From: Clostridium mediterraneense
GTDB lineage: Bacteria > Bacillota > Clostridia > Clostridiales > Clostridiaceae
Direction: 5' to 3'
Length of the DNA stretch: 44,861 nucleotides
NCBI RefSeq assembly: GCF_900091705.1
Contig: NZ_LT594785.1
Coordinates: forward strand, 751,257 to 796,117
The notes below the pieces were generated by a model. The model saw only the letters and a program-made list of their open reading frames with translations, did not search any database and was not told the DNA's origin. A program made the position numbers and the translations under genes. Below are positions 1-44,861 of the stretch, piece after piece (positions within the stretch are counted from its first letter, which is position 1; every line of letters begins with the position of its first letter).

Positions 1-390
1 CAAACAAAGCCAGCAGTAAAACCAGCTGATCAAACAAAGCCAGCAGTAAAACCAGCTGATCAAACAAAGCCAGCAGTAAAACCAGCTGACCAAACAAAGC
101 CAGCAGTAAAACCAGCTGACCAAACAAAGCCAGCAGTAAAACCAGCTGATCAAACAAAGCCAGCAGTAAAACCAGCTGATCAAACAAAGCCAGCTGTAAA
201 ACCAGCTGATCAAACAAAGCCAACAGTAAAACCAGCTGACCAAACAAAGCCAGCAGTAAAACCAGCTGACCAAACAAAGCCAGCTGTAAATCACGAAGAT
301 AAAACAGCACCAGCTGTAAATCACGAAGACAAAACAGCACCAGCTGTAAATCACGAAGATAAAACAGCATCAGCTGAAAATCATCAAGAT
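1..390 (+). repeat. 30-bp in-frame tandem repeats
   Basis: Thirteen consecutive 30-bp units with no spacers. Units 1-9 are nearly identical, differing at the last base (GAT or GAC) and at one or two internal positions. Units 10-13 diverge into an NHED/NHQD version. Every unit preserves the reading frame, so this is a coding minisatellite. The pattern suggests recent expansion of the first block by slippage or unequal recombination. Confidence 0.95.
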
Positions 391-486
391 AAGAAAGCTG
401 ATCAATCACAATCAGTTGCAAATAATACATCAGCAACTTCAACAAATCAAGATAATACAACAGCTTCAACAACAAGCAATAAGTAA
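1..486 (+). CDS. 3' end of a repetitive QTKPAVKPAD-repeat protein (partial)
   Basis: Frame 1 is open from the window edge to a TAA at 484-486, giving the last 161 residues of a protein whose start lies outside the window. Nine 30-bp units (1-270) encode the decapeptide QTKPAVKPAD, one with a Thr for Ala. A hybrid unit QTKPAVNHED (271-300) follows, then two KTAPAVNHED units and one degenerate KTASAENHQD (301-390). The final 32 residues are rich in Ser, Thr, Asn and Gln and end in SNK. There are no Cys, Trp or aromatic residues. The composition (Lys, Pro, Ala, Thr) resembles flexible wall-spanning or spore-surface repeats, but no LPXTG anchor or other C-terminal domain is present. Function is unknown. 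The position beside a spore-coat island makes a spore-surface role possible, as inference only. A strong terminator follows. Confidence 0.8.
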   Translation, partial: QTKPAVKPADQTKPAVKPADQTKPAVKPADQTKPAVKPADQTKPAVKPADQTKPAVKPADQTKPAVKPADQTKPTVKPADQTKPAVKPADQTKPAVNHEDKTAPAVNHEDKTAPAVNHEDKTASAENHQDKKADQSQSVANNTSATSTNQDNTTASTTSNK

Positions 487-550
487 TTAATACTTGATAC
501 AAGATTTATGACAGGTAAATTTAATAATAACTGGTCATTATAATAAAAAA

Positions 551-586
551 GACTCTACTTATATTTAAAGTAAGTAGGGTCTTTTT
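551..586 (+). terminator. Rho-independent terminator of the repeat-protein gene
   Basis: An 11-bp stem (551-561 with 571-581, one G-U pair) closes a 9-nt loop and is followed by five T residues, 65 bases after the stop codon. Confidence 0.85.
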
Positions 587-684
587 ATTTCAAACTTAGA
601 TTTTTAATTAAATAAATATATTTTTTTAATTTATAGGAGAAGATAGGAATAAGAATTATATATTAGTAGTGAATATGATATTAT

Positions 685-1275
685 ATGGTGAAGTGGATGA
701 ATAATTTTTATTTACAAAGGAATAGAATATTAGATTTATTTATTGATTTTCCTATTATTAAAATGGATAAATATTTATTAAGAGATATAAAAGAAAATAA
801 TTATAGTGATGTTATTAAAATTTATAATAATAAAGATATTTATAAGTATAATAATGTTCCTCATATTAGAAAGAGAATAGATGCCATAAGACTTATTAAG
901 CAATTGAAATACGAATATGAACTTGAGGAAAGAGTTACTTGGGGAATAGAAGATAGAGTAAGTAAAGATATTATAGGTATAATCGGAATAAGTGATATAT
1001 CAATTCCTGATAGAAAAGTTGAGATTAATTATATAATAAAAAAAGAATGTATGAGAAAAGGTATAATGAAAGAATGTATAAAAGTATTATTAGATGAGCT
1101 TTTTTCAAAATATAATTTAAAAAGAGTTGAGGCTAATATCTATATCAAAAATATTAGCTCAATTAATTTATGTAAGTCTTTAGGTTTTGAAGAAGAAGGA
1201 CTTAGAAAAAAATATATTTATAATATTAATACTAGGGAGTATATGGATACTTATATTTATGCCATAGTTAATTAA
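685..1275 (+). CDS. GNAT family N-acetyltransferase (RimJ/RimL-like)
   Basis: A 196-residue protein with the RimJ/RimL-type GNAT layout: an N-terminal YLLRDI strand near residue 31, a central beta region with GIIGISDI, an acetyl-CoA-binding segment (MRKGIMKECIKVLL, near residue 130; the usual Arg/Gln-x-x-Gly-x-Gly/Ala is recognisable as R-K-G-I-M) and the C-terminal NISSINLCKSLGFEEEG motif of this family. Such enzymes move an acetyl group from acetyl-CoA to an amine on a protein N-terminus or small molecule; the substrate cannot be told here. The start is uncertain. ATG 685 has no clear ribosome binding site, and ATG 697 lies just after a weak GGTGAAGTGG. It is a single gene between two terminators, converging on the glycosyltransferase gene. 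The extra ~30 N-terminal residues are unusual for the family. Confidence 0.8.
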   Translation: MVKWMNNFYLQRNRILDLFIDFPIIKMDKYLLRDIKENNYSDVIKIYNNKDIYKYNNVPHIRKRIDAIRLIKQLKYEYELEERVTWGIEDRVSKDIIGIIGISDISIPDRKVEINYIIKKECMRKGIMKECIKVLLDELFSKYNLKRVEANIYIKNISSINLCKSLGFEEEGLRKKYIYNINTREYMDTYIYAIVN

Positions 1276-1276
1276 T

Positions 1277-1310
1277 AAAAGGAACTGATTTGTTTATTCA
1301 GTTCCTTTTT
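1277..1310. terminator. Terminator between convergent genes
   Basis: An 8-bp stem GGAACTGA/TCAGTTCC (1281-1288 with 1298-1305) has AAAA on its left and TTTTT on its right, so it can stop transcription from both the acetyltransferase gene and the converging glycosyltransferase gene. Confidence 0.8.
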
Positions 1311-1317
1311 ATTATTA

Positions 1318-2454
1318 TTAAATTTTTTTGCCCATTTTATATATTTCCTCATAAGCTTTTAGTGTAAGCTCAGATGTCTTTTTCCATGAGAAGTTATTTG
1401 CTATTTCTAGAGCTTCCTTTGAATATTGATCTCTTAGATTTATGTTATTTATAAAGTTTATAAGTCTTGTTTCAAATTCAGTATTATTATAAGGATTAAA
1501 TAATAAGTCAGAATTTAGAACAACTTCAGGGATAGAAGTTACATTAGATGCTAATACAGGAGTTCCACAGCTCATAGATTCTAAAGGTGGTAAACCAAAT
1601 CCTTCATAAAATGATGGGTATACAAATAAGCTACAAGCTCTATATAGTGTAGGTAGATAATCTTCTTCAATAAAACCTGTAAAAATTATTTTATCTTTAA
1701 ATTCAAAAGTCTGGCTTAAATTTTTAAGACGTATTCCTTCATCACGAAGTCCACCAACTATTAAAAGTTTTATATCTTCATTAAAGTTTTTATATATCTT
1801 ATTAAAGCTTTCTAATAACCCTTGAACATTTTTTCTAGGGCTAAAGCCACCTATATACATAATAAAGTTACCTGTAAAGTTAAATCTATTTTGTACATTT
1901 ATTAAATCTTTTTCTTTATCTAAAGGTTTATATTGTAAATTAGCTGCAAGAGGAGTTACAAAAATTCTTTCAGCTGGGAAGCTTGGGAAAAACCTTAATA
2001 TATCTTTTTTTGAGTATTCTGAGACTGTTAAGATACCATCAGATTTTTCTATTATTTCGGGCATATATCTTAAAAAATTTTTCAAGTATCTTTTTCCTGT
2101 TGTTTCAGGAAGTATATAAGGAATTAAGTCATGTATTGTTGCTATATTTAATGTAGAGTCAGGACTATGTTGAATTCCCATACCGTTTTGAGGTACATGG
2201 TATATATCTACTTTATTATCAGTTGCATAAGTAGGCATATAAAATTCTTCAAAAAATGTTTTATGTTTTTTGGAGCTCATAATGATATTTGTATTATCAG
2301 ATTTGTAATCATTATGATCAGGTCCAGAACAAAAGAGGTGGTAATCATTTTTTTTATCTATATTAATTAATGTTTTTAAAAAATTATGGGTATAAGTACC
2401 TATACCAGTACCTCTATAAAAACTAGCACCTCTTGAATCAATAAGTATTTTCAT
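1318..2454 (-). CDS. GT4-family glycosyltransferase, coat-island copy 1
   Basis: A 378-residue GT-B fold glycosyltransferase (GT4, 'group 1'). The N-terminal domain starts with the glycine-rich acceptor loop YRGTGIGTYTH near residue 14. The C-terminal donor domain has YIGGFSPRKN near residue 200 and the GT4 signature EGFGLPPLESMSCGTPV near residue 284, with both conserved Glu residues. It has no signal peptide or membrane segment, so it should act in the cytoplasm on a nucleotide-sugar donor; sugar and acceptor are unknown. The start is the ATG at 2452-2454, with GGAAG about 13 bases upstream. It is divergent from a CotS-family gene, with 126 bp between them, and is a clear paralogue of the gene at 5396-6526. 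The inferred role is glycosylation of a spore outer-layer component. Confidence 0.85.
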   Translation of the reverse strand: MKILIDSRGASFYRGTGIGTYTHNFLKTLINIDKKNDYHLFCSGPDHNDYKSDNTNIIMSSKKHKTFFEEFYMPTYATDNKVDIYHVPQNGMGIQHSPDSTLNIATIHDLIPYILPETTGKRYLKNFLRYMPEIIEKSDGILTVSEYSKKDILRFFPSFPAERIFVTPLAANLQYKPLDKEKDLINVQNRFNFTGNFIMYIGGFSPRKNVQGLLESFNKIYKNFNEDIKLLIVGGLRDEGIRLKNLSQTFEFKDKIIFTGFIEEDYLPTLYRACSLFVYPSFYEGFGLPPLESMSCGTPVLASNVTSIPEVVLNSDLLFNPYNNTEFETRLINFINNINLRDQYSKEALEIANNFSWKKTSELTLKAYEEIYKMGKKI

Positions 2455-2524
2455 AAGTTAAATTCACTTCCAATCTTACTTATATAATTAATAGTATTAG
2501 AGCTTAGTTACAAATGTGAATGTA

Positions 2525-2552
2525 ACAAGCTATAAAAAGAGCACATATAATA
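2525..2552 (+). promoter_or_regulatory. Candidate sigma-K promoter of the first CotS-family gene
   Basis: AC at 2525-2526, a 17-bp spacer, then CATATAATA at 2544-2552. This matches the Bacillus subtilis sigma-K pattern AC-N16/17-CATANNNTA exactly. The predicted transcription start near 2559 leaves room for the GGAGG at 2569-2573. The short consensus in AT-rich DNA keeps confidence moderate. Confidence 0.5.
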
Positions 2553-2580
2553 AAATAAATTATATTTTGGAGGTTATCTT

Positions 2581-3576
2581 ATGGATTTTGAATTAATCAA
2601 AAAGTTAGTAGAAGATAACTATAATATAAAAGTAGAAGATGTTATAAAAAGAAAAAATGTTTATAGAATAAAGTCTGGTTTTATAGATTTTTGTTTAAAG
2701 GTTATAAATTATGATTTTGAACATTTTAATTTTATAATTTCTGCTATTAATCATTTAGAGTGTAATGGCTTTACAAACACTCCAAAAATTATATTAACTT
2801 CTGATAATAAAAAATATATAAAATTAGAAGAAAAATATGCCTATTTAACTAAATGGATTGATGCTAGAGAAGCAGATTATGATAATGATTATGATTTAAA
2901 GGAAGCAGCAAATAGGCTAAGAAAACTACATATATGTAGTAAGGGATTTATTTTAAATGATAATATGAGACCAAGAATTGGGTGGGGGACTTGGATTAGA
3001 GTTTTTGAGACTAGAGCAAAGGAAATCCTAGATTTTAAAAAGAGAATAGGTCAAAAGTTTTATAAATCTGAATTTGATATAAAATATTTAGGCGTTATGG
3101 ATGATGAGCTTAAAAGGGTAGAAAGTTCAATTAATCATATTAAAGAAAGTAATTATATAAATTATATGCAAAATGAACTAAAATCTTTAGGTTTTTGTCA
3201 TCATGATTATGCTAATCATAATGTACTTATTGGTAAGGATGGAGTAGGAAATATAATTGATTATGATTATTGTATTTTAGATTCTCATTTGCATGATTTA
3301 AGTAGTCTTTTAGTTAGAGCTATGAAGGATGGAAAGTGGAGTCTTGAAAGATTTGATTTTATTAAAAACTCATATTCTGAAGAGGTAAGTAAAGAAGAAG
3401 AAAAAATTATGCTTGGATTTATAGAGTTTCCACAGGCTTATTGGCAAGTTGGGCTTCAATATTATTGGGAGCAGTTACCTTGGACTGAAGAAAGGTTTTT
3501 AGGAAGATTAAATTCTTATATAGATGATAGAGAAAATAGGCAAGAATTTATAAACTCCTTAGAGGGAAGGAGATAA
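2581..3576 (+). CDS. CotS-family spore coat protein (kinase fold), copy 1
   Basis: 331 residues with the CotS/aminoglycoside-phosphotransferase fold. An N-lobe spans about 1-90, the hinge carries YLTKWIDAREADYD, and the catalytic loop is HHDYANHN (H207, D209, N214), followed by the metal-binding IIDYDYC (D227, D229). The catalytic residues are therefore intact. The C-terminal motif with GFIEFPQAYWQVG is typical of bacterial CotS-like proteins. In Bacillus subtilis CotS is an inner/outer coat protein made in the mother cell; the enzymatic substrate of the family is not established to my knowledge. The start is fixed by TTGGAGG at 2567-2573. The next gene follows 8 bases later, so the two are co-transcribed. 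Confidence 0.88.
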   Translation: MDFELIKKLVEDNYNIKVEDVIKRKNVYRIKSGFIDFCLKVINYDFEHFNFIISAINHLECNGFTNTPKIILTSDNKKYIKLEEKYAYLTKWIDAREADYDNDYDLKEAANRLRKLHICSKGFILNDNMRPRIGWGTWIRVFETRAKEILDFKKRIGQKFYKSEFDIKYLGVMDDELKRVESSINHIKESNYINYMQNELKSLGFCHHDYANHNVLIGKDGVGNIIDYDYCILDSHLHDLSSLLVRAMKDGKWSLERFDFIKNSYSEEVSKEEEKIMLGFIEFPQAYWQVGLQYYWEQLPWTEERFLGRLNSYIDDRENRQEFINSLEGRR

Positions 3577-3584
3577 ATAATTTT

Positions 3585-4271
3585 ATGAGAAGAGAAGATT
3601 TACTAGAGAGATTTTTAAATAAACAAGGTATCTTTGTGATTAATAAAAAGAAAAAAATTAGCTATAGTGAAGAAGATTCTATAAGGATTTTAGCTGAGTT
3701 TCACAAAAGAGCTAAGAAGAAAAGAGATTATATGCTAGGACTTAATAGTGATATTGGAAAGATAAGAGAGGACTATAAGCTTTTACTTAGAAGAACAATT
3801 CTTTTTAGGGATGAACTGAATATAGATTGTGGAAAATTTATAGAGATGGCAGAGGGTAGTCTTAATAAAATTAGTGATGATGAATTTATAAGTCTTATAA
3901 GAAGATCAGTTGGTGATTCAGAGATAATTATAGGTAGAGCTAGTATGAATGGATTTGCATTTGAAGAGGATAAGGTTTATATAAAGACTTTTACTAAGAT
4001 AAGGTTTGGAATGATAGAAGATGACTTTATAAGACTTATGCTAAGACTTAATAGAAAGGAAGAACTTATCAACTATGAAAAACTAAAAAATATATTTTTA
4101 GAAGAAGAGGGGCTGGGGGAGCTTAGTTCTAGATATATAGACTCTATAATAAAGTATCCATATAATTTTATGAAGTATTCGTCAGATTGTTATATAAATG
4201 ATTTTAAAGACATAGATAGTATTAGTAATATGATTAAGATATTTGAAATGGAATATAAGGATAAGTTTTAA
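3585..4271 (+). CDS. Truncated CotS-like pseudokinase
   Basis: 228 residues lying between two CotS-family genes. It aligns by eye with their C-lobes: EEDSIRILAEFHKRAKK (residues 29-45) matches the helix with RLRKLHICSKGF, and DDFIRLMLRL matches the helix with NFIIKTLKR. SIIKYPYNFMKY matches FPQRYWRLA in the last domain. The N-lobe is missing; only about 27 residues precede the first matching helix. At the catalytic positions the neighbours' His, Asp and Asn are replaced by I116, R118 and G123, and the two Asp of DFDY by T135 and T137. The frame is open with no frameshift and an AAGGAG (about 12 bases from ATG) precedes it, so it looks like a retained non-catalytic protein rather than a decayed gene. 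It could be a partner or scaffold for the flanking CotS proteins (inference). Confidence 0.7.
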   Translation: MRREDLLERFLNKQGIFVINKKKKISYSEEDSIRILAEFHKRAKKKRDYMLGLNSDIGKIREDYKLLLRRTILFRDELNIDCGKFIEMAEGSLNKISDDEFISLIRRSVGDSEIIIGRASMNGFAFEEDKVYIKTFTKIRFGMIEDDFIRLMLRLNRKEELINYEKLKNIFLEEEGLGELSSRYIDSIIKYPYNFMKYSSDCYINDFKDIDSISNMIKIFEMEYKDKF

Positions 4272-4281
4272 GGAGGAATTT

Positions 4282-5310
4282 ATGGCTAAGATAAGATATA
4301 GAGATGCAAAATATCTTTGTAAGTATGATTTAGATACTAATTTCTTTAATGAGCTTTCATTAAATATAAATGATCTTTGGCCAACAAGGAATATCTTTGT
4401 TTTGGATTGTGATGATGGAAGAAAGATTTTAAAGATGATTAATTATTCAGATGAAAAGTTAAGCTTTATAGTGAAGCTTCTTACTTATGTTAAAGAAAAA
4501 TATCCAAGAGTCCTTACGATTCATAAATTTGCTGATGATAAGTATTCAGTTTATTGGAAGGATAATAAATATATTCTTTTAGATCTTATAGAAGGAGTAG
4601 AGTGTAATTTAACTAATCCAATAGATTTGGGAAATGTTTCAAAAGCAATAGCACTGATGCATAAAGCAGGACTTGGAGCTTTAGATATTTTAAATGAAAA
4701 TGAAAAGAGCAATATATCACTTGGTGGACTGTTAGAAAGATTTGAAGATGAAAAACAAAATCTAATAAAGTTTAAGTCTATAGCAAATATAAAAGAGATT
4801 AAAAATAATTTTGATAAATTATTTTTAGAAAATGTAGATTATAATTTAGAACTTATGAATGAGGCAATAGAGCTTTTGAAAAAAAGTAGTTATAAAGAAA
4901 TGTGCAAAAATAAGGATTATATTTGTGTTTGTCATAATGATTTAGCATATCATAATATAATGGTTAAAGATGAAGAGGTTTATTTTATAGATTTCGATTA
5001 TTCAAATGTAGATATAAGAGTAATGGATATTTATAATTTTATAATTAAGACATTAAAAAGATATGGTTTTGATTATGATATTTATAATAAGATAATTTGT
5101 GATTATTCAAGTGTTAGTAAAATAACTGATGAAGAAAAAGAAATATTATATATTCTTCTTAAGTATCCTAGTGATTTTTATACTATAAGCAAAAATTATT
5201 ATTTATCTTTAAAAAAATGGAGCTTTGAAAGTTATTTAGATAAACTTACTACAAAAGTTTTGTATAAAAAAGAAAAGGCAAATTTAATTGAGAAGATAGA
5301 TAATAAATAG
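4282..5310 (+). CDS. CotS-family spore coat protein (kinase fold), copy 2
   Basis: 342 residues from ATG 4282, chosen because a perfect AGGAGG (4271-4276) lies 5 bases upstream. An in-frame ATG at 4243 would overlap the previous gene by 29 bases and lacks a ribosome binding site. The kinase-fold motifs are intact: catalytic loop HNDLAYHN (H218, D220, N225) and FIDFDY (D237, D239). The hinge segment ILLDLIEGVECN lies near residue 98. Third gene of the CotS run starting at 2581; the stop codon of the preceding pseudokinase gene overlaps its ribosome binding site, so translation is probably coupled. It diverges considerably from the copies at 2581 and 6631, so the three are old paralogues. Inferred role: spore coat component or small-molecule/sugar kinase acting in the coat. 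Confidence 0.87.
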   Translation: MAKIRYRDAKYLCKYDLDTNFFNELSLNINDLWPTRNIFVLDCDDGRKILKMINYSDEKLSFIVKLLTYVKEKYPRVLTIHKFADDKYSVYWKDNKYILLDLIEGVECNLTNPIDLGNVSKAIALMHKAGLGALDILNENEKSNISLGGLLERFEDEKQNLIKFKSIANIKEIKNNFDKLFLENVDYNLELMNEAIELLKKSSYKEMCKNKDYICVCHNDLAYHNIMVKDEEVYFIDFDYSNVDIRVMDIYNFIIKTLKRYGFDYDIYNKIICDYSSVSKITDEEKEILYILLKYPSDFYTISKNYYLSLKKWSFESYLDKLTTKVLYKKEKANLIEKIDNK

Positions 5311-5360
5311 AAAAACGTTTGAAATTCTTATTTTTATAAGTATTTCAAACGTTTAATTTT
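5311..5360. terminator. Bidirectional terminator after the CotS operon
   Basis: An 18-bp stem with one mismatch (5313-5330 with 5337-5354) and a 6-nt loop. It has AAAAA on the left and TTTAATTTT on the right, between the CotS operon and the converging glycosyltransferase gene. Confidence 0.85.
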
Positions 5361-5395
5361 ATGATAATTGATATAATAATACATATATTGTATAA

Positions 5396-6526
5396 TTATG
5401 GTAAATTATTTAAGATAGAGCTATAAGAATTTATTGTTTCAAAGGCAGTATTTTTCCAATTAAATTTGGATGCTTGTATAAGACCACTTTTTATTAGTGA
5501 ATTTCTAAGTTCTGTATTTGAAGTAAGTTCTATAATTGCTTTTGATATTTCATCTATATCTGCTGGATTTACAGATATACTAGAATCTCCAACTACTTCT
5601 GGTATAGAAGTCAAATTAGATGAAATAACAGGAGTTCCAGATGCCATAGCTTCTATTGGAGGAAGTCCAAATCCTTCATAAAATGATGGGTAGACAAGCA
5701 TTAAAGCAGAGTTATAGAAAATTGGCATATGATCTGTTGGTATAAATCCAGGAAAGATTACTTTAGATTCTAAATTAAGTTCATGTACTTTAGATTTATA
5801 TAATTCATAAGAGTTTCCCTTTCTTCCTAAAACAACAAGCTTTGTAGAACTAGGTAATTTAGGCAAAGCAGTACTAAAGGCTTCTATTAATCCTAGAATA
5901 TTTTTTCTAGGGCTGAATCCACCTACATAGAGGATATAATTATCAGAAATATTATAATTCTCTTTTAGAAAGGCTTTGCAATATTTTTTATTAAGTGGTT
6001 TATATTGTTCTTCAGCAGCAAGGTAAGTAACAAATATTTTTTCTTTAGGAAATGAAAGTGTTTTATGAATATCTTCTTTAGAGTAATTAGAAACAGTTAT
6101 TATCCCATCAATATTTTTTAGAATAGAAGGTAACTGATCATTAAATATTTTTAGATAATTTTCACTAACTGTCTTAGGTAGCTTTAAAGGTATAATATCA
6201 TGAAGAGTTATTACTTTTGGGATATCTGAGTCAGAATCTAAGCCTATTCCATTCTGAGGTATATGATAGATATTGGTATTGGCATAATTTATTTTGTTAG
6301 GAGATTTTATATCTTCCCAAAAATTATTGCTTATCTTTCTATCTGAATGTTTTAAACAAAAATTCTTTTTTAATTTTAAATCCAAATTGGAGTTTTTAGA
6401 GATATAAATAGTATATTTATTAATGAAATCGACTTGATTTATGTTATTAATCAATTGATAAGTATAGTTTCCTATGCCTGTTCCTCTATACCAATTAGAG
6501 GCTCTACCATCTATTGTTATATCCAT
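5396..6526 (-). CDS. GT4-family glycosyltransferase, coat-island copy 2
   Basis: 376 residues, paralogous along its whole length to the product of 1318-2454. The shared motifs are the N-terminal WYRGTGIGNYTYQ, HIPQNGIG, TLHDIIP, TVSNYSKEDI, YVGGFSPRKN and PSFYEGFGLPPIEAMASGTPV (with the GT4 E-x7-E signature). It is a cytoplasmic GT-B fold enzyme using a nucleotide sugar; specificity is unknown. Start ATG at 6524-6526 has AAAGGA six bases upstream. It diverges from the CotS-family gene at 6631. The repeated pairing of this glycosyltransferase type with CotS genes (twice in 6 kb, in the same divergent arrangement) suggests both protein types serve one pathway in the coat, but that is inference. 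Confidence 0.85.
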   Translation of the reverse strand: MDITIDGRASNWYRGTGIGNYTYQLINNINQVDFINKYTIYISKNSNLDLKLKKNFCLKHSDRKISNNFWEDIKSPNKINYANTNIYHIPQNGIGLDSDSDIPKVITLHDIIPLKLPKTVSENYLKIFNDQLPSILKNIDGIITVSNYSKEDIHKTLSFPKEKIFVTYLAAEEQYKPLNKKYCKAFLKENYNISDNYILYVGGFSPRKNILGLIEAFSTALPKLPSSTKLVVLGRKGNSYELYKSKVHELNLESKVIFPGFIPTDHMPIFYNSALMLVYPSFYEGFGLPPIEAMASGTPVISSNLTSIPEVVGDSSISVNPADIDEISKAIIELTSNTELRNSLIKSGLIQASKFNWKNTAFETINSYSSILNNLP

Positions 6527-6630
6527 AACATATCCTTTCAGTATAGCTATATTCTATTATATTATTATTAGATAAAATTTGTTAATAAATAAAAGGACTT
6601 TAACATATAAATATACGGGGGTGAGTAATT

Positions 6631-7635
6631 ATGATGAGGGAATTTGAAATAGAAAGACAGTTTAATCTTAGAATTGAAAAGATTAAACCAAGTAAAGGAA
6701 TTTATTATTTAAATACTGACAAAGGAGAAAGATGTCTTAAAAGGATAAACTATGGGCCACAAAAATTACTTTTTGTATGTGGAGCAAAAGAACATTTAAT
6801 TAAAAATGGGTTTTCTAATGTGGATAGATATTATTTAAACATAGATAAGGAACCATATGCTTTAGTAAATGAGGACTTATATACCTTATCACAGTGGATC
6901 GAAGGAAGAGAGTGTGACTTTCATAACATAGATGAAGTTAAGCTTGCTGCAAGAAACTTAGCTTTACTTCATGAGGCTAGTAAAGGATATGACCCACCTG
7001 AAAATTCAAAACTTAAGAGTGATTTAGGAAGATGGCCACATCTTATGGATAAAAGAATTAAAGCACTTGCAAAAATGAGAGATATGGCAAGAAAAAAGAA
7101 TATGAAGCAAAACTTTGATTTAACTTATATAAAAACAGTAGATTTTTATAGGGATTTAGCTATTAGGGCTGCTAATGTTTTAAAAGAATCAGAATATGAA
7201 GCTCTTTGTGAAAAAAGTGAAATAGATAAGAACTTTTGTCACCATGATTACACATATCATAATATTATAATTGATAAAGATGAAAAATTACATGTATTAG
7301 ATTTTGATTATTGTAAGAGAGAAATTAGAGTTTTTGATATATCTAATTTTATGATAAAGGTTCTAAAGAAAGTTGATTGGGATATTAATTTTGCAAAAGA
7401 AATTATAAATTCATATAATGAAGTTTCACCTTTAGAGGATAGAGAATATAAGGTTTTATTAGCATTTTTATTATTTCCACAAAGATATTGGAGATTAGCA
7501 AATAGGCATTATTATAATGAGGTTAGCTGGGGAGCTAATACATTTACTAAGAAGATTCAAAATATAATAAATGAGCAAGATGATTATATGAAATTTATTG
7601 AAGACTTTAAACAAGAGTATGATTTAAAAGAATAG
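6631..7635 (+). CDS. CotS-family spore coat protein (kinase fold), copy 3
   Basis: 334 residues; the most canonical CotS-like protein in the window. The N-lobe spans about 1-90 (KGERCLKRINYGP carries the likely nucleotide-site Lys). The hinge TLSQWIEGRECDF is near 86-98, the catalytic loop HHDYTYHN has H204, D206 and N211, and VLDFDYC has D224 and D226. The C-terminal LLFPQRYWRLANRHYY is characteristic of the family. A strong GGGGTGAG ribosome binding site (6617-6624) precedes ATG 6631; ATG 6634 is an equally possible start. Divergent from the second glycosyltransferase gene; the ACATATAAATA at about 6603-6613 resembles a sporulation -10 element but does not fit sigma-K or sigma-E cleanly. 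A long palindromic terminator follows. Confidence 0.88.
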   Translation: MMREFEIERQFNLRIEKIKPSKGIYYLNTDKGERCLKRINYGPQKLLFVCGAKEHLIKNGFSNVDRYYLNIDKEPYALVNEDLYTLSQWIEGRECDFHNIDEVKLAARNLALLHEASKGYDPPENSKLKSDLGRWPHLMDKRIKALAKMRDMARKKNMKQNFDLTYIKTVDFYRDLAIRAANVLKESEYEALCEKSEIDKNFCHHDYTYHNIIIDKDEKLHVLDFDYCKREIRVFDISNFMIKVLKKVDWDINFAKEIINSYNEVSPLEDREYKVLLAFLLFPQRYWRLANRHYYNEVSWGANTFTKKIQNIINEQDDYMKFIEDFKQEYDLKE

Positions 7636-7685
7636 AATGTCTTGCTGTGAGTAAGTTAGAATTAAATTTTAAGTTTATAAATGGG

Positions 7686-7735
7686 AAATACACAATTATT
7701 AAGTAGCTACTTAATAATTGTGTATTTATTTTTAT
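7686..7735 (+). terminator. 42-bp perfect palindrome, probable terminator
   Basis: 7686-7727 is a perfect inverted repeat with two 21-nt arms and no spacer, centred between 7706 and 7707. It is followed by ATTTATTTTT. The RNA would form a long hairpin with a tight four-base turn. It most likely ends the CotS-family transcript. A perfect palindrome of this length is unusual for a terminator. Confidence 0.7.
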
Positions 7736-7779
7736 AAAAATAAATAAAGTATGTATATTAAATATTTTGTAGTTTATTA

Positions 7780-7807
7780 ACAAGAGTAAGTAAAAAGTCA
7801 TAATATA
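7780..7807 (+). promoter_or_regulatory. Candidate sigma-K promoter of yabG
   Basis: AC at 7780-7781, a 17-bp spacer and CATAATATA at 7799-7807, again an exact fit to AC-N16/17-CATANNNTA with the same spacer length as the candidate before the first CotS gene. yabG is known to be sigma-K dependent in Bacillus subtilis, which raises confidence. Confidence 0.6.
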
Positions 7808-7838
7808 TATGGGAAGCTTTAAATAAGGAGTTTTATTA

Positions 7839-8714
7839 ATGAAAGTAGGCGACTATGTAGTAAGAAAGTCCTATAAGAAAGATATTGTTTTTAAAATAAT
7901 AGATATTAGAGAAGATGAGGATATAGGAGTTTATTATGTTTTAAAGGGACTTAGTATAAGAATAATTGCAGATTCAAAGGCAGAAGATTTAGAAGAGGTA
8001 GATGGAGATTTTGAAGCTAATAAAGATAAATTATTTAATGCAAGGGTTAATGGTGCTATAAAAAGTGCTATTCTACAAAGAACTGATGGTGAACCATTAA
8101 AAAAAGAGAAAACTAAGTCCCCTAAAATTGAAAAAAAAGATGAGCTTATTTTTGGTAGGCCAGGTAAGATACTTCATATAGATGGAGATAGAGAATACTT
8201 AGATAATTGTTTAAAAGTTTATAAGCAGTTAAAACTAGATGCTGAAGGTAGGGCTATACCAGAAAAGAATCAAGCTAAAGAAATTTTAAGTATAGTAAAG
8301 GAAGTTAAGCCGGATATAATTGTTTTAACAGGACACGATGGGATGTATAAAAATGCCAATGATTTTTTAGATGTTAATAATTATAGAAATTCTAAATATT
8401 TTATAGATGCTGTTAGAGTTTTAAGAGAATATAATAGTAGCTATGATGAACTTGTTATATTTGCAGGGGCATGCCAGTCATGTTATGAAGCTATTTTAGA
8501 TGCTGGTGCAAATTATGCTAGTTCACCTAGTAGAGTGCTTATACATTGTCTTGATCCAGTTTTTATATGTGAAAAAGTTGCTTATACTAGAATAGATAAA
8601 GTTGTATCAATAACAGATGTCATTGAAAATACTATAACAGGTATAAAAGGAATAGGTGGTCTTCAAACTAGAGGTAAATATAGAGAAGGATATCCTAAAT
8701 CTCCTTATGTATAA
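7839..8714 (+). CDS. yabG: YabG sporulation-specific protease
   Basis: 291 residues, the usual length for YabG (peptidase family U57). The N-terminus has the KOW/SH3-like start MKVGDYVVRKSYKKD. The conserved protease core holds VLTGHDGMYK (H166) and FAGACQSCYEAILDAGANYASSP (C212 and C215), matching the His and Cys shown to matter for this cysteine-type protease family. YabG is made late in the mother cell and trims coat and cortex-associated proteins (SafA/SpoIVA-type in Bacillus; pre-pro-CspA and SipL/SpoIVA processing in Clostridioides difficile). AAGGAG at 7825-7830 supports the start. It sits between the CotS/glycosyltransferase island and veg; yabG-veg adjacency is conserved in Firmicutes. 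Confidence 0.95.
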   Translation: MKVGDYVVRKSYKKDIVFKIIDIREDEDIGVYYVLKGLSIRIIADSKAEDLEEVDGDFEANKDKLFNARVNGAIKSAILQRTDGEPLKKEKTKSPKIEKKDELIFGRPGKILHIDGDREYLDNCLKVYKQLKLDAEGRAIPEKNQAKEILSIVKEVKPDIIVLTGHDGMYKNANDFLDVNNYRNSKYFIDAVRVLREYNSSYDELVIFAGACQSCYEAILDAGANYASSPSRVLIHCLDPVFICEKVAYTRIDKVVSITDVIENTITGIKGIGGLQTRGKYREGYPKSPYV

Positions 8715-8818
8715 GGGATAGAGTGATTCGTGGTCTTTTATGGAAGTGATCCTTTTGAATAAAATCTTTGTTATTTGTTAATAATAGAAAAGAAATAATA
8801 AAATTTTTAAAAAATATA

Positions 8819-8848
8819 TTGACAAATATATTAATTTGGTGATAAAAT
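8819..8848 (+). promoter_or_regulatory. Sigma-A-type promoter of veg
   Basis: A perfect -35 TTGACA (8819-8824) is separated by 18 bp from TAAAAT (8843-8848; 5 of 6 matches). The start would fall near 8855, upstream of the veg ribosome binding site. veg is known in Bacillus for a strong vegetative promoter. Confidence 0.7.
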
Positions 8849-8912
8849 AATGGATTTATTTGACAATTTGCCATTTATAATATATAATAAAATAAGAAAG
8901 AGGGTGTTTCAT

Positions 8913-9149
8913 ATGGAGAAGAAAATAACATTATCTTCTATAAAAAGAAACCTTGAAGAGCATGTAGGACAAAAGGTCATGTTAAAGGCTAATGGCGGAA
9001 GAAAAAGAATCTTGGTAAACGAAGGCGTTTTAGAAAGTGTTTATCCAAGTATTTTTGTAGTTAGACTACAAAAAGACACCCAAAGGACAGTAACATACAG
9101 TTATTCTGATGTGTTAACAAATACAGTACAATTAGACTTTGAAGCATAG
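8913..9149 (+). CDS. veg: Veg protein
   Basis: 78 residues starting MEKKITLSSIKRNLEEHVGQ, matching the Veg family (DUF1021) in length and sequence; the core KANGGRKR and the C-terminal TYSYSDVLTNTVQL are family hallmarks. The start at 8913 is chosen because GAGGGTG lies just upstream; the longer in-frame ATG at 8850 falls at or before the predicted transcription start. Veg is a small, highly expressed protein; in Bacillus subtilis it stimulates biofilm-matrix genes and has been linked to spore outgrowth, with an unresolved biochemical role. It is a single-gene transcript ending in a strong terminator. Confidence 0.95.
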   Translation: MEKKITLSSIKRNLEEHVGQKVMLKANGGRKRILVNEGVLESVYPSIFVVRLQKDTQRTVTYSYSDVLTNTVQLDFEA

Positions 9150-9156
9150 ACAATAA

Positions 9157-9184
9157 AAGCTCCTATAAATAGGAGTTTTTTTTT
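9157..9184 (+). terminator. Terminator of veg
   Basis: A 7-bp stem CTCCTAT/ATAGGAG (9160-9166 with 9169-9175), extended by A-T pairs, followed by nine T residues. Confidence 0.9.
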
Positions 9185-9479
9185 GCAAAAAAAAGAAAGA
9201 TGGTGGGTTTCCATCTTTCAACTATGGTATAAAAGGGTATTGAGAATTTATGAGAGGTTATATGGTCAATAACCATCTTTATAATACGATATTTTACGAC
9301 TTGTGTCAACCAAATTCGATAAAAAATAAAGATAATTCGACAAAATTTAATAAATAAACAGTGAAGATATATACTATATTTTCAAAAATATAAAAGATAT
9401 AAAACTTTTTTCAAAAAAAGTGGTATTTATTTCATATTAGTTTTATATATTATAGTAGGTATAATATAGGAGGTAAAAT
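9185..9479 (+). other. Structured AT-rich intergenic region upstream of sipL
   Basis: No gene is supported here. It contains a 9-bp hairpin GAAAGATGG/CCATCTTTC (9195-9203 with 9211-9219) and a second copy of CCATCTTT at 9273-9280 that could pair with the same left arm. GGTTAT/ATAACC form a small dyad (9256-9261 with 9269-9274). Spo0A-box-like sequences lie at 9315-9342. Two 8-bp dyads are both centred on TTTTCAAAA (9375-9392 and 9404-9421). TATAAT at about 9460 lies too close to the AGGAGG at 9468-9473 to be a convincing promoter. The region must hold the sipL promoter, expected to be sigma-E dependent, but I cannot place it confidently. Confidence 0.5.
9315..9342 (-). promoter_or_regulatory. 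Candidate Spo0A boxes upstream of sipL
   Basis: Read on the minus strand, 9336-9342 is TGTCGAA, the exact Spo0A-box core, inside TTTTGTCGAATT. 9315-9321 is TATCGAA, one mismatch away, 21 bp from the first (two helical turns). A 7-mer will recur by chance in a window this size, so this is a candidate only. Confidence 0.3.
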
Positions 9480-11045
9480 ATGGCTAATTTAGATTTTATA
9501 AAAGAAAATATAGACTTACAAAGAGAAGTTGGAAGAAATTCAACAGATGATGTGCTAAGAGATGAATATCTTATTCCAGATACACATCCTGATGTAAAAA
9601 AAATATTATCAGTAGATGTTAGAAAAAAGATTAATAATATTGAAGTTCAAACAGGAAAGGTTTTAGTAGATGCTGATATTACTTATAGCATAATTTATTT
9701 ATCAGATGAAGATGAGGGAAGAGCTGCAAATGATGTGGTTTATAAAGCTAAGTTATCAAACTTTATAGACATAGTAGGTGCTGAACAGGGAATGTTCTGC
9801 AATGTGGAGTGTGAACTAGAACATATTAATACAGTACTTATAAATGAAAGGAAAATAAATGTAGAAGCTTACTTTAGATCAAAATGTGAAGTTTATAAGG
9901 AAGAGACAATAGAGTTTGTTAAGAGTGTTGAGGGTAGAGAAGACATACAAGTTAGAAAGAAAATAGATAGTATAGAAAAAATTCTTTTTAATAAAAATTT
10001 TAATATGAAAGTTAAAAATCAATTAAAAGTTACTATGGATAAACCTCAAATAGAAAAAATACTTAAGTTTGATGTTATACTTCATAAAAAAGAAGTTAAA
10101 TTATTAGATGGAAGAATTCAATATTCTTGTTATGCAAAAGTGAATTTACTTTATAAATCACCAGAATCAAGAGAATTATATGCATTAGAAGATGATGTAT
10201 TTATAGCAGATTCAGCAGATTTAGAAAATATTAATTCAGATATGAATTGTGATTACAGATTTACTTTAAGTAATGCTGATTATAAGGTTTCTCAAGATGA
10301 TTTAGGTGAAAGTAGAATTATTGATTTAGATTTTTCAGTTGACTTAGCAGCTAAGGTATCTAGTTTAGAAGATATAGAAATTATGGAAGATGCATATTCT
10401 CCACTTAAGGAACTTGATATAGATAAAGAAACAACTAATCTTAAAATTATGTTTGGAAAGGGTAGTACAGAAACTCTTGCTAAAGATAACATACGTTTAG
10501 AAAATGATGAAGAGCCTACTCAAGTTATGAGTGTTACAGGTGATATAATTTCCATGGATGCTGAAGTCAAAAATGGAATGATAGAAGTAGAAGGACTTAT
10601 TAGAGTAAATACTTTATATAAGAGTAGTAATGAAGAAATAGGATATGGAAATAAAACAGCTGATTTACCTTTTACTGCAACTATTGATATAGAAGGATTA
10701 AAAGATGATATGCCTATCGATGTAAAGGGTACATTAGAAAGTATTCAAGCTGGCATAGAAGCAGGTACAATAGCAGTTAAAGCTATAATTTCAGTTGAAG
10801 GAAAAGCAAATTATGAAACTTCTAAAGAATATGTAAAAAATATAGTAGAAGATGAAGAAGCAGAAGTTCCAGAAAAGAAAGCTTCAGTTATAATTTATGT
10901 AGTACAAGCAGGGGATAGTCTTTGGAATCTTGCTAAGAAATATAAAACTACTATGAGTAATATAGCTAGTCTTAATGGTCTTGATTTAAATAGCCAATTA
11001 GAAATTGGAACTAAACTATTAATTCCGGGAAGAGCTAGAGTTTAA
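9480..11045 (+). CDS. sipL: SipL-type spore morphogenesis protein (DUF3794 + LysM)
   Basis: 521 residues, nearly the same length as Clostridioides difficile SipL. Most of the protein consists of repeated DUF3794 (SPOCS-type) beta-rich modules (roughly 30-130, 175-265 and 330-430), ending in a LysM domain at about 473-516 (VVQAGDSLWNLAKKY ... LEIGTKLLIPGRARV). There is no signal peptide, consistent with a mother-cell cytoplasmic protein. In C. difficile the LysM domain of SipL binds SpoIVA and is needed to attach the coat to the forespore; the same role is inferred here. AGGAGG at 9468-9473 fixes the start. It is monocistronic, with a terminator directly after it. Proximity to yabG fits, since SipL is among the proteins reported to be processed by YabG in C. 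difficile. Confidence 0.93.
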   Translation: MANLDFIKENIDLQREVGRNSTDDVLRDEYLIPDTHPDVKKILSVDVRKKINNIEVQTGKVLVDADITYSIIYLSDEDEGRAANDVVYKAKLSNFIDIVGAEQGMFCNVECELEHINTVLINERKINVEAYFRSKCEVYKEETIEFVKSVEGREDIQVRKKIDSIEKILFNKNFNMKVKNQLKVTMDKPQIEKILKFDVILHKKEVKLLDGRIQYSCYAKVNLLYKSPESRELYALEDDVFIADSADLENINSDMNCDYRFTLSNADYKVSQDDLGESRIIDLDFSVDLAAKVSSLEDIEIMEDAYSPLKELDIDKETTNLKIMFGKGSTETLAKDNIRLENDEEPTQVMSVTGDIISMDAEVKNGMIEVEGLIRVNTLYKSSNEEIGYGNKTADLPFTATIDIEGLKDDMPIDVKGTLESIQAGIEAGTIAVKAIISVEGKANYETSKEYVKNIVEDEEAEVPEKKASVIIYVVQAGDSLWNLAKKYKTTMSNIASLNGLDLNSQLEIGTKLLIPGRARV

Positions 11046-11064
11046 AATATAAGTTTTAAAAGAA

Positions 11065-11097
11065 AGAGTTATCTAAAGTTAGATAGCTCTTTTTTTA
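11065..11097 (+). terminator. Terminator of sipL
   Basis: An 11-bp stem (11065-11075 with 11080-11090, one G-U pair), a four-base loop, then seven T residues. Confidence 0.9.
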
Positions 11098-11168
11098 TTT
11101 ATAGTATAAATGAATAAATCATTTAGAAGTGGTTAAAATAAAAAATGCGTATTTAAGAGGTGAGCTTA

Positions 11169-12011
11169 ATGGAAGATATAAATTATGACAAGTTAATAAT
11201 TATAGGAGGAGCAGAAGATAAAGAAGGAGAAAAAACAATTTTAACTTATGTAGCAAATCTTATTAAAGATAAAGAAATGCTATTAATTGCTACAGTAGCT
11301 AGTGAAGAACCTAAAGCAGTAATAAAAAAATATTTTAAAGTTTTTACTGACTTAGGTGTAAAAAATATTAAAGAACTTAATATAAACGATAGAGATGAAT
11401 GTTCAGATGAAGGTAGAATTGATTTAGTTAAGGAAGCTAAAGTTATATTCTTTACTGGTGGCGACCAGTTAAGAATTACTAGCATATTAGGAGGTACTCC
11501 TTTATATGTTGAGCTTAGAAATCAATTTGAGAATGGTACTATTTATGTTGGTACTTCAGCTGGAGCTTCAGTGGTTAGTGAAACTATGGTTGTTTATGGG
11601 CAAGATGAAGAATCTCCAAGTAAATCTCATATAGAGATGTCTAAAGGGCTTGGATTATTAAATGATGTTGTAATTGATCAACATTTTGCTCAGAGAGGAA
11701 GAATAGGAAGACTTTTAACAGCTGTGGCTCAAAATCCACAAAATATTGGTATAGGAATAGACGAAGATACTGCAATAGTAATAGATAATAAAAATATGTT
11801 AAAAGTTATTGGCTCAGGAGCTATCTATATAGTAGATGGTAGAAATTTAACTTATAGCAATATTTCAGAACAAAGTCAGAATGAATTAATAAGTATTTTT
11901 AATATTGTTTTGCATGTTTTAATATCAGGAAAAAAATATGATCTAGTAACAAAGATGCCTTTTGAGGAGGAAAATTTAAAAGATGAAGATAGTAAGTCAA
12001 AGAATTTTTAA
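11169..12011 (+). CDS. cphB: Cyanophycinase
   Basis: 280 residues, a serine exopeptidase of family S51. The N-terminal IIGGAEDKEG (residues 11-20), the nucleophile motif VGTSAGASV with S130, and DQHFAQRGR with H172 match cyanophycinase. It hydrolyses the Asp-Arg polymer cyanophycin to beta-Asp-Arg dipeptides in the cytoplasm. ATG 11169 is preferred over the in-frame GTG at 11160 because AAGAGGTG (11155-11162) is correctly spaced only from the ATG. Its 3' end overlaps the cyanophycin synthetase gene by 29 bases, so synthesis and breakdown enzymes are translationally linked. Cyanophycin has been implicated in spore assembly in C. perfringens, which would fit the sporulation neighbours. Confidence 0.93.
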   Translation: MEDINYDKLIIIGGAEDKEGEKTILTYVANLIKDKEMLLIATVASEEPKAVIKKYFKVFTDLGVKNIKELNINDRDECSDEGRIDLVKEAKVIFFTGGDQLRITSILGGTPLYVELRNQFENGTIYVGTSAGASVVSETMVVYGQDEESPSKSHIEMSKGLGLLNDVVIDQHFAQRGRIGRLLTAVAQNPQNIGIGIDEDTAIVIDNKNMLKVIGSGAIYIVDGRNLTYSNISEQSQNELISIFNIVLHVLISGKKYDLVTKMPFEEENLKDEDSKSKNF

Positions 12012-14586
12012 AGGGAGAAATATCTATTCCCACAAAAAGGTTATGAGAATAGATGTTGACCTAGAAGGATTCTGTGAAAAGCCTAGTAAAGATATAGATG
12101 GCTTTAATGAAAATTTAATAAAATTTATACCAGAACTTTATGAACATAGATGTGGTATAGATGAAGAACATGGTTTCTATATAAGGCTTGTAGAAGGAAC
12201 CTATCTTGCTCATATTTGTGAACATATAGTTATAGCACTTCAAAATAGATTAGGAATTGATGTAGCTTATGGAAAAGCTAGAGAAATAGAAGGTGATAGA
12301 TATTATCTTATTTTTCAATATCAATATGAAAATGTAGGCTTAGCTATAGTAAGGCTAGCAGTTGATTTAATTAATTCCCTTATTGCAAAAGTAGAGATAA
12401 ATTTAGAGGCAAGACTAGATATCATAAAAGAAATAATGAAATCAGAAATGATGGGACCATCTACTGAAGCTATTTATAATGAGGCTATAAGTAGAGGGCT
12501 TCCAGTTACTCACTTAGGTTCAGGAATATATCAAATAGGATATGGTAAAAAATCAAAGGTATTTGGAGCCACTATTGGTAGTAACACTAAATGTATAGCT
12601 GCTGATATAGCGTCAGATAAACTTTTGTCTAAAAGAATATTAGAAATGAACAGTATTCCAGTAGCGAGAGGTTATAAAGTTAATGATACTGTTAGTTTAT
12701 TAAAATGTGCAGAAAAAATATCTTATCCAGTAGTTTTAAAACCACAGTTTGGTTGTCATGGTACAGGTGTAGTAGTAAATATAACAAATGAAGTAGAACT
12801 TTTAAAGGCTTATAAAGATTTAAGAGAAAAAACAGAGGATATACTAGTGGAAGAATATGTTGAAGGTAAAGATTACAGAGTATGTGTAGTAGATTATAAA
12901 GTTGTTGCTGTATCTTTAAGAACTCCACCATATGTAAAGGGAGATGGAGTAAAAACAATAAAGAAACTTATAGATGAGCTTAATAATGATGATTTAAGAG
13001 GTGATGACCATGAAAAGCCATTAACTAAAATTAAATTAGATAAAGAGCTTGATCAAGTTTTAAGTAGACATAAGAAAACTTTGAATACTGTTCCAGCTAA
13101 AGGAGAAAAAGTTTATTTAAGAGGAAATGCTAATATATCAACAGGAGGGCTTGCAGAAGATTGTACTGATATTATAAGCCAGGAAAATATAGATATTTGT
13201 GAAAGAGCAGCAAAGGCTATAGGCTTAGATATATGTGGTATAGATATTTCAACTAATAATATAGCAAAATCTTTAGATGATTATGGTGTTATTATAGAAA
13301 TAAATGCAGCTCCAGGCATAAGAATGCATGAATTTCCTACTGATGGTAAAAGAAGAGAAGTTGCAAAAAATATATTAGATACCATGTATAAAGGTGATGT
13401 TTCTAATATACCTATTATATCTGTTACTGGAACTAATGGAAAAACAACAACTACTAGATTAATTTCATATGTAATATCTTTAATTGGATATACTGTAGGA
13501 ATGACATCTACTGATGGCGTAGTTGTTGGTAATAAATTTATTCATAAAGGTGATGATACTGGCTTTGATAGTGCTATGTCAGTACTTATGAATAAAGATG
13601 TAGATGTTGCAGTTCTTGAAACAGCAAGAGGTGGAATAGTTAAAAAAGGCTTAGCCTATGATGTAGCAGATGTAGGAGTAATAACTAATCTTACAGAAGA
13701 TCATTTAGGTGTAGATGGGATAAATACTATGGAGGAATTAGGATTTGTAAAATCTCTTGTAGTAGAAGCAGTAAAAAAAGATGGTTATGCTGTTGTAAAT
13801 GGTGATGATAAATATTGTGAATTATTCTTAAAAAGAGCTAGAGCTAAAACTATTGTATTTTCAAGGGATAAGAATAATAAATATATTCAGGAGAATAGAG
13901 CTAAAGGTTATCCTGTAGTCTATGAAGAGGATAATTTTATTATTGTTGAAAATAGAAATAAGGTTTATAAGATTTGTGATGTAAGATATATGCCTTTAAC
14001 TATGAACGGTAAGTTAAAGCATAATATTTATAATTCTTTAGCAGCCTGTGCAGCTTTAGTTGGTATGGGAATAGATTATGTAATGATATCAAAAGGATTT
14101 TTAGAATTTAAGAGTGATGAAAAATTTAATTCAGGTAGATTTAATCTTTATAATGTAGATGGAAGAGATATAATTTTTGATTATGGTCATAATGCTGAAG
14201 GATATAGAATGATAATAGATTCACTTAAAGATATGGGGAAAGAAAGTATAACAGGTATTATAGGTGTCCCGGGAGATAGAACTAATCAAAGTATTATTGA
14301 AATAGGAAAAATTTCAGGGGAGAATTTTGATAAAGTATTTATAAAAGAAGATGTAGATAAAAGAGGTAGAAAAGAAAATGAAGTAGCAGATCTTATACTT
14401 AAAGGTGTATTAGAAAGCAGAAAAAATAGTGATGGTGTAAGTACTGTTTTAGATGAAGCAGAAGCTTTAGAGAGAGCATTTAATGAAAGTAAGATTGGAG
14501 ATACTATCATATTATTCTTCGAAGATCATAAAAAAGTTTTAAATAAATTAAATGAACTTAAACAAAAAAAGCAAGAAAGAGCTTAG
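11983..14586 (+). CDS. cphA: Cyanophycin synthetase
   Basis: 867 residues, the normal length of CphA. The N-terminal domain begins with KGRNIYSHKKVMRIDVDL and contains CEHIVIALQ. An ATP-grasp domain (about 215-470) adds Asp to the backbone, with KPQFGCHGTGV as the glycine-rich loop. A Mur-ligase-like domain (about 475-860) adds Arg, with the P-loop GTNGKTTTT at 483-491 and LTEDHLGVDG further on. Together they make multi-L-arginyl-poly-L-aspartate from Asp, Arg and ATP. The GAGGAGG at 11964-11970 lies inside cphB, 12 bases from the ATG. All three domains look complete, so the enzyme should be active. A 20-bp terminator stem follows. Confidence 0.95.
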   Translation: MKIVSQRIFKGRNIYSHKKVMRIDVDLEGFCEKPSKDIDGFNENLIKFIPELYEHRCGIDEEHGFYIRLVEGTYLAHICEHIVIALQNRLGIDVAYGKAREIEGDRYYLIFQYQYENVGLAIVRLAVDLINSLIAKVEINLEARLDIIKEIMKSEMMGPSTEAIYNEAISRGLPVTHLGSGIYQIGYGKKSKVFGATIGSNTKCIAADIASDKLLSKRILEMNSIPVARGYKVNDTVSLLKCAEKISYPVVLKPQFGCHGTGVVVNITNEVELLKAYKDLREKTEDILVEEYVEGKDYRVCVVDYKVVAVSLRTPPYVKGDGVKTIKKLIDELNNDDLRGDDHEKPLTKIKLDKELDQVLSRHKKTLNTVPAKGEKVYLRGNANISTGGLAEDCTDIISQENIDICERAAKAIGLDICGIDISTNNIAKSLDDYGVIIEINAAPGIRMHEFPTDGKRREVAKNILDTMYKGDVSNIPIISVTGTNGKTTTTRLISYVISLIGYTVGMTSTDGVVVGNKFIHKGDDTGFDSAMSVLMNKDVDVAVLETARGGIVKKGLAYDVADVGVITNLTEDHLGVDGINTMEELGFVKSLVVEAVKKDGYAVVNGDDKYCELFLKRARAKTIVFSRDKNNKYIQENRAKGYPVVYEEDNFIIVENRNKVYKICDVRYMPLTMNGKLKHNIYNSLAACAALVGMGIDYVMISKGFLEFKSDEKFNSGRFNLYNVDGRDIIFDYGHNAEGYRMIIDSLKDMGKESITGIIGVPGDRTNQSIIEIGKISGENFDKVFIKEDVDKRGRKENEVADLILKGVLESRKNSDGVSTVLDEAEALERAFNESKIGDTIILFFEDHKKVLNKLNELKQKKQERA

Positions 14587-14634
14587 ATAAATTAAGGAAT
14601 AGAAAAAAATTTTCTATTCCTTAATTTATTTTTT
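14587..14634 (+). terminator. Terminator of the cyanophycin operon
   Basis: A 20-bp perfect stem beginning directly after the stop codon (14587-14606 with 14610-14629), a 3-base loop and five T residues (14630-14634). Confidence 0.93.
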
Positions 14635-14713
14635 CTTGGAGTTTTAAATATAAAATATTATAATTAGTTTAAACAAAATAGTTAACGTTATATCTAGAAA
14701 GGTTGAAGAATAA

Positions 14714-15565
14714 ATGAAGAGGAAAGCATATGCAAAGATTAATATCGCCTTAGATGCTGTTGGCAAGAGAGATGATGGATATCATTTATTAAGAATGATT
14801 ATGCAGACGGTTGATATATATGACCTAATCGAAGTAAGAAAAAATTATCTAGGTAAGATAAGGATTACTACTAATAAATATTATTTACCTACGGATGAAA
14901 GAAATTTAGCTTATAAAGCAGCACAACTTTTTATTGATAAATTTAAAATAAAATCTGGAGTGGATATTAGTATAAAGAAGAACATACCTGTAGCTGCTGG
15001 GATGGCAGGGGGAAGTACAGATGCGGCGGCAGTTTTATTTCTTATGAATAAAGTATTTAATATTAATGCTAGTAAAAAAGAACTTGAGAAATTAGCTGTT
15101 AAGATAGGTGCAGATGTTCCGTATTGTATAGAAGGTGGAACAGCACTTTGCGAGGGAATAGGTGAAAAAATAACAAAGCTTAAGCGTTTTAGAGATAAAA
15201 TACTTGTTATTGTTAAACCTAATTTTGGAGTATCAACTAAAGATGTTTATAAAGCTTTAGACATAAATAAGATTCATAGACATGTTGATATAGAAGATAT
15301 AATAAAACATATGAATGATAATGATATAGTATCCGTTTCAAATAAGATGAAAAATGTTTTAGAAAACGTAACTATAAGAAAGTATAAGGTTATAAGAGAA
15401 ATAAAAGAAGAGTTAGTGTTAAATGGAGCTACTGGTTCTATGATGAGTGGAAGTGGTCCAACAGTATTTGGATTTTTTGAAGATATGCTTACAGCACAAA
15501 GAGCATATGAAAAAATGAAAGAAAAATATAAATATAGTGAAATATTTATAACTAGAACAATTTAA
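14714..15565 (+). CDS. ispE: 4-(cytidine 5'-diphospho)-2-C-methyl-D-erythritol kinase
   Basis: 283 residues, a GHMP kinase of the non-mevalonate (MEP) isoprenoid pathway. It phosphorylates CDP-methylerythritol with ATP. The visible motifs are the N-terminal AYAKINIAL (Lys8), DGYHLLRMIMQTVD, the GHMP P-loop PVAAGMAGGSTDAAA at 92-106, GADVPYCIEGGTAL with the catalytic Asp, and the C-terminal SGSGPTVFG. AAAGG lies about 12 bases before the ATG. It sits immediately upstream of spoIIR, but a forespore-type promoter between them suggests separate expression. Confidence 0.95.
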   Translation: MKRKAYAKINIALDAVGKRDDGYHLLRMIMQTVDIYDLIEVRKNYLGKIRITTNKYYLPTDERNLAYKAAQLFIDKFKIKSGVDISIKKNIPVAAGMAGGSTDAAAVLFLMNKVFNINASKKELEKLAVKIGADVPYCIEGGTALCEGIGEKITKLKRFRDKILVIVKPNFGVSTKDVYKALDINKIHRHVDIEDIIKHMNDNDIVSVSNKMKNVLENVTIRKYKVIREIKEELVLNGATGSMMSGSGPTVFGFFEDMLTAQRAYEKMKEKYKYSEIFITRTI

Positions 15566-15577
15566 TTTTAATATGAT

Positions 15578-15607
15578 GTATATAATTAACATTTCCTGGC
15601 TATCATA
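15578..15607 (+). promoter_or_regulatory. Candidate sigma-F/sigma-G promoter of spoIIR
   Basis: GTATA (15578-15582), a 15-bp spacer and GGCTATCATA (15598-15607) fit the Bacillus sigma-F pattern GYWTA-N15-GGNNANAHTR with one mismatch (C for A at -10 position 7). spoIIR is known to be sigma-F controlled. The predicted start near 15614 falls just before the GGGGGTG ribosome binding site, giving a very short leader. The -10 also lies in a small imperfect hairpin (15595-15618). Confidence 0.55.
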
Positions 15608-15631
15608 TAGCTATCAGGGGGTGTTTTTTAT

Positions 15632-16255
15632 ATGAAAAAAATAATTTTAGGAATAATAGGTTTAGGATTAATAATAGGAGCTTTTAGTTTTACAAATAAT
15701 AAAGGTGTACAAGCAGATCAGATGATAAATGATATAAGTAATAAGATAATAAGATTTCATGTTTTGGCAAATAGTGATTCAGATGAAGATCAAGAGCTTA
15801 AATTCAAGGTAAGAGATGAAGTTATAAAATATATGTCACCAATTTTAGATAAATCAAAATCACTTGATGAATCAAGAGAAATTTTAAAGAATAATCAAGA
15901 TAAGGTTATAGAAATTGCAGAAAAAGTTATAAAAGAAGAGGGATATAATTATAGTGTTAGAACAGAGTTAAAAAGAGAGAACTTTCCAGTAAAGACATAT
16001 GGTAATATAACTTTACCAGAAGGTGAATATGAAGCGTTTAGAATCCTTATAGGAGAAGCTAAGGGACAAAATTGGTGGTGTGTTATGTTTCCTCCATTAT
16101 GTTTTGTTGATATGACTAAAGGACAAATAAGCTATGATGAGAGTAAAGAAAAATTAGAAGGTGTTCTTACAGATGAAGAATATGATTTGATAACAGATAA
16201 GGAAAATAGTAAAATAAAATTTAGATTTAAGCTAGGAGAAGTTTTCTCAAAATAA
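15632..16255 (+). CDS. spoIIR: Stage II sporulation protein R
   Basis: 207 residues. An N-terminal hydrophobic segment (about 4-22) serves as signal or anchor. The SpoIIR core follows: NKIIRFHVLANSDSDEDQELKFKVRD near residue 35, the middle ENFPVKTYGNITLPEGEYEAF, and WWCVMFPPLCFVD near residue 148. SpoIIR is made in the forespore and exported to the intermembrane space, where it triggers SpoIIGA to process pro-sigma-E in the mother cell. A GGGGGTG ribosome binding site precedes the ATG. Length is normal. Confidence 0.95.
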   Translation: MKKIILGIIGLGLIIGAFSFTNNKGVQADQMINDISNKIIRFHVLANSDSDEDQELKFKVRDEVIKYMSPILDKSKSLDESREILKNNQDKVIEIAEKVIKEEGYNYSVRTELKRENFPVKTYGNITLPEGEYEAFRILIGEAKGQNWWCVMFPPLCFVDMTKGQISYDESKEKLEGVLTDEEYDLITDKENSKIKFRFKLGEVFSK

Positions 16256-16314
16256 TAGTGTTTATTTTGAATATAGTCTATGCTTAATAAATTATTATAC
16301 TTAGAGGTGAATTT

Positions 16315-16737
16315 ATGAAAAAAAAGGCAGTTGTATCTATATCAAGTGTACAAATAAATAATGATGATCAGACAGTAGAAGTAGTAACTCCAGGTGAGTT
16401 TCATATATTAGAAAATGGTTTTAAAGTTATTTATGAAGAAAGTGAAATTTCAGGAATGGAAGGAACAACAACTTCTATAATCATTGAAGATGGTAAGTTA
16501 ACTTTAGAAAGAAAGGGAAGTACTGAAACTGTAATGGTGTTTGAAAAGGAAGGGAATAATATTTGTCTTTATAATACACCATATGGTATGTTAGAGTTAA
16601 GAGTAAAGACCAAATCACTTGATATGTTTGTGAATGAAAAGGGTGGAAAAGCTGTTATAGACTATGAATTAAGTGTAGCAACAGAAAAACCAATTAAGAC
16701 AAACTTAAAACTTGGAATAAAAGTTTTAGAGGACTAA
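16315..16737 (+). CDS. DUF1934 (YwiB-like) beta-barrel protein
   Basis: 140 residues of DUF1934, the YwiB family with a lipocalin-like beta-barrel. The layout is alternating beta strands with no signal peptide or membrane segment. The visible family pattern is the N-terminal KKAVVSISSVQ, the central YEESEISGMEGTTTSI and the C-terminal DYELSVATEKPIKTNLKLGIK. Biochemical function is not known to me. A GAGGTGA ribosome binding site precedes the ATG. It lies 59 bases after spoIIR and before the rho leader, and may be read from upstream since no terminator separates it from spoIIR. Confidence 0.8.
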   Translation: MKKKAVVSISSVQINNDDQTVEVVTPGEFHILENGFKVIYEESEISGMEGTTTSIIIEDGKLTLERKGSTETVMVFEKEGNNICLYNTPYGMLELRVKTKSLDMFVNEKGGKAVIDYELSVATEKPIKTNLKLGIKVLED

Positions 16738-16778
16738 TTTAAACTTTGTTATTTATTAGGAGAAATATAATAAAGTTC

Positions 16779-16808
16779 TTGTAAGCTAGGTAGAATAAGT
16801 ATTATAAT
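16779..16808 (+). promoter_or_regulatory. Candidate sigma-A promoter of rho
   Basis: TTGTAA (16779-16784; 4 of 6), an 18-bp spacer and a perfect TATAAT (16803-16808). The start near 16815 would give a leader of about 115 nt before the GTG of rho. Confidence 0.5.
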
Positions 16809-16815
16809 TAGTTTA

Positions 16816-16850
16816 TATTTTAAATTAGTATATTCAGTATATTTAAAATA
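16816..16850 (+). promoter_or_regulatory. Inverted repeat in the rho leader
   Basis: A 10-bp perfect inverted repeat TATTTTAAAT/ATTTAAAATA (16816-16825 with 16841-16850), with a 15-base loop, lies right after the predicted transcription start. rho genes are commonly autoregulated in their leaders, but the AT-only composition makes this weak evidence. Confidence 0.3.
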
Positions 16851-16929
16851 CATAAAATCTTTTAATAAACATTTCTTTAAATTATCCCCAGATTTTTTAC
16901 ACACAATTATATTAGGAGGTGGCTTCTCG

Positions 16930-18447
16930 GTGCAAGCTTACGATAAGATGACATTAGTCGAGTTAAAAGACATAGCAAAAGAACTCGGTATTAAAAATAT
17001 ATCTAAAAAGAAAAAAAGTGAATTAATAGAAGCTATATTAGAAGTAAAGGAAGTAGAGGATTCTAGTAATTCAACAGATTTAAGCAAAGAAATAGAAAAG
17101 GATGGAGTTATCTTAAGAGAAAAAATTTCTCCTAAGAGAAATGAAAATACTTCTGATAATACAGAGGTAAATTATCAAAATAGAAGTAATAATTATAATA
17201 GATATAACAACAATGCTAGTTATAACAATAATTATAATAACACTGTGAATTCAACTTCTAATGAACCTGAAGATGTTGAAAAAAAAGAAAAATTTAGAAC
17301 AATGGTTAGTACATCTAATAGTTCAAAAGGTGTTCTTGAAATTTTAGAACAAAATAATTTTGGTTTCTTAAGATGTCAAAACTATTTAACAGGAGAAGGA
17401 GACATATATGTTTCTCCATCACAAATAAGAAGATTTAATCTTAAAACTGGAGATGAAGTTGAAGGTAAGGTTAGAGAAGCTAAAGAAGGAGAAAAGTTTA
17501 AAGCTCTTTTATATGTTGAAAAAATAAATGGAGATAGACCAGAAATGGCTATTAGAAGAAAGCATTTTGAACATTTAACTCCTATTTATCCAAATCAAAG
17601 ATTAAGATTAGAAACAGGTGAAAGCTCAGATCTTAGTTCAAGACTTATGGATATAATTTGTCCTATAGGTAAAGGTCAAAGAGGTATTATTGTAGCACCA
17701 CCAAAGGCTGGTAAAACTACTTTATTAAAAAAGATAGCTCAAAATATTATAAAGAATCATCCAGATGTAGTTCTTATAGTTCTTTTAATAGATGAAAGAC
17801 CAGAAGAAGTTACAGATATGAAGAGAAGTATTGATGGAGAAGTTATTTATTCAACATTTGATGAAGAACCACAAAATCATGCTAAAGTATCAAGAATGGT
17901 GTTAGAAAGAGCGAAGAGAATGGTAGAGCAAGGAAAAGATGTTGTTATTCTTATGGATTCTCTTACTAGACTTTCAAGAGCATATAATTTAACTATTACA
18001 CCAACAGGTAGAACTTTATCAGGAGGACTTGACCCTGGAGCTTTAGTAATGCCTAAAAAATTCTTTGGAGCAGCTAGAAATGTAGAAGAGGGTGGAAGTC
18101 TTACAATACTTGCGACAGCTTTAGTTGAAACAGGTAGTAGAATGGATGATATGATTTTTGAAGAATTTAAAGGTACTGGTAATATGGAAGTGCATTTAGA
18201 TAGAAAACTTCAAGAAAGAAGAATATTCCCAGCTATTGATATATATAAATCAGGTACTAGAAAAGAAAATCTTCTTCTAACAAAGGATGAGAGAGAAATT
18301 GCTTATTCTATTAGGAGAAATATGTATAAAGAAGAAAATTCAGATAAGATAACTGAAAAGTTAATAAATATATTATCTAAGACTAAGAATAATGAAAAGT
18401 TTATAGAAATGTATAAAGAATTATCTAATCAAAAGGATAATAAATAA
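16930..18447 (+). CDS. rho: Transcription termination factor Rho with Asn-rich insert
   Basis: 505 residues, longer than E. coli Rho (419). The order is a Rho_N helical domain (about 5-43), an Asn/Tyr/Ser-rich low-complexity insert (71-112, 18 Asn in 42 residues), a cold-shock-like RNA-binding domain (about 130-200, with NFGFLR) and the RecA-type hexameric helicase domain. The latter has Walker [10 protein letters not shown] at 256-264, a Walker B-type ILMDSLTRL and the R/Q-loop region. It moves 5'-3' along nascent RNA and releases RNA polymerase. The start is GTG, with AGGAGG at 16914-16919. The insert resembles the prion-forming domain described in Clostridium botulinum Rho. A bidirectional terminator follows. 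Confidence 0.96.
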
Positions 18448-18482
18448 TAAAAGAGCCCGTCTATTTAGAAGGGCTCTTTTTG
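18448..18482. terminator. Bidirectional terminator shared by rho and the glycolipid synthase gene
   Basis: AAAGAGCCC/GGGCTCTTT (18450-18458 with 18471-18479) with an inner TCTA/TAGA pairing. T runs are available on both sides. The last codons and the TAG (18461-18463) of the minus-strand gene lie inside this hairpin. Confidence 0.9.
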
Positions 18483-19570
18483 CATAAATCATCAAATATT
18501 CTTATTGTATCTATTATTGAATAAGGTTCTGATAATCTTTGCATATTATCTTTTAATTCCTTTAATTTAGCTGGATTATCTAAAAGATTATCTAGTGCAG
18601 CATTAATATCTTTTGTATGTTTAACTCTAATAGCTGCATTTTCATCACAAAGGAATTTTGCATTCTCTGTTTCTTGTCCGGGAATCACAAAAGGAATTAA
18701 CATAGGTAATGATTTATGTATTGATTCTGTTGTAGTTAATCCACCTGGTTTTGTAATTATAAGATCCATAGAATCCATAAGTTCTGAAATTGTATTAGTA
18801 AAGCCTAATATCTTAATATGTTTATTAGGAAATTTACTATCCTCATATTTTGTTTCTAACTTCTTTTTCAATTCTTCATTTTTACCACAAACAATGGTAA
18901 TGTTCAGTTTATGTTTATTTAGAACTATCTCTTTTAAAACAGATGAGAGACCAGAAAGGCCCATACTTCCACCCATTAATAATATATTAAAATAATCCTT
19001 TTCTTCTTTAGCAAAATCGTATCTATGATAAAATTTTTGATTTACTGGTATACCAACTGGGAAAATTTTATTTTCATTTATACCAAGTGAAATAAGTTCT
19101 TTTTTTGAAAATTTGCTACCTGTTATATAAGCACTAATTTCTTTACTAAAATAAGTATAGTGAGGTCTGAAATCAGTAATTATTGAAACAGTAGGAACAT
19201 TTATTAATCCTTTTCTTGTTAAAGCTCCTAAGATACAAACAGCTAGTGGATGAGTACAAGCTATTATATCAGGCTTATAATTATTTATATGTTCTAAAGT
19301 TTTATTTCTAGGGTTCCTCGAAAAGTTTTCTAAAAATCTATTAATAAATCTTAAATCACTCATTTTATAACAAATTCCATAAATAGCTGGGAAAACTTTA
19401 GCTGTTAATTCATATCCACCAACTATAAAATCATTAGTGGCTTTAGTTTCTTGTAAAAAATCAAAAATCTCAACATCATCATATTTATTTTTTAATATTT
19501 CTTTTAAAGATTTTGCAGCTTGATTATGCCCTTCACCTGTAGCGGTAGTTAAAATTAAAATTTTGCGCAT
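18461..19570 (-). CDS. MGDG-synthase/UgtP-type processive glycosyltransferase
   Basis: 369 residues of the MGDG_synth plus GT28 C-terminal architecture. The N-terminus ILILTTATGEGHNQAAKSL is the acceptor-side motif. The C-terminal half has ILLMGGSMGLSGL and the donor-site signature ITKPGGLTTTES. Such enzymes put one or more hexoses on diacylglycerol at the inner membrane face; UgtP of Bacillus uses UDP-glucose, and this one could use glucose or galactose. ATG 19570 is chosen because AGAGTGA lies five to six bases upstream; a GTG nine bases earlier has a poorer site. The last six sense codons overlap the shared terminator hairpin. Divergence from the better-known UgtP leaves the exact lipid uncertain. 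Confidence 0.85.
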   Translation of the reverse strand: MRKILILTTATGEGHNQAAKSLKEILKNKYDDVEIFDFLQETKATNDFIVGGYELTAKVFPAIYGICYKMSDLRFINRFLENFSRNPRNKTLEHINNYKPDIIACTHPLAVCILGALTRKGLINVPTVSIITDFRPHYTYFSKEISAYITGSKFSKKELISLGINENKIFPVGIPVNQKFYHRYDFAKEEKDYFNILLMGGSMGLSGLSSVLKEIVLNKHKLNITIVCGKNEELKKKLETKYEDSKFPNKHIKILGFTNTISELMDSMDLIITKPGGLTTTESIHKSLPMLIPFVIPGQETENAKFLCDENAAIRVKHTKDINAALDNLLDNPAKLKELKDNMQRLSEPYSIIDTIRIFDDLCKKSPSK

Positions 19571-19650
19571 AAAATTCACTCTTTCATCTAAATATAATTA
19601 ATATAATACCATATAAATATTACAGATTATATAATTATTAAAATTTTTGT

Positions 19651-19687
19651 TAAGAAAAAAATGGGAAAGATAAATCTTTCCCATTTT
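19651..19687 (-). terminator. Terminator of rpmE
   Basis: A 12-bp perfect stem (19659-19670 with 19675-19686). Read on the minus strand it is followed by TTTTTT (19655-19660 in part). Confidence 0.9.
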
Positions 19688-19706
19688 ATAATAATATTTT
19701 AAAATA

Positions 19707-19910
19707 TTACTTAAGGTTGAATCTCTTGTTGAACTTGTCAACTCTTCCCCCAACATCAACAAGCTTTTGCTTACCTGTGTAGAATGGGTGGCATTTAGCA
19801 CATATTTCAACTCTTAATTCTTCTTTAACTGAACCAGTTTCGAATGTGTTTCCACATGCACACTTAACCACTGTGTTGTTGTGGTATTCTGGATGTATGC
19901 CTTCTCTCAT
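19707..19910 (-). CDS. rpmE: 50S ribosomal protein L31 (zinc-binding type)
   Basis: 67 residues beginning [12 protein letters not shown], the canonical L31 start. Zinc ligands C17, C19, C37 and C40 (KCACG ... [10 protein letters not shown]) are all present, making this the zinc-containing RpmE form rather than the Cys-less RpmE2. The start at 19910 is chosen because AGAGGTG sits just upstream; the longer frame begins inside that site. It has its own strong promoter and terminator. L31 binds at the central protuberance and bridges the subunits. Confidence 0.97.
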
Positions 19911-19973
19911 TATTTTCACCTCTTTAATTATCTTTTTTAGATCTAATCTGTGAACTTGTCACAACCAAAATAA

Positions 19974-20002
19974 AGTATAGCATAGTGATTTTGAATGGTC
20001 AA
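19974..20002 (-). promoter_or_regulatory. Sigma-A promoter of rpmE
   Basis: On the minus strand, TTGACC (19997-20002), a 17-bp spacer and TATACT (19974-19979): 5 of 6 matches in each element with ideal spacing. It lies about 65 bases before the rpmE start codon. Confidence 0.75.
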
Positions 20003-20005
20003 TAG

Positions 20006-20034
20006 TTTAAAAAGAGGCACTTTTAAGTTATAAT
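20006..20034 (+). promoter_or_regulatory. Candidate promoter of the tdk operon
   Basis: A perfect TATAAT (20029-20034) with a weak -35 TTTAAA (20006-20011) at 17 bp. It lies back-to-back with the rpmE promoter. Confidence 0.45.
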
Positions 20035-20087
20035 CGTTAAGGTAAAGAATTTTTGAAGTTAGTTTAATGTGGAGAGGGAGAGCTAAT

Positions 20088-20666
20088 ATGAGTAAATTAT
20101 ATTTTAGATATGGTGCTATGAATTCAGGGAAATCAACTCACTTAATGCAAGTAGCACACAACTATGAAGAAAGAGGCATGAACGTTATTTTAATTAAGCC
20201 AGCTACAGATAAAAAAGGTGGTAATAAAGTAGTTTCAAGACTTGGAGTAGAAAGAACAGTAGATGTATTAATTGACAGTAATGACAATATAATTAATAAA
20301 TTAGAAGATTTTATGGGGAATAGAGAATTTCATTGTATAATAGTAGATGAAGTTCAATTTTTAAAAAAAGAACATATTGATCAATTATTTGAAATTGCAG
20401 TAAAAAAAGATATACCAGTAATTTGTTATGGACTTAGAACTGATTTCCAAATGAATGGATTTGAAGGAAGTGAAAGACTTCTTTTATTAGCACACAGTAT
20501 AGAAGAGATGAAAACAATTTGTACTTGTGGAAGAAAAGCTATTTTAAATGGAAGAAAAATAAATGGTCAATATATATTTGAAGGGGAACAAGTAGCTATA
20601 GATTTAGTTGATAATATTGAGTATGAATCTTTATGTGCACAATGTTATTTTAAGCATAGAGGCTAA
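20088..20666 (+). CDS. tdk: Thymidine kinase
   Basis: 192 residues, type II (TK1-like) thymidine kinase. P-loop GAMNSGKST at 9-17, VDEVQF with D87 and E88 (Mg and catalytic region), the lasso segment with thymidine contacts, and zinc-binding Cys pairs CTCGRKA and CAQCYFKH. It phosphorylates thymidine to dTMP with ATP in nucleoside salvage. ATG 20088 is preferred over the in-frame ATG at 20067 because GGAGAGGGAGAG precedes it and the protein then starts at the family position. The fusion gene for PrmC follows 21 bases later. Confidence 0.95.
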   Translation: MSKLYFRYGAMNSGKSTHLMQVAHNYEERGMNVILIKPATDKKGGNKVVSRLGVERTVDVLIDSNDNIINKLEDFMGNREFHCIIVDEVQFLKKEHIDQLFEIAVKKDIPVICYGLRTDFQMNGFEGSERLLLLAHSIEEMKTICTCGRKAILNGRKINGQYIFEGEQVAIDLVDNIEYESLCAQCYFKHRG

Positions 20667-20687
20667 ATTTTAAAAAGGGGAAATTAA

Positions 20688-22439
20688 ATGAGTAAATGCC
20701 AAGTTGGGGGACAAGCAATTTTAAATGGAGTTGCTATGAAAGGCAAAAGAGGAATTGCTACAGCTATAAGAAATAAAGATGGCAGTATAGATTTAAGGCT
20801 TAAAAGATTATTTATAAGTGATAATGAGAAAGGCTTTAGGTCTTTTCCTTTTTTTAGAGGAATTTTTGCTTTTATTAATTCTCTTAAATCAGGAGTTGAT
20901 ACTTTTAATTTATGGGATGAAATAAAAGAGGACATATCAAAGGATGGGTTTATTTCTAAGATTGCAAAATATACAAAGAAAAGCAAAAGAGAAATTGTGT
21001 TAATGATGATAGAAACTTTAGTTTTTATATTGATTAGTTTTGTATTTATTGTATTACCTAGTTTGGTTACTTATATATTAAGAGAGTATACTTATAATAG
21101 TATTTTACTTTCAGCTATAGAATCATCTCTAAGTATTAGTATCTTACTTATATATTTACTTATTATTGGTAAGAATGATGATATGGAGCAAACATTTAGG
21201 TATCATGGTGCAGAACATAAAACGATATTTTGCTATGAGAAATCTAAAAAACTTACAATAGAAAATGTTAGAAAGGAAAAAAGACTTCATCCTAGATGCG
21301 GAACAAATTTAATATTTAATATTATAGTAAATAGTAATTTAGTGTTTATATTTTTACCATACGATTCTATTTTATATAGGATTTTATTTAAAATAATCCT
21401 TATCCCATTTATGATTAGTATATCTTATGAATTAATAAATTGGCTTGATAGAACTAATAATTTTTTTGCAAGAACACTTGCATTACCAGGCTTGAAGTTA
21501 CAACTTTTAACTACAAGAGAACCTGATGATAAGGAGTTAGAGGTAGCGATATTAGCATTAAAAAAATCGGAGGGATTAAGAATAGAAAAAACAGTAAGAG
21601 AACTTTTAAATGAAGCTAATACAATTCTTAAGAATGCTAATATAGAAACATATATTTTAGATGCAAATCTTTTACTTGCACATGTGCTTAAAAAAGATAA
21701 GTTATGGCTTATGACAAATTCATTTGAAAGAATATTAGAAGAAAAAGAAAAAGAGTTTTTAGAATTAGTAAGAAAAAGAGAAAGTAAATATCCAATGGGG
21801 TACATCTTAGAGAAAACAGAGTTTATGGGAATAGATTTTACTGTAAAAGATGGTGTTTTAATACCTAGAGGTGATACAGAAGTACTTGTAGAGGAAGTAT
21901 TAAAAAATATAGATGAAGATGAAAGTCTAGAAATATGTGATCTTTGTTGTGGAAGTGGAGCTATAGGTTTATCACTTGCTATGTTTAGAAAAAATATTAA
22001 AGTAGATTTACTAGATATAGATGAAAAACCAGAGCTTGTAACAAAAATAAATATAGAAAAACTAGATTTGAGTAATAGAGCGAAGTTTATTCATAGTGAT
22101 TTATTTAAATCAGTTGAAGATAAAAAATACGATATAATTGCATCAAACCCACCTTATATAAGAGAAGAAGTAATAGATACTCTTATGGAAGATGTAAAAA
22201 ATTATGAGCCACATTTAGCACTTTCAGGTGGAGATGATGGACTTATATTTTATAGAAAAATAATAAAAGATAGTGTAAATTTACTAAAGGGAAAGAAAAT
22301 TTTAGCCTTTGAAATAGGACATGACCAAGGTGAAGATGTAAGTAATCTTATGAAGGAAAGTGGATTTGAAAATATTCATGTAATTAAAGATTTAGCAGGA
22401 CTTGACAGAGTGGTCATTGGTAAACTACCTATTGAATAA
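20688..22439 (+). CDS. prmC: DUF1385 (YqhQ-like) membrane domain fused to PrmC methyltransferase
   Basis: 583 residues in one open frame. Residues 1-290 are a DUF1385/YqhQ-type membrane protein, with VGGQAILNGVAMKG at the N-terminus, hydrophobic segments near 105-130, 139-161, 206-225 and 230-248, YHGAEHK at 172-178 and the conserved HPRCGTN at 201-207. Residues 297-583 are a full PrmC/HemK enzyme: the N-terminal helical domain, LIPRGDTEVLVEEVL, SAM-binding LCCGSGAIGL (GSG 422-424) and the catalytic NPPY at 487-490. PrmC methylates the Gln of the GGQ motif in release factors using SAM. The target gene prfA lies directly downstream. In many Firmicutes these two domains are separate proteins. 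The junction region shows no stop or in-frame start with a ribosome binding site. DUF1385 function is unknown. Confidence 0.9.
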   Translation: MSKCQVGGQAILNGVAMKGKRGIATAIRNKDGSIDLRLKRLFISDNEKGFRSFPFFRGIFAFINSLKSGVDTFNLWDEIKEDISKDGFISKIAKYTKKSKREIVLMMIETLVFILISFVFIVLPSLVTYILREYTYNSILLSAIESSLSISILLIYLLIIGKNDDMEQTFRYHGAEHKTIFCYEKSKKLTIENVRKEKRLHPRCGTNLIFNIIVNSNLVFIFLPYDSILYRILFKIILIPFMISISYELINWLDRTNNFFARTLALPGLKLQLLTTREPDDKELEVAILALKKSEGLRIEKTVRELLNEANTILKNANIETYILDANLLLAHVLKKDKLWLMTNSFERILEEKEKEFLELVRKRESKYPMGYILEKTEFMGIDFTVKDGVLIPRGDTEVLVEEVLKNIDEDESLEICDLCCGSGAIGLSLAMFRKNIKVDLLDIDEKPELVTKINIEKLDLSNRAKFIHSDLFKSVEDKKYDIIASNPPYIREEVIDTLMEDVKNYEPHLALSGGDDGLIFYRKIIKDSVNLLKGKKILAFEIGHDQGEDVSNLMKESGFENIHVIKDLAGLDRVVIGKLPIE

Positions 22440-22461
22440 CATAAGAAGACTATGTTATAAT
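22432..22461 (+). promoter_or_regulatory. Candidate promoter of prfA
   Basis: TTGAAT (22432-22437), an 18-bp spacer and a perfect extended -10 TGTTATAAT (22453-22461). The -35 lies in the last codons of the prmC fusion gene. Confidence 0.55.
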
Positions 22462-22499
22462 AAAAAAATATGAAAATCTATATTACGGAGTGATAGAAA

Positions 22500-23579
22500 A
22501 TGCTTGATAGATTAAATTTTATTGAAAATAAATATGATGAGCTGTCAGTTAAAATAAGTGACCCATCAATTATGGCAAATCAAAATGAGTGGAGAAAACT
22601 TTGTAAAGAGCATGCTGATTTAGAAGTTATAGTTAATAAATATAGAGAATATAGAAATACTTTAGAAGAATTAGAAGGAAGTAAGGAAATATTATCTGAA
22701 GAATCAGATCCAGAAATGAAGGAAATGATTCAAGCTGAAATTAAAGAATTAACAGAAAATAAGTCTAAAATAGAAGAACAAATACAAATTTTACTTCTAC
22801 CAAAGGACCCTAACGATGATAAGAACGTATTCGTAGAAATTAGAGCAGGGGCTGGTGGAGATGAAGCAGCACTATTTGCAGCTAATTTATTTAGAATGTA
22901 TACAAGATATGCAGAAACTAACAGATGGAAAATAGAGCTTATGAGTGTAAATGAAACTGATATTGGAGGTTTCAAAGAAGTTGTATTTATGATTAAAGGT
23001 GACGGAGCATATTCAAAGCTTAAGTATGAAAGTGGAGTACACAGAGTACAAAGAGTACCAGATACAGAAAGTTCAGGAAGAATTCATACATCAACTGCTA
23101 CAGTAGCTGTTTTACCAGAAGTTGATGATGTTGAAATTGAAATCAACGATAAAGATATTAAGATAGATGTATTTAGAGCTTCAGGTAACGGTGGACAATG
23201 TGTTAATACAACTGACTCAGCTGTTAGAATTACTCACTTACCAAGTGGACTTGTAGTATCATGTCAAGACGAAAAATCACAGCTTAAGAACAAAGAAAAA
23301 GCTATGAAGGTTTTAAGAGCTAGATTATATGATATTGCTGAAAGAGAAAGAAATGAAGAAATAGCTGAGGACAGAAGAAGCCAAGTTGGATCAGGAGACA
23401 GAAGTGAGAAGATAAGAACATATAATTATCCTCAAGGAAGAATAACTGACCACAGAATAAAGTTAACTCTTTATAAATTAGATTCATTCTTAAATGGAGA
23501 TATTGATGAAGTTATTAATGCTCTTATAACTGAAGATCAAGCTCAAAGAATGAAAAAAATGGGTAATACAGAGTTTTAA
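22500..23579 (+). CDS. prfA: Peptide chain release factor 1
   Basis: 359 residues, standard RF1 length. Domain 1 is helical. [13 protein letters not shown] lies near 115-127. The codon-recognition tripeptide in [14 protein letters not shown] is P187-D-T189, which has the RF1 PxT form (RF2 has SPF), so it should read UAA and UAG. The catalytic motif is [16 protein letters not shown], with GGQ at 231-233; E. coli-type RF1 has GAGGQHVN here, so N230 and C234 are substitutions next to the methylated Gln. GGAGTGA precedes the ATG. The PrmC domain that would methylate it is encoded immediately upstream. Confidence 0.97.
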
Positions 23580-23587
23580 TCCTTTTG

Positions 23588-23616
23588 AAGCCTTACATGA
23601 AAATGTAGGGCTTTAA
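23588..23616 (+). terminator. Terminator after prfA
   Basis: An 11-bp stem with one G-U pair (23588-23598 with 23603-23613) closed by a GAAA tetraloop. The T tract is short, so it may be leaky. Confidence 0.6.
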
Positions 23617-23637
23617 TCATATTATAAATTGGTGTTT

Positions 23638-23646
23638 TGGTATAAT
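23638..23646 (+). promoter_or_regulatory. Extended -10 promoter candidate
   Basis: TGGTATAAT is a perfect extended -10 (TGN-TATAAT) with no convincing -35. It is placed 27 bases before the start codon of the membrane-protein gene at 23673. Confidence 0.5.
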
Positions 23647-23672
23647 GAATATAAGATGAAGGAGAACTTAAA

Positions 23673-24275
23673 ATGTTTATAGACAAAGCTGTTAAGAAGC
23701 AAAATGCATCCTATAGCAGATTTAATGTAGTTATGATTTTTATTTTTATACTATTACCTATAGCTGTTTTTGGTTTTGCTATTAATAAATTGTTTATTCT
23801 AATTCTTATCCTGCTTGAAGTAGCAATAGTAGCTTGTATGGTTATTATGAAGGAAAGAATGACTCTTAAATATACTTGTGAAGGAAATATTTTAAATGTA
23901 AAACAAAGTTTATTTAAGCCATTTAGAAAAACAATGTGTGATAAAATTAAATTAGTACATACAGAAAATAAATTAGATGATATAGAAATTGTTTTAGTGA
24001 CTAATACTAGAATAGGGAATAGAAACTTTAGATTAATAGGAAAAAGCTTTGTAAGTAAATATCCTATGGCAGCTAAAGAGTATAAAAGACTTAAAACAAT
24101 GTATCCTGATACAAATTATTTTTACACAGTGATAAAAAATGGAGGGTTAAGTAAATTCTATTTATTAGATGATCTTTACAGAAGTTGTGTTACTGCTGTA
24201 TTCACAGAAGATGCAATAGAAAATATAAAAATTGCAAGATCACAAAAAGAATTTAAAGACTCTAAAAAGAGGTGA
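23673..24275 (+). CDS. Small membrane protein of unknown function
   Basis: 200 residues that I do not recognise. Two adjacent hydrophobic segments (about 19-38 and 42-60) form a probable membrane hairpin. A soluble C-terminal part of about 140 residues begins MKERMTLKYTCEGNILNVKQ and contains short beta-like stretches (DIEIVLVTNTRIGNRNFRLIGKSF), somewhat like PH-domain-type (bPH) membrane proteins, but too weak to name. GAAGGAG precedes the ATG. Its stop overlaps the ribosome binding site of the Sua5-type gene, so the two are translationally coupled. Function cannot be inferred beyond that. Confidence 0.7.
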   Translation: MFIDKAVKKQNASYSRFNVVMIFIFILLPIAVFGFAINKLFILILILLEVAIVACMVIMKERMTLKYTCEGNILNVKQSLFKPFRKTMCDKIKLVHTENKLDDIEIVLVTNTRIGNRNFRLIGKSFVSKYPMAAKEYKRLKTMYPDTNYFYTVIKNGGLSKFYLLDDLYRSCVTAVFTEDAIENIKIARSQKEFKDSKKR

Positions 24276-24280
24276 TAAAT

Positions 24281-25333
24281 ATGGAAACTAAAAAAGCTTA
24301 CATAGAAGATATAAATAAAGATAGTAAATTTTTAGATGAAGCTGCAAAGATAATTAAAGATGGTGGAGTTGTAGCATTTCCAACAGAAACAGTTTATGGA
24401 CTTGGAGCAAATGCTTTAGACCCAGAAGCTGTAATAAAAATATTTAAGGCTAAAGGAAGACCTCAAGATAATCCTTTAATAGTTCATGTAGCATCAAAGG
24501 ATATATCAGAATATGTAGAAGAAATACCAGAGCTTGCAGTAAAGCTTATGGATAAATTCTGGCCAGGTCCTTTGACTATGATCTTAAAGAAAAAAAGTAT
24601 AATTCCAGCTACTACATCAGCAAATTTAGATAGTATAGGAATTAGAATGCCAGATAGTGAAATAGCACTAGAACTTATTAAAAGATCAGGAAAACCAATA
24701 GCTGCTCCTTCAGCAAATATTTCAGGAAGACCTAGTCCAACTGATATGGAAAGATGCATTGAAGATCTTGATGGAAAAATTGATTATATACTTGGTGGAG
24801 AAAGAAGTGAAGTCGGAGTTGAGTCTACAATTGTAGATTTAACAGTAAATCCTCCATGTATTTTAAGACCAGGTGGATTAACACTTGAAGATCTTAGAGA
24901 AGTAGATGAAAAAATATATATAGATAAAGCTTTACTAGAGGAAAAGGTTTCAAATAATTTAAAGCCTAAAGCGCCAGGAATGAAGTATACTCATTATTCT
25001 CCAAAAGCAAAAGTAAGAATAATTAGAGGAGAACAAGAAAAAGTACTTGAAAAAATTGGCGAGATGTTGCATAATTACAAAGATGAAGATTTAAAAGTAG
25101 GAATTATGGCAACCGATGAAACAAAAGATTTTTATAAAGATACTTTTGTTATAAGTCTTGGTAAAAGATCAAAGCCAGAAACTATAGCTAAATCTTTATT
25201 TGAAGCTCTTAGAAGTTTTGATGATGCAGGAGTAGATATTATACTTAGCGAATCTTTTGAAGAAAAAGGGATTGGCATAGCTATAATGAATAGATTAAAA
25301 AAATCTTCTGGATTTGATATTATAGATGTATAA
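24281..25333 (+). CDS. ywlC: Threonylcarbamoyl-AMP synthase (Sua5 type)
   Basis: 350 residues. An N-terminal YrdC/TsaC domain (about 10-205) carries VAFPTETVYGLGANAL, KAKGRPQDNPLIVHV, the acidic/His core and SANISGRPSPT. A C-terminal Sua5 domain (about 230-350) begins near GMKYTHYSPKAKV. It converts Thr, bicarbonate and ATP to threonylcarbamoyl-AMP, the first step of tRNA t6A37 synthesis. ATG 24281 is chosen because AAGAGGTGA (24267-24275) lies upstream; an in-frame GTG at 24272 falls inside that site. Coupled to the membrane-protein gene before it. Confidence 0.93.
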   Translation: METKKAYIEDINKDSKFLDEAAKIIKDGGVVAFPTETVYGLGANALDPEAVIKIFKAKGRPQDNPLIVHVASKDISEYVEEIPELAVKLMDKFWPGPLTMILKKKSIIPATTSANLDSIGIRMPDSEIALELIKRSGKPIAAPSANISGRPSPTDMERCIEDLDGKIDYILGGERSEVGVESTIVDLTVNPPCILRPGGLTLEDLREVDEKIYIDKALLEEKVSNNLKPKAPGMKYTHYSPKAKVRIIRGEQEKVLEKIGEMLHNYKDEDLKVGIMATDETKDFYKDTFVISLGKRSKPETIAKSLFEALRSFDDAGVDIILSESFEEKGIGIAIMNRLKKSSGFDIIDV

Positions 25334-25359
25334 GGGATACTAGTTTAGTTTTGAAAATT

Positions 25360-25394
25360 AAAGAAGGTAAAAATTTTACACTTCTTTTTTTTTA
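25360..25394 (+). terminator. Terminator after the Sua5-type gene
   Basis: Stem AAGAAG/CTTCTT (25361-25366 with 25381-25386), extended by GTAA/TTAC with a single bulged A, followed by a run of T residues. It is AT-rich but has a long T tract. Confidence 0.65.
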
Positions 25395-25424
25395 TATATT
25401 ATTTTAAATAGGAGGGCTTGATAT

Positions 25425-25874
25425 ATGAAGATAGCAGTAGGTTGCGACCATGGTGGATTTTTATTAAAAAATGAAATAGTTGCACATCTTGAATCAAAGG
25501 GAATTGAATTTAAAGATTTCGGAACTTATAGTGAAGAATCATGTGATTACCCTGATATATCAATAAAAGTTGCAGAAGCAGTAACATCTAAGGAATATGA
25601 TTATGGAATATTAATATGTGGTACTGGTATAGGAATATCTATAGCAGCCAATAAAGTTCCAGGAATAAGAGCAGCACTTTGTTCTGATACATTTAGTGCT
25701 AGATTAACAAGAGAACATAATAATGCAAATATCTTAGCCTTAGGTCAAAGAGTAGTAGGATTTGGATTAGCCCTTGATATTGTTGATGCCTTTTTAGGGG
25801 GAGAATATGAAGGTGGAAGACATGAAAGAAGAATAGGAAAAATTACTTCAATAGAAGAAAAATATTCAAAATAA
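25425..25874 (+). CDS. rpiB: Ribose-5-phosphate isomerase B
   Basis: 149 residues of the LacA/RpiB family. CDHGGFLLKNEI (D8, H9) and LICGTGIGISIAANK with catalytic C65 are present, together with NILALGQRVVGF and the C-terminal RHERRI. It interconverts ribose 5-phosphate and ribulose 5-phosphate; the RpiB, AlsB or LacAB activity cannot be fully separated by eye, but the single-subunit layout favours RpiB. AGGAGG lies upstream of the ATG. upp follows 25 bases later, linking ribose-phosphate supply to PRPP-dependent salvage. Confidence 0.93.
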   Translation: MKIAVGCDHGGFLLKNEIVAHLESKGIEFKDFGTYSEESCDYPDISIKVAEAVTSKEYDYGILICGTGIGISIAANKVPGIRAALCSDTFSARLTREHNNANILALGQRVVGFGLALDIVDAFLGGEYEGGRHERRIGKITSIEEKYSK

Positions 25875-25899
25875 TTTAAAGTCTTAGGAGGAATAGTAA

Positions 25900-26529
25900 A
25901 TGAGTAAGGTTACACAAATAGCACATCCATTAATATTACACAAATTAACAATCATAAGAGATAAGAATACAGGTTCTAAAGATTTTAGAGAACTTGTAGA
26001 AGAAGTATCAATGCTTATGGCATATGAAGTTACTAGAGATTTACAAATGGAAGAAGTAGAAATTGAAACTCCTGTATGCGTAACTAGACAAAAAGTTTTA
26101 TCAGGAAAGAAAATGGCTATAGTACCTATTTTAAGAGCAGGACTTGGTATGGTTGATGGAATGCTTAAATTAATTCCAGCAGCTAAAGTTGGGCATATAG
26201 GATTATACAGAGATGAAGAAACTCTTCAACCAGTAGAGTATTTCTGTAAGTTACCTCAAGATATAGCAGATAGAGATGTTATAGTTGTGGACCCTATGCT
26301 TGCAACAGGGGGTTCAGCAGCAGATGCTATTTCTCTTTTAAAGCAAAAGGGAGCAAAATATATAAGACTTATGTGTCTAATTTCTTCACCAGAAGGAGTT
26401 AAGGCTGTTATGGAAGCACATCCAGATGTAGATATTTATGTCGGAGCTATTGATGAAAAGCTTAATGAACATGGATATATTGTACCAGGACTTGGAGATG
26501 CTGGAGATAGATTATTTGGAACAAAATAG
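25900..26529 (+). CDS. upp: Uracil phosphoribosyltransferase
   Basis: 209 residues, the full family length. The visible motifs are [15 protein letters not shown] (substrate loop), the PRPP-binding [16 protein letters not shown], and the C-terminal uracil-binding [17 protein letters not shown]. It makes UMP from uracil and PRPP. GGAGG precedes the ATG. Co-transcribed with rpiB. Confidence 0.97.
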
Positions 26530-26542
26530 TGTATAATATTAC

Positions 26543-26575
26543 ATAGTGGGGTTTAATAAAAACTCCACTATTTAT
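26543..26575 (+). terminator. Hairpin after upp, possible weak terminator
   Basis: A 12-bp stem with one G-U pair (26543-26554 with 26560-26571) and a 5-base loop, followed by only a broken T tract (TTATTATG). Readthrough into wecB is likely. Confidence 0.55.
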
Positions 26576-26602
26576 TATGATTAAATTGCAGGAGGCAGGA
26601 AA

Positions 26603-27757
26603 ATGGATAAGATAAAGATTTTAACTATTTTCGGAACAAGACCAGAAGCTATAAAAATGGCTCCACTTGTTAAGGAATTAGAAAAAAGAGGAGAGATAGA
26701 ATCAAAAGTATGTGTAACAGCACAACATAGAGAAATGTTAGACCAAGTTTTAGAACTATTTGAAATAAAGCCAGATTTTGATCTTGATATAATGAAAACA
26801 AGACAATCATTAACAGGTATAACAAATAGAATTCTTGAAGGATTAGAAGAGCTATTTGCAAAAGAAAAACCTGATATGATATTAGTTCATGGAGATACAA
26901 CAACAACATTTTCAAGTGGTCTTGCAGCATTTTATCAACAAATAAGAGTTGGACATGTAGAAGCAGGACTTAGAACTTTTGATAAGTACTTCCCATTCCC
27001 AGAAGAAATGAATAGAAAACTTACAGGAGCATTAGCAGATTTACACTTCTCACCAACACCAGGTTCAAAAAATAACTTATTAAGAGAAGGTATACATGAA
27101 GAAGATATATATATAACAGGAAATACTGTTATAGATGCTATGGCTCATACAGTAGAAGATGATTATGTATTTGAAACAGAAGAGCTTAATAAAATTGATT
27201 TTAAAAATAAGAAAGTTATTATGGTAACTGCTCACAGAAGAGAAAACTGGGGAGAAGGAATTGATAATATTTGTGAAGCTTTAGGAAATATAGTTGATAA
27301 CAATGAAGATGTAGAATTAGTATATCTTGTTCATTTAAATCCAGTTGTTAAAGATGTTGTTCACGCAAAGCTTGGTAACAAAGAAAGAGTTCATTTATTA
27401 TCACCACTTGATACAAAAGAAACTCATAATTTAATGAATAAATGCTTTATGGTTATGACAGATTCAGGTGGACTACAAGAAGAAGCACCTCATCTTGGAA
27501 AACCAGTTCTAGTTTTAAGAGGAGTAACAGAAAGACCAGAAGCAGTTGAAGCTGGTACTGTTAAACTTGTTGGAACAAATGTAGAAGTTATAGTAAATGA
27601 AGCAAATGCTTTAATTAATGATGAAGCTTACTACAATAAAATGAGTAAGGCTGTAAATCCATATGGTGATGGTAAAGCATCAGAAAGAATAGTTGATGCA
27701 ATACTTAAGTATTATGGTAAAAATGATAAAGAAGTAGAAGAGTTTGTAAGCAAATAA
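26603..27757 (+). CDS. wecB: UDP-N-acetylglucosamine 2-epimerase (non-hydrolysing)
   Basis: 384 residues, GT-B-like epimerase (WecB/MnaA). The N-terminus ILTIFGTRPEAIKMAPLV, VHGDTTTTFSSGLAAF, GHVEAGLRTFDKYFPFPEEMNR, TAHRRENWG and TDSGGLQEEAPHLGKPVLVLR are all family signatures. It interconverts UDP-GlcNAc and UDP-ManNAc for wall teichoic acid linkage units or other surface polymers. GGAGG lies upstream of the ATG. A strong terminator follows. No surface-polymer cluster is visible nearby, so this is probably the housekeeping copy. Confidence 0.95.
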   Translation: MDKIKILTIFGTRPEAIKMAPLVKELEKRGEIESKVCVTAQHREMLDQVLELFEIKPDFDLDIMKTRQSLTGITNRILEGLEELFAKEKPDMILVHGDTTTTFSSGLAAFYQQIRVGHVEAGLRTFDKYFPFPEEMNRKLTGALADLHFSPTPGSKNNLLREGIHEEDIYITGNTVIDAMAHTVEDDYVFETEELNKIDFKNKKVIMVTAHRRENWGEGIDNICEALGNIVDNNEDVELVYLVHLNPVVKDVVHAKLGNKERVHLLSPLDTKETHNLMNKCFMVMTDSGGLQEEAPHLGKPVLVLRGVTERPEAVEAGTVKLVGTNVEVIVNEANALINDEAYYNKMSKAVNPYGDGKASERIVDAILKYYGKNDKEVEEFVSK

Positions 27758-27770
27758 TATTTTTATATTT

Positions 27771-27801
27771 AGACTGTCTAAAAATAGACAGTCTTTTTTT
27801 A
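27771..27801 (+). terminator. Terminator of wecB
   Basis: A 10-bp perfect stem AGACTGTCTA/TAGACAGTCT (27771-27780 with 27785-27794), a 4-base loop and six or more T residues. Confidence 0.93.
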
Positions 27802-27926
27802 TGAATTTTATAAAAAATAAAAATTCATAAAATTTATATATAATTCTATTTTTATAAATTTAAGGAAACTATTTATTGGTATATATAAAATGATTAAATT
27901 CAATTGTGTTTTTTTTAACAAATCAC

Positions 27927-27955
27927 TTGAATAATATACATTATATGGATATAAT
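27927..27955 (+). promoter_or_regulatory. Sigma-A promoter of the thiolase gene
   Basis: TTGAAT (27927-27932), a 17-bp spacer and a perfect TATAAT (27950-27955). The predicted start is near 27962, giving a 40-nt leader. Confidence 0.8.
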
Positions 27956-27959
27956 GTAA

Positions 27960-27976
27960 TTGTATTTCAAATACAA
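27960..27976. promoter_or_regulatory. Operator-like dyad at the thiolase transcription start
   Basis: TTGTATTT-C-AAATACAA is a perfect 8-bp inverted repeat overlapping the predicted +1. The TTG...CAA ends recall redox-repressor Rex sites (TTGTTAANNNNTTAACAA), but the half-sites and spacing differ, so the regulator is unknown. Confidence 0.4.
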
Positions 27977-28001
27977 AAAGGGTTTTAATGGGGGAGAAAA
28001 A

Positions 28002-29183
28002 ATGAGAGATGTTGTAATAGTAAGTGCAGTTAGAACTGCTTTAGGTAGTTTTGGTGGAAGTTTAAAGGATGTTCCAGCAGTAGATCTTGGAGCTTTAGTA
28101 ATAAAAGAAGCTTTAAATAAAGCAGGAGTAGCTTCAAATGAAGTTGATGAAGTATTAATGGGAAATGTTGTTCAAGCAGGACTAGGTCAAAATGTTGCAA
28201 GACAAGCAGCTGTTAAAGCTGGTCTTCCTGTAGAAGTCCCAGCTATGACTATAAATAAAGTTTGTGGTTCAGGACTTAGAACAGTATCACTTGCTGCACA
28301 ATTAATTAAAACAGGAGATGTTGATGTTGTTGTTGCTGGTGGTATGGAAAATATGTCACAAGGACCTTATCTTTTAAAAACAGCTAGATATGGACAAAGA
28401 ATGGGAAATGGTCAAATGATAGATTCAATGGTTAATGATGCCCTAACAGATGCATTTGAAGGTTATCATATGGGAATTACTGCAGAAAATATAGCAGAAA
28501 GATGGAATTTAACTAGAGAAATGCAAGATGAATTTGCAGCAGCATCCCAAGCAAAAGCTGAAGTTGCAATTAATGCTGGTAGATTTAAAGATGAAATAGT
28601 TCCTGTTGTAATTCCTCAAAGAAAGGGTGAACCAATAGTATTTGATCAAGATGAATTCCCAAGATTCGGAACAACTGCTGAAAAACTTGCAAAACTTAGA
28701 CCAGCATTTAAGAAAGATGGAACAGTTACAGCAGGGAATGCTTCAGGAATAAATGATGGAGCAGCAGCAGTAGTTGTTATGAGTGCAGACAAAGCAAAAG
28801 AATTAGGCATTAAGCCAATAGCTAAGATTCTATCATATGGTTCAAAAGGGGTAGATCCTTCAATAATGGGATATGGTCCATTTGCAGCAACTAAGAGAGC
28901 TTTAGAAAATACAGGATTATCAGTAAATGATATGGATCTTATTGAAGCAAATGAAGCTTTTGCAGCTCAGAGCTTAGCAGTAGCTAAAGATTTAGAATTT
29001 GATATGAATAAAGTAAATGTAAATGGTGGAGCTATAGCGCTTGGACATCCAGTTGGAGCTTCAGGAACAAGAATACTTGTAACACTTCTTCATGAAATGC
29101 AAAAAAGAGATGCCAAGAGAGGTTTAGCTACTTTATGTATTGGTGGAGGAATGGGAACAGCGTTAGTAGTAGAGTTAATATAA
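28002..29183 (+). CDS. thlA: Acetyl-CoA acetyltransferase (thiolase)
   Basis: 393 residues, biosynthetic thiolase. The nucleophile C88 lies in [13 protein letters not shown]349 in [10 protein letters not shown] and C379 in LCIGGGMG, a complete catalytic set. It condenses two acetyl-CoA to acetoacetyl-CoA, the entry step to butyrate/butanol-type fermentation in clostridia. ATG 28002 is chosen because GGGGGAGA is just upstream; the longer frame from TTG 27960 starts at the predicted transcription start. Monocistronic, with a strong promoter and terminator, which fits a highly expressed central enzyme. Confidence 0.96.
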
Positions 29184-29227
29184 AAATTTAGAATTTAAAA
29201 ATTGAATAAAAAATATAATAATGTATA

Positions 29228-29262
29228 AAATAAGCCTATATTAATTTTAGGCTTATTTTTTT
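29228..29262 (+). terminator. Terminator of the thiolase gene
   Basis: Stem AATAAGCCTA/TAGGCTTATT around 29229-29238 and 29248-29257, followed by a T run. Confidence 0.9.
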
Positions 29263-29750
29263 GTAATACAGTTAAAAAATTTATGAAAAAGTTAGAAAAA
29301 TGAGAAAGTAATACAAAAAAATTAATAAAGATGATAAAAAAAGTTATAAAAATATGAAGTTATAAAAAAATATACATTCAATTTTATTGTTAGAGCATAA
29401 ATTTCAAAATGATAGAATTTTGTAATATTAATTATTTGATTTTGAATAAATAATATTTTAACAAAAAAAATATTAAATTGATAAGAATTATTTATTTTAG
29501 CCATTATAGTAGAATATAATAAAAAATAAAAAAATCTGAATATTCTGAAAATTGAATTAAAAAATAAAAGTTAAATCTTTTTTAATGAAATTTAAAGGAA
29601 ACATGACTAAAGAGAAGTTTTCTGCTTATAAATTTAATTTAATTTAATAAAATTGTCGAATATTAAAGAATTTAACCTATAAAGTGATTTTTAAAAAGTA
29701 GTGTTTAAGCATATAATATCAAGGGATATTAATCACTGTGGAGGTAAGAG
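29263..29750 (+). other. 488-bp extremely AT-rich region upstream of the atp operon
   Basis: I see no gene here; the open frame on the minus strand at 29322-29504 is low-complexity Asn/Ile/Phe/Tyr sequence with no ribosome binding site. The region has near-repeats of AGTTATAAAAA (about 29340-29375), a 9-bp AT-only dyad TAATATTTT/AAAATATTA (29451-29475), a Spo0A-box match TGTCGAA (29654-29660) and an inverted pair AGTGATT/AATCACT (29683-29689 with 29731-29737). A TATAAT at 29712-29717 is the best -10 for the atp operon but lacks a good -35. Confidence 0.5.
29654..29660 (+). promoter_or_regulatory. Candidate Spo0A box upstream of the atp operon
   Basis: An exact TGTCGAA core, about 58 bp upstream of the TATAAT at 29712. 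A single 7-mer match is weak evidence. Confidence 0.25.
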
Positions 29751-30104
29751 GTGGACAAGAAAAATAAGGAAATGATTTTAAGTATTTCTAAGGTAGACAT
29801 TATCTTAGCTATTGTTACAACTCTTATTATTTCCTTTATAGATTTTAGTTATGCAATGGCATTTTTTGTCGGAAATATAATAGCTGTTATAAATTTCACA
29901 GTTAATGCTTTAACAATTAACAGAGTTTTTAAAGGAAAAAAATCAGGGTTTATTATCCAGGCAAGCTTTATAATAAGAATGCTAATAATAATAGGTATAG
30001 CATTATTATTTAGGGCGAGCTGTGTAAACCTTATATTCTATTTAGTAGGGTTTATTTTTCATCAGTTAGCGATGTTCATTTATGCTAGAAAAGGTTTAAG
30101 CTAA
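29751..30104 (+). CDS. atpI: ATP synthase subunit I
   Basis: 117 residues with a GTG start (GGAGGT at 29740-29745 upstream). There are four hydrophobic segments (about 14-30, 34-52, 66-84 and 93-112), typical of AtpI/UncI, a small membrane protein that helps assemble the c-ring and possibly imports Mg. First gene of the atp operon in the usual position before atpB. Sequence is poorly conserved across the family, so the call rests on size, topology and position. Confidence 0.82.
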   Translation: MDKKNKEMILSISKVDIILAIVTTLIISFIDFSYAMAFFVGNIIAVINFTVNALTINRVFKGKKSGFIIQASFIIRMLIIIGIALLFRASCVNLIFYLVGFIFHQLAMFIYARKGLS

Positions 30105-30159
30105 AGTGAGCATTACTAGTGTTTTCTAAATATTTTTCAAAAGAGAGGGAGTGAATTAA

Positions 30160-30834
30160 ATGAATATTTTTGCACCTATGTTTACTATCAATATAGGCGG
30201 AATAGTATTACCAAGTTATTTAATCATTCAGTGGATTATTATGTTACTTATAATAATTATAGGAGCTATTGTAGCAACAGGACTGAAGATGAAACCTAGT
30301 AAGAAACAAGCGCTTGTAGAATTATTCTATGAATATGTAGAAAAAATAGTATGTGGCAATATGGGGAAAAAAGGCGCAATATTCATACCATTTGTTGGAA
30401 CATTGATGATTTACATATTATTACTAAACTATGTAGGTTTATTAGGAATGTCTCCTCCAACAAAGAATTTAAACGTTACCATCGGACTTGCATTAGCAGT
30501 GTTCTTTGTAGTTCACGGTAATGCAATTAGAGTTAATGGAATAGGAGGATACTTAAAGAGCTACGCTAGTCCTGTAGCTGGAATGTTACCTCTTAACTTA
30601 ATGGAAAGAGCAATCTTCCCAGTATCATTAGCACTACGTTTATTCGGAAATATGTTAGCTGCTTCTATAACAGTTGAGTTAATATATGAAGGACTTGCTC
30701 ATATTACTTGGGCAGCACAAATTGGACTTCCAATAATAGCTCATGGATTCTTCGATTTATTCGACGGAACAATCCAAATGATAGTGTTTGTAATGTTAAC
30801 AGTTATAAACATTAAAGTATTAGCAGAGCACTAA
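30160..30834 (+). CDS. atpB: ATP synthase F0 subunit a
   Basis: 224 residues, a polytopic membrane protein. The essential Arg is R160 in SLALRLFGNMLAASI. The C-terminal helix holds HGFFDLFDGTIQMIVFVMLTVINI, the partner of the half-channel. It forms the ion path against the c-ring. AGAGGGAGTG precedes the ATG. Length is normal for clostridia. Confidence 0.95.
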   Translation: MNIFAPMFTINIGGIVLPSYLIIQWIIMLLIIIIGAIVATGLKMKPSKKQALVELFYEYVEKIVCGNMGKKGAIFIPFVGTLMIYILLLNYVGLLGMSPPTKNLNVTIGLALAVFFVVHGNAIRVNGIGGYLKSYASPVAGMLPLNLMERAIFPVSLALRLFGNMLAASITVELIYEGLAHITWAAQIGLPIIAHGFFDLFDGTIQMIVFVMLTVINIKVLAEH

Positions 30835-30886
30835 TACAAATATATAAATCAATATTAATAAACAAATCAAAATTAATTTAAATTGA

Positions 30887-31120
<234 letters not shown>

Positions 31121-31210
31121 TTTAAAGTAAAATAATTCAAAATTCAAAATTTAAAATTCAAAAGATTAATATTTATAGAGATATAATTGGTGAACTACGG
31201 AGGGATAAGT

Positions 31211-31690
31211 ATGGAAATTAAATGGCAATCAATTTTAGCGGCTATAATTAACCTTGTTATTTTAGTGTTTATTTTAAGACATTTCTTCTGGGATAGAATT
31301 AAAAAAGCTATCGAAGAAAGACAAAATGCAATTAATGAAAAATTATTAAGTGCAGATAGAGCCAGAGAAGAAGCAAGTAAGTTAAAGGCTGAAAATGAAA
31401 GAATCTTAAGAGAAGCTCAAGAAGAAGGTAAGAAAATTATTGAAGCTAGAAAGAAATCAGCAGAAGAAATCTACAATAAGATAGTTGCAGATGCTCACGC
31501 AGAAGCTGAAAACTTAAAGATTAAAGCAAATGAACAAGTTAAGATAGATATTGAAAAGGCACAAGCAAACCTTAAGGAACAAGTTATTGACCTTGCAATA
31601 GTATTATCAAAGAAAGCTGTAGAAGGATCAATAGACGAAGCTAAACATAGCGCTATTATTGATGAATATATCGAGAAAGTAGGTATGTAA
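31211..31690 (+). CDS. atpF: ATP synthase F0 subunit b
   Basis: 159 residues: an N-terminal membrane helix (about 5-26), then a long charged right-handed coiled coil to the C-terminus, ending DLAIVLSKKAVEGSIDEAKHSAIIDEYIEKVGM, where it contacts delta. It is the peripheral stalk linking F0 to F1. ATG 31211 is chosen because CGGAGGG precedes it; upstream in-frame TTG/GTG codons lack a site. Full length, and its stop codon lies 1 base before the delta gene. Confidence 0.94.
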   Translation: MEIKWQSILAAIINLVILVFILRHFFWDRIKKAIEERQNAINEKLLSADRAREEASKLKAENERILREAQEEGKKIIEARKKSAEEIYNKIVADAHAEAENLKIKANEQVKIDIEKAQANLKEQVIDLAIVLSKKAVEGSIDEAKHSAIIDEYIEKVGM

Positions 31691-31691
31691 T

Positions 31692-31937
31692 ATGAATACA
31701 GCGACAAATCAAACTGTTAATGGAATTGTTAAAACAGTAGTTCCATTAACAGAAGAACAATTAACTAAATTATTAGCTAAATTAGAAGCTAAATTTAATA
31801 AGAAAATCTTATTAAAGCAAGAAATAGATAAAAGCATTATTGGTGGACTTTATATAGAAATTGACAATGAAATTATAGATGCAACTATAAGATCAAAATA
31901 CCAAGAAATGAAGGGCTTAATGCTTAATAGAGATTAA
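31692..31937 (+). CDS. atpH: Truncated ATP synthase delta subunit (C-terminal domain only)
   Basis: 81 residues, against about 175-180 for a normal delta/OSCP subunit. From G11 onward it matches the C-terminal domain: VVPLTEEQLTKLLAKLE, KKILLKQEIDKSIIGGLYIEI and IIDATIRSKYQEMKGLML. The six-helix N-terminal domain (about 100 residues), which clasps the alpha-subunit N-terminus, is absent. The ATG is 1 base after the full-length atpF stop, so no room exists for the missing part, and no frameshift is apparent. The first ten residues (MNTATNQTVN) are not delta-like. The part kept is the one that binds subunit b. Position in the operon is canonical. A functional stator would need another contact to F1. 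Confidence 0.85.
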   Translation: MNTATNQTVNGIVKTVVPLTEEQLTKLLAKLEAKFNKKILLKQEIDKSIIGGLYIEIDNEIIDATIRSKYQEMKGLMLNRD

Positions 31938-31953
31938 AAGGTGGTGAGTCTAT

Positions 31954-33462
31954 ATGGAAATTAAGACAGAAGGTTTATCTTCAGAACTTAAAGATGACGT
32001 AAAAGGTTATGAAAAGGAAATTAAGACAATAGACTCAGGAACTATAATACAAGTTGGAGACGGAGTTGCTAGAGTTGACGGGCTAAAAAGCTGTATGCAA
32101 GGAGAACTTATTGAGTTCGAAAATGGTGCAGTTGGTATGGCTCTTAACTTAGAAGAAGATAATGTTGGGGTTGTATTATTAGGATCTGAAGAAGGTTTAA
32201 GACAAGGAGCTAGAGCAAAGAGTACTGGAAGAGTAGTGGAAGTACCAGTTGGTGACGCGATACTAGGAAGAGTTGTTGATGCTCTAGGAAATCCTATTGA
32301 TGGAAAAGGTGCTATAAATAACGAAGGTTATAGACCAATAGAAACTAAAGCACCAGCAGTTCTTGAAAGAACTCCAGTTCATCAACCTATGCAAACAGGA
32401 ATCAAAGCTATAGATGCTATGATTCCAATAGGAAAAGGACAAAGAGAACTTATCATCGGTGATGCAGGTACAGGTAAAACTACTGTAACACTTGATGCGA
32501 TAATAAACCAAAAAGGTAAAAATGTTAAATGTATATATGTTGCAATTGGACAAAAACAATCAACAGTTGCTAATGTATACAACATATTAGAAGAAGCAGG
32601 AGCAATGGAATATACAACAATAGTTTCAGCATCAGCTTCAGAAGCAGCAGCTTTACAATTCATAGCACCTTATTCAGGAGTTGCTATGGCAGAACACTTC
32701 ATGTGGAAAGGTGAAGACGTATTAATAGTTTATGATGATTTATCAAAGCAAGCAGTTGCTTATAGAACATTATCATTATTATTAAGAAGATCACCAGGTA
32801 GAGAAGCTTACCCAGGGGATGTATTCTACATACATTCAAGATTACTTGAAAGAGCAGCTAAACTTTCATATGAATTAGGTGGAGGTTCAATAACAGCTTT
32901 ACCTATAATTGAAACTTTAGCAGGAGACGTATCAGCTTATGTTTCAACAAATGTTATTTCAATAACAGATGGTCAAATATTCTTAGAAAAAGGATTATTT
33001 GATGCAGGACAAAAACCAGCTGTTAACGTTGGTATTTCAGTATCAAGAGTTGGAGGAAGTGCTCAAACTAAAGGTATAAAGCAAGTTGCTAAAGGATTAA
33101 GACTTGACCTTGCACAATATAGAGAACTTGAATCATTCTCACAATTCGGAGCAGAACTTGATAAGGATACTGCTAGAAGAATTGAACAAGGTAAGAGACT
33201 TGTAGAATTATTAAAGCAACCACAATTTACACCAAGAGACCTTTCACAACAAGTATCAGCTTTATATGCTGGAGTTAACGGATACTTAGAAGATGTAAAA
33301 GTTGAAGATGTAACTAGATTCGAAAAAGAATTCTTAGAATTTATGAGTGATAATCATAGAGATATACTTGATTCAATAGATAAGGAAGAAAAACTTATTG
33401 AATCAGCTGAAGAAGACTTAAAGAAGGCAATAGTTGAATTCAAAAAAATATTTTTAAGATAA
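31954..33462 (+). CDS. atpA: ATP synthase F1 subunit alpha
   Basis: 502 residues, normal length, with [34 protein letters not shown] and the Arg-finger region intact. Two departures stand out. The Walker A is GDAGTGKTT (169-177), whereas alpha subunits normally have GDRQTGKT. The N-terminal helix that normally docks on delta (EI-x-x-I-I-K-x-Q-I pattern) reads [17 protein letters not shown]. Alpha binds nucleotide non-catalytically and supplies the Arg finger to beta. GGTGGTGAG precedes the ATG. The N-terminal change matters because the delta domain it would bind is missing. Confidence 0.96.
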
Positions 33463-33482
33463 GCATAGCTATTTAGCTATGC
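33463..33482 (+). other. Intercistronic hairpin between atpA and atpG
   Basis: A perfect 8-bp stem GCATAGCT/AGCTATGC (33463-33470 with 33475-33482) and an ATTT loop directly after the atpA stop codon. It lacks a proper T tract, so it is more likely an mRNA stability or processing element than a terminator. Confidence 0.6.
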
Positions 33483-33510
33483 CATCTTTTAAGATAGGAG
33501 GTGTACGTTA

Positions 33511-35792
<2,282 letters not shown>

Positions 35793-35809
35793 TATAGGGA
35801 GGTTAATTT

Positions 35810-36208
35810 ATGAAGACATTTAACCTACTAGTATCAATACCAGAAGAAACTTTCTTCGAAGGTAGAGTTTCATCATTAAAGGCTAAAAATCCAAATGGTG
35901 AATTTCAAATATTAGCTAACTATGAACCTTTTGTATCAATAGTTAGCCCATCAACTCTAACTCTTGTAGATGAAAATGGAACAAAGAGTTCTTATTTCAT
36001 TTCAGAGGGAGTTATTGAAACAAAGGGTGATAAGGTTATTCTTTGTGTTAATTCAATTGATAAAAAAGAAGATATAGATTTAGCGAAAGCAGAAGAAGCA
36101 AAAGTTCGTGCAGAGCAAAGACTTGCTTCAAATCAATATAACATAGATAGAAATAGAGCAAAACTTTCATTAGCAAGAGCTAAAGAAAGAATAAAATTTG
36201 CTAAATAG
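35810..36208 (+). CDS. atpC: ATP synthase F1 subunit epsilon
   Basis: 132 residues. An N-terminal beta-sandwich (LLVSIPEETFFEGRVSSLKAKNPNGEFQIL) is followed by a C-terminal two-helix segment rich in Ala, Arg and Lys (AEEAKVRAEQRLASN ... RAKLSLARAKERIKFAK). Last gene of the operon. AGGGAGG precedes the ATG and a strong terminator follows the stop. Confidence 0.95.
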   Translation: MKTFNLLVSIPEETFFEGRVSSLKAKNPNGEFQILANYEPFVSIVSPSTLTLVDENGTKSSYFISEGVIETKGDKVILCVNSIDKKEDIDLAKAEEAKVRAEQRLASNQYNIDRNRAKLSLARAKERIKFAK

Positions 36209-36209
36209 G

Positions 36210-36243
36210 ATAGCGGATGCAATTTGCATCTGCTATTTTTTTT
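36210..36243 (+). terminator. Terminator of the atp operon
   Basis: A 12-bp stem with one G-U pair (36210-36221 with 36225-36236), a 3-base loop, then eight T residues. Confidence 0.93.
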
Positions 36244-36388
36244 ATGTTATTAATAAGTCTTTAACTAAACATATAGTGCTCACATAATGCTCACAAATAA
36301 AAATACATAGGAATATATTTATAATATAGGAAAATATTTTGATTACTTTTAAAAAACTTGTCCATAATCTTAAAAGAGGTGTTAAGAT

Positions 36389-37009
36389 ATGAAGAAGTTT
36401 ATTGTATTTATTTTTAGTATATTAATGGCAAGTTCTCTTTTAGGATCAGTTAGTAAAAGTAATTTTGATGTATATGATAATCTAGTTAGAAATAAGGCTA
36501 ATGTTGTAGAGCAGGGAGTAAAAATTCAATATAGGTACGATGGAATTTATAAAAAAGAAATAGAAAGTATTAAATCTTTACTTAAAATAGAATCAGATTT
36601 TAATATATATAATGAAAATTTTTATTATCATGATAAGACAGATAAATATAGTATAGAAATTAAAGGTATAGATTCATTTGTAGAGGTGGAGATAAAGTAC
36701 TTTATTGAGAATATTAAAGTTGAAGAAATAGAGAAAAAATTAGAGGCTATCTTTAATACAAAAAGAGAATTAGAGAGTTTTTCTTATATAAAGGCTAAAG
36801 TTAAAAATAATTTTGATATAGATAAAGAAATTAGTATTTTGAATGAGAATTCAAAGATTAAAGAAATTACTAACTTAAAAATATCAAGTGGAGTAACAGG
36901 TACAATTAAACTTTATAATAAGAAAGAATATAATTACTCTTTTATAACTTATGAAAAGGACGACAATTATATTATTGTTGGAAGCCCTGTAATATTCACC
37001 GTATATTAG
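36389..37009 (+). CDS. ywmB: YwmB-like exported protein
   Basis: 206 residues with an N-terminal signal peptide (hydrophobic about 4-20). The rest is mixed alpha/beta with no recognisable catalytic motif. Placement directly before murA and spoIID reproduces the Bacillus subtilis ywmB-murAA-spoIID order, and the size fits the YwmB (DUF1779, TATA-box-binding-like fold) family. The assignment rests mostly on this context. AAAGAGGTG precedes the ATG. Function is unknown; a role at the cell envelope is likely from the signal peptide. Confidence 0.65.
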   Translation: MKKFIVFIFSILMASSLLGSVSKSNFDVYDNLVRNKANVVEQGVKIQYRYDGIYKKEIESIKSLLKIESDFNIYNENFYYHDKTDKYSIEIKGIDSFVEVEIKYFIENIKVEEIEKKLEAIFNTKRELESFSYIKAKVKNNFDIDKEISILNENSKIKEITNLKISSGVTGTIKLYNKKEYNYSFITYEKDDNYIIVGSPVIFTVY

Positions 37010-37029
37010 GAAGAATAATGGAGGACGAT

Positions 37030-38295
37030 ATGGAAAAGATAGTAGTAAAAAGTGGACAAAAATTAAGTGGAGAAGTTAATATAAGTTTAGCTAAGAATTC
37101 AGTCTTACCAATAATAGCAGCTACAATATTAGCTGATGATCCAGTTGTTATAAAAAATTATCCAAAGCTTGAAGATGTTAAGGTTCTTACAGAAGTTTTA
37201 AATGATATTGGTTGTTATATTAATATGGATGAGCCTAGTCATAATTTAAAAATTGATTCTAGTAGTATTAATAAATATACTGCTAATAGTGAACTTGTTA
37301 GAAAAATGAGAGCTTCTTTTTTAATTATGGGGCCAATGCTTGCAAAGTATAAGAGATTTAGATTAGCATCACCTGGAGGATGTAATATTGGAACTAGACC
37401 TATAGATTTGCACTTAAAAGGATTTGAGGCGCTAGGAGCTAAAGTTATTCAAAAACATGGATTTGTAGAAGTTATAGGAGAAAATTTAAAAGGTTCCACT
37501 ATATATTTAGACTTTCCATCAGTAGGTGCAACAGAAAACTTAATTATGGCTGCCTCTCTTATAGAAGGAAAAACAACAATAATTAATCCAGCTTTAGAAC
37601 CAGAAATTGAGGATTTAGCTAATTTTTTAAATAGTATGGGTGCAAAAATTAAAGGTGCTGGAAAAGGTAATATTGAAATTGAAGGTGTTAAATCCTTAAG
37701 TGGAGGAGAGTATACACCTATATATGATAGGATTGAAGCAGGTACATTTATGGTTGCGGCAGCTATAACATGTTCAAAAATTAAGATAAATGGTGTGGAG
37801 GAAAATCATCTTAAACCAGTTATTGAAAAATTAAAGGAAATAGGAACAAGTATAAGCATAGATAATGAAACTAAAATAGCAGTAGTTGAAGGTAGTGATG
37901 TAATATTACCTACAGATATAAAAACTATGCCTTATCCAGGATATCCTACAGATATGCAGTCACAAATTATGAGTTTAGTATCATTAGCTAGAGGAAATTC
38001 TGTAATAGAAGAAAGTGTTTTTGAAAATAGGTTTATGAATGCAGCAGAACTTTGTAGGATGGGAGCTAATATTAAAATAAGAGGTAATTCAGCAATTATA
38101 CAAGGAGTTAATAAACTTACAGGATGTGAGGTGAAGGCAACTGACTTAAGAGCAGGTGCTTCTTTAATTTTAGCTGGACTTGTTGCAGAAGGATATACTA
38201 AAATTAGTGATATCTATCATATTGATAGGGGATATGTTAATATAGAGGAAAAATTTAGAGCATTAGGTGCAGAAATTTATAGAATTAATGATTAA
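37030..38295 (+). CDS. murA: UDP-N-acetylglucosamine 1-carboxyvinyltransferase
   Basis: 421 residues, EPSP-synthase-like fold. K22 and N23 sit in SLAKNSVLP (most MurA have GAKNAALP). Catalytic C118 is in SPGGCNIGTRPIDLHLKGFEALGA, so the enzyme should be sensitive to fosfomycin. EAGTFMVAAA and the C-terminal DLRAGASLILAGL are family motifs. It transfers enolpyruvate from PEP to UDP-GlcNAc, the first committed step of peptidoglycan synthesis. ATG 37030 is chosen because GGAGGA (37020-37025) precedes it; an in-frame ATG at 37018 overlaps that site. This is likely the sporulation-linked copy by position. Confidence 0.95.
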   Translation: MEKIVVKSGQKLSGEVNISLAKNSVLPIIAATILADDPVVIKNYPKLEDVKVLTEVLNDIGCYINMDEPSHNLKIDSSSINKYTANSELVRKMRASFLIMGPMLAKYKRFRLASPGGCNIGTRPIDLHLKGFEALGAKVIQKHGFVEVIGENLKGSTIYLDFPSVGATENLIMAASLIEGKTTIINPALEPEIEDLANFLNSMGAKIKGAGKGNIEIEGVKSLSGGEYTPIYDRIEAGTFMVAAAITCSKIKINGVEENHLKPVIEKLKEIGTSISIDNETKIAVVEGSDVILPTDIKTMPYPGYPTDMQSQIMSLVSLARGNSVIEESVFENRFMNAAELCRMGANIKIRGNSAIIQGVNKLTGCEVKATDLRAGASLILAGLVAEGYTKISDIYHIDRGYVNIEEKFRALGAEIYRIND

Positions 38296-38310
38296 TGAAA
38301 TATTTATTAT

Positions 38311-38357
38311 AAAGACTATAAAATTAGTTTTAAGCTAATTTTATAGTCTTTTGTATT
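38311..38357 (+). terminator. Terminator of murA
   Basis: A 17-bp perfect stem (38311-38327 with 38335-38351) with a 7-base loop; the following TGTATTTTT supplies a modest T tract. Confidence 0.85.
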
Positions 38358-38363
38358 TTTAGT

Positions 38364-38393
38364 AATATCTAGTGAAGTGATAGACATATAAAT
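38364..38393 (+). promoter_or_regulatory. Candidate sigma-E promoter of spoIID
   Basis: AATATC (38364-38369), a 15-bp spacer and CATATAAAT (38385-38393) resemble the sigma-E pattern (MATATT-N14/15-CATACAHT) with mismatches in both elements. spoIID is known to be sigma-E dependent. The same CATATAAATA also precedes the third CotS gene. Confidence 0.35.
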
Positions 38394-38424
38394 AAAATGT
38401 AATGTTGATGCTTTAGGAGGGATT

Positions 38425-39498
38425 ATGAGAAGAATTGACTCTAGAAATTTTAGAAAGTTTATAAATTTTGTTATGAGTAATTTTAAAGAAATTATTATTA
38501 TAGCACTAGTTATTATAATTATATTTTCTATACCAGTTATTTTTGGATATCTCAGTAATGGAAGTTATGAAGAAATTAGTAAAGATAATAGTAATAAAAT
38601 AGATTTAATTAAAGGAAGAGAGCTTGATATTGATACATCTATAGTAAAAGTGTTGATAATGGATACTGGTGAAGTTAAGAGTATTCCTTTAGAAGAGTAT
38701 GTAGAAGGTGTAGTTAGTACAGAAATGCCTTTATCATTTGAAAAAGAAGCTTTAGTAGCCCAAGGAGTACTTGCCAGAACTTTTGTAGTTAGTAAGATGA
38801 TAACACCATGTACTAAAGCAAAAGAAAAGGGTGCTGATATTTGTGATACTGTTCATTGTCAGGTTTATAAGGATTTAGATGAAAGAGTAAGTAGTACAGG
38901 AAGTAATAAAGCTAAATTTAAAAAGAAGATTAAAAAGGCTGTAAATGAAACAAAATCTAAGGTTCTTAGTTATGATGGGTTATTAGTAAGATATCCTCAG
39001 TATTTTGCTATAAGTTCAGGAAAAACTGAAAATGGAAGTGAGATATTTGGAATGGATGTTCCTTATTTAAGATCTGTAATAAGTAATGGTGAAGAAGATT
39101 TACCTAAGTCTAAGACTAATGTAGATATTAGTAATAGTGATTTTGCTTATAAGGTAAATAGTACTTATAGTAATGCAAGGCTTAGCACTAGTAATTTAGC
39201 TTCTCAAGTAAAGATTCTTAGTAGAACAGAAGGTGGGAGTGTAAAGCAAATTCAACTTGGAAATGTAACTATTAAAGGAACTGAATTCAGAACTTTATTT
39301 TCACTTAATTCAGCTAATTTTAATTTAGATTTCTCTAATAAGGTATCTATTACTTGTAAAGGATATGGACATGGAGTAGGAATGAGTCAATGGGGAGCAA
39401 ACGCTATGGCTAAGGACGGAAAAGATTATTCTGAAATATTAAAACATTATTTTACTGAATCTTCAGTTGTGGATATAAAAAATATTATGATAGATTAA
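38425..39498 (+). CDS. spoIID: Stage II sporulation protein D
   Basis: 357 residues. A short cytoplasmic N-terminus, one membrane anchor (about 22-43), then the SpoIID/LytB enzymatic domain. E100 in VVSTEMP is the predicted catalytic Glu of this lytic transglycosylase, followed by ALVAQGVLARTF. Cys pairs in TPCTKAKEKGADICDTVHCQVY match the zinc site described for clostridial SpoIID. YFAISSGKTENGSEIF and the C-terminal GYGHGVGMSQWGANAMAKDG complete the family signature. It cuts glycan strands during engulfment with SpoIIP and SpoIIM in the mother-cell membrane. TAGGAGGG precedes the ATG. Confidence 0.96.
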   Translation: MRRIDSRNFRKFINFVMSNFKEIIIIALVIIIIFSIPVIFGYLSNGSYEEISKDNSNKIDLIKGRELDIDTSIVKVLIMDTGEVKSIPLEEYVEGVVSTEMPLSFEKEALVAQGVLARTFVVSKMITPCTKAKEKGADICDTVHCQVYKDLDERVSSTGSNKAKFKKKIKKAVNETKSKVLSYDGLLVRYPQYFAISSGKTENGSEIFGMDVPYLRSVISNGEEDLPKSKTNVDISNSDFAYKVNSTYSNARLSTSNLASQVKILSRTEGGSVKQIQLGNVTIKGTEFRTLFSLNSANFNLDFSNKVSITCKGYGHGVGMSQWGANAMAKDGKDYSEILKHYFTESSVVDIKNIMID

Positions 39499-39504
39499 AA
39501 ATTT

Positions 39505-39547
39505 AATCCTATAATTCGTAAATCAGCGGATTATAGGATTTTTTTTG
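39505..39547 (+). terminator. Terminator of spoIID
   Basis: A 14-bp stem with one G-U pair (39505-39518 with 39527-39540), an 8-base loop and a T run. Confidence 0.9.
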
Positions 39548-39601
39548 TTTTTATTTGTAGTAAAATAGCGTATTTAATCTAAAAGTTTTTAAGGAATGTA
39601 G

Positions 39602-39630
39602 GTATTTTTTTATTTTCATAGGACAGACTA
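39602..39630 (+). promoter_or_regulatory. Candidate sigma-F/sigma-G promoter of spoIIQ
   Basis: GGACAGACTA (39621-39630) is a full match to the forespore -10 GGNNANAHTR. GTATT (39602-39606; 4 of 5) lies 14 bp upstream. spoIIQ is a classic sigma-F gene. The predicted start near 39637 falls in the AGGAGGTG ribosome binding site, a very short leader like that of spoIIR. Confidence 0.6.
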
Positions 39631-39648
39631 TTTAAAGGAGGTGTTGAC

Positions 39649-40377
39649 ATGGAAAAATTTAAAAACTTTTTAAAGAGAGAGAGTTTCTATGTAATTTTAA
39701 CTCTTTGCTTAATAGTATTAGCAGGAGTTGCTGTAGTAACTGGTGGAAAGAAGGCAGAAGATAATATAAAGAAACCAGTAGCTAGTAATTCAGTTCAAGA
39801 AAAGGAAACAGGTAAATCCCTAGAGGGGGCGGAGCTAGTTAAGGATGACTCTAAGAAGGATACTGAAAAGAAAGAGAATAAAGAAAATAAAAGTGAAGCT
39901 AAAAAAGAAGATGATGCAGTGGCAACTAACGCTACTCCAAAATCAGAATATATAAGTCCTGTTAAAGATGGTGTTGTAACAAGAAAATTTAATATAGCAC
40001 CAAGAGTTGAAAAGGATGGTAAGTCAGCTAATGTATATAAAGGAATTGATATAGAAGCTAAGAAAGGGTCAGAAGTTTTAGCTGTAGCTGATGGAGAAGT
40101 TATAGATGCTCGTAGTGGAGATTCAAGAGAAGGTAACTATATTAAGGTAAAAGATTCAAAAGGATTAATTACTATGTACGGAAATTTGGATCTTAAGCTA
40201 AAGGTTAAAAAAGGTGATAAGGTTTCACAAGGTACTGTTTTAGGAACTATAGGTAATTCTATTAAAGTAAATCCTTCAGATAGAGTATCTAAAGAATATC
40301 TTTTATTACATGTAGAAAAAGATAAACAAGCAATAGATCCATTAACTGTTTTTAAAGACTTAACAGTAAAGAAATAA
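39649..40377 (+). CDS. spoIIQ: Stage II sporulation protein Q (degenerate M23 domain)
   Basis: 242 residues: an N-terminal membrane anchor (about 14-31), a Lys/Glu/Asp-rich linker (35-95) and a LytM/M23 domain (about 100-240). At the metal-binding positions YKGIDI has Y130 in place of His (D134 is kept), the HxH motif reads L219-L-H221, and YGNL has Asn for the usual His. It is therefore unlikely to be an active endopeptidase, like Bacillus SpoIIQ and unlike the Clostridioides difficile protein. SpoIIQ sits in the forespore membrane and binds SpoIIIAH across the septum during engulfment. AGGAGGTG precedes the ATG. spoIIID follows, as in Bacillus. Confidence 0.9.
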   Translation: MEKFKNFLKRESFYVILTLCLIVLAGVAVVTGGKKAEDNIKKPVASNSVQEKETGKSLEGAELVKDDSKKDTEKKENKENKSEAKKEDDAVATNATPKSEYISPVKDGVVTRKFNIAPRVEKDGKSANVYKGIDIEAKKGSEVLAVADGEVIDARSGDSREGNYIKVKDSKGLITMYGNLDLKLKVKKGDKVSQGTVLGTIGNSIKVNPSDRVSKEYLLLHVEKDKQAIDPLTVFKDLTVKK

Positions 40378-40387
40378 TAAATTAAAT

Positions 40388-40412
40388 ACCAGCCATTCTT
40401 TATGGCTGGTTA
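40388..40412 (+). terminator. Hairpin between spoIIQ and spoIIID
   Basis: A 9-bp perfect stem ACCAGCCAT/ATGGCTGGT (40388-40396 with 40402-40410) with a 5-base loop. The T tract is poor (TAATAATT), so it may only attenuate. Confidence 0.6.
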
Positions 40413-40460
40413 ATAATTCTAGGAAGTTTTCTAGAGAGTTTGAGAAAGAGGATGATTATT

Positions 40461-40712
40461 TTGAAGGACTATATTGAAGAAAGAGTGCTAGAAGTAGCGA
40501 AATATATAATAGATTCTAAATCTACTATTAGAAGAACTGCTAAGGTATTCGGTGTCAGCAAGAGTACAATACACAAAGATATGACAGAAAGACTTCCGAA
40601 AATAAATCCTAATATAGCAGATGAAGCAAAAAATATATTAGATTTGAATAAAGCTGAAAGACATATAAGAGGTGGTAAAGCCACTAAATTAAAGTATAAA
40701 ATAGTTGAATGA
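40461..40712 (+). CDS. spoIIID: Mother-cell transcriptional regulator SpoIIID
   Basis: 83 residues from a TTG start. The frame is open further upstream, but homologues begin at the KDYIEER position and AAGAGG (40446-40451) lies nine bases before this TTG, so it is the best start. The helix-turn-helix is VFGVSKSTIHKDMTERLP, and the basic tail HIRGGKATKLKYK matches the C-terminal DNA-contact helix. SpoIIID modulates the sigma-E regulon and helps activate sigK. A TTG start suggests limited translation. mbl/mreB lies 90 bases downstream, the same order as in Bacillus. Confidence 0.95.
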   Translation: MKDYIEERVLEVAKYIIDSKSTIRRTAKVFGVSKSTIHKDMTERLPKINPNIADEAKNILDLNKAERHIRGGKATKLKYKIVE

Positions 40713-40802
40713 GAAAAACTAAAAGTATATAATATATAGTATATTTTGAGTAAATAAAAAGAAAAAAAGCAGATAATGAAGAATAGTGGGGAGTGTAAGG
40801 GT

Positions 40803-41837
40803 ATGTGGTTTTTCAATAGTGGAACTAATATGGGTATAGACTTAGGTACTGCATCAGTACTAGTTTATATAAAAGGCAAAGGAGTAGTACTTCAAGAGCC
40901 TTCAGTTGTAGCTATAGATAAAAGCAGAAATAAAGTTCTAGCAGTCGGAGAAGAAGCTAGACAAATGATAGGAAGAACACCAGGTAACATAGTAGCAATA
41001 CGTCCATTAAGAAATGGTGTTATATCAGATTACGATGTAACAGAAAAAATGTTACAATATTTTATTAAAAAAGGTATAGGTAAAAGTAAAGTTGCTGCGC
41101 CAAAAGTTATGATATGTATACCATCACAAGCTACAGAAGTTGAAAAAAGAGCTGTAATTGATGCAGCAAGAAATTCTGGAGCAAGAAGTGTTTATTTAGT
41201 TGAGGAACCTTTAGCAGCAGCTATAGGTGCAGGAATAGATATATCAATACCAAATGGACATATGGTAGTTGATATTGGTGGAGGAACTTGTGATATAGCA
41301 GTTATATCTTTAGGTGGAATAGTTGTTAGATCATCCCTTAAGATAGCAGGAGATAGTTTTGATGATGCTATAATAAAATACATAAGAAATAATTATAAAT
41401 TAATGATAGGTGAAAGAACAGCAGAAGAACTTAAAATAAAAGTAGGAGCTGCTATGGAAGGCGTTAGAGATGAAAGCCTCACAATAAAGGGAAGAAATAT
41501 GATAACAGGTTTACCAGATGAGGCTGTTATTTCAACTGAACATGTAAGAGAAGCAGTGGAAGATTCAGTTAAACTTATAGCTGAAAGCTTACATTCAGTT
41601 TTAGAAAGAACACCACCAGAACTTGCTGCTGACATAATGGAAGAAGGAATACTTATGACAGGAGGAGGAGCATTATTATATGGCTTAGATAAATTCCTAG
41701 AGTCAAAAACAGGAGTTGAAGTTAGAGTTGCTGAAGATGCAATAACTTGTGTTGCAGAGGGAACAGGAAAAATTCTTGATGTACTTGATAAGCTTAATAT
41801 AAATATGGATGCAGAAGAGGTAAATTTAATTAAATAG
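40803..41837 (+). CDS. mbl: MreB/Mbl-family actin-like protein
   Basis: 344 residues. The actin fold motifs are visible: phosphate 1 GIDLGTASVLVYIKGKG near 11-27, IPSQATEVEKRA, phosphate 2 DIGGGTCDIAVISLGG near 159-174, and the adenosine motif LMTGGGALLYGLD near 285. It forms membrane-bound filaments that guide lateral wall synthesis. ATG 40803 is chosen because GGGGAGTG precedes it and the protein then starts at the family position; the in-frame ATG at 40776 lacks a site. Position behind spoIIID points to the Mbl paralogue, though mreB itself is not excluded. Confidence 0.92.
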   Translation: MWFFNSGTNMGIDLGTASVLVYIKGKGVVLQEPSVVAIDKSRNKVLAVGEEARQMIGRTPGNIVAIRPLRNGVISDYDVTEKMLQYFIKKGIGKSKVAAPKVMICIPSQATEVEKRAVIDAARNSGARSVYLVEEPLAAAIGAGIDISIPNGHMVVDIGGGTCDIAVISLGGIVVRSSLKIAGDSFDDAIIKYIRNNYKLMIGERTAEELKIKVGAAMEGVRDESLTIKGRNMITGLPDEAVISTEHVREAVEDSVKLIAESLHSVLERTPPELAADIMEEGILMTGGGALLYGLDKFLESKTGVEVRVAEDAITCVAEGTGKILDVLDKLNINMDAEEVNLIK

Positions 41838-41838
41838 A

Positions 41839-41880
41839 TAATAAAAGCACTAGATTGTTTCTAGTGCTTTTATTATTTTT
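41839..41880. terminator. Bidirectional terminator between mbl and yyaC
   Basis: A 16-bp stem (41839-41854 with 41860-41875) and a 5-base loop, with T-rich sequence on the right. The stop codon of the minus-strand gene (41873-41875) lies in its right arm. Confidence 0.9.
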
Positions 41881-42403
41881 GTATCTCTTTATTTAATATA
41901 TAGGAAGTTAAAATGGAATTACTTATTACTTTAGCAATATCCATTATTAAATTGAGTCTAATAGCCCTATTAGAGAAGAGATCTGATTTGCTTGAAGAAT
42001 CTACAATACCTATTATAGAAATATTACCAACAGAAGGTAAGATTTTACCAACACCTTTACCTGGCTTTAATGGTTCATTTCTAACATGAATTTCACCGAT
42101 AGATTTATTATCACCAAGACAAGCATCAATTGCTATTATAAAAGAATTGGGATGATTATTATTAATTTTTTTTAATTCTGTATCAATATTCAATGCATGT
42201 ATAGGTTCTTCTAAAGTTCCATAAAGAGGAAGTGGGAAATTTTTTTCTTTTAAAAGAGTTCCTACTAATGGACCAAGACAATCACCAATACACTTATCTG
42301 TCCCTATACATATAAATATTGAGTTATTTATATAATCCTTAAGAAAATGTGCAATTTCGAAATAGGATAAAGTATCCTTATAGTATGTCTTTACTTTCTT
42401 CAA
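41873..42403 (-). CDS. yyaC: YyaC-like putative sporulation protease
   Basis: 176 residues of DUF1256 (YyaC), a family related in fold to the germination protease Gpr and hydrogenase-maturation peptidases. The motifs are IFICIGTDKCIGDCLGPLVGTLL, the acidic IIAIDACLGD and a C-terminal GKILPSVGNISIIGIVD. Such proteins are sporulation-specific in Bacillus; the substrate is unknown to me. The TTG at 42401-42403 is chosen because GGGAGG lies seven to eight bases upstream; an in-frame ATG at 42421 would place that site inside the gene and has none of its own. Convergent with mbl. Confidence 0.85.
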   Translation of the reverse strand: MKKVKTYYKDTLSYFEIAHFLKDYINNSIFICIGTDKCIGDCLGPLVGTLLKEKNFPLPLYGTLEEPIHALNIDTELKKINNNHPNSFIIAIDACLGDNKSIGEIHVRNEPLKPGKGVGKILPSVGNISIIGIVDSSSKSDLFSNRAIRLNLIMDIAKVISNSILTSYILNKEIQK

Positions 42404-42508
42404 AATCTCGCCTCCCTTCATAAATTTATATGATTATAAAAATGATTTTATAATTAGAATTAGTATATATTTAGAATATATTGTCAATATTGTAAAAGAG
42501 GTGATTAT

Positions 42509-43153
42509 ATGAAAAAGAAGTATTTATCAATTTTAGTTATATTATTAACTATGATTTTAGTTATATTTATGGTAAAAGGGAGTAGAAATGATGATGGATA
42601 TATTATGGTTAAAAGTGATCAAGAAATTAAAAAAGAAGAAAAATTAGCTGATAGTTCTAAAATAATTAATGAAAAAGAATTAGATAATTTTATTAGTGAT
42701 CTAGAATCAAAAAATCATAATGAAGAAAATTTATCAAATGATAGTGGAGAGAAGATAAAAAAAGAAAATAATGATATTGAGTTTAAAAATACAATAACTA
42801 AGGAGCAAGCTTTAGAAGAAGATATTAATAGTATTAAAGAGATTGATAGTGAATATCAAATTGATAAAAGTGATAATGAAACAAAAGAAGTAATATTTAA
42901 GGTAGACAAAGAAAAAATAATTTCTAAGATGACAAGTGAAGATAGAAAAACTTTAACAAGGATGGTAAAAAAATTATCTATGTATGATTATGCTAGAATG
43001 ATAAATACTATAAAAAATAATGGTGAAGAAGAAGCAGCATTAGATGTTTTAGAAATATTAACAAAAAGATTGAATAATGAAGAGTATAATAAAATAAAAG
43101 GGATATTAGATCCATATATAAATATAGATTTATTAGAGGAGAAAAGTTTATAA
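42509..43153 (+). CDS. Membrane-anchored protein of unknown function
   Basis: 214 residues that I do not recognise. One N-terminal hydrophobic anchor (about 5-22, MKKKYLSILVILLTMILVIF) precedes a highly charged, disordered-looking middle (about 30-125, rich in Glu, Lys, Asp and Asn). A compact helical C-terminal part (about 140-210) contains LSMYDYARMINTIKNNG and ILTKRLNNEEYNKIKGIL. The predicted topology is N-in with the bulk outside or in the intermembrane space. AAAGAGGTGA precedes the ATG. It stands alone, divergent from yyaC and upstream of the tRNA array. A sporulation or envelope role is plausible from context only. Confidence 0.75.
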   Translation: MKKKYLSILVILLTMILVIFMVKGSRNDDGYIMVKSDQEIKKEEKLADSSKIINEKELDNFISDLESKNHNEENLSNDSGEKIKKENNDIEFKNTITKEQALEEDINSIKEIDSEYQIDKSDNETKEVIFKVDKEKIISKMTSEDRKTLTRMVKKLSMYDYARMINTIKNNGEEEAALDVLEILTKRLNNEEYNKIKGILDPYINIDLLEEKSL

Positions 43154-43231
43154 AAAATTAATTAAAAGAGAGAAATAAGAAGAAAATAAGAAAAATATAA
43201 ATTTAATTTGTTTAAATGGAGAAATTTTAAC

Positions 43232-43260
43232 TTGAAATAAGTATCTGTTAGTTATATACT
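43232..43260 (+). promoter_or_regulatory. Sigma-A promoter of the tRNA array
   Basis: TTGAAA (43232-43237), a 17-bp spacer and TATACT (43255-43260): 5 of 6 in both elements at ideal spacing. The predicted start is near 43267, about 43 bases before the first tRNA. Confidence 0.8.
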
Positions 43261-43272
43261 AATCCTTGTCAG

Positions 43273-43289
43273 TCAGAGAGATTCTCTGA
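43273..43289 (+). other. Leader hairpin of the tRNA transcript
   Basis: A 7-bp perfect stem TCAGAGA/TCTCTGA with a 3-base loop lies between the promoter and the first tRNA. It may mark a processing site. Confidence 0.45.
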
Positions 43290-43309
43290 AAGACATTAAA
43301 AAATAATAT

Positions 43310-43385
43310 GCTGATATGGCTCAATTGGCAGAGCAGCTGATTTGTAATCAGCAGGTTATCGGTTCAAGTCCGATTATCAGCTCCA
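43310..43385 (+). tRNA. tRNA-Thr (UGU), copy 1
   Basis: 76 nt. Acceptor stem GCTGATA pairs with TATCAGC. The anticodon loop TTTGTAA gives anticodon UGU (reads ACA, ACG). GGTTCAAGTCC forms the T arm, and CCA is encoded. Confidence 0.97.
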
Positions 43386-43390
43386 AATGT

Positions 43391-43476
43391 GGTGGGGTTC
43401 CCGAGTGGCCAAAGGGAACAGACTGTAAATCTGTCGTCGTATGACTTCGAAGGTTCGAATCCTTCTCCCACCACCA
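43391..43476 (+). tRNA. tRNA-Tyr (GUA), copy 1
   Basis: 86 nt with the long variable arm typical of bacterial tRNA-Tyr. Acceptor GGTGGGG pairs with TCCCACC (one G-U). The anticodon loop CTGTAAA gives GUA. CCA is encoded. Confidence 0.97.
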
Positions 43477-43489
43477 TTTTTCTCAGTAT

Positions 43490-43565
43490 GGTCGCATAGC
43501 TCAGCTGGGAGAGCACCTGCCTTACAAGCAGGGGGTCACAGGTTCGAGCCCTGTTGCGACCACCA
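43490..43565 (+). tRNA. tRNA-Val (UAC), copy 1
   Basis: 76 nt. Acceptor GGTCGCA pairs with TGCGACC. The anticodon loop CTTACAA gives UAC (reads GUA, GUG). CCA is encoded. Confidence 0.97.
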
Positions 43566-43586
43566 TTTAAAAATTTAAAATAATAT

Positions 43587-43662
43587 GCTGATATGGCTCA
43601 ATTGGCAGAGCAGCTGATTTGTAATCAGCAGGTTATCGGTTCAAGTCCGATTATCAGCTCCA
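43587..43662 (+). tRNA. tRNA-Thr (UGU), copy 2
   Basis: Identical by eye to copy 1, 277 bp downstream. Confidence 0.97.
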
Positions 43663-43667
43663 AATGT

Positions 43668-43753
43668 GGTGGGGTTCCCGAGTGGCCAAAGGGAACAGAC
43701 TGTAAATCTGTCGTCGTATGACTTCGAAGGTTCGAATCCTTCTCCCACCACCA
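43668..43753 (+). tRNA. tRNA-Tyr (GUA), copy 2
   Basis: Identical by eye to the first tRNA-Tyr, 277 bp downstream. Confidence 0.97.
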
Positions 43754-43766
43754 TTTTTCTCAGTAT

Positions 43767-43842
43767 GGTCGCATAGCTCAGCTGGGAGAGCACCTGCCTT
43801 ACAAGCAGGGGGTCACAGGTTCGAGCCCTGTTGCGACCACCA
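43767..43842 (+). tRNA. tRNA-Val (UAC), copy 2
   Basis: Identical by eye to the first tRNA-Val, 277 bp downstream. Confidence 0.97.
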
Positions 43843-43863
43843 TTTAAAAATTTAAAATAATAT

Positions 43864-43939
43864 GCTGATATGGCTCAATTGGCAGAGCAGCTGATTTGTA
43901 ATCAGCAGGTTATCGGTTCAAGTCCGATTATCAGCTCCA
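43864..43939 (+). tRNA. tRNA-Thr (UGU), copy 3
   Basis: Identical by eye to copy 1; start of the third unit. Confidence 0.97.
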
Positions 43940-43944
43940 AATGT

Positions 43945-44030
43945 GGTGGGGTTCCCGAGTGGCCAAAGGGAACAGACTGTAAATCTGTCGTCGTATGACT
44001 TCGAAGGTTCGAATCCTTCTCCCACCACCA
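43945..44030 (+). tRNA. tRNA-Tyr (GUA), copy 3
   Basis: Identical by eye to the first tRNA-Tyr; third unit. Confidence 0.97.
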
Positions 44031-44043
44031 TTTTTCTCAGTAT

Positions 44044-44119
44044 GGTCGCATAGCTCAGCTGGGAGAGCACCTGCCTTACAAGCAGGGGGTCACAGGTTCG
44101 AGCCCTGTTGCGACCACCA
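44044..44119 (+). tRNA. tRNA-Val (UAC), copy 3
   Basis: Identical by eye to the first tRNA-Val; third unit. Confidence 0.97.
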
Positions 44120-44140
44120 TTTAAAAATTTAAAATAATAT

Positions 44141-44216
44141 GCTGATATGGCTCAATTGGCAGAGCAGCTGATTTGTAATCAGCAGGTTATCGGTTCAAGT
44201 CCGATTATCAGCTCCA
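44141..44216 (+). tRNA. tRNA-Thr (UGU), copy 4
   Basis: Identical by eye to copy 1; start of the fourth unit. Confidence 0.97.
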
Positions 44217-44221
44217 AATGT

Positions 44222-44307
44222 GGTGGGGTTCCCGAGTGGCCAAAGGGAACAGACTGTAAATCTGTCGTCGTATGACTTCGAAGGTTCGAATCCTTCTCCC
44301 ACCACCA
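44222..44307 (+). tRNA. tRNA-Tyr (GUA), copy 4
   Basis: Identical by eye to the first tRNA-Tyr; fourth unit. Confidence 0.97.
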
Positions 44308-44320
44308 TTTTTCTCAGTAT

Positions 44321-44396
44321 GGTCGCATAGCTCAGCTGGGAGAGCACCTGCCTTACAAGCAGGGGGTCACAGGTTCGAGCCCTGTTGCGACCACCA
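44321..44396 (+). tRNA. tRNA-Val (UAC), copy 4
   Basis: Identical by eye to the first tRNA-Val; fourth unit. Confidence 0.97.
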
Positions 44397-44417
44397 TTTA
44401 AAAATTTAAAATAATAT

Positions 44418-44493
44418 GCTGATATGGCTCAATTGGCAGAGCAGCTGATTTGTAATCAGCAGGTTATCGGTTCAAGTCCGATTATCAGCTCCA
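44418..44493 (+). tRNA. tRNA-Thr (UGU), copy 5
   Basis: Identical by eye to copy 1; start of the fifth unit. Confidence 0.97.
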
Positions 44494-44498
44494 AATGT

Positions 44499-44584
44499 GG
44501 TGGGGTTCCCGAGTGGCCAAAGGGAACAGACTGTAAATCTGTCGTCGTATGACTTCGAAGGTTCGAATCCTTCTCCCACCACCA
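44499..44584 (+). tRNA. tRNA-Tyr (GUA), copy 5
   Basis: Identical by eye to the first tRNA-Tyr; fifth unit. Confidence 0.97.
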
Positions 44585-44597
44585 TTTTTCTCAGTAT

Positions 44598-44673
44598 GGT
44601 CGCATAGCTCAGCTGGGAGAGCACCTGCCTTACAAGCAGGGGGTCACAGGTTCGAGCCCTGTTGCGACCACCA
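44598..44673 (+). tRNA. tRNA-Val (UAC), copy 5
   Basis: Identical by eye to the first tRNA-Val; last complete unit in the window. Confidence 0.97.
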
Positions 44674-44694
44674 TTTAAAAATTTAAAATAATAT

Positions 44695-44770
44695 GCTGAT
44701 ATGGCTCAATTGGCAGAGCAGCTGATTTGTAATCAGCAGGTTATCGGTTCAAGTCCGATTATCAGCTCCA
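44695..44770 (+). tRNA. tRNA-Thr (UGU), copy 6
   Basis: Identical by eye to copy 1; sixth unit, which is cut by the window edge after its tRNA-Tyr. Confidence 0.97.
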
Positions 44771-44775
44771 AATGT

Positions 44776-44861
44776 GGTGGGGTTCCCGAGTGGCCAAAGG
44801 GAACAGACTGTAAATCTGTCGTCGTATGACTTCGAAGGTTCGAATCCTTCTCCCACCACCA
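44776..44861 (+). tRNA. tRNA-Tyr (GUA), copy 6
   Basis: Complete, ending with its CCA on the last base of the window. A sixth tRNA-Val would be expected to start near 44875. Confidence 0.95.

Follow-up and report, generated by a model that had tools for sequence, protein, structure and literature searches.

A free-standing delta subunit reduced to its C-terminal domain in an F1Fo ATP synthase operon of Clostridium

Stator attachment in described F-type enzymes

In F-type ATP synthases, the N-terminal domain (NTD) of the delta subunit holds the F1 head, the C-terminal end of subunit b binds the delta C-terminal domain (CTD), and the gamma C-terminus points up towards the central hollow on top of F1. 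The ion-binding carboxylate of c, the P-loop of beta, and the arginine-finger residues of alpha matter functionally. F-type enzymes are described with a single peripheral stalk (PMC12229609). In the enzyme of Bacillus PS3, one alpha N-terminus binds the delta CTD and the other two bind the NTD, which occupies the central hollow on the three-fold axis (PMC12229609). Ueno et al. (2025) deleted delta residues 2–104 of the PS3 enzyme and fused the CTD to alpha, as they feared that an unfused truncated delta would yield an unstable complex (PMC12229609). The engineered enzyme is reported to carry up to three stalks and three a subunits, to have an H+/ATP ratio of 5.8 versus 3.0, and to synthesise ATP when the gradient is roughly half as large as usual; in cryo-EM, 51% of the complexes had one stalk and 15% had none, which its authors ascribe to loss during grid preparation (PMC12229609). 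Ueno et al. concluded that the NTD restricts the stalk number to one, named natural CTD–alpha fusions (Acidaminococcus fermentans, two UniProt entries), and predicted natural multi-stalk enzymes (PMC12229609). The one-stalk rule was thus broken by design in 2025, and it was a few fusions that had prompted the prediction of natural cases. A search of titles and abstract openings in open-licence PMC found no report of a free-standing natural delta consisting of the CTD only.

The short delta gene and its distribution in the genus and family

The window, a stretch of 44,861 nucleotides from the Clostridium mediterraneense genome (3.08 Mb, 5 contigs, 97.9% complete), carries an ATP synthase operon in the order atpI, a, c, b, delta, alpha, gamma, beta, and epsilon, followed by x206 and murA (Table 1). 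All eight F1Fo subunit types are encoded in this one operon, with delta present only as its CTD. The gene names thl, murA, adhE, spmB, ftsH, tilS, and spoIIE are presumptive, having been assigned from sequence.

Table 1. Features of the ATP synthase operon in the window (positions are those of the window).
Feature	Position	Strand	Basis
atpI-like gene	29751..30104	+	ORF, Pfam
atpB, subunit a	30160..30834	+	ORF, Pfam
atpE, subunit c, carboxylate present (GLSEATAIY)	30902..31120	+	ORF, sequence
atpF, subunit b, 159 aa; C-terminal end aligns with relatives	31211..31690	+	ORF, Pfam, alignment
atpH, CTD-only delta subunit, 81 aa	31692..31937	+	ORF, Pfam, relatives, PDB matches
atpA, subunit alpha, 502 aa; clade on long stem branch	31954..33462	+	ORF, alignment, tree
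Alpha residues 5–12, rewritten N-terminal helix, TEGLSSEL vs PEEITSII in full-delta Clostridiaceae	31966..31989	+	alignment
Alpha residues 171–172, P-loop, AG (GDAGTGKT) vs RQ (GDRQTGKT) in 46/46 full-delta alphas	32464..32469	+	alignment
atpG, subunit gamma, 289 aa	33511..34380	+	ORF, Pfam, alignment
Gamma C-terminal tail EAMKKKKK, 8 residues beyond anchor (4 in 44/44 full-delta Clostridiaceae)	34354..34377	+	alignment
atpD, subunit beta, 462 aa	34404..35792	+	ORF, alignment
atpC, subunit epsilon, 132 aa	35810..36208	+	ORF, Pfam

The delta gene lies at the canonical position between b and alpha and, as the initial annotation had claimed, its product matches the delta CTD only. The Pfam OSCP profile PF00213 aligns residues 4–74 with profile positions 98–169 of 172 at 66.2 bits (cut-off 22.3), NCBIfam TIGR01145 covers profile positions 96–168 of 172 at 57.3 bits, below its curated cut-off of 57.5, and the protein matches 21 distinct PDB sequences (E ≤ 0.01), the best at chain residues 120–184. 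That the NTD is absent, and not merely displaced into another frame, is borne out as well: the TAA of atpF ends at 31690 and is followed by a single T and the delta ATG at 31692, and because atpF (counted from its ATG at 31211) and atpA are as long as in relatives, neither neighbouring gene conceals the NTD. Delta and alpha are separate ORFs without a covalent CTD–alpha fusion, and no extra gene was seen within the operon, x206 being found in two full-delta relatives too. The enzyme retains in its sequences the c carboxylate, the beta P-loop GGAGVGKT, and the alpha arginine-finger region SVSRVGG, and its epsilon keeps both Pfam domains.

The profile search (E ≤ 10) returned a single PF00213 match in this genome, so the second, standard delta gene for which the initial annotation had allowed was not found there. 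A profile of six NTDs from the genus likewise gave no match to a separate NTD gene in this genome at E ≤ 10, and it recovered its own source loci in the other six of the seven genomes at E = 1.6e-46 or better. The supply of a homologous NTD in trans is accordingly disfavoured, and with it the suggestion of the initial annotation that another protein provides the domain, as far as a recognisable NTD is concerned. This genome contains, in addition, a pair of adjacent PF00006 genes (frames of 597 and 460 aa) that probably encode an A/V-type ATPase, judging by their size and arrangement.

Two other genomes of the genus with separate assemblies, G003 and G004, encode an 81-aa delta at the same locus, residues 11–80 being 77% and 74% identical to those of the window's delta, respectively. 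Because three separate genomes share the short delta, a local assembly deletion is very unlikely, and an assembly or sequencing artefact of any kind, which would have to recur together with the alpha and gamma changes described below, has a negligible probability. Four further genomes of the genus (G001, G002, G005, and G006) have deltas of 179 aa; such full deltas in close relatives, which the initial annotation had regarded as contrary evidence, instead date the loss to this lineage. In the family search, 176 of 194 genomes matched the window's delta, and among the matches listed, intact short deltas were only the three of this genus. A 127-aa candidate in G161 was rejected, since it arises from a frame break into 65 and 127 aa. 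Between adhE and spmB, G003 and G004 have a further operon, whose delta is 179 aa long. A counterpart of this full-delta operon in the window's genome was considered and rejected: there, adhE and spmB adjoin across a 1,039-bp gap, in which no operon remnant is recognisable, the tblastn matches having E values of 1.2 or worse. The second full-delta operon of the two relatives, the recurrence in Clostridia, and the link to the engineered multi-stalk enzyme all lay beyond the view of the initial annotation.

Changes in the F1 head and recurrence in Clostridia

The short-delta operons were compared with 46 full-delta operons of Clostridiaceae (six from the genus and 40 from other genera), giving n = 46 for alpha, 43 for beta, and 44 for gamma; the 40 family loci, as well as 20 class controls, were hand-picked from match lists and are not a random sample. 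The set includes L097 (the frame-broken delta of G161) and L096 (a 266-aa delta), takes two operons from G173, and leaves out the second operon of G001 (contig C31, delta with TAA); gamma is missing for G001 and G002, and beta for three operons.

The N-terminal helix of alpha, PEEITSII in the reference set (E7, I8, and T9 in 46/46, P5 and I12 in 45, I11 in 44), reads T(E/D)GLSSEL in all three short-delta genomes, whose alpha N-termini are 73–83% identical to one another. All three genomes depart from the reference residue at 28 of the 284 near-invariant alpha positions, including 6 of the 9 in residues 1–16 versus 22 of the 275 elsewhere. The P-loop form with RQ ([10 protein letters not shown]) occurs in all 46 reference alphas and has given way to AG in the window, and beta carries N189K (34968–34970), at a site that is invariant in the 43 compared sequences, as well as D347Q and other replacements. 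The head has thus changed more widely than at its docking site. Gamma extends 8, 9, and 15 residues beyond the anchor in the three short-delta genomes, with lysine-rich tails. If the gamma C-terminus faces the hollow here as well, the changes in three proteins meet at one place.

The loss of the NTD is not confined to this genus. In a class-level sample, 100 of 157 Clostridia genomes had a PF00213 match, and five (L104–L108) besides the window's encode a stand-alone CTD-only delta of 77–108 aa between b and alpha, confirmed by Pfam in 5/5; G201 has a full delta elsewhere in addition. In 16 of the 157 genomes (L109–L120, L127–L130), the CTD-only delta is in frame with the alpha N-terminus. The CTD of these fusions rests on Pfam, with G278 below the Pfam cut-off and G336 a longer stretch across a stop; the clostridial CTD model scored in 9/16 (for L128, in an unusual region of that model), and 3/16 were re-scanned with Pfam. 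A phylum-level sample of 139 genomes gave seven more CTD-only matches in frames of 612–659 aa, and the two that were opened, L156 and L157, are both fusions; the matches opened in this sample yielded no additional ATP synthase operon with a stand-alone CTD-only delta.

The alpha motif E[IV][STA]x[IVL][ILF][KRE] is present in 46/46 Clostridiaceae full-delta operons and 18/20 class controls, the two misses (L148 and L152) being near misses, and is found in 0/3 short-delta, 0/5 other CTD-only, and 0/16 CTD–alpha fusion operons. A gamma tail of at least 7 residues beyond the anchor occurs in none of the full-delta operons (0/44 in the family and 0/20 in the class), in 3/3 short-delta, 3/5 CTD-only, and 9/16 fused operons; 9 of the 21 operons in the latter two groups do without it. 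The association of the tail gives Fisher values of 4e-11 overall and 5e-5 for the class only, shared ancestry being ignored. Both the alpha expression and the gamma threshold were set after the data had been seen, and all of these counts take genomes as independent of ancestry. L121 and L122, in which part of the NTD remains, were counted for gamma among the fused operons, and L115 and L128, where gamma is missing or shares a frame with beta, were not; the alpha-motif counts omit L121 and L122, and L123–L126 and L131–L133 are in neither set of counts.

Several other arrangements of delta-like sequences were observed. A 290-aa delta in an ATP synthase operon (L158, 5192–6064) has one weak NTD match and two CTD matches and could hold two stalks. 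Three stand-alone delta-CTD-like proteins are encoded in L154 (6072–6554, 6677–7099, and 10513–10848) and two in L155 (7590–7988 and 8169–8627), and no other ATP synthase gene was found in either locus; G369 encodes, besides, a 188-aa delta at the head of a delta–alpha–gamma–beta–epsilon run (L159). Low-complexity sequence precedes the CTD in the 287-aa delta of L124 (55–918) and the 227-aa delta of L125 (2948–3631). A 250-aa b in an N-ATPase-like gene order (L123, 4733–5485) ends with a weak delta-CTD match (24.6 bits, residues 174–240).

The subunits of the window's enzyme have diverged at different rates. Relative to the mean mutual distance of full-delta sequences (L073 and L097 left out), the distance of the window's sequences to them is 1.65-fold for alpha, 1.49-fold for beta, 1.21-fold for gamma, and 1.13-fold for epsilon, and 0.96- to 1.13-fold for a, c, b, and the delta CTD. 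In a midpoint-rooted alpha plus beta tree, the three short-delta genomes group in a single clade (support 1.00) whose stem measures 0.31 and whose later branches measure 0.05–0.09, from which alpha and beta seem to have evolved in a burst and then at a slower pace. The CTD is 74–75% identical among short-delta genomes at 82% alpha identity, compared with a mean of 59% (range 42–80%) in 226 full-delta pairs with alpha identities of 80–84% (L097 again left out), and 80% identical at 90% alpha identity, compared with 71% (64–83%) in 10 pairs with alpha identities of 88–92%. By a crude measure computed for two pairs (G003–G004 and G000–G004, G000 being the window's genome), dN/dS is 0.10–0.18 for alpha, beta, a, and b, 0.03–0.04 for c, 0.13–0.22 for gamma, 0.23–0.53 for atpI, 0.45–0.48 for epsilon, and 0.33 and 0.68 for delta, the latter value being the largest found for any of the nine genes in its pair. 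Decay of the CTD was considered and is unsupported by protein identity, this high delta value notwithstanding; like an NTD supplied in trans, it is disfavoured. The low dN/dS over most genes indicates that the operon is still under selection.

Possible stator attachment and comparison with known systems

These observations are best explained by a working F1Fo ATP synthase with a stator clamp that is free of the delta NTD, a reading to which we assign a probability of about 0.75. The delta CTD would cap the b2 stalk as usual and dock directly on the alpha N-terminus, as it does on one of the three alphas in PS3; the alpha N-terminal helix, released from NTD binding, would have been rewritten, and the gamma C-terminus may have grown its lysine-rich tail towards the hollow once filled by the NTD. 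An empty three-fold axis would leave three equivalent sites for the CTD, and the enzyme might accommodate additional stalks and a subunits. The initial annotation had offered a different stator attachment, another protein supplying the domain, or an uncoupled complex or mainly an ATPase; the first of these gains support from the changed alpha N-terminus and gamma C-terminus and from the 16 class genomes that fuse the CTD to alpha, whereas the second fares poorly for an NTD homologue in trans. Some findings speak against an NTD-free clamp. The natural delta is unfused, and the authors of the engineered version doubted the stability of an unfused form. The RQ pair of the alpha P-loop is lost along with many other alpha and beta residues, and the head may have changed for other reasons; the alpha expression and gamma threshold are post hoc, with 9 of 21 operons lacking a long tail; in one pair, delta tops the nine genes in dN/dS (0.68, against 0.33 in the other pair); and the operons opened in the phylum-level sample of 139 genomes added no stand-alone CTD-only delta.

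An NTD-free clamp might go together with a natural multi-stalk enzyme, in which three separate delta CTDs, one per alpha, would anchor as many as three b2 stalks, with up to three a subunits. We propose this tentatively, at somewhat less than even odds. Nested in the same NTD-free clamp is a simpler arrangement, nearly as likely as several stalks, in which the supply of delta or steric hindrance at the membrane keeps a single stalk and the ion/ATP ratio is ordinary. A single stalk would fit a delta encoded by an unfused single gene, whose copies, unlike those in the fusions, need not match alpha in number, and the one-stalk and stalk-free complexes among the engineered particles would agree with it if they were not, as their authors hold, products of grid preparation (PMC12229609). 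Against it, three equivalent alpha sites would be open, and it is the NTD that, in the conclusion of Ueno et al., sets the limit (PMC12229609).

Apart from the NTD-free clamp, the enzyme could be uncoupled or a specialised ATPase whose head is weakly held and which is no tight ion pump. The long stem of alpha and beta (0.31), the altered alpha P-loop, and beta N189K would be in line with such a state, and the adjacent PF00006 genes, read as an A/V-type ATPase, could carry the essential work. However, a, c, b, and the delta CTD of the window lie at about their relatives' mutual distances, c keeps its carboxylate, and most genes of the operon have a low dN/dS; this explanation is improbable. About as doubtful, or slightly more so, is the replacement of the NTD atop F1 by an unrelated protein. 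A non-homologous stand-in would be invisible to sequence searches, and the similarity of the alpha N-terminus among the three genomes leaves room for its binding something, but no NTD homologue was found in the genome, no extra gene was seen in the operon, x206 occurring in full-delta relatives as well, and the CTD–alpha fusions suggest that an NTD-free link is used elsewhere.

If the multi-stalk form of the NTD-free clamp is true, each turn would move two to three times as many ions as usual, and a fermenter could work at a very low gradient. The source organism, which we assume from its kin to ferment, would be suited by a high ion/ATP ratio where the gradient is small. The enzyme would then represent an unfused natural form of the 2025 design, and the loss of the alpha motif would be a signature for such enzymes across Clostridia. 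Natural enzymes are now on offer for direct tests of stalk number, ion/ATP ratio, and the role of the NTD, and more of them may be sought by a simple signature, namely the absence of the NTD and of the alpha motif, often with a gamma tail.

A separate observation concerns the c subunit. Extra c genes without the carboxylate occur in L048 (G006; 6134–6352 and 6398–6631), L043 (8104–8325), and L045 (7975–8193), and the first c genes of L072 and L073 also lack it. These genes read AAGLCGATAIY, ATGLAGATSIY, or similar in place of GAGLAEATAIY, and each operon has a normal c gene too. Were such subunits mixed into a c-ring, each turn would involve fewer ion sites, with a low ion/ATP ratio and a steep gradient as the outcome, which would suit acid conditions; in that case, G003 and G004 would have a possible low-ratio enzyme alongside a possible high-ratio one. 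Near the second operon of G004, which contains the carboxylate-free c gene, lies a gene (L045, 10263–11651) that we take from its sequence to be glutamate-decarboxylase-like and that would fit acid tolerance.

The window's operon has the eight subunit types of the canonical F1Fo enzymes of E. coli and Bacillus PS3 in the same order, a–c–b–delta–alpha–gamma–beta–epsilon, but unlike theirs, its delta is without an NTD; compared with the other Clostridiaceae examined, its alpha N-terminus, alpha P-loop, and gamma C-terminus are changed. The mycobacterial b–delta fusion keeps the NTD. It resembles the window in having a rearranged delta (PMC5709465), but is fused, whereas the window has no fusion and no NTD. 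N-ATPases are likewise described without a standard delta, but with the order beta–epsilon–...–a–c–b–alpha–gamma and a longer b than the 159 aa of the window's (PMC5706428, PMC5709465), and mycoplasma F1-like enzymes, in the accounts consulted, also do without a standard delta and have a different operon. The natural CTD–alpha fusions come closer, having lost the NTD and kept the CTD, with the alpha motif absent in the 16 found here, but their CTD is fused to alpha and that of the window is not. The engineered PS3 enzyme shares with the window the removal of the delta NTD and the retention of the CTD and b; it differs in the fusion of the CTD to alpha and in an epsilon without its C-terminal domain, whereas in the window the CTD is a separate natural protein and alpha and gamma are changed. 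A kind of enzyme free of the delta NTD was already known from design and from the fusions; in the window it takes an unfused natural form.
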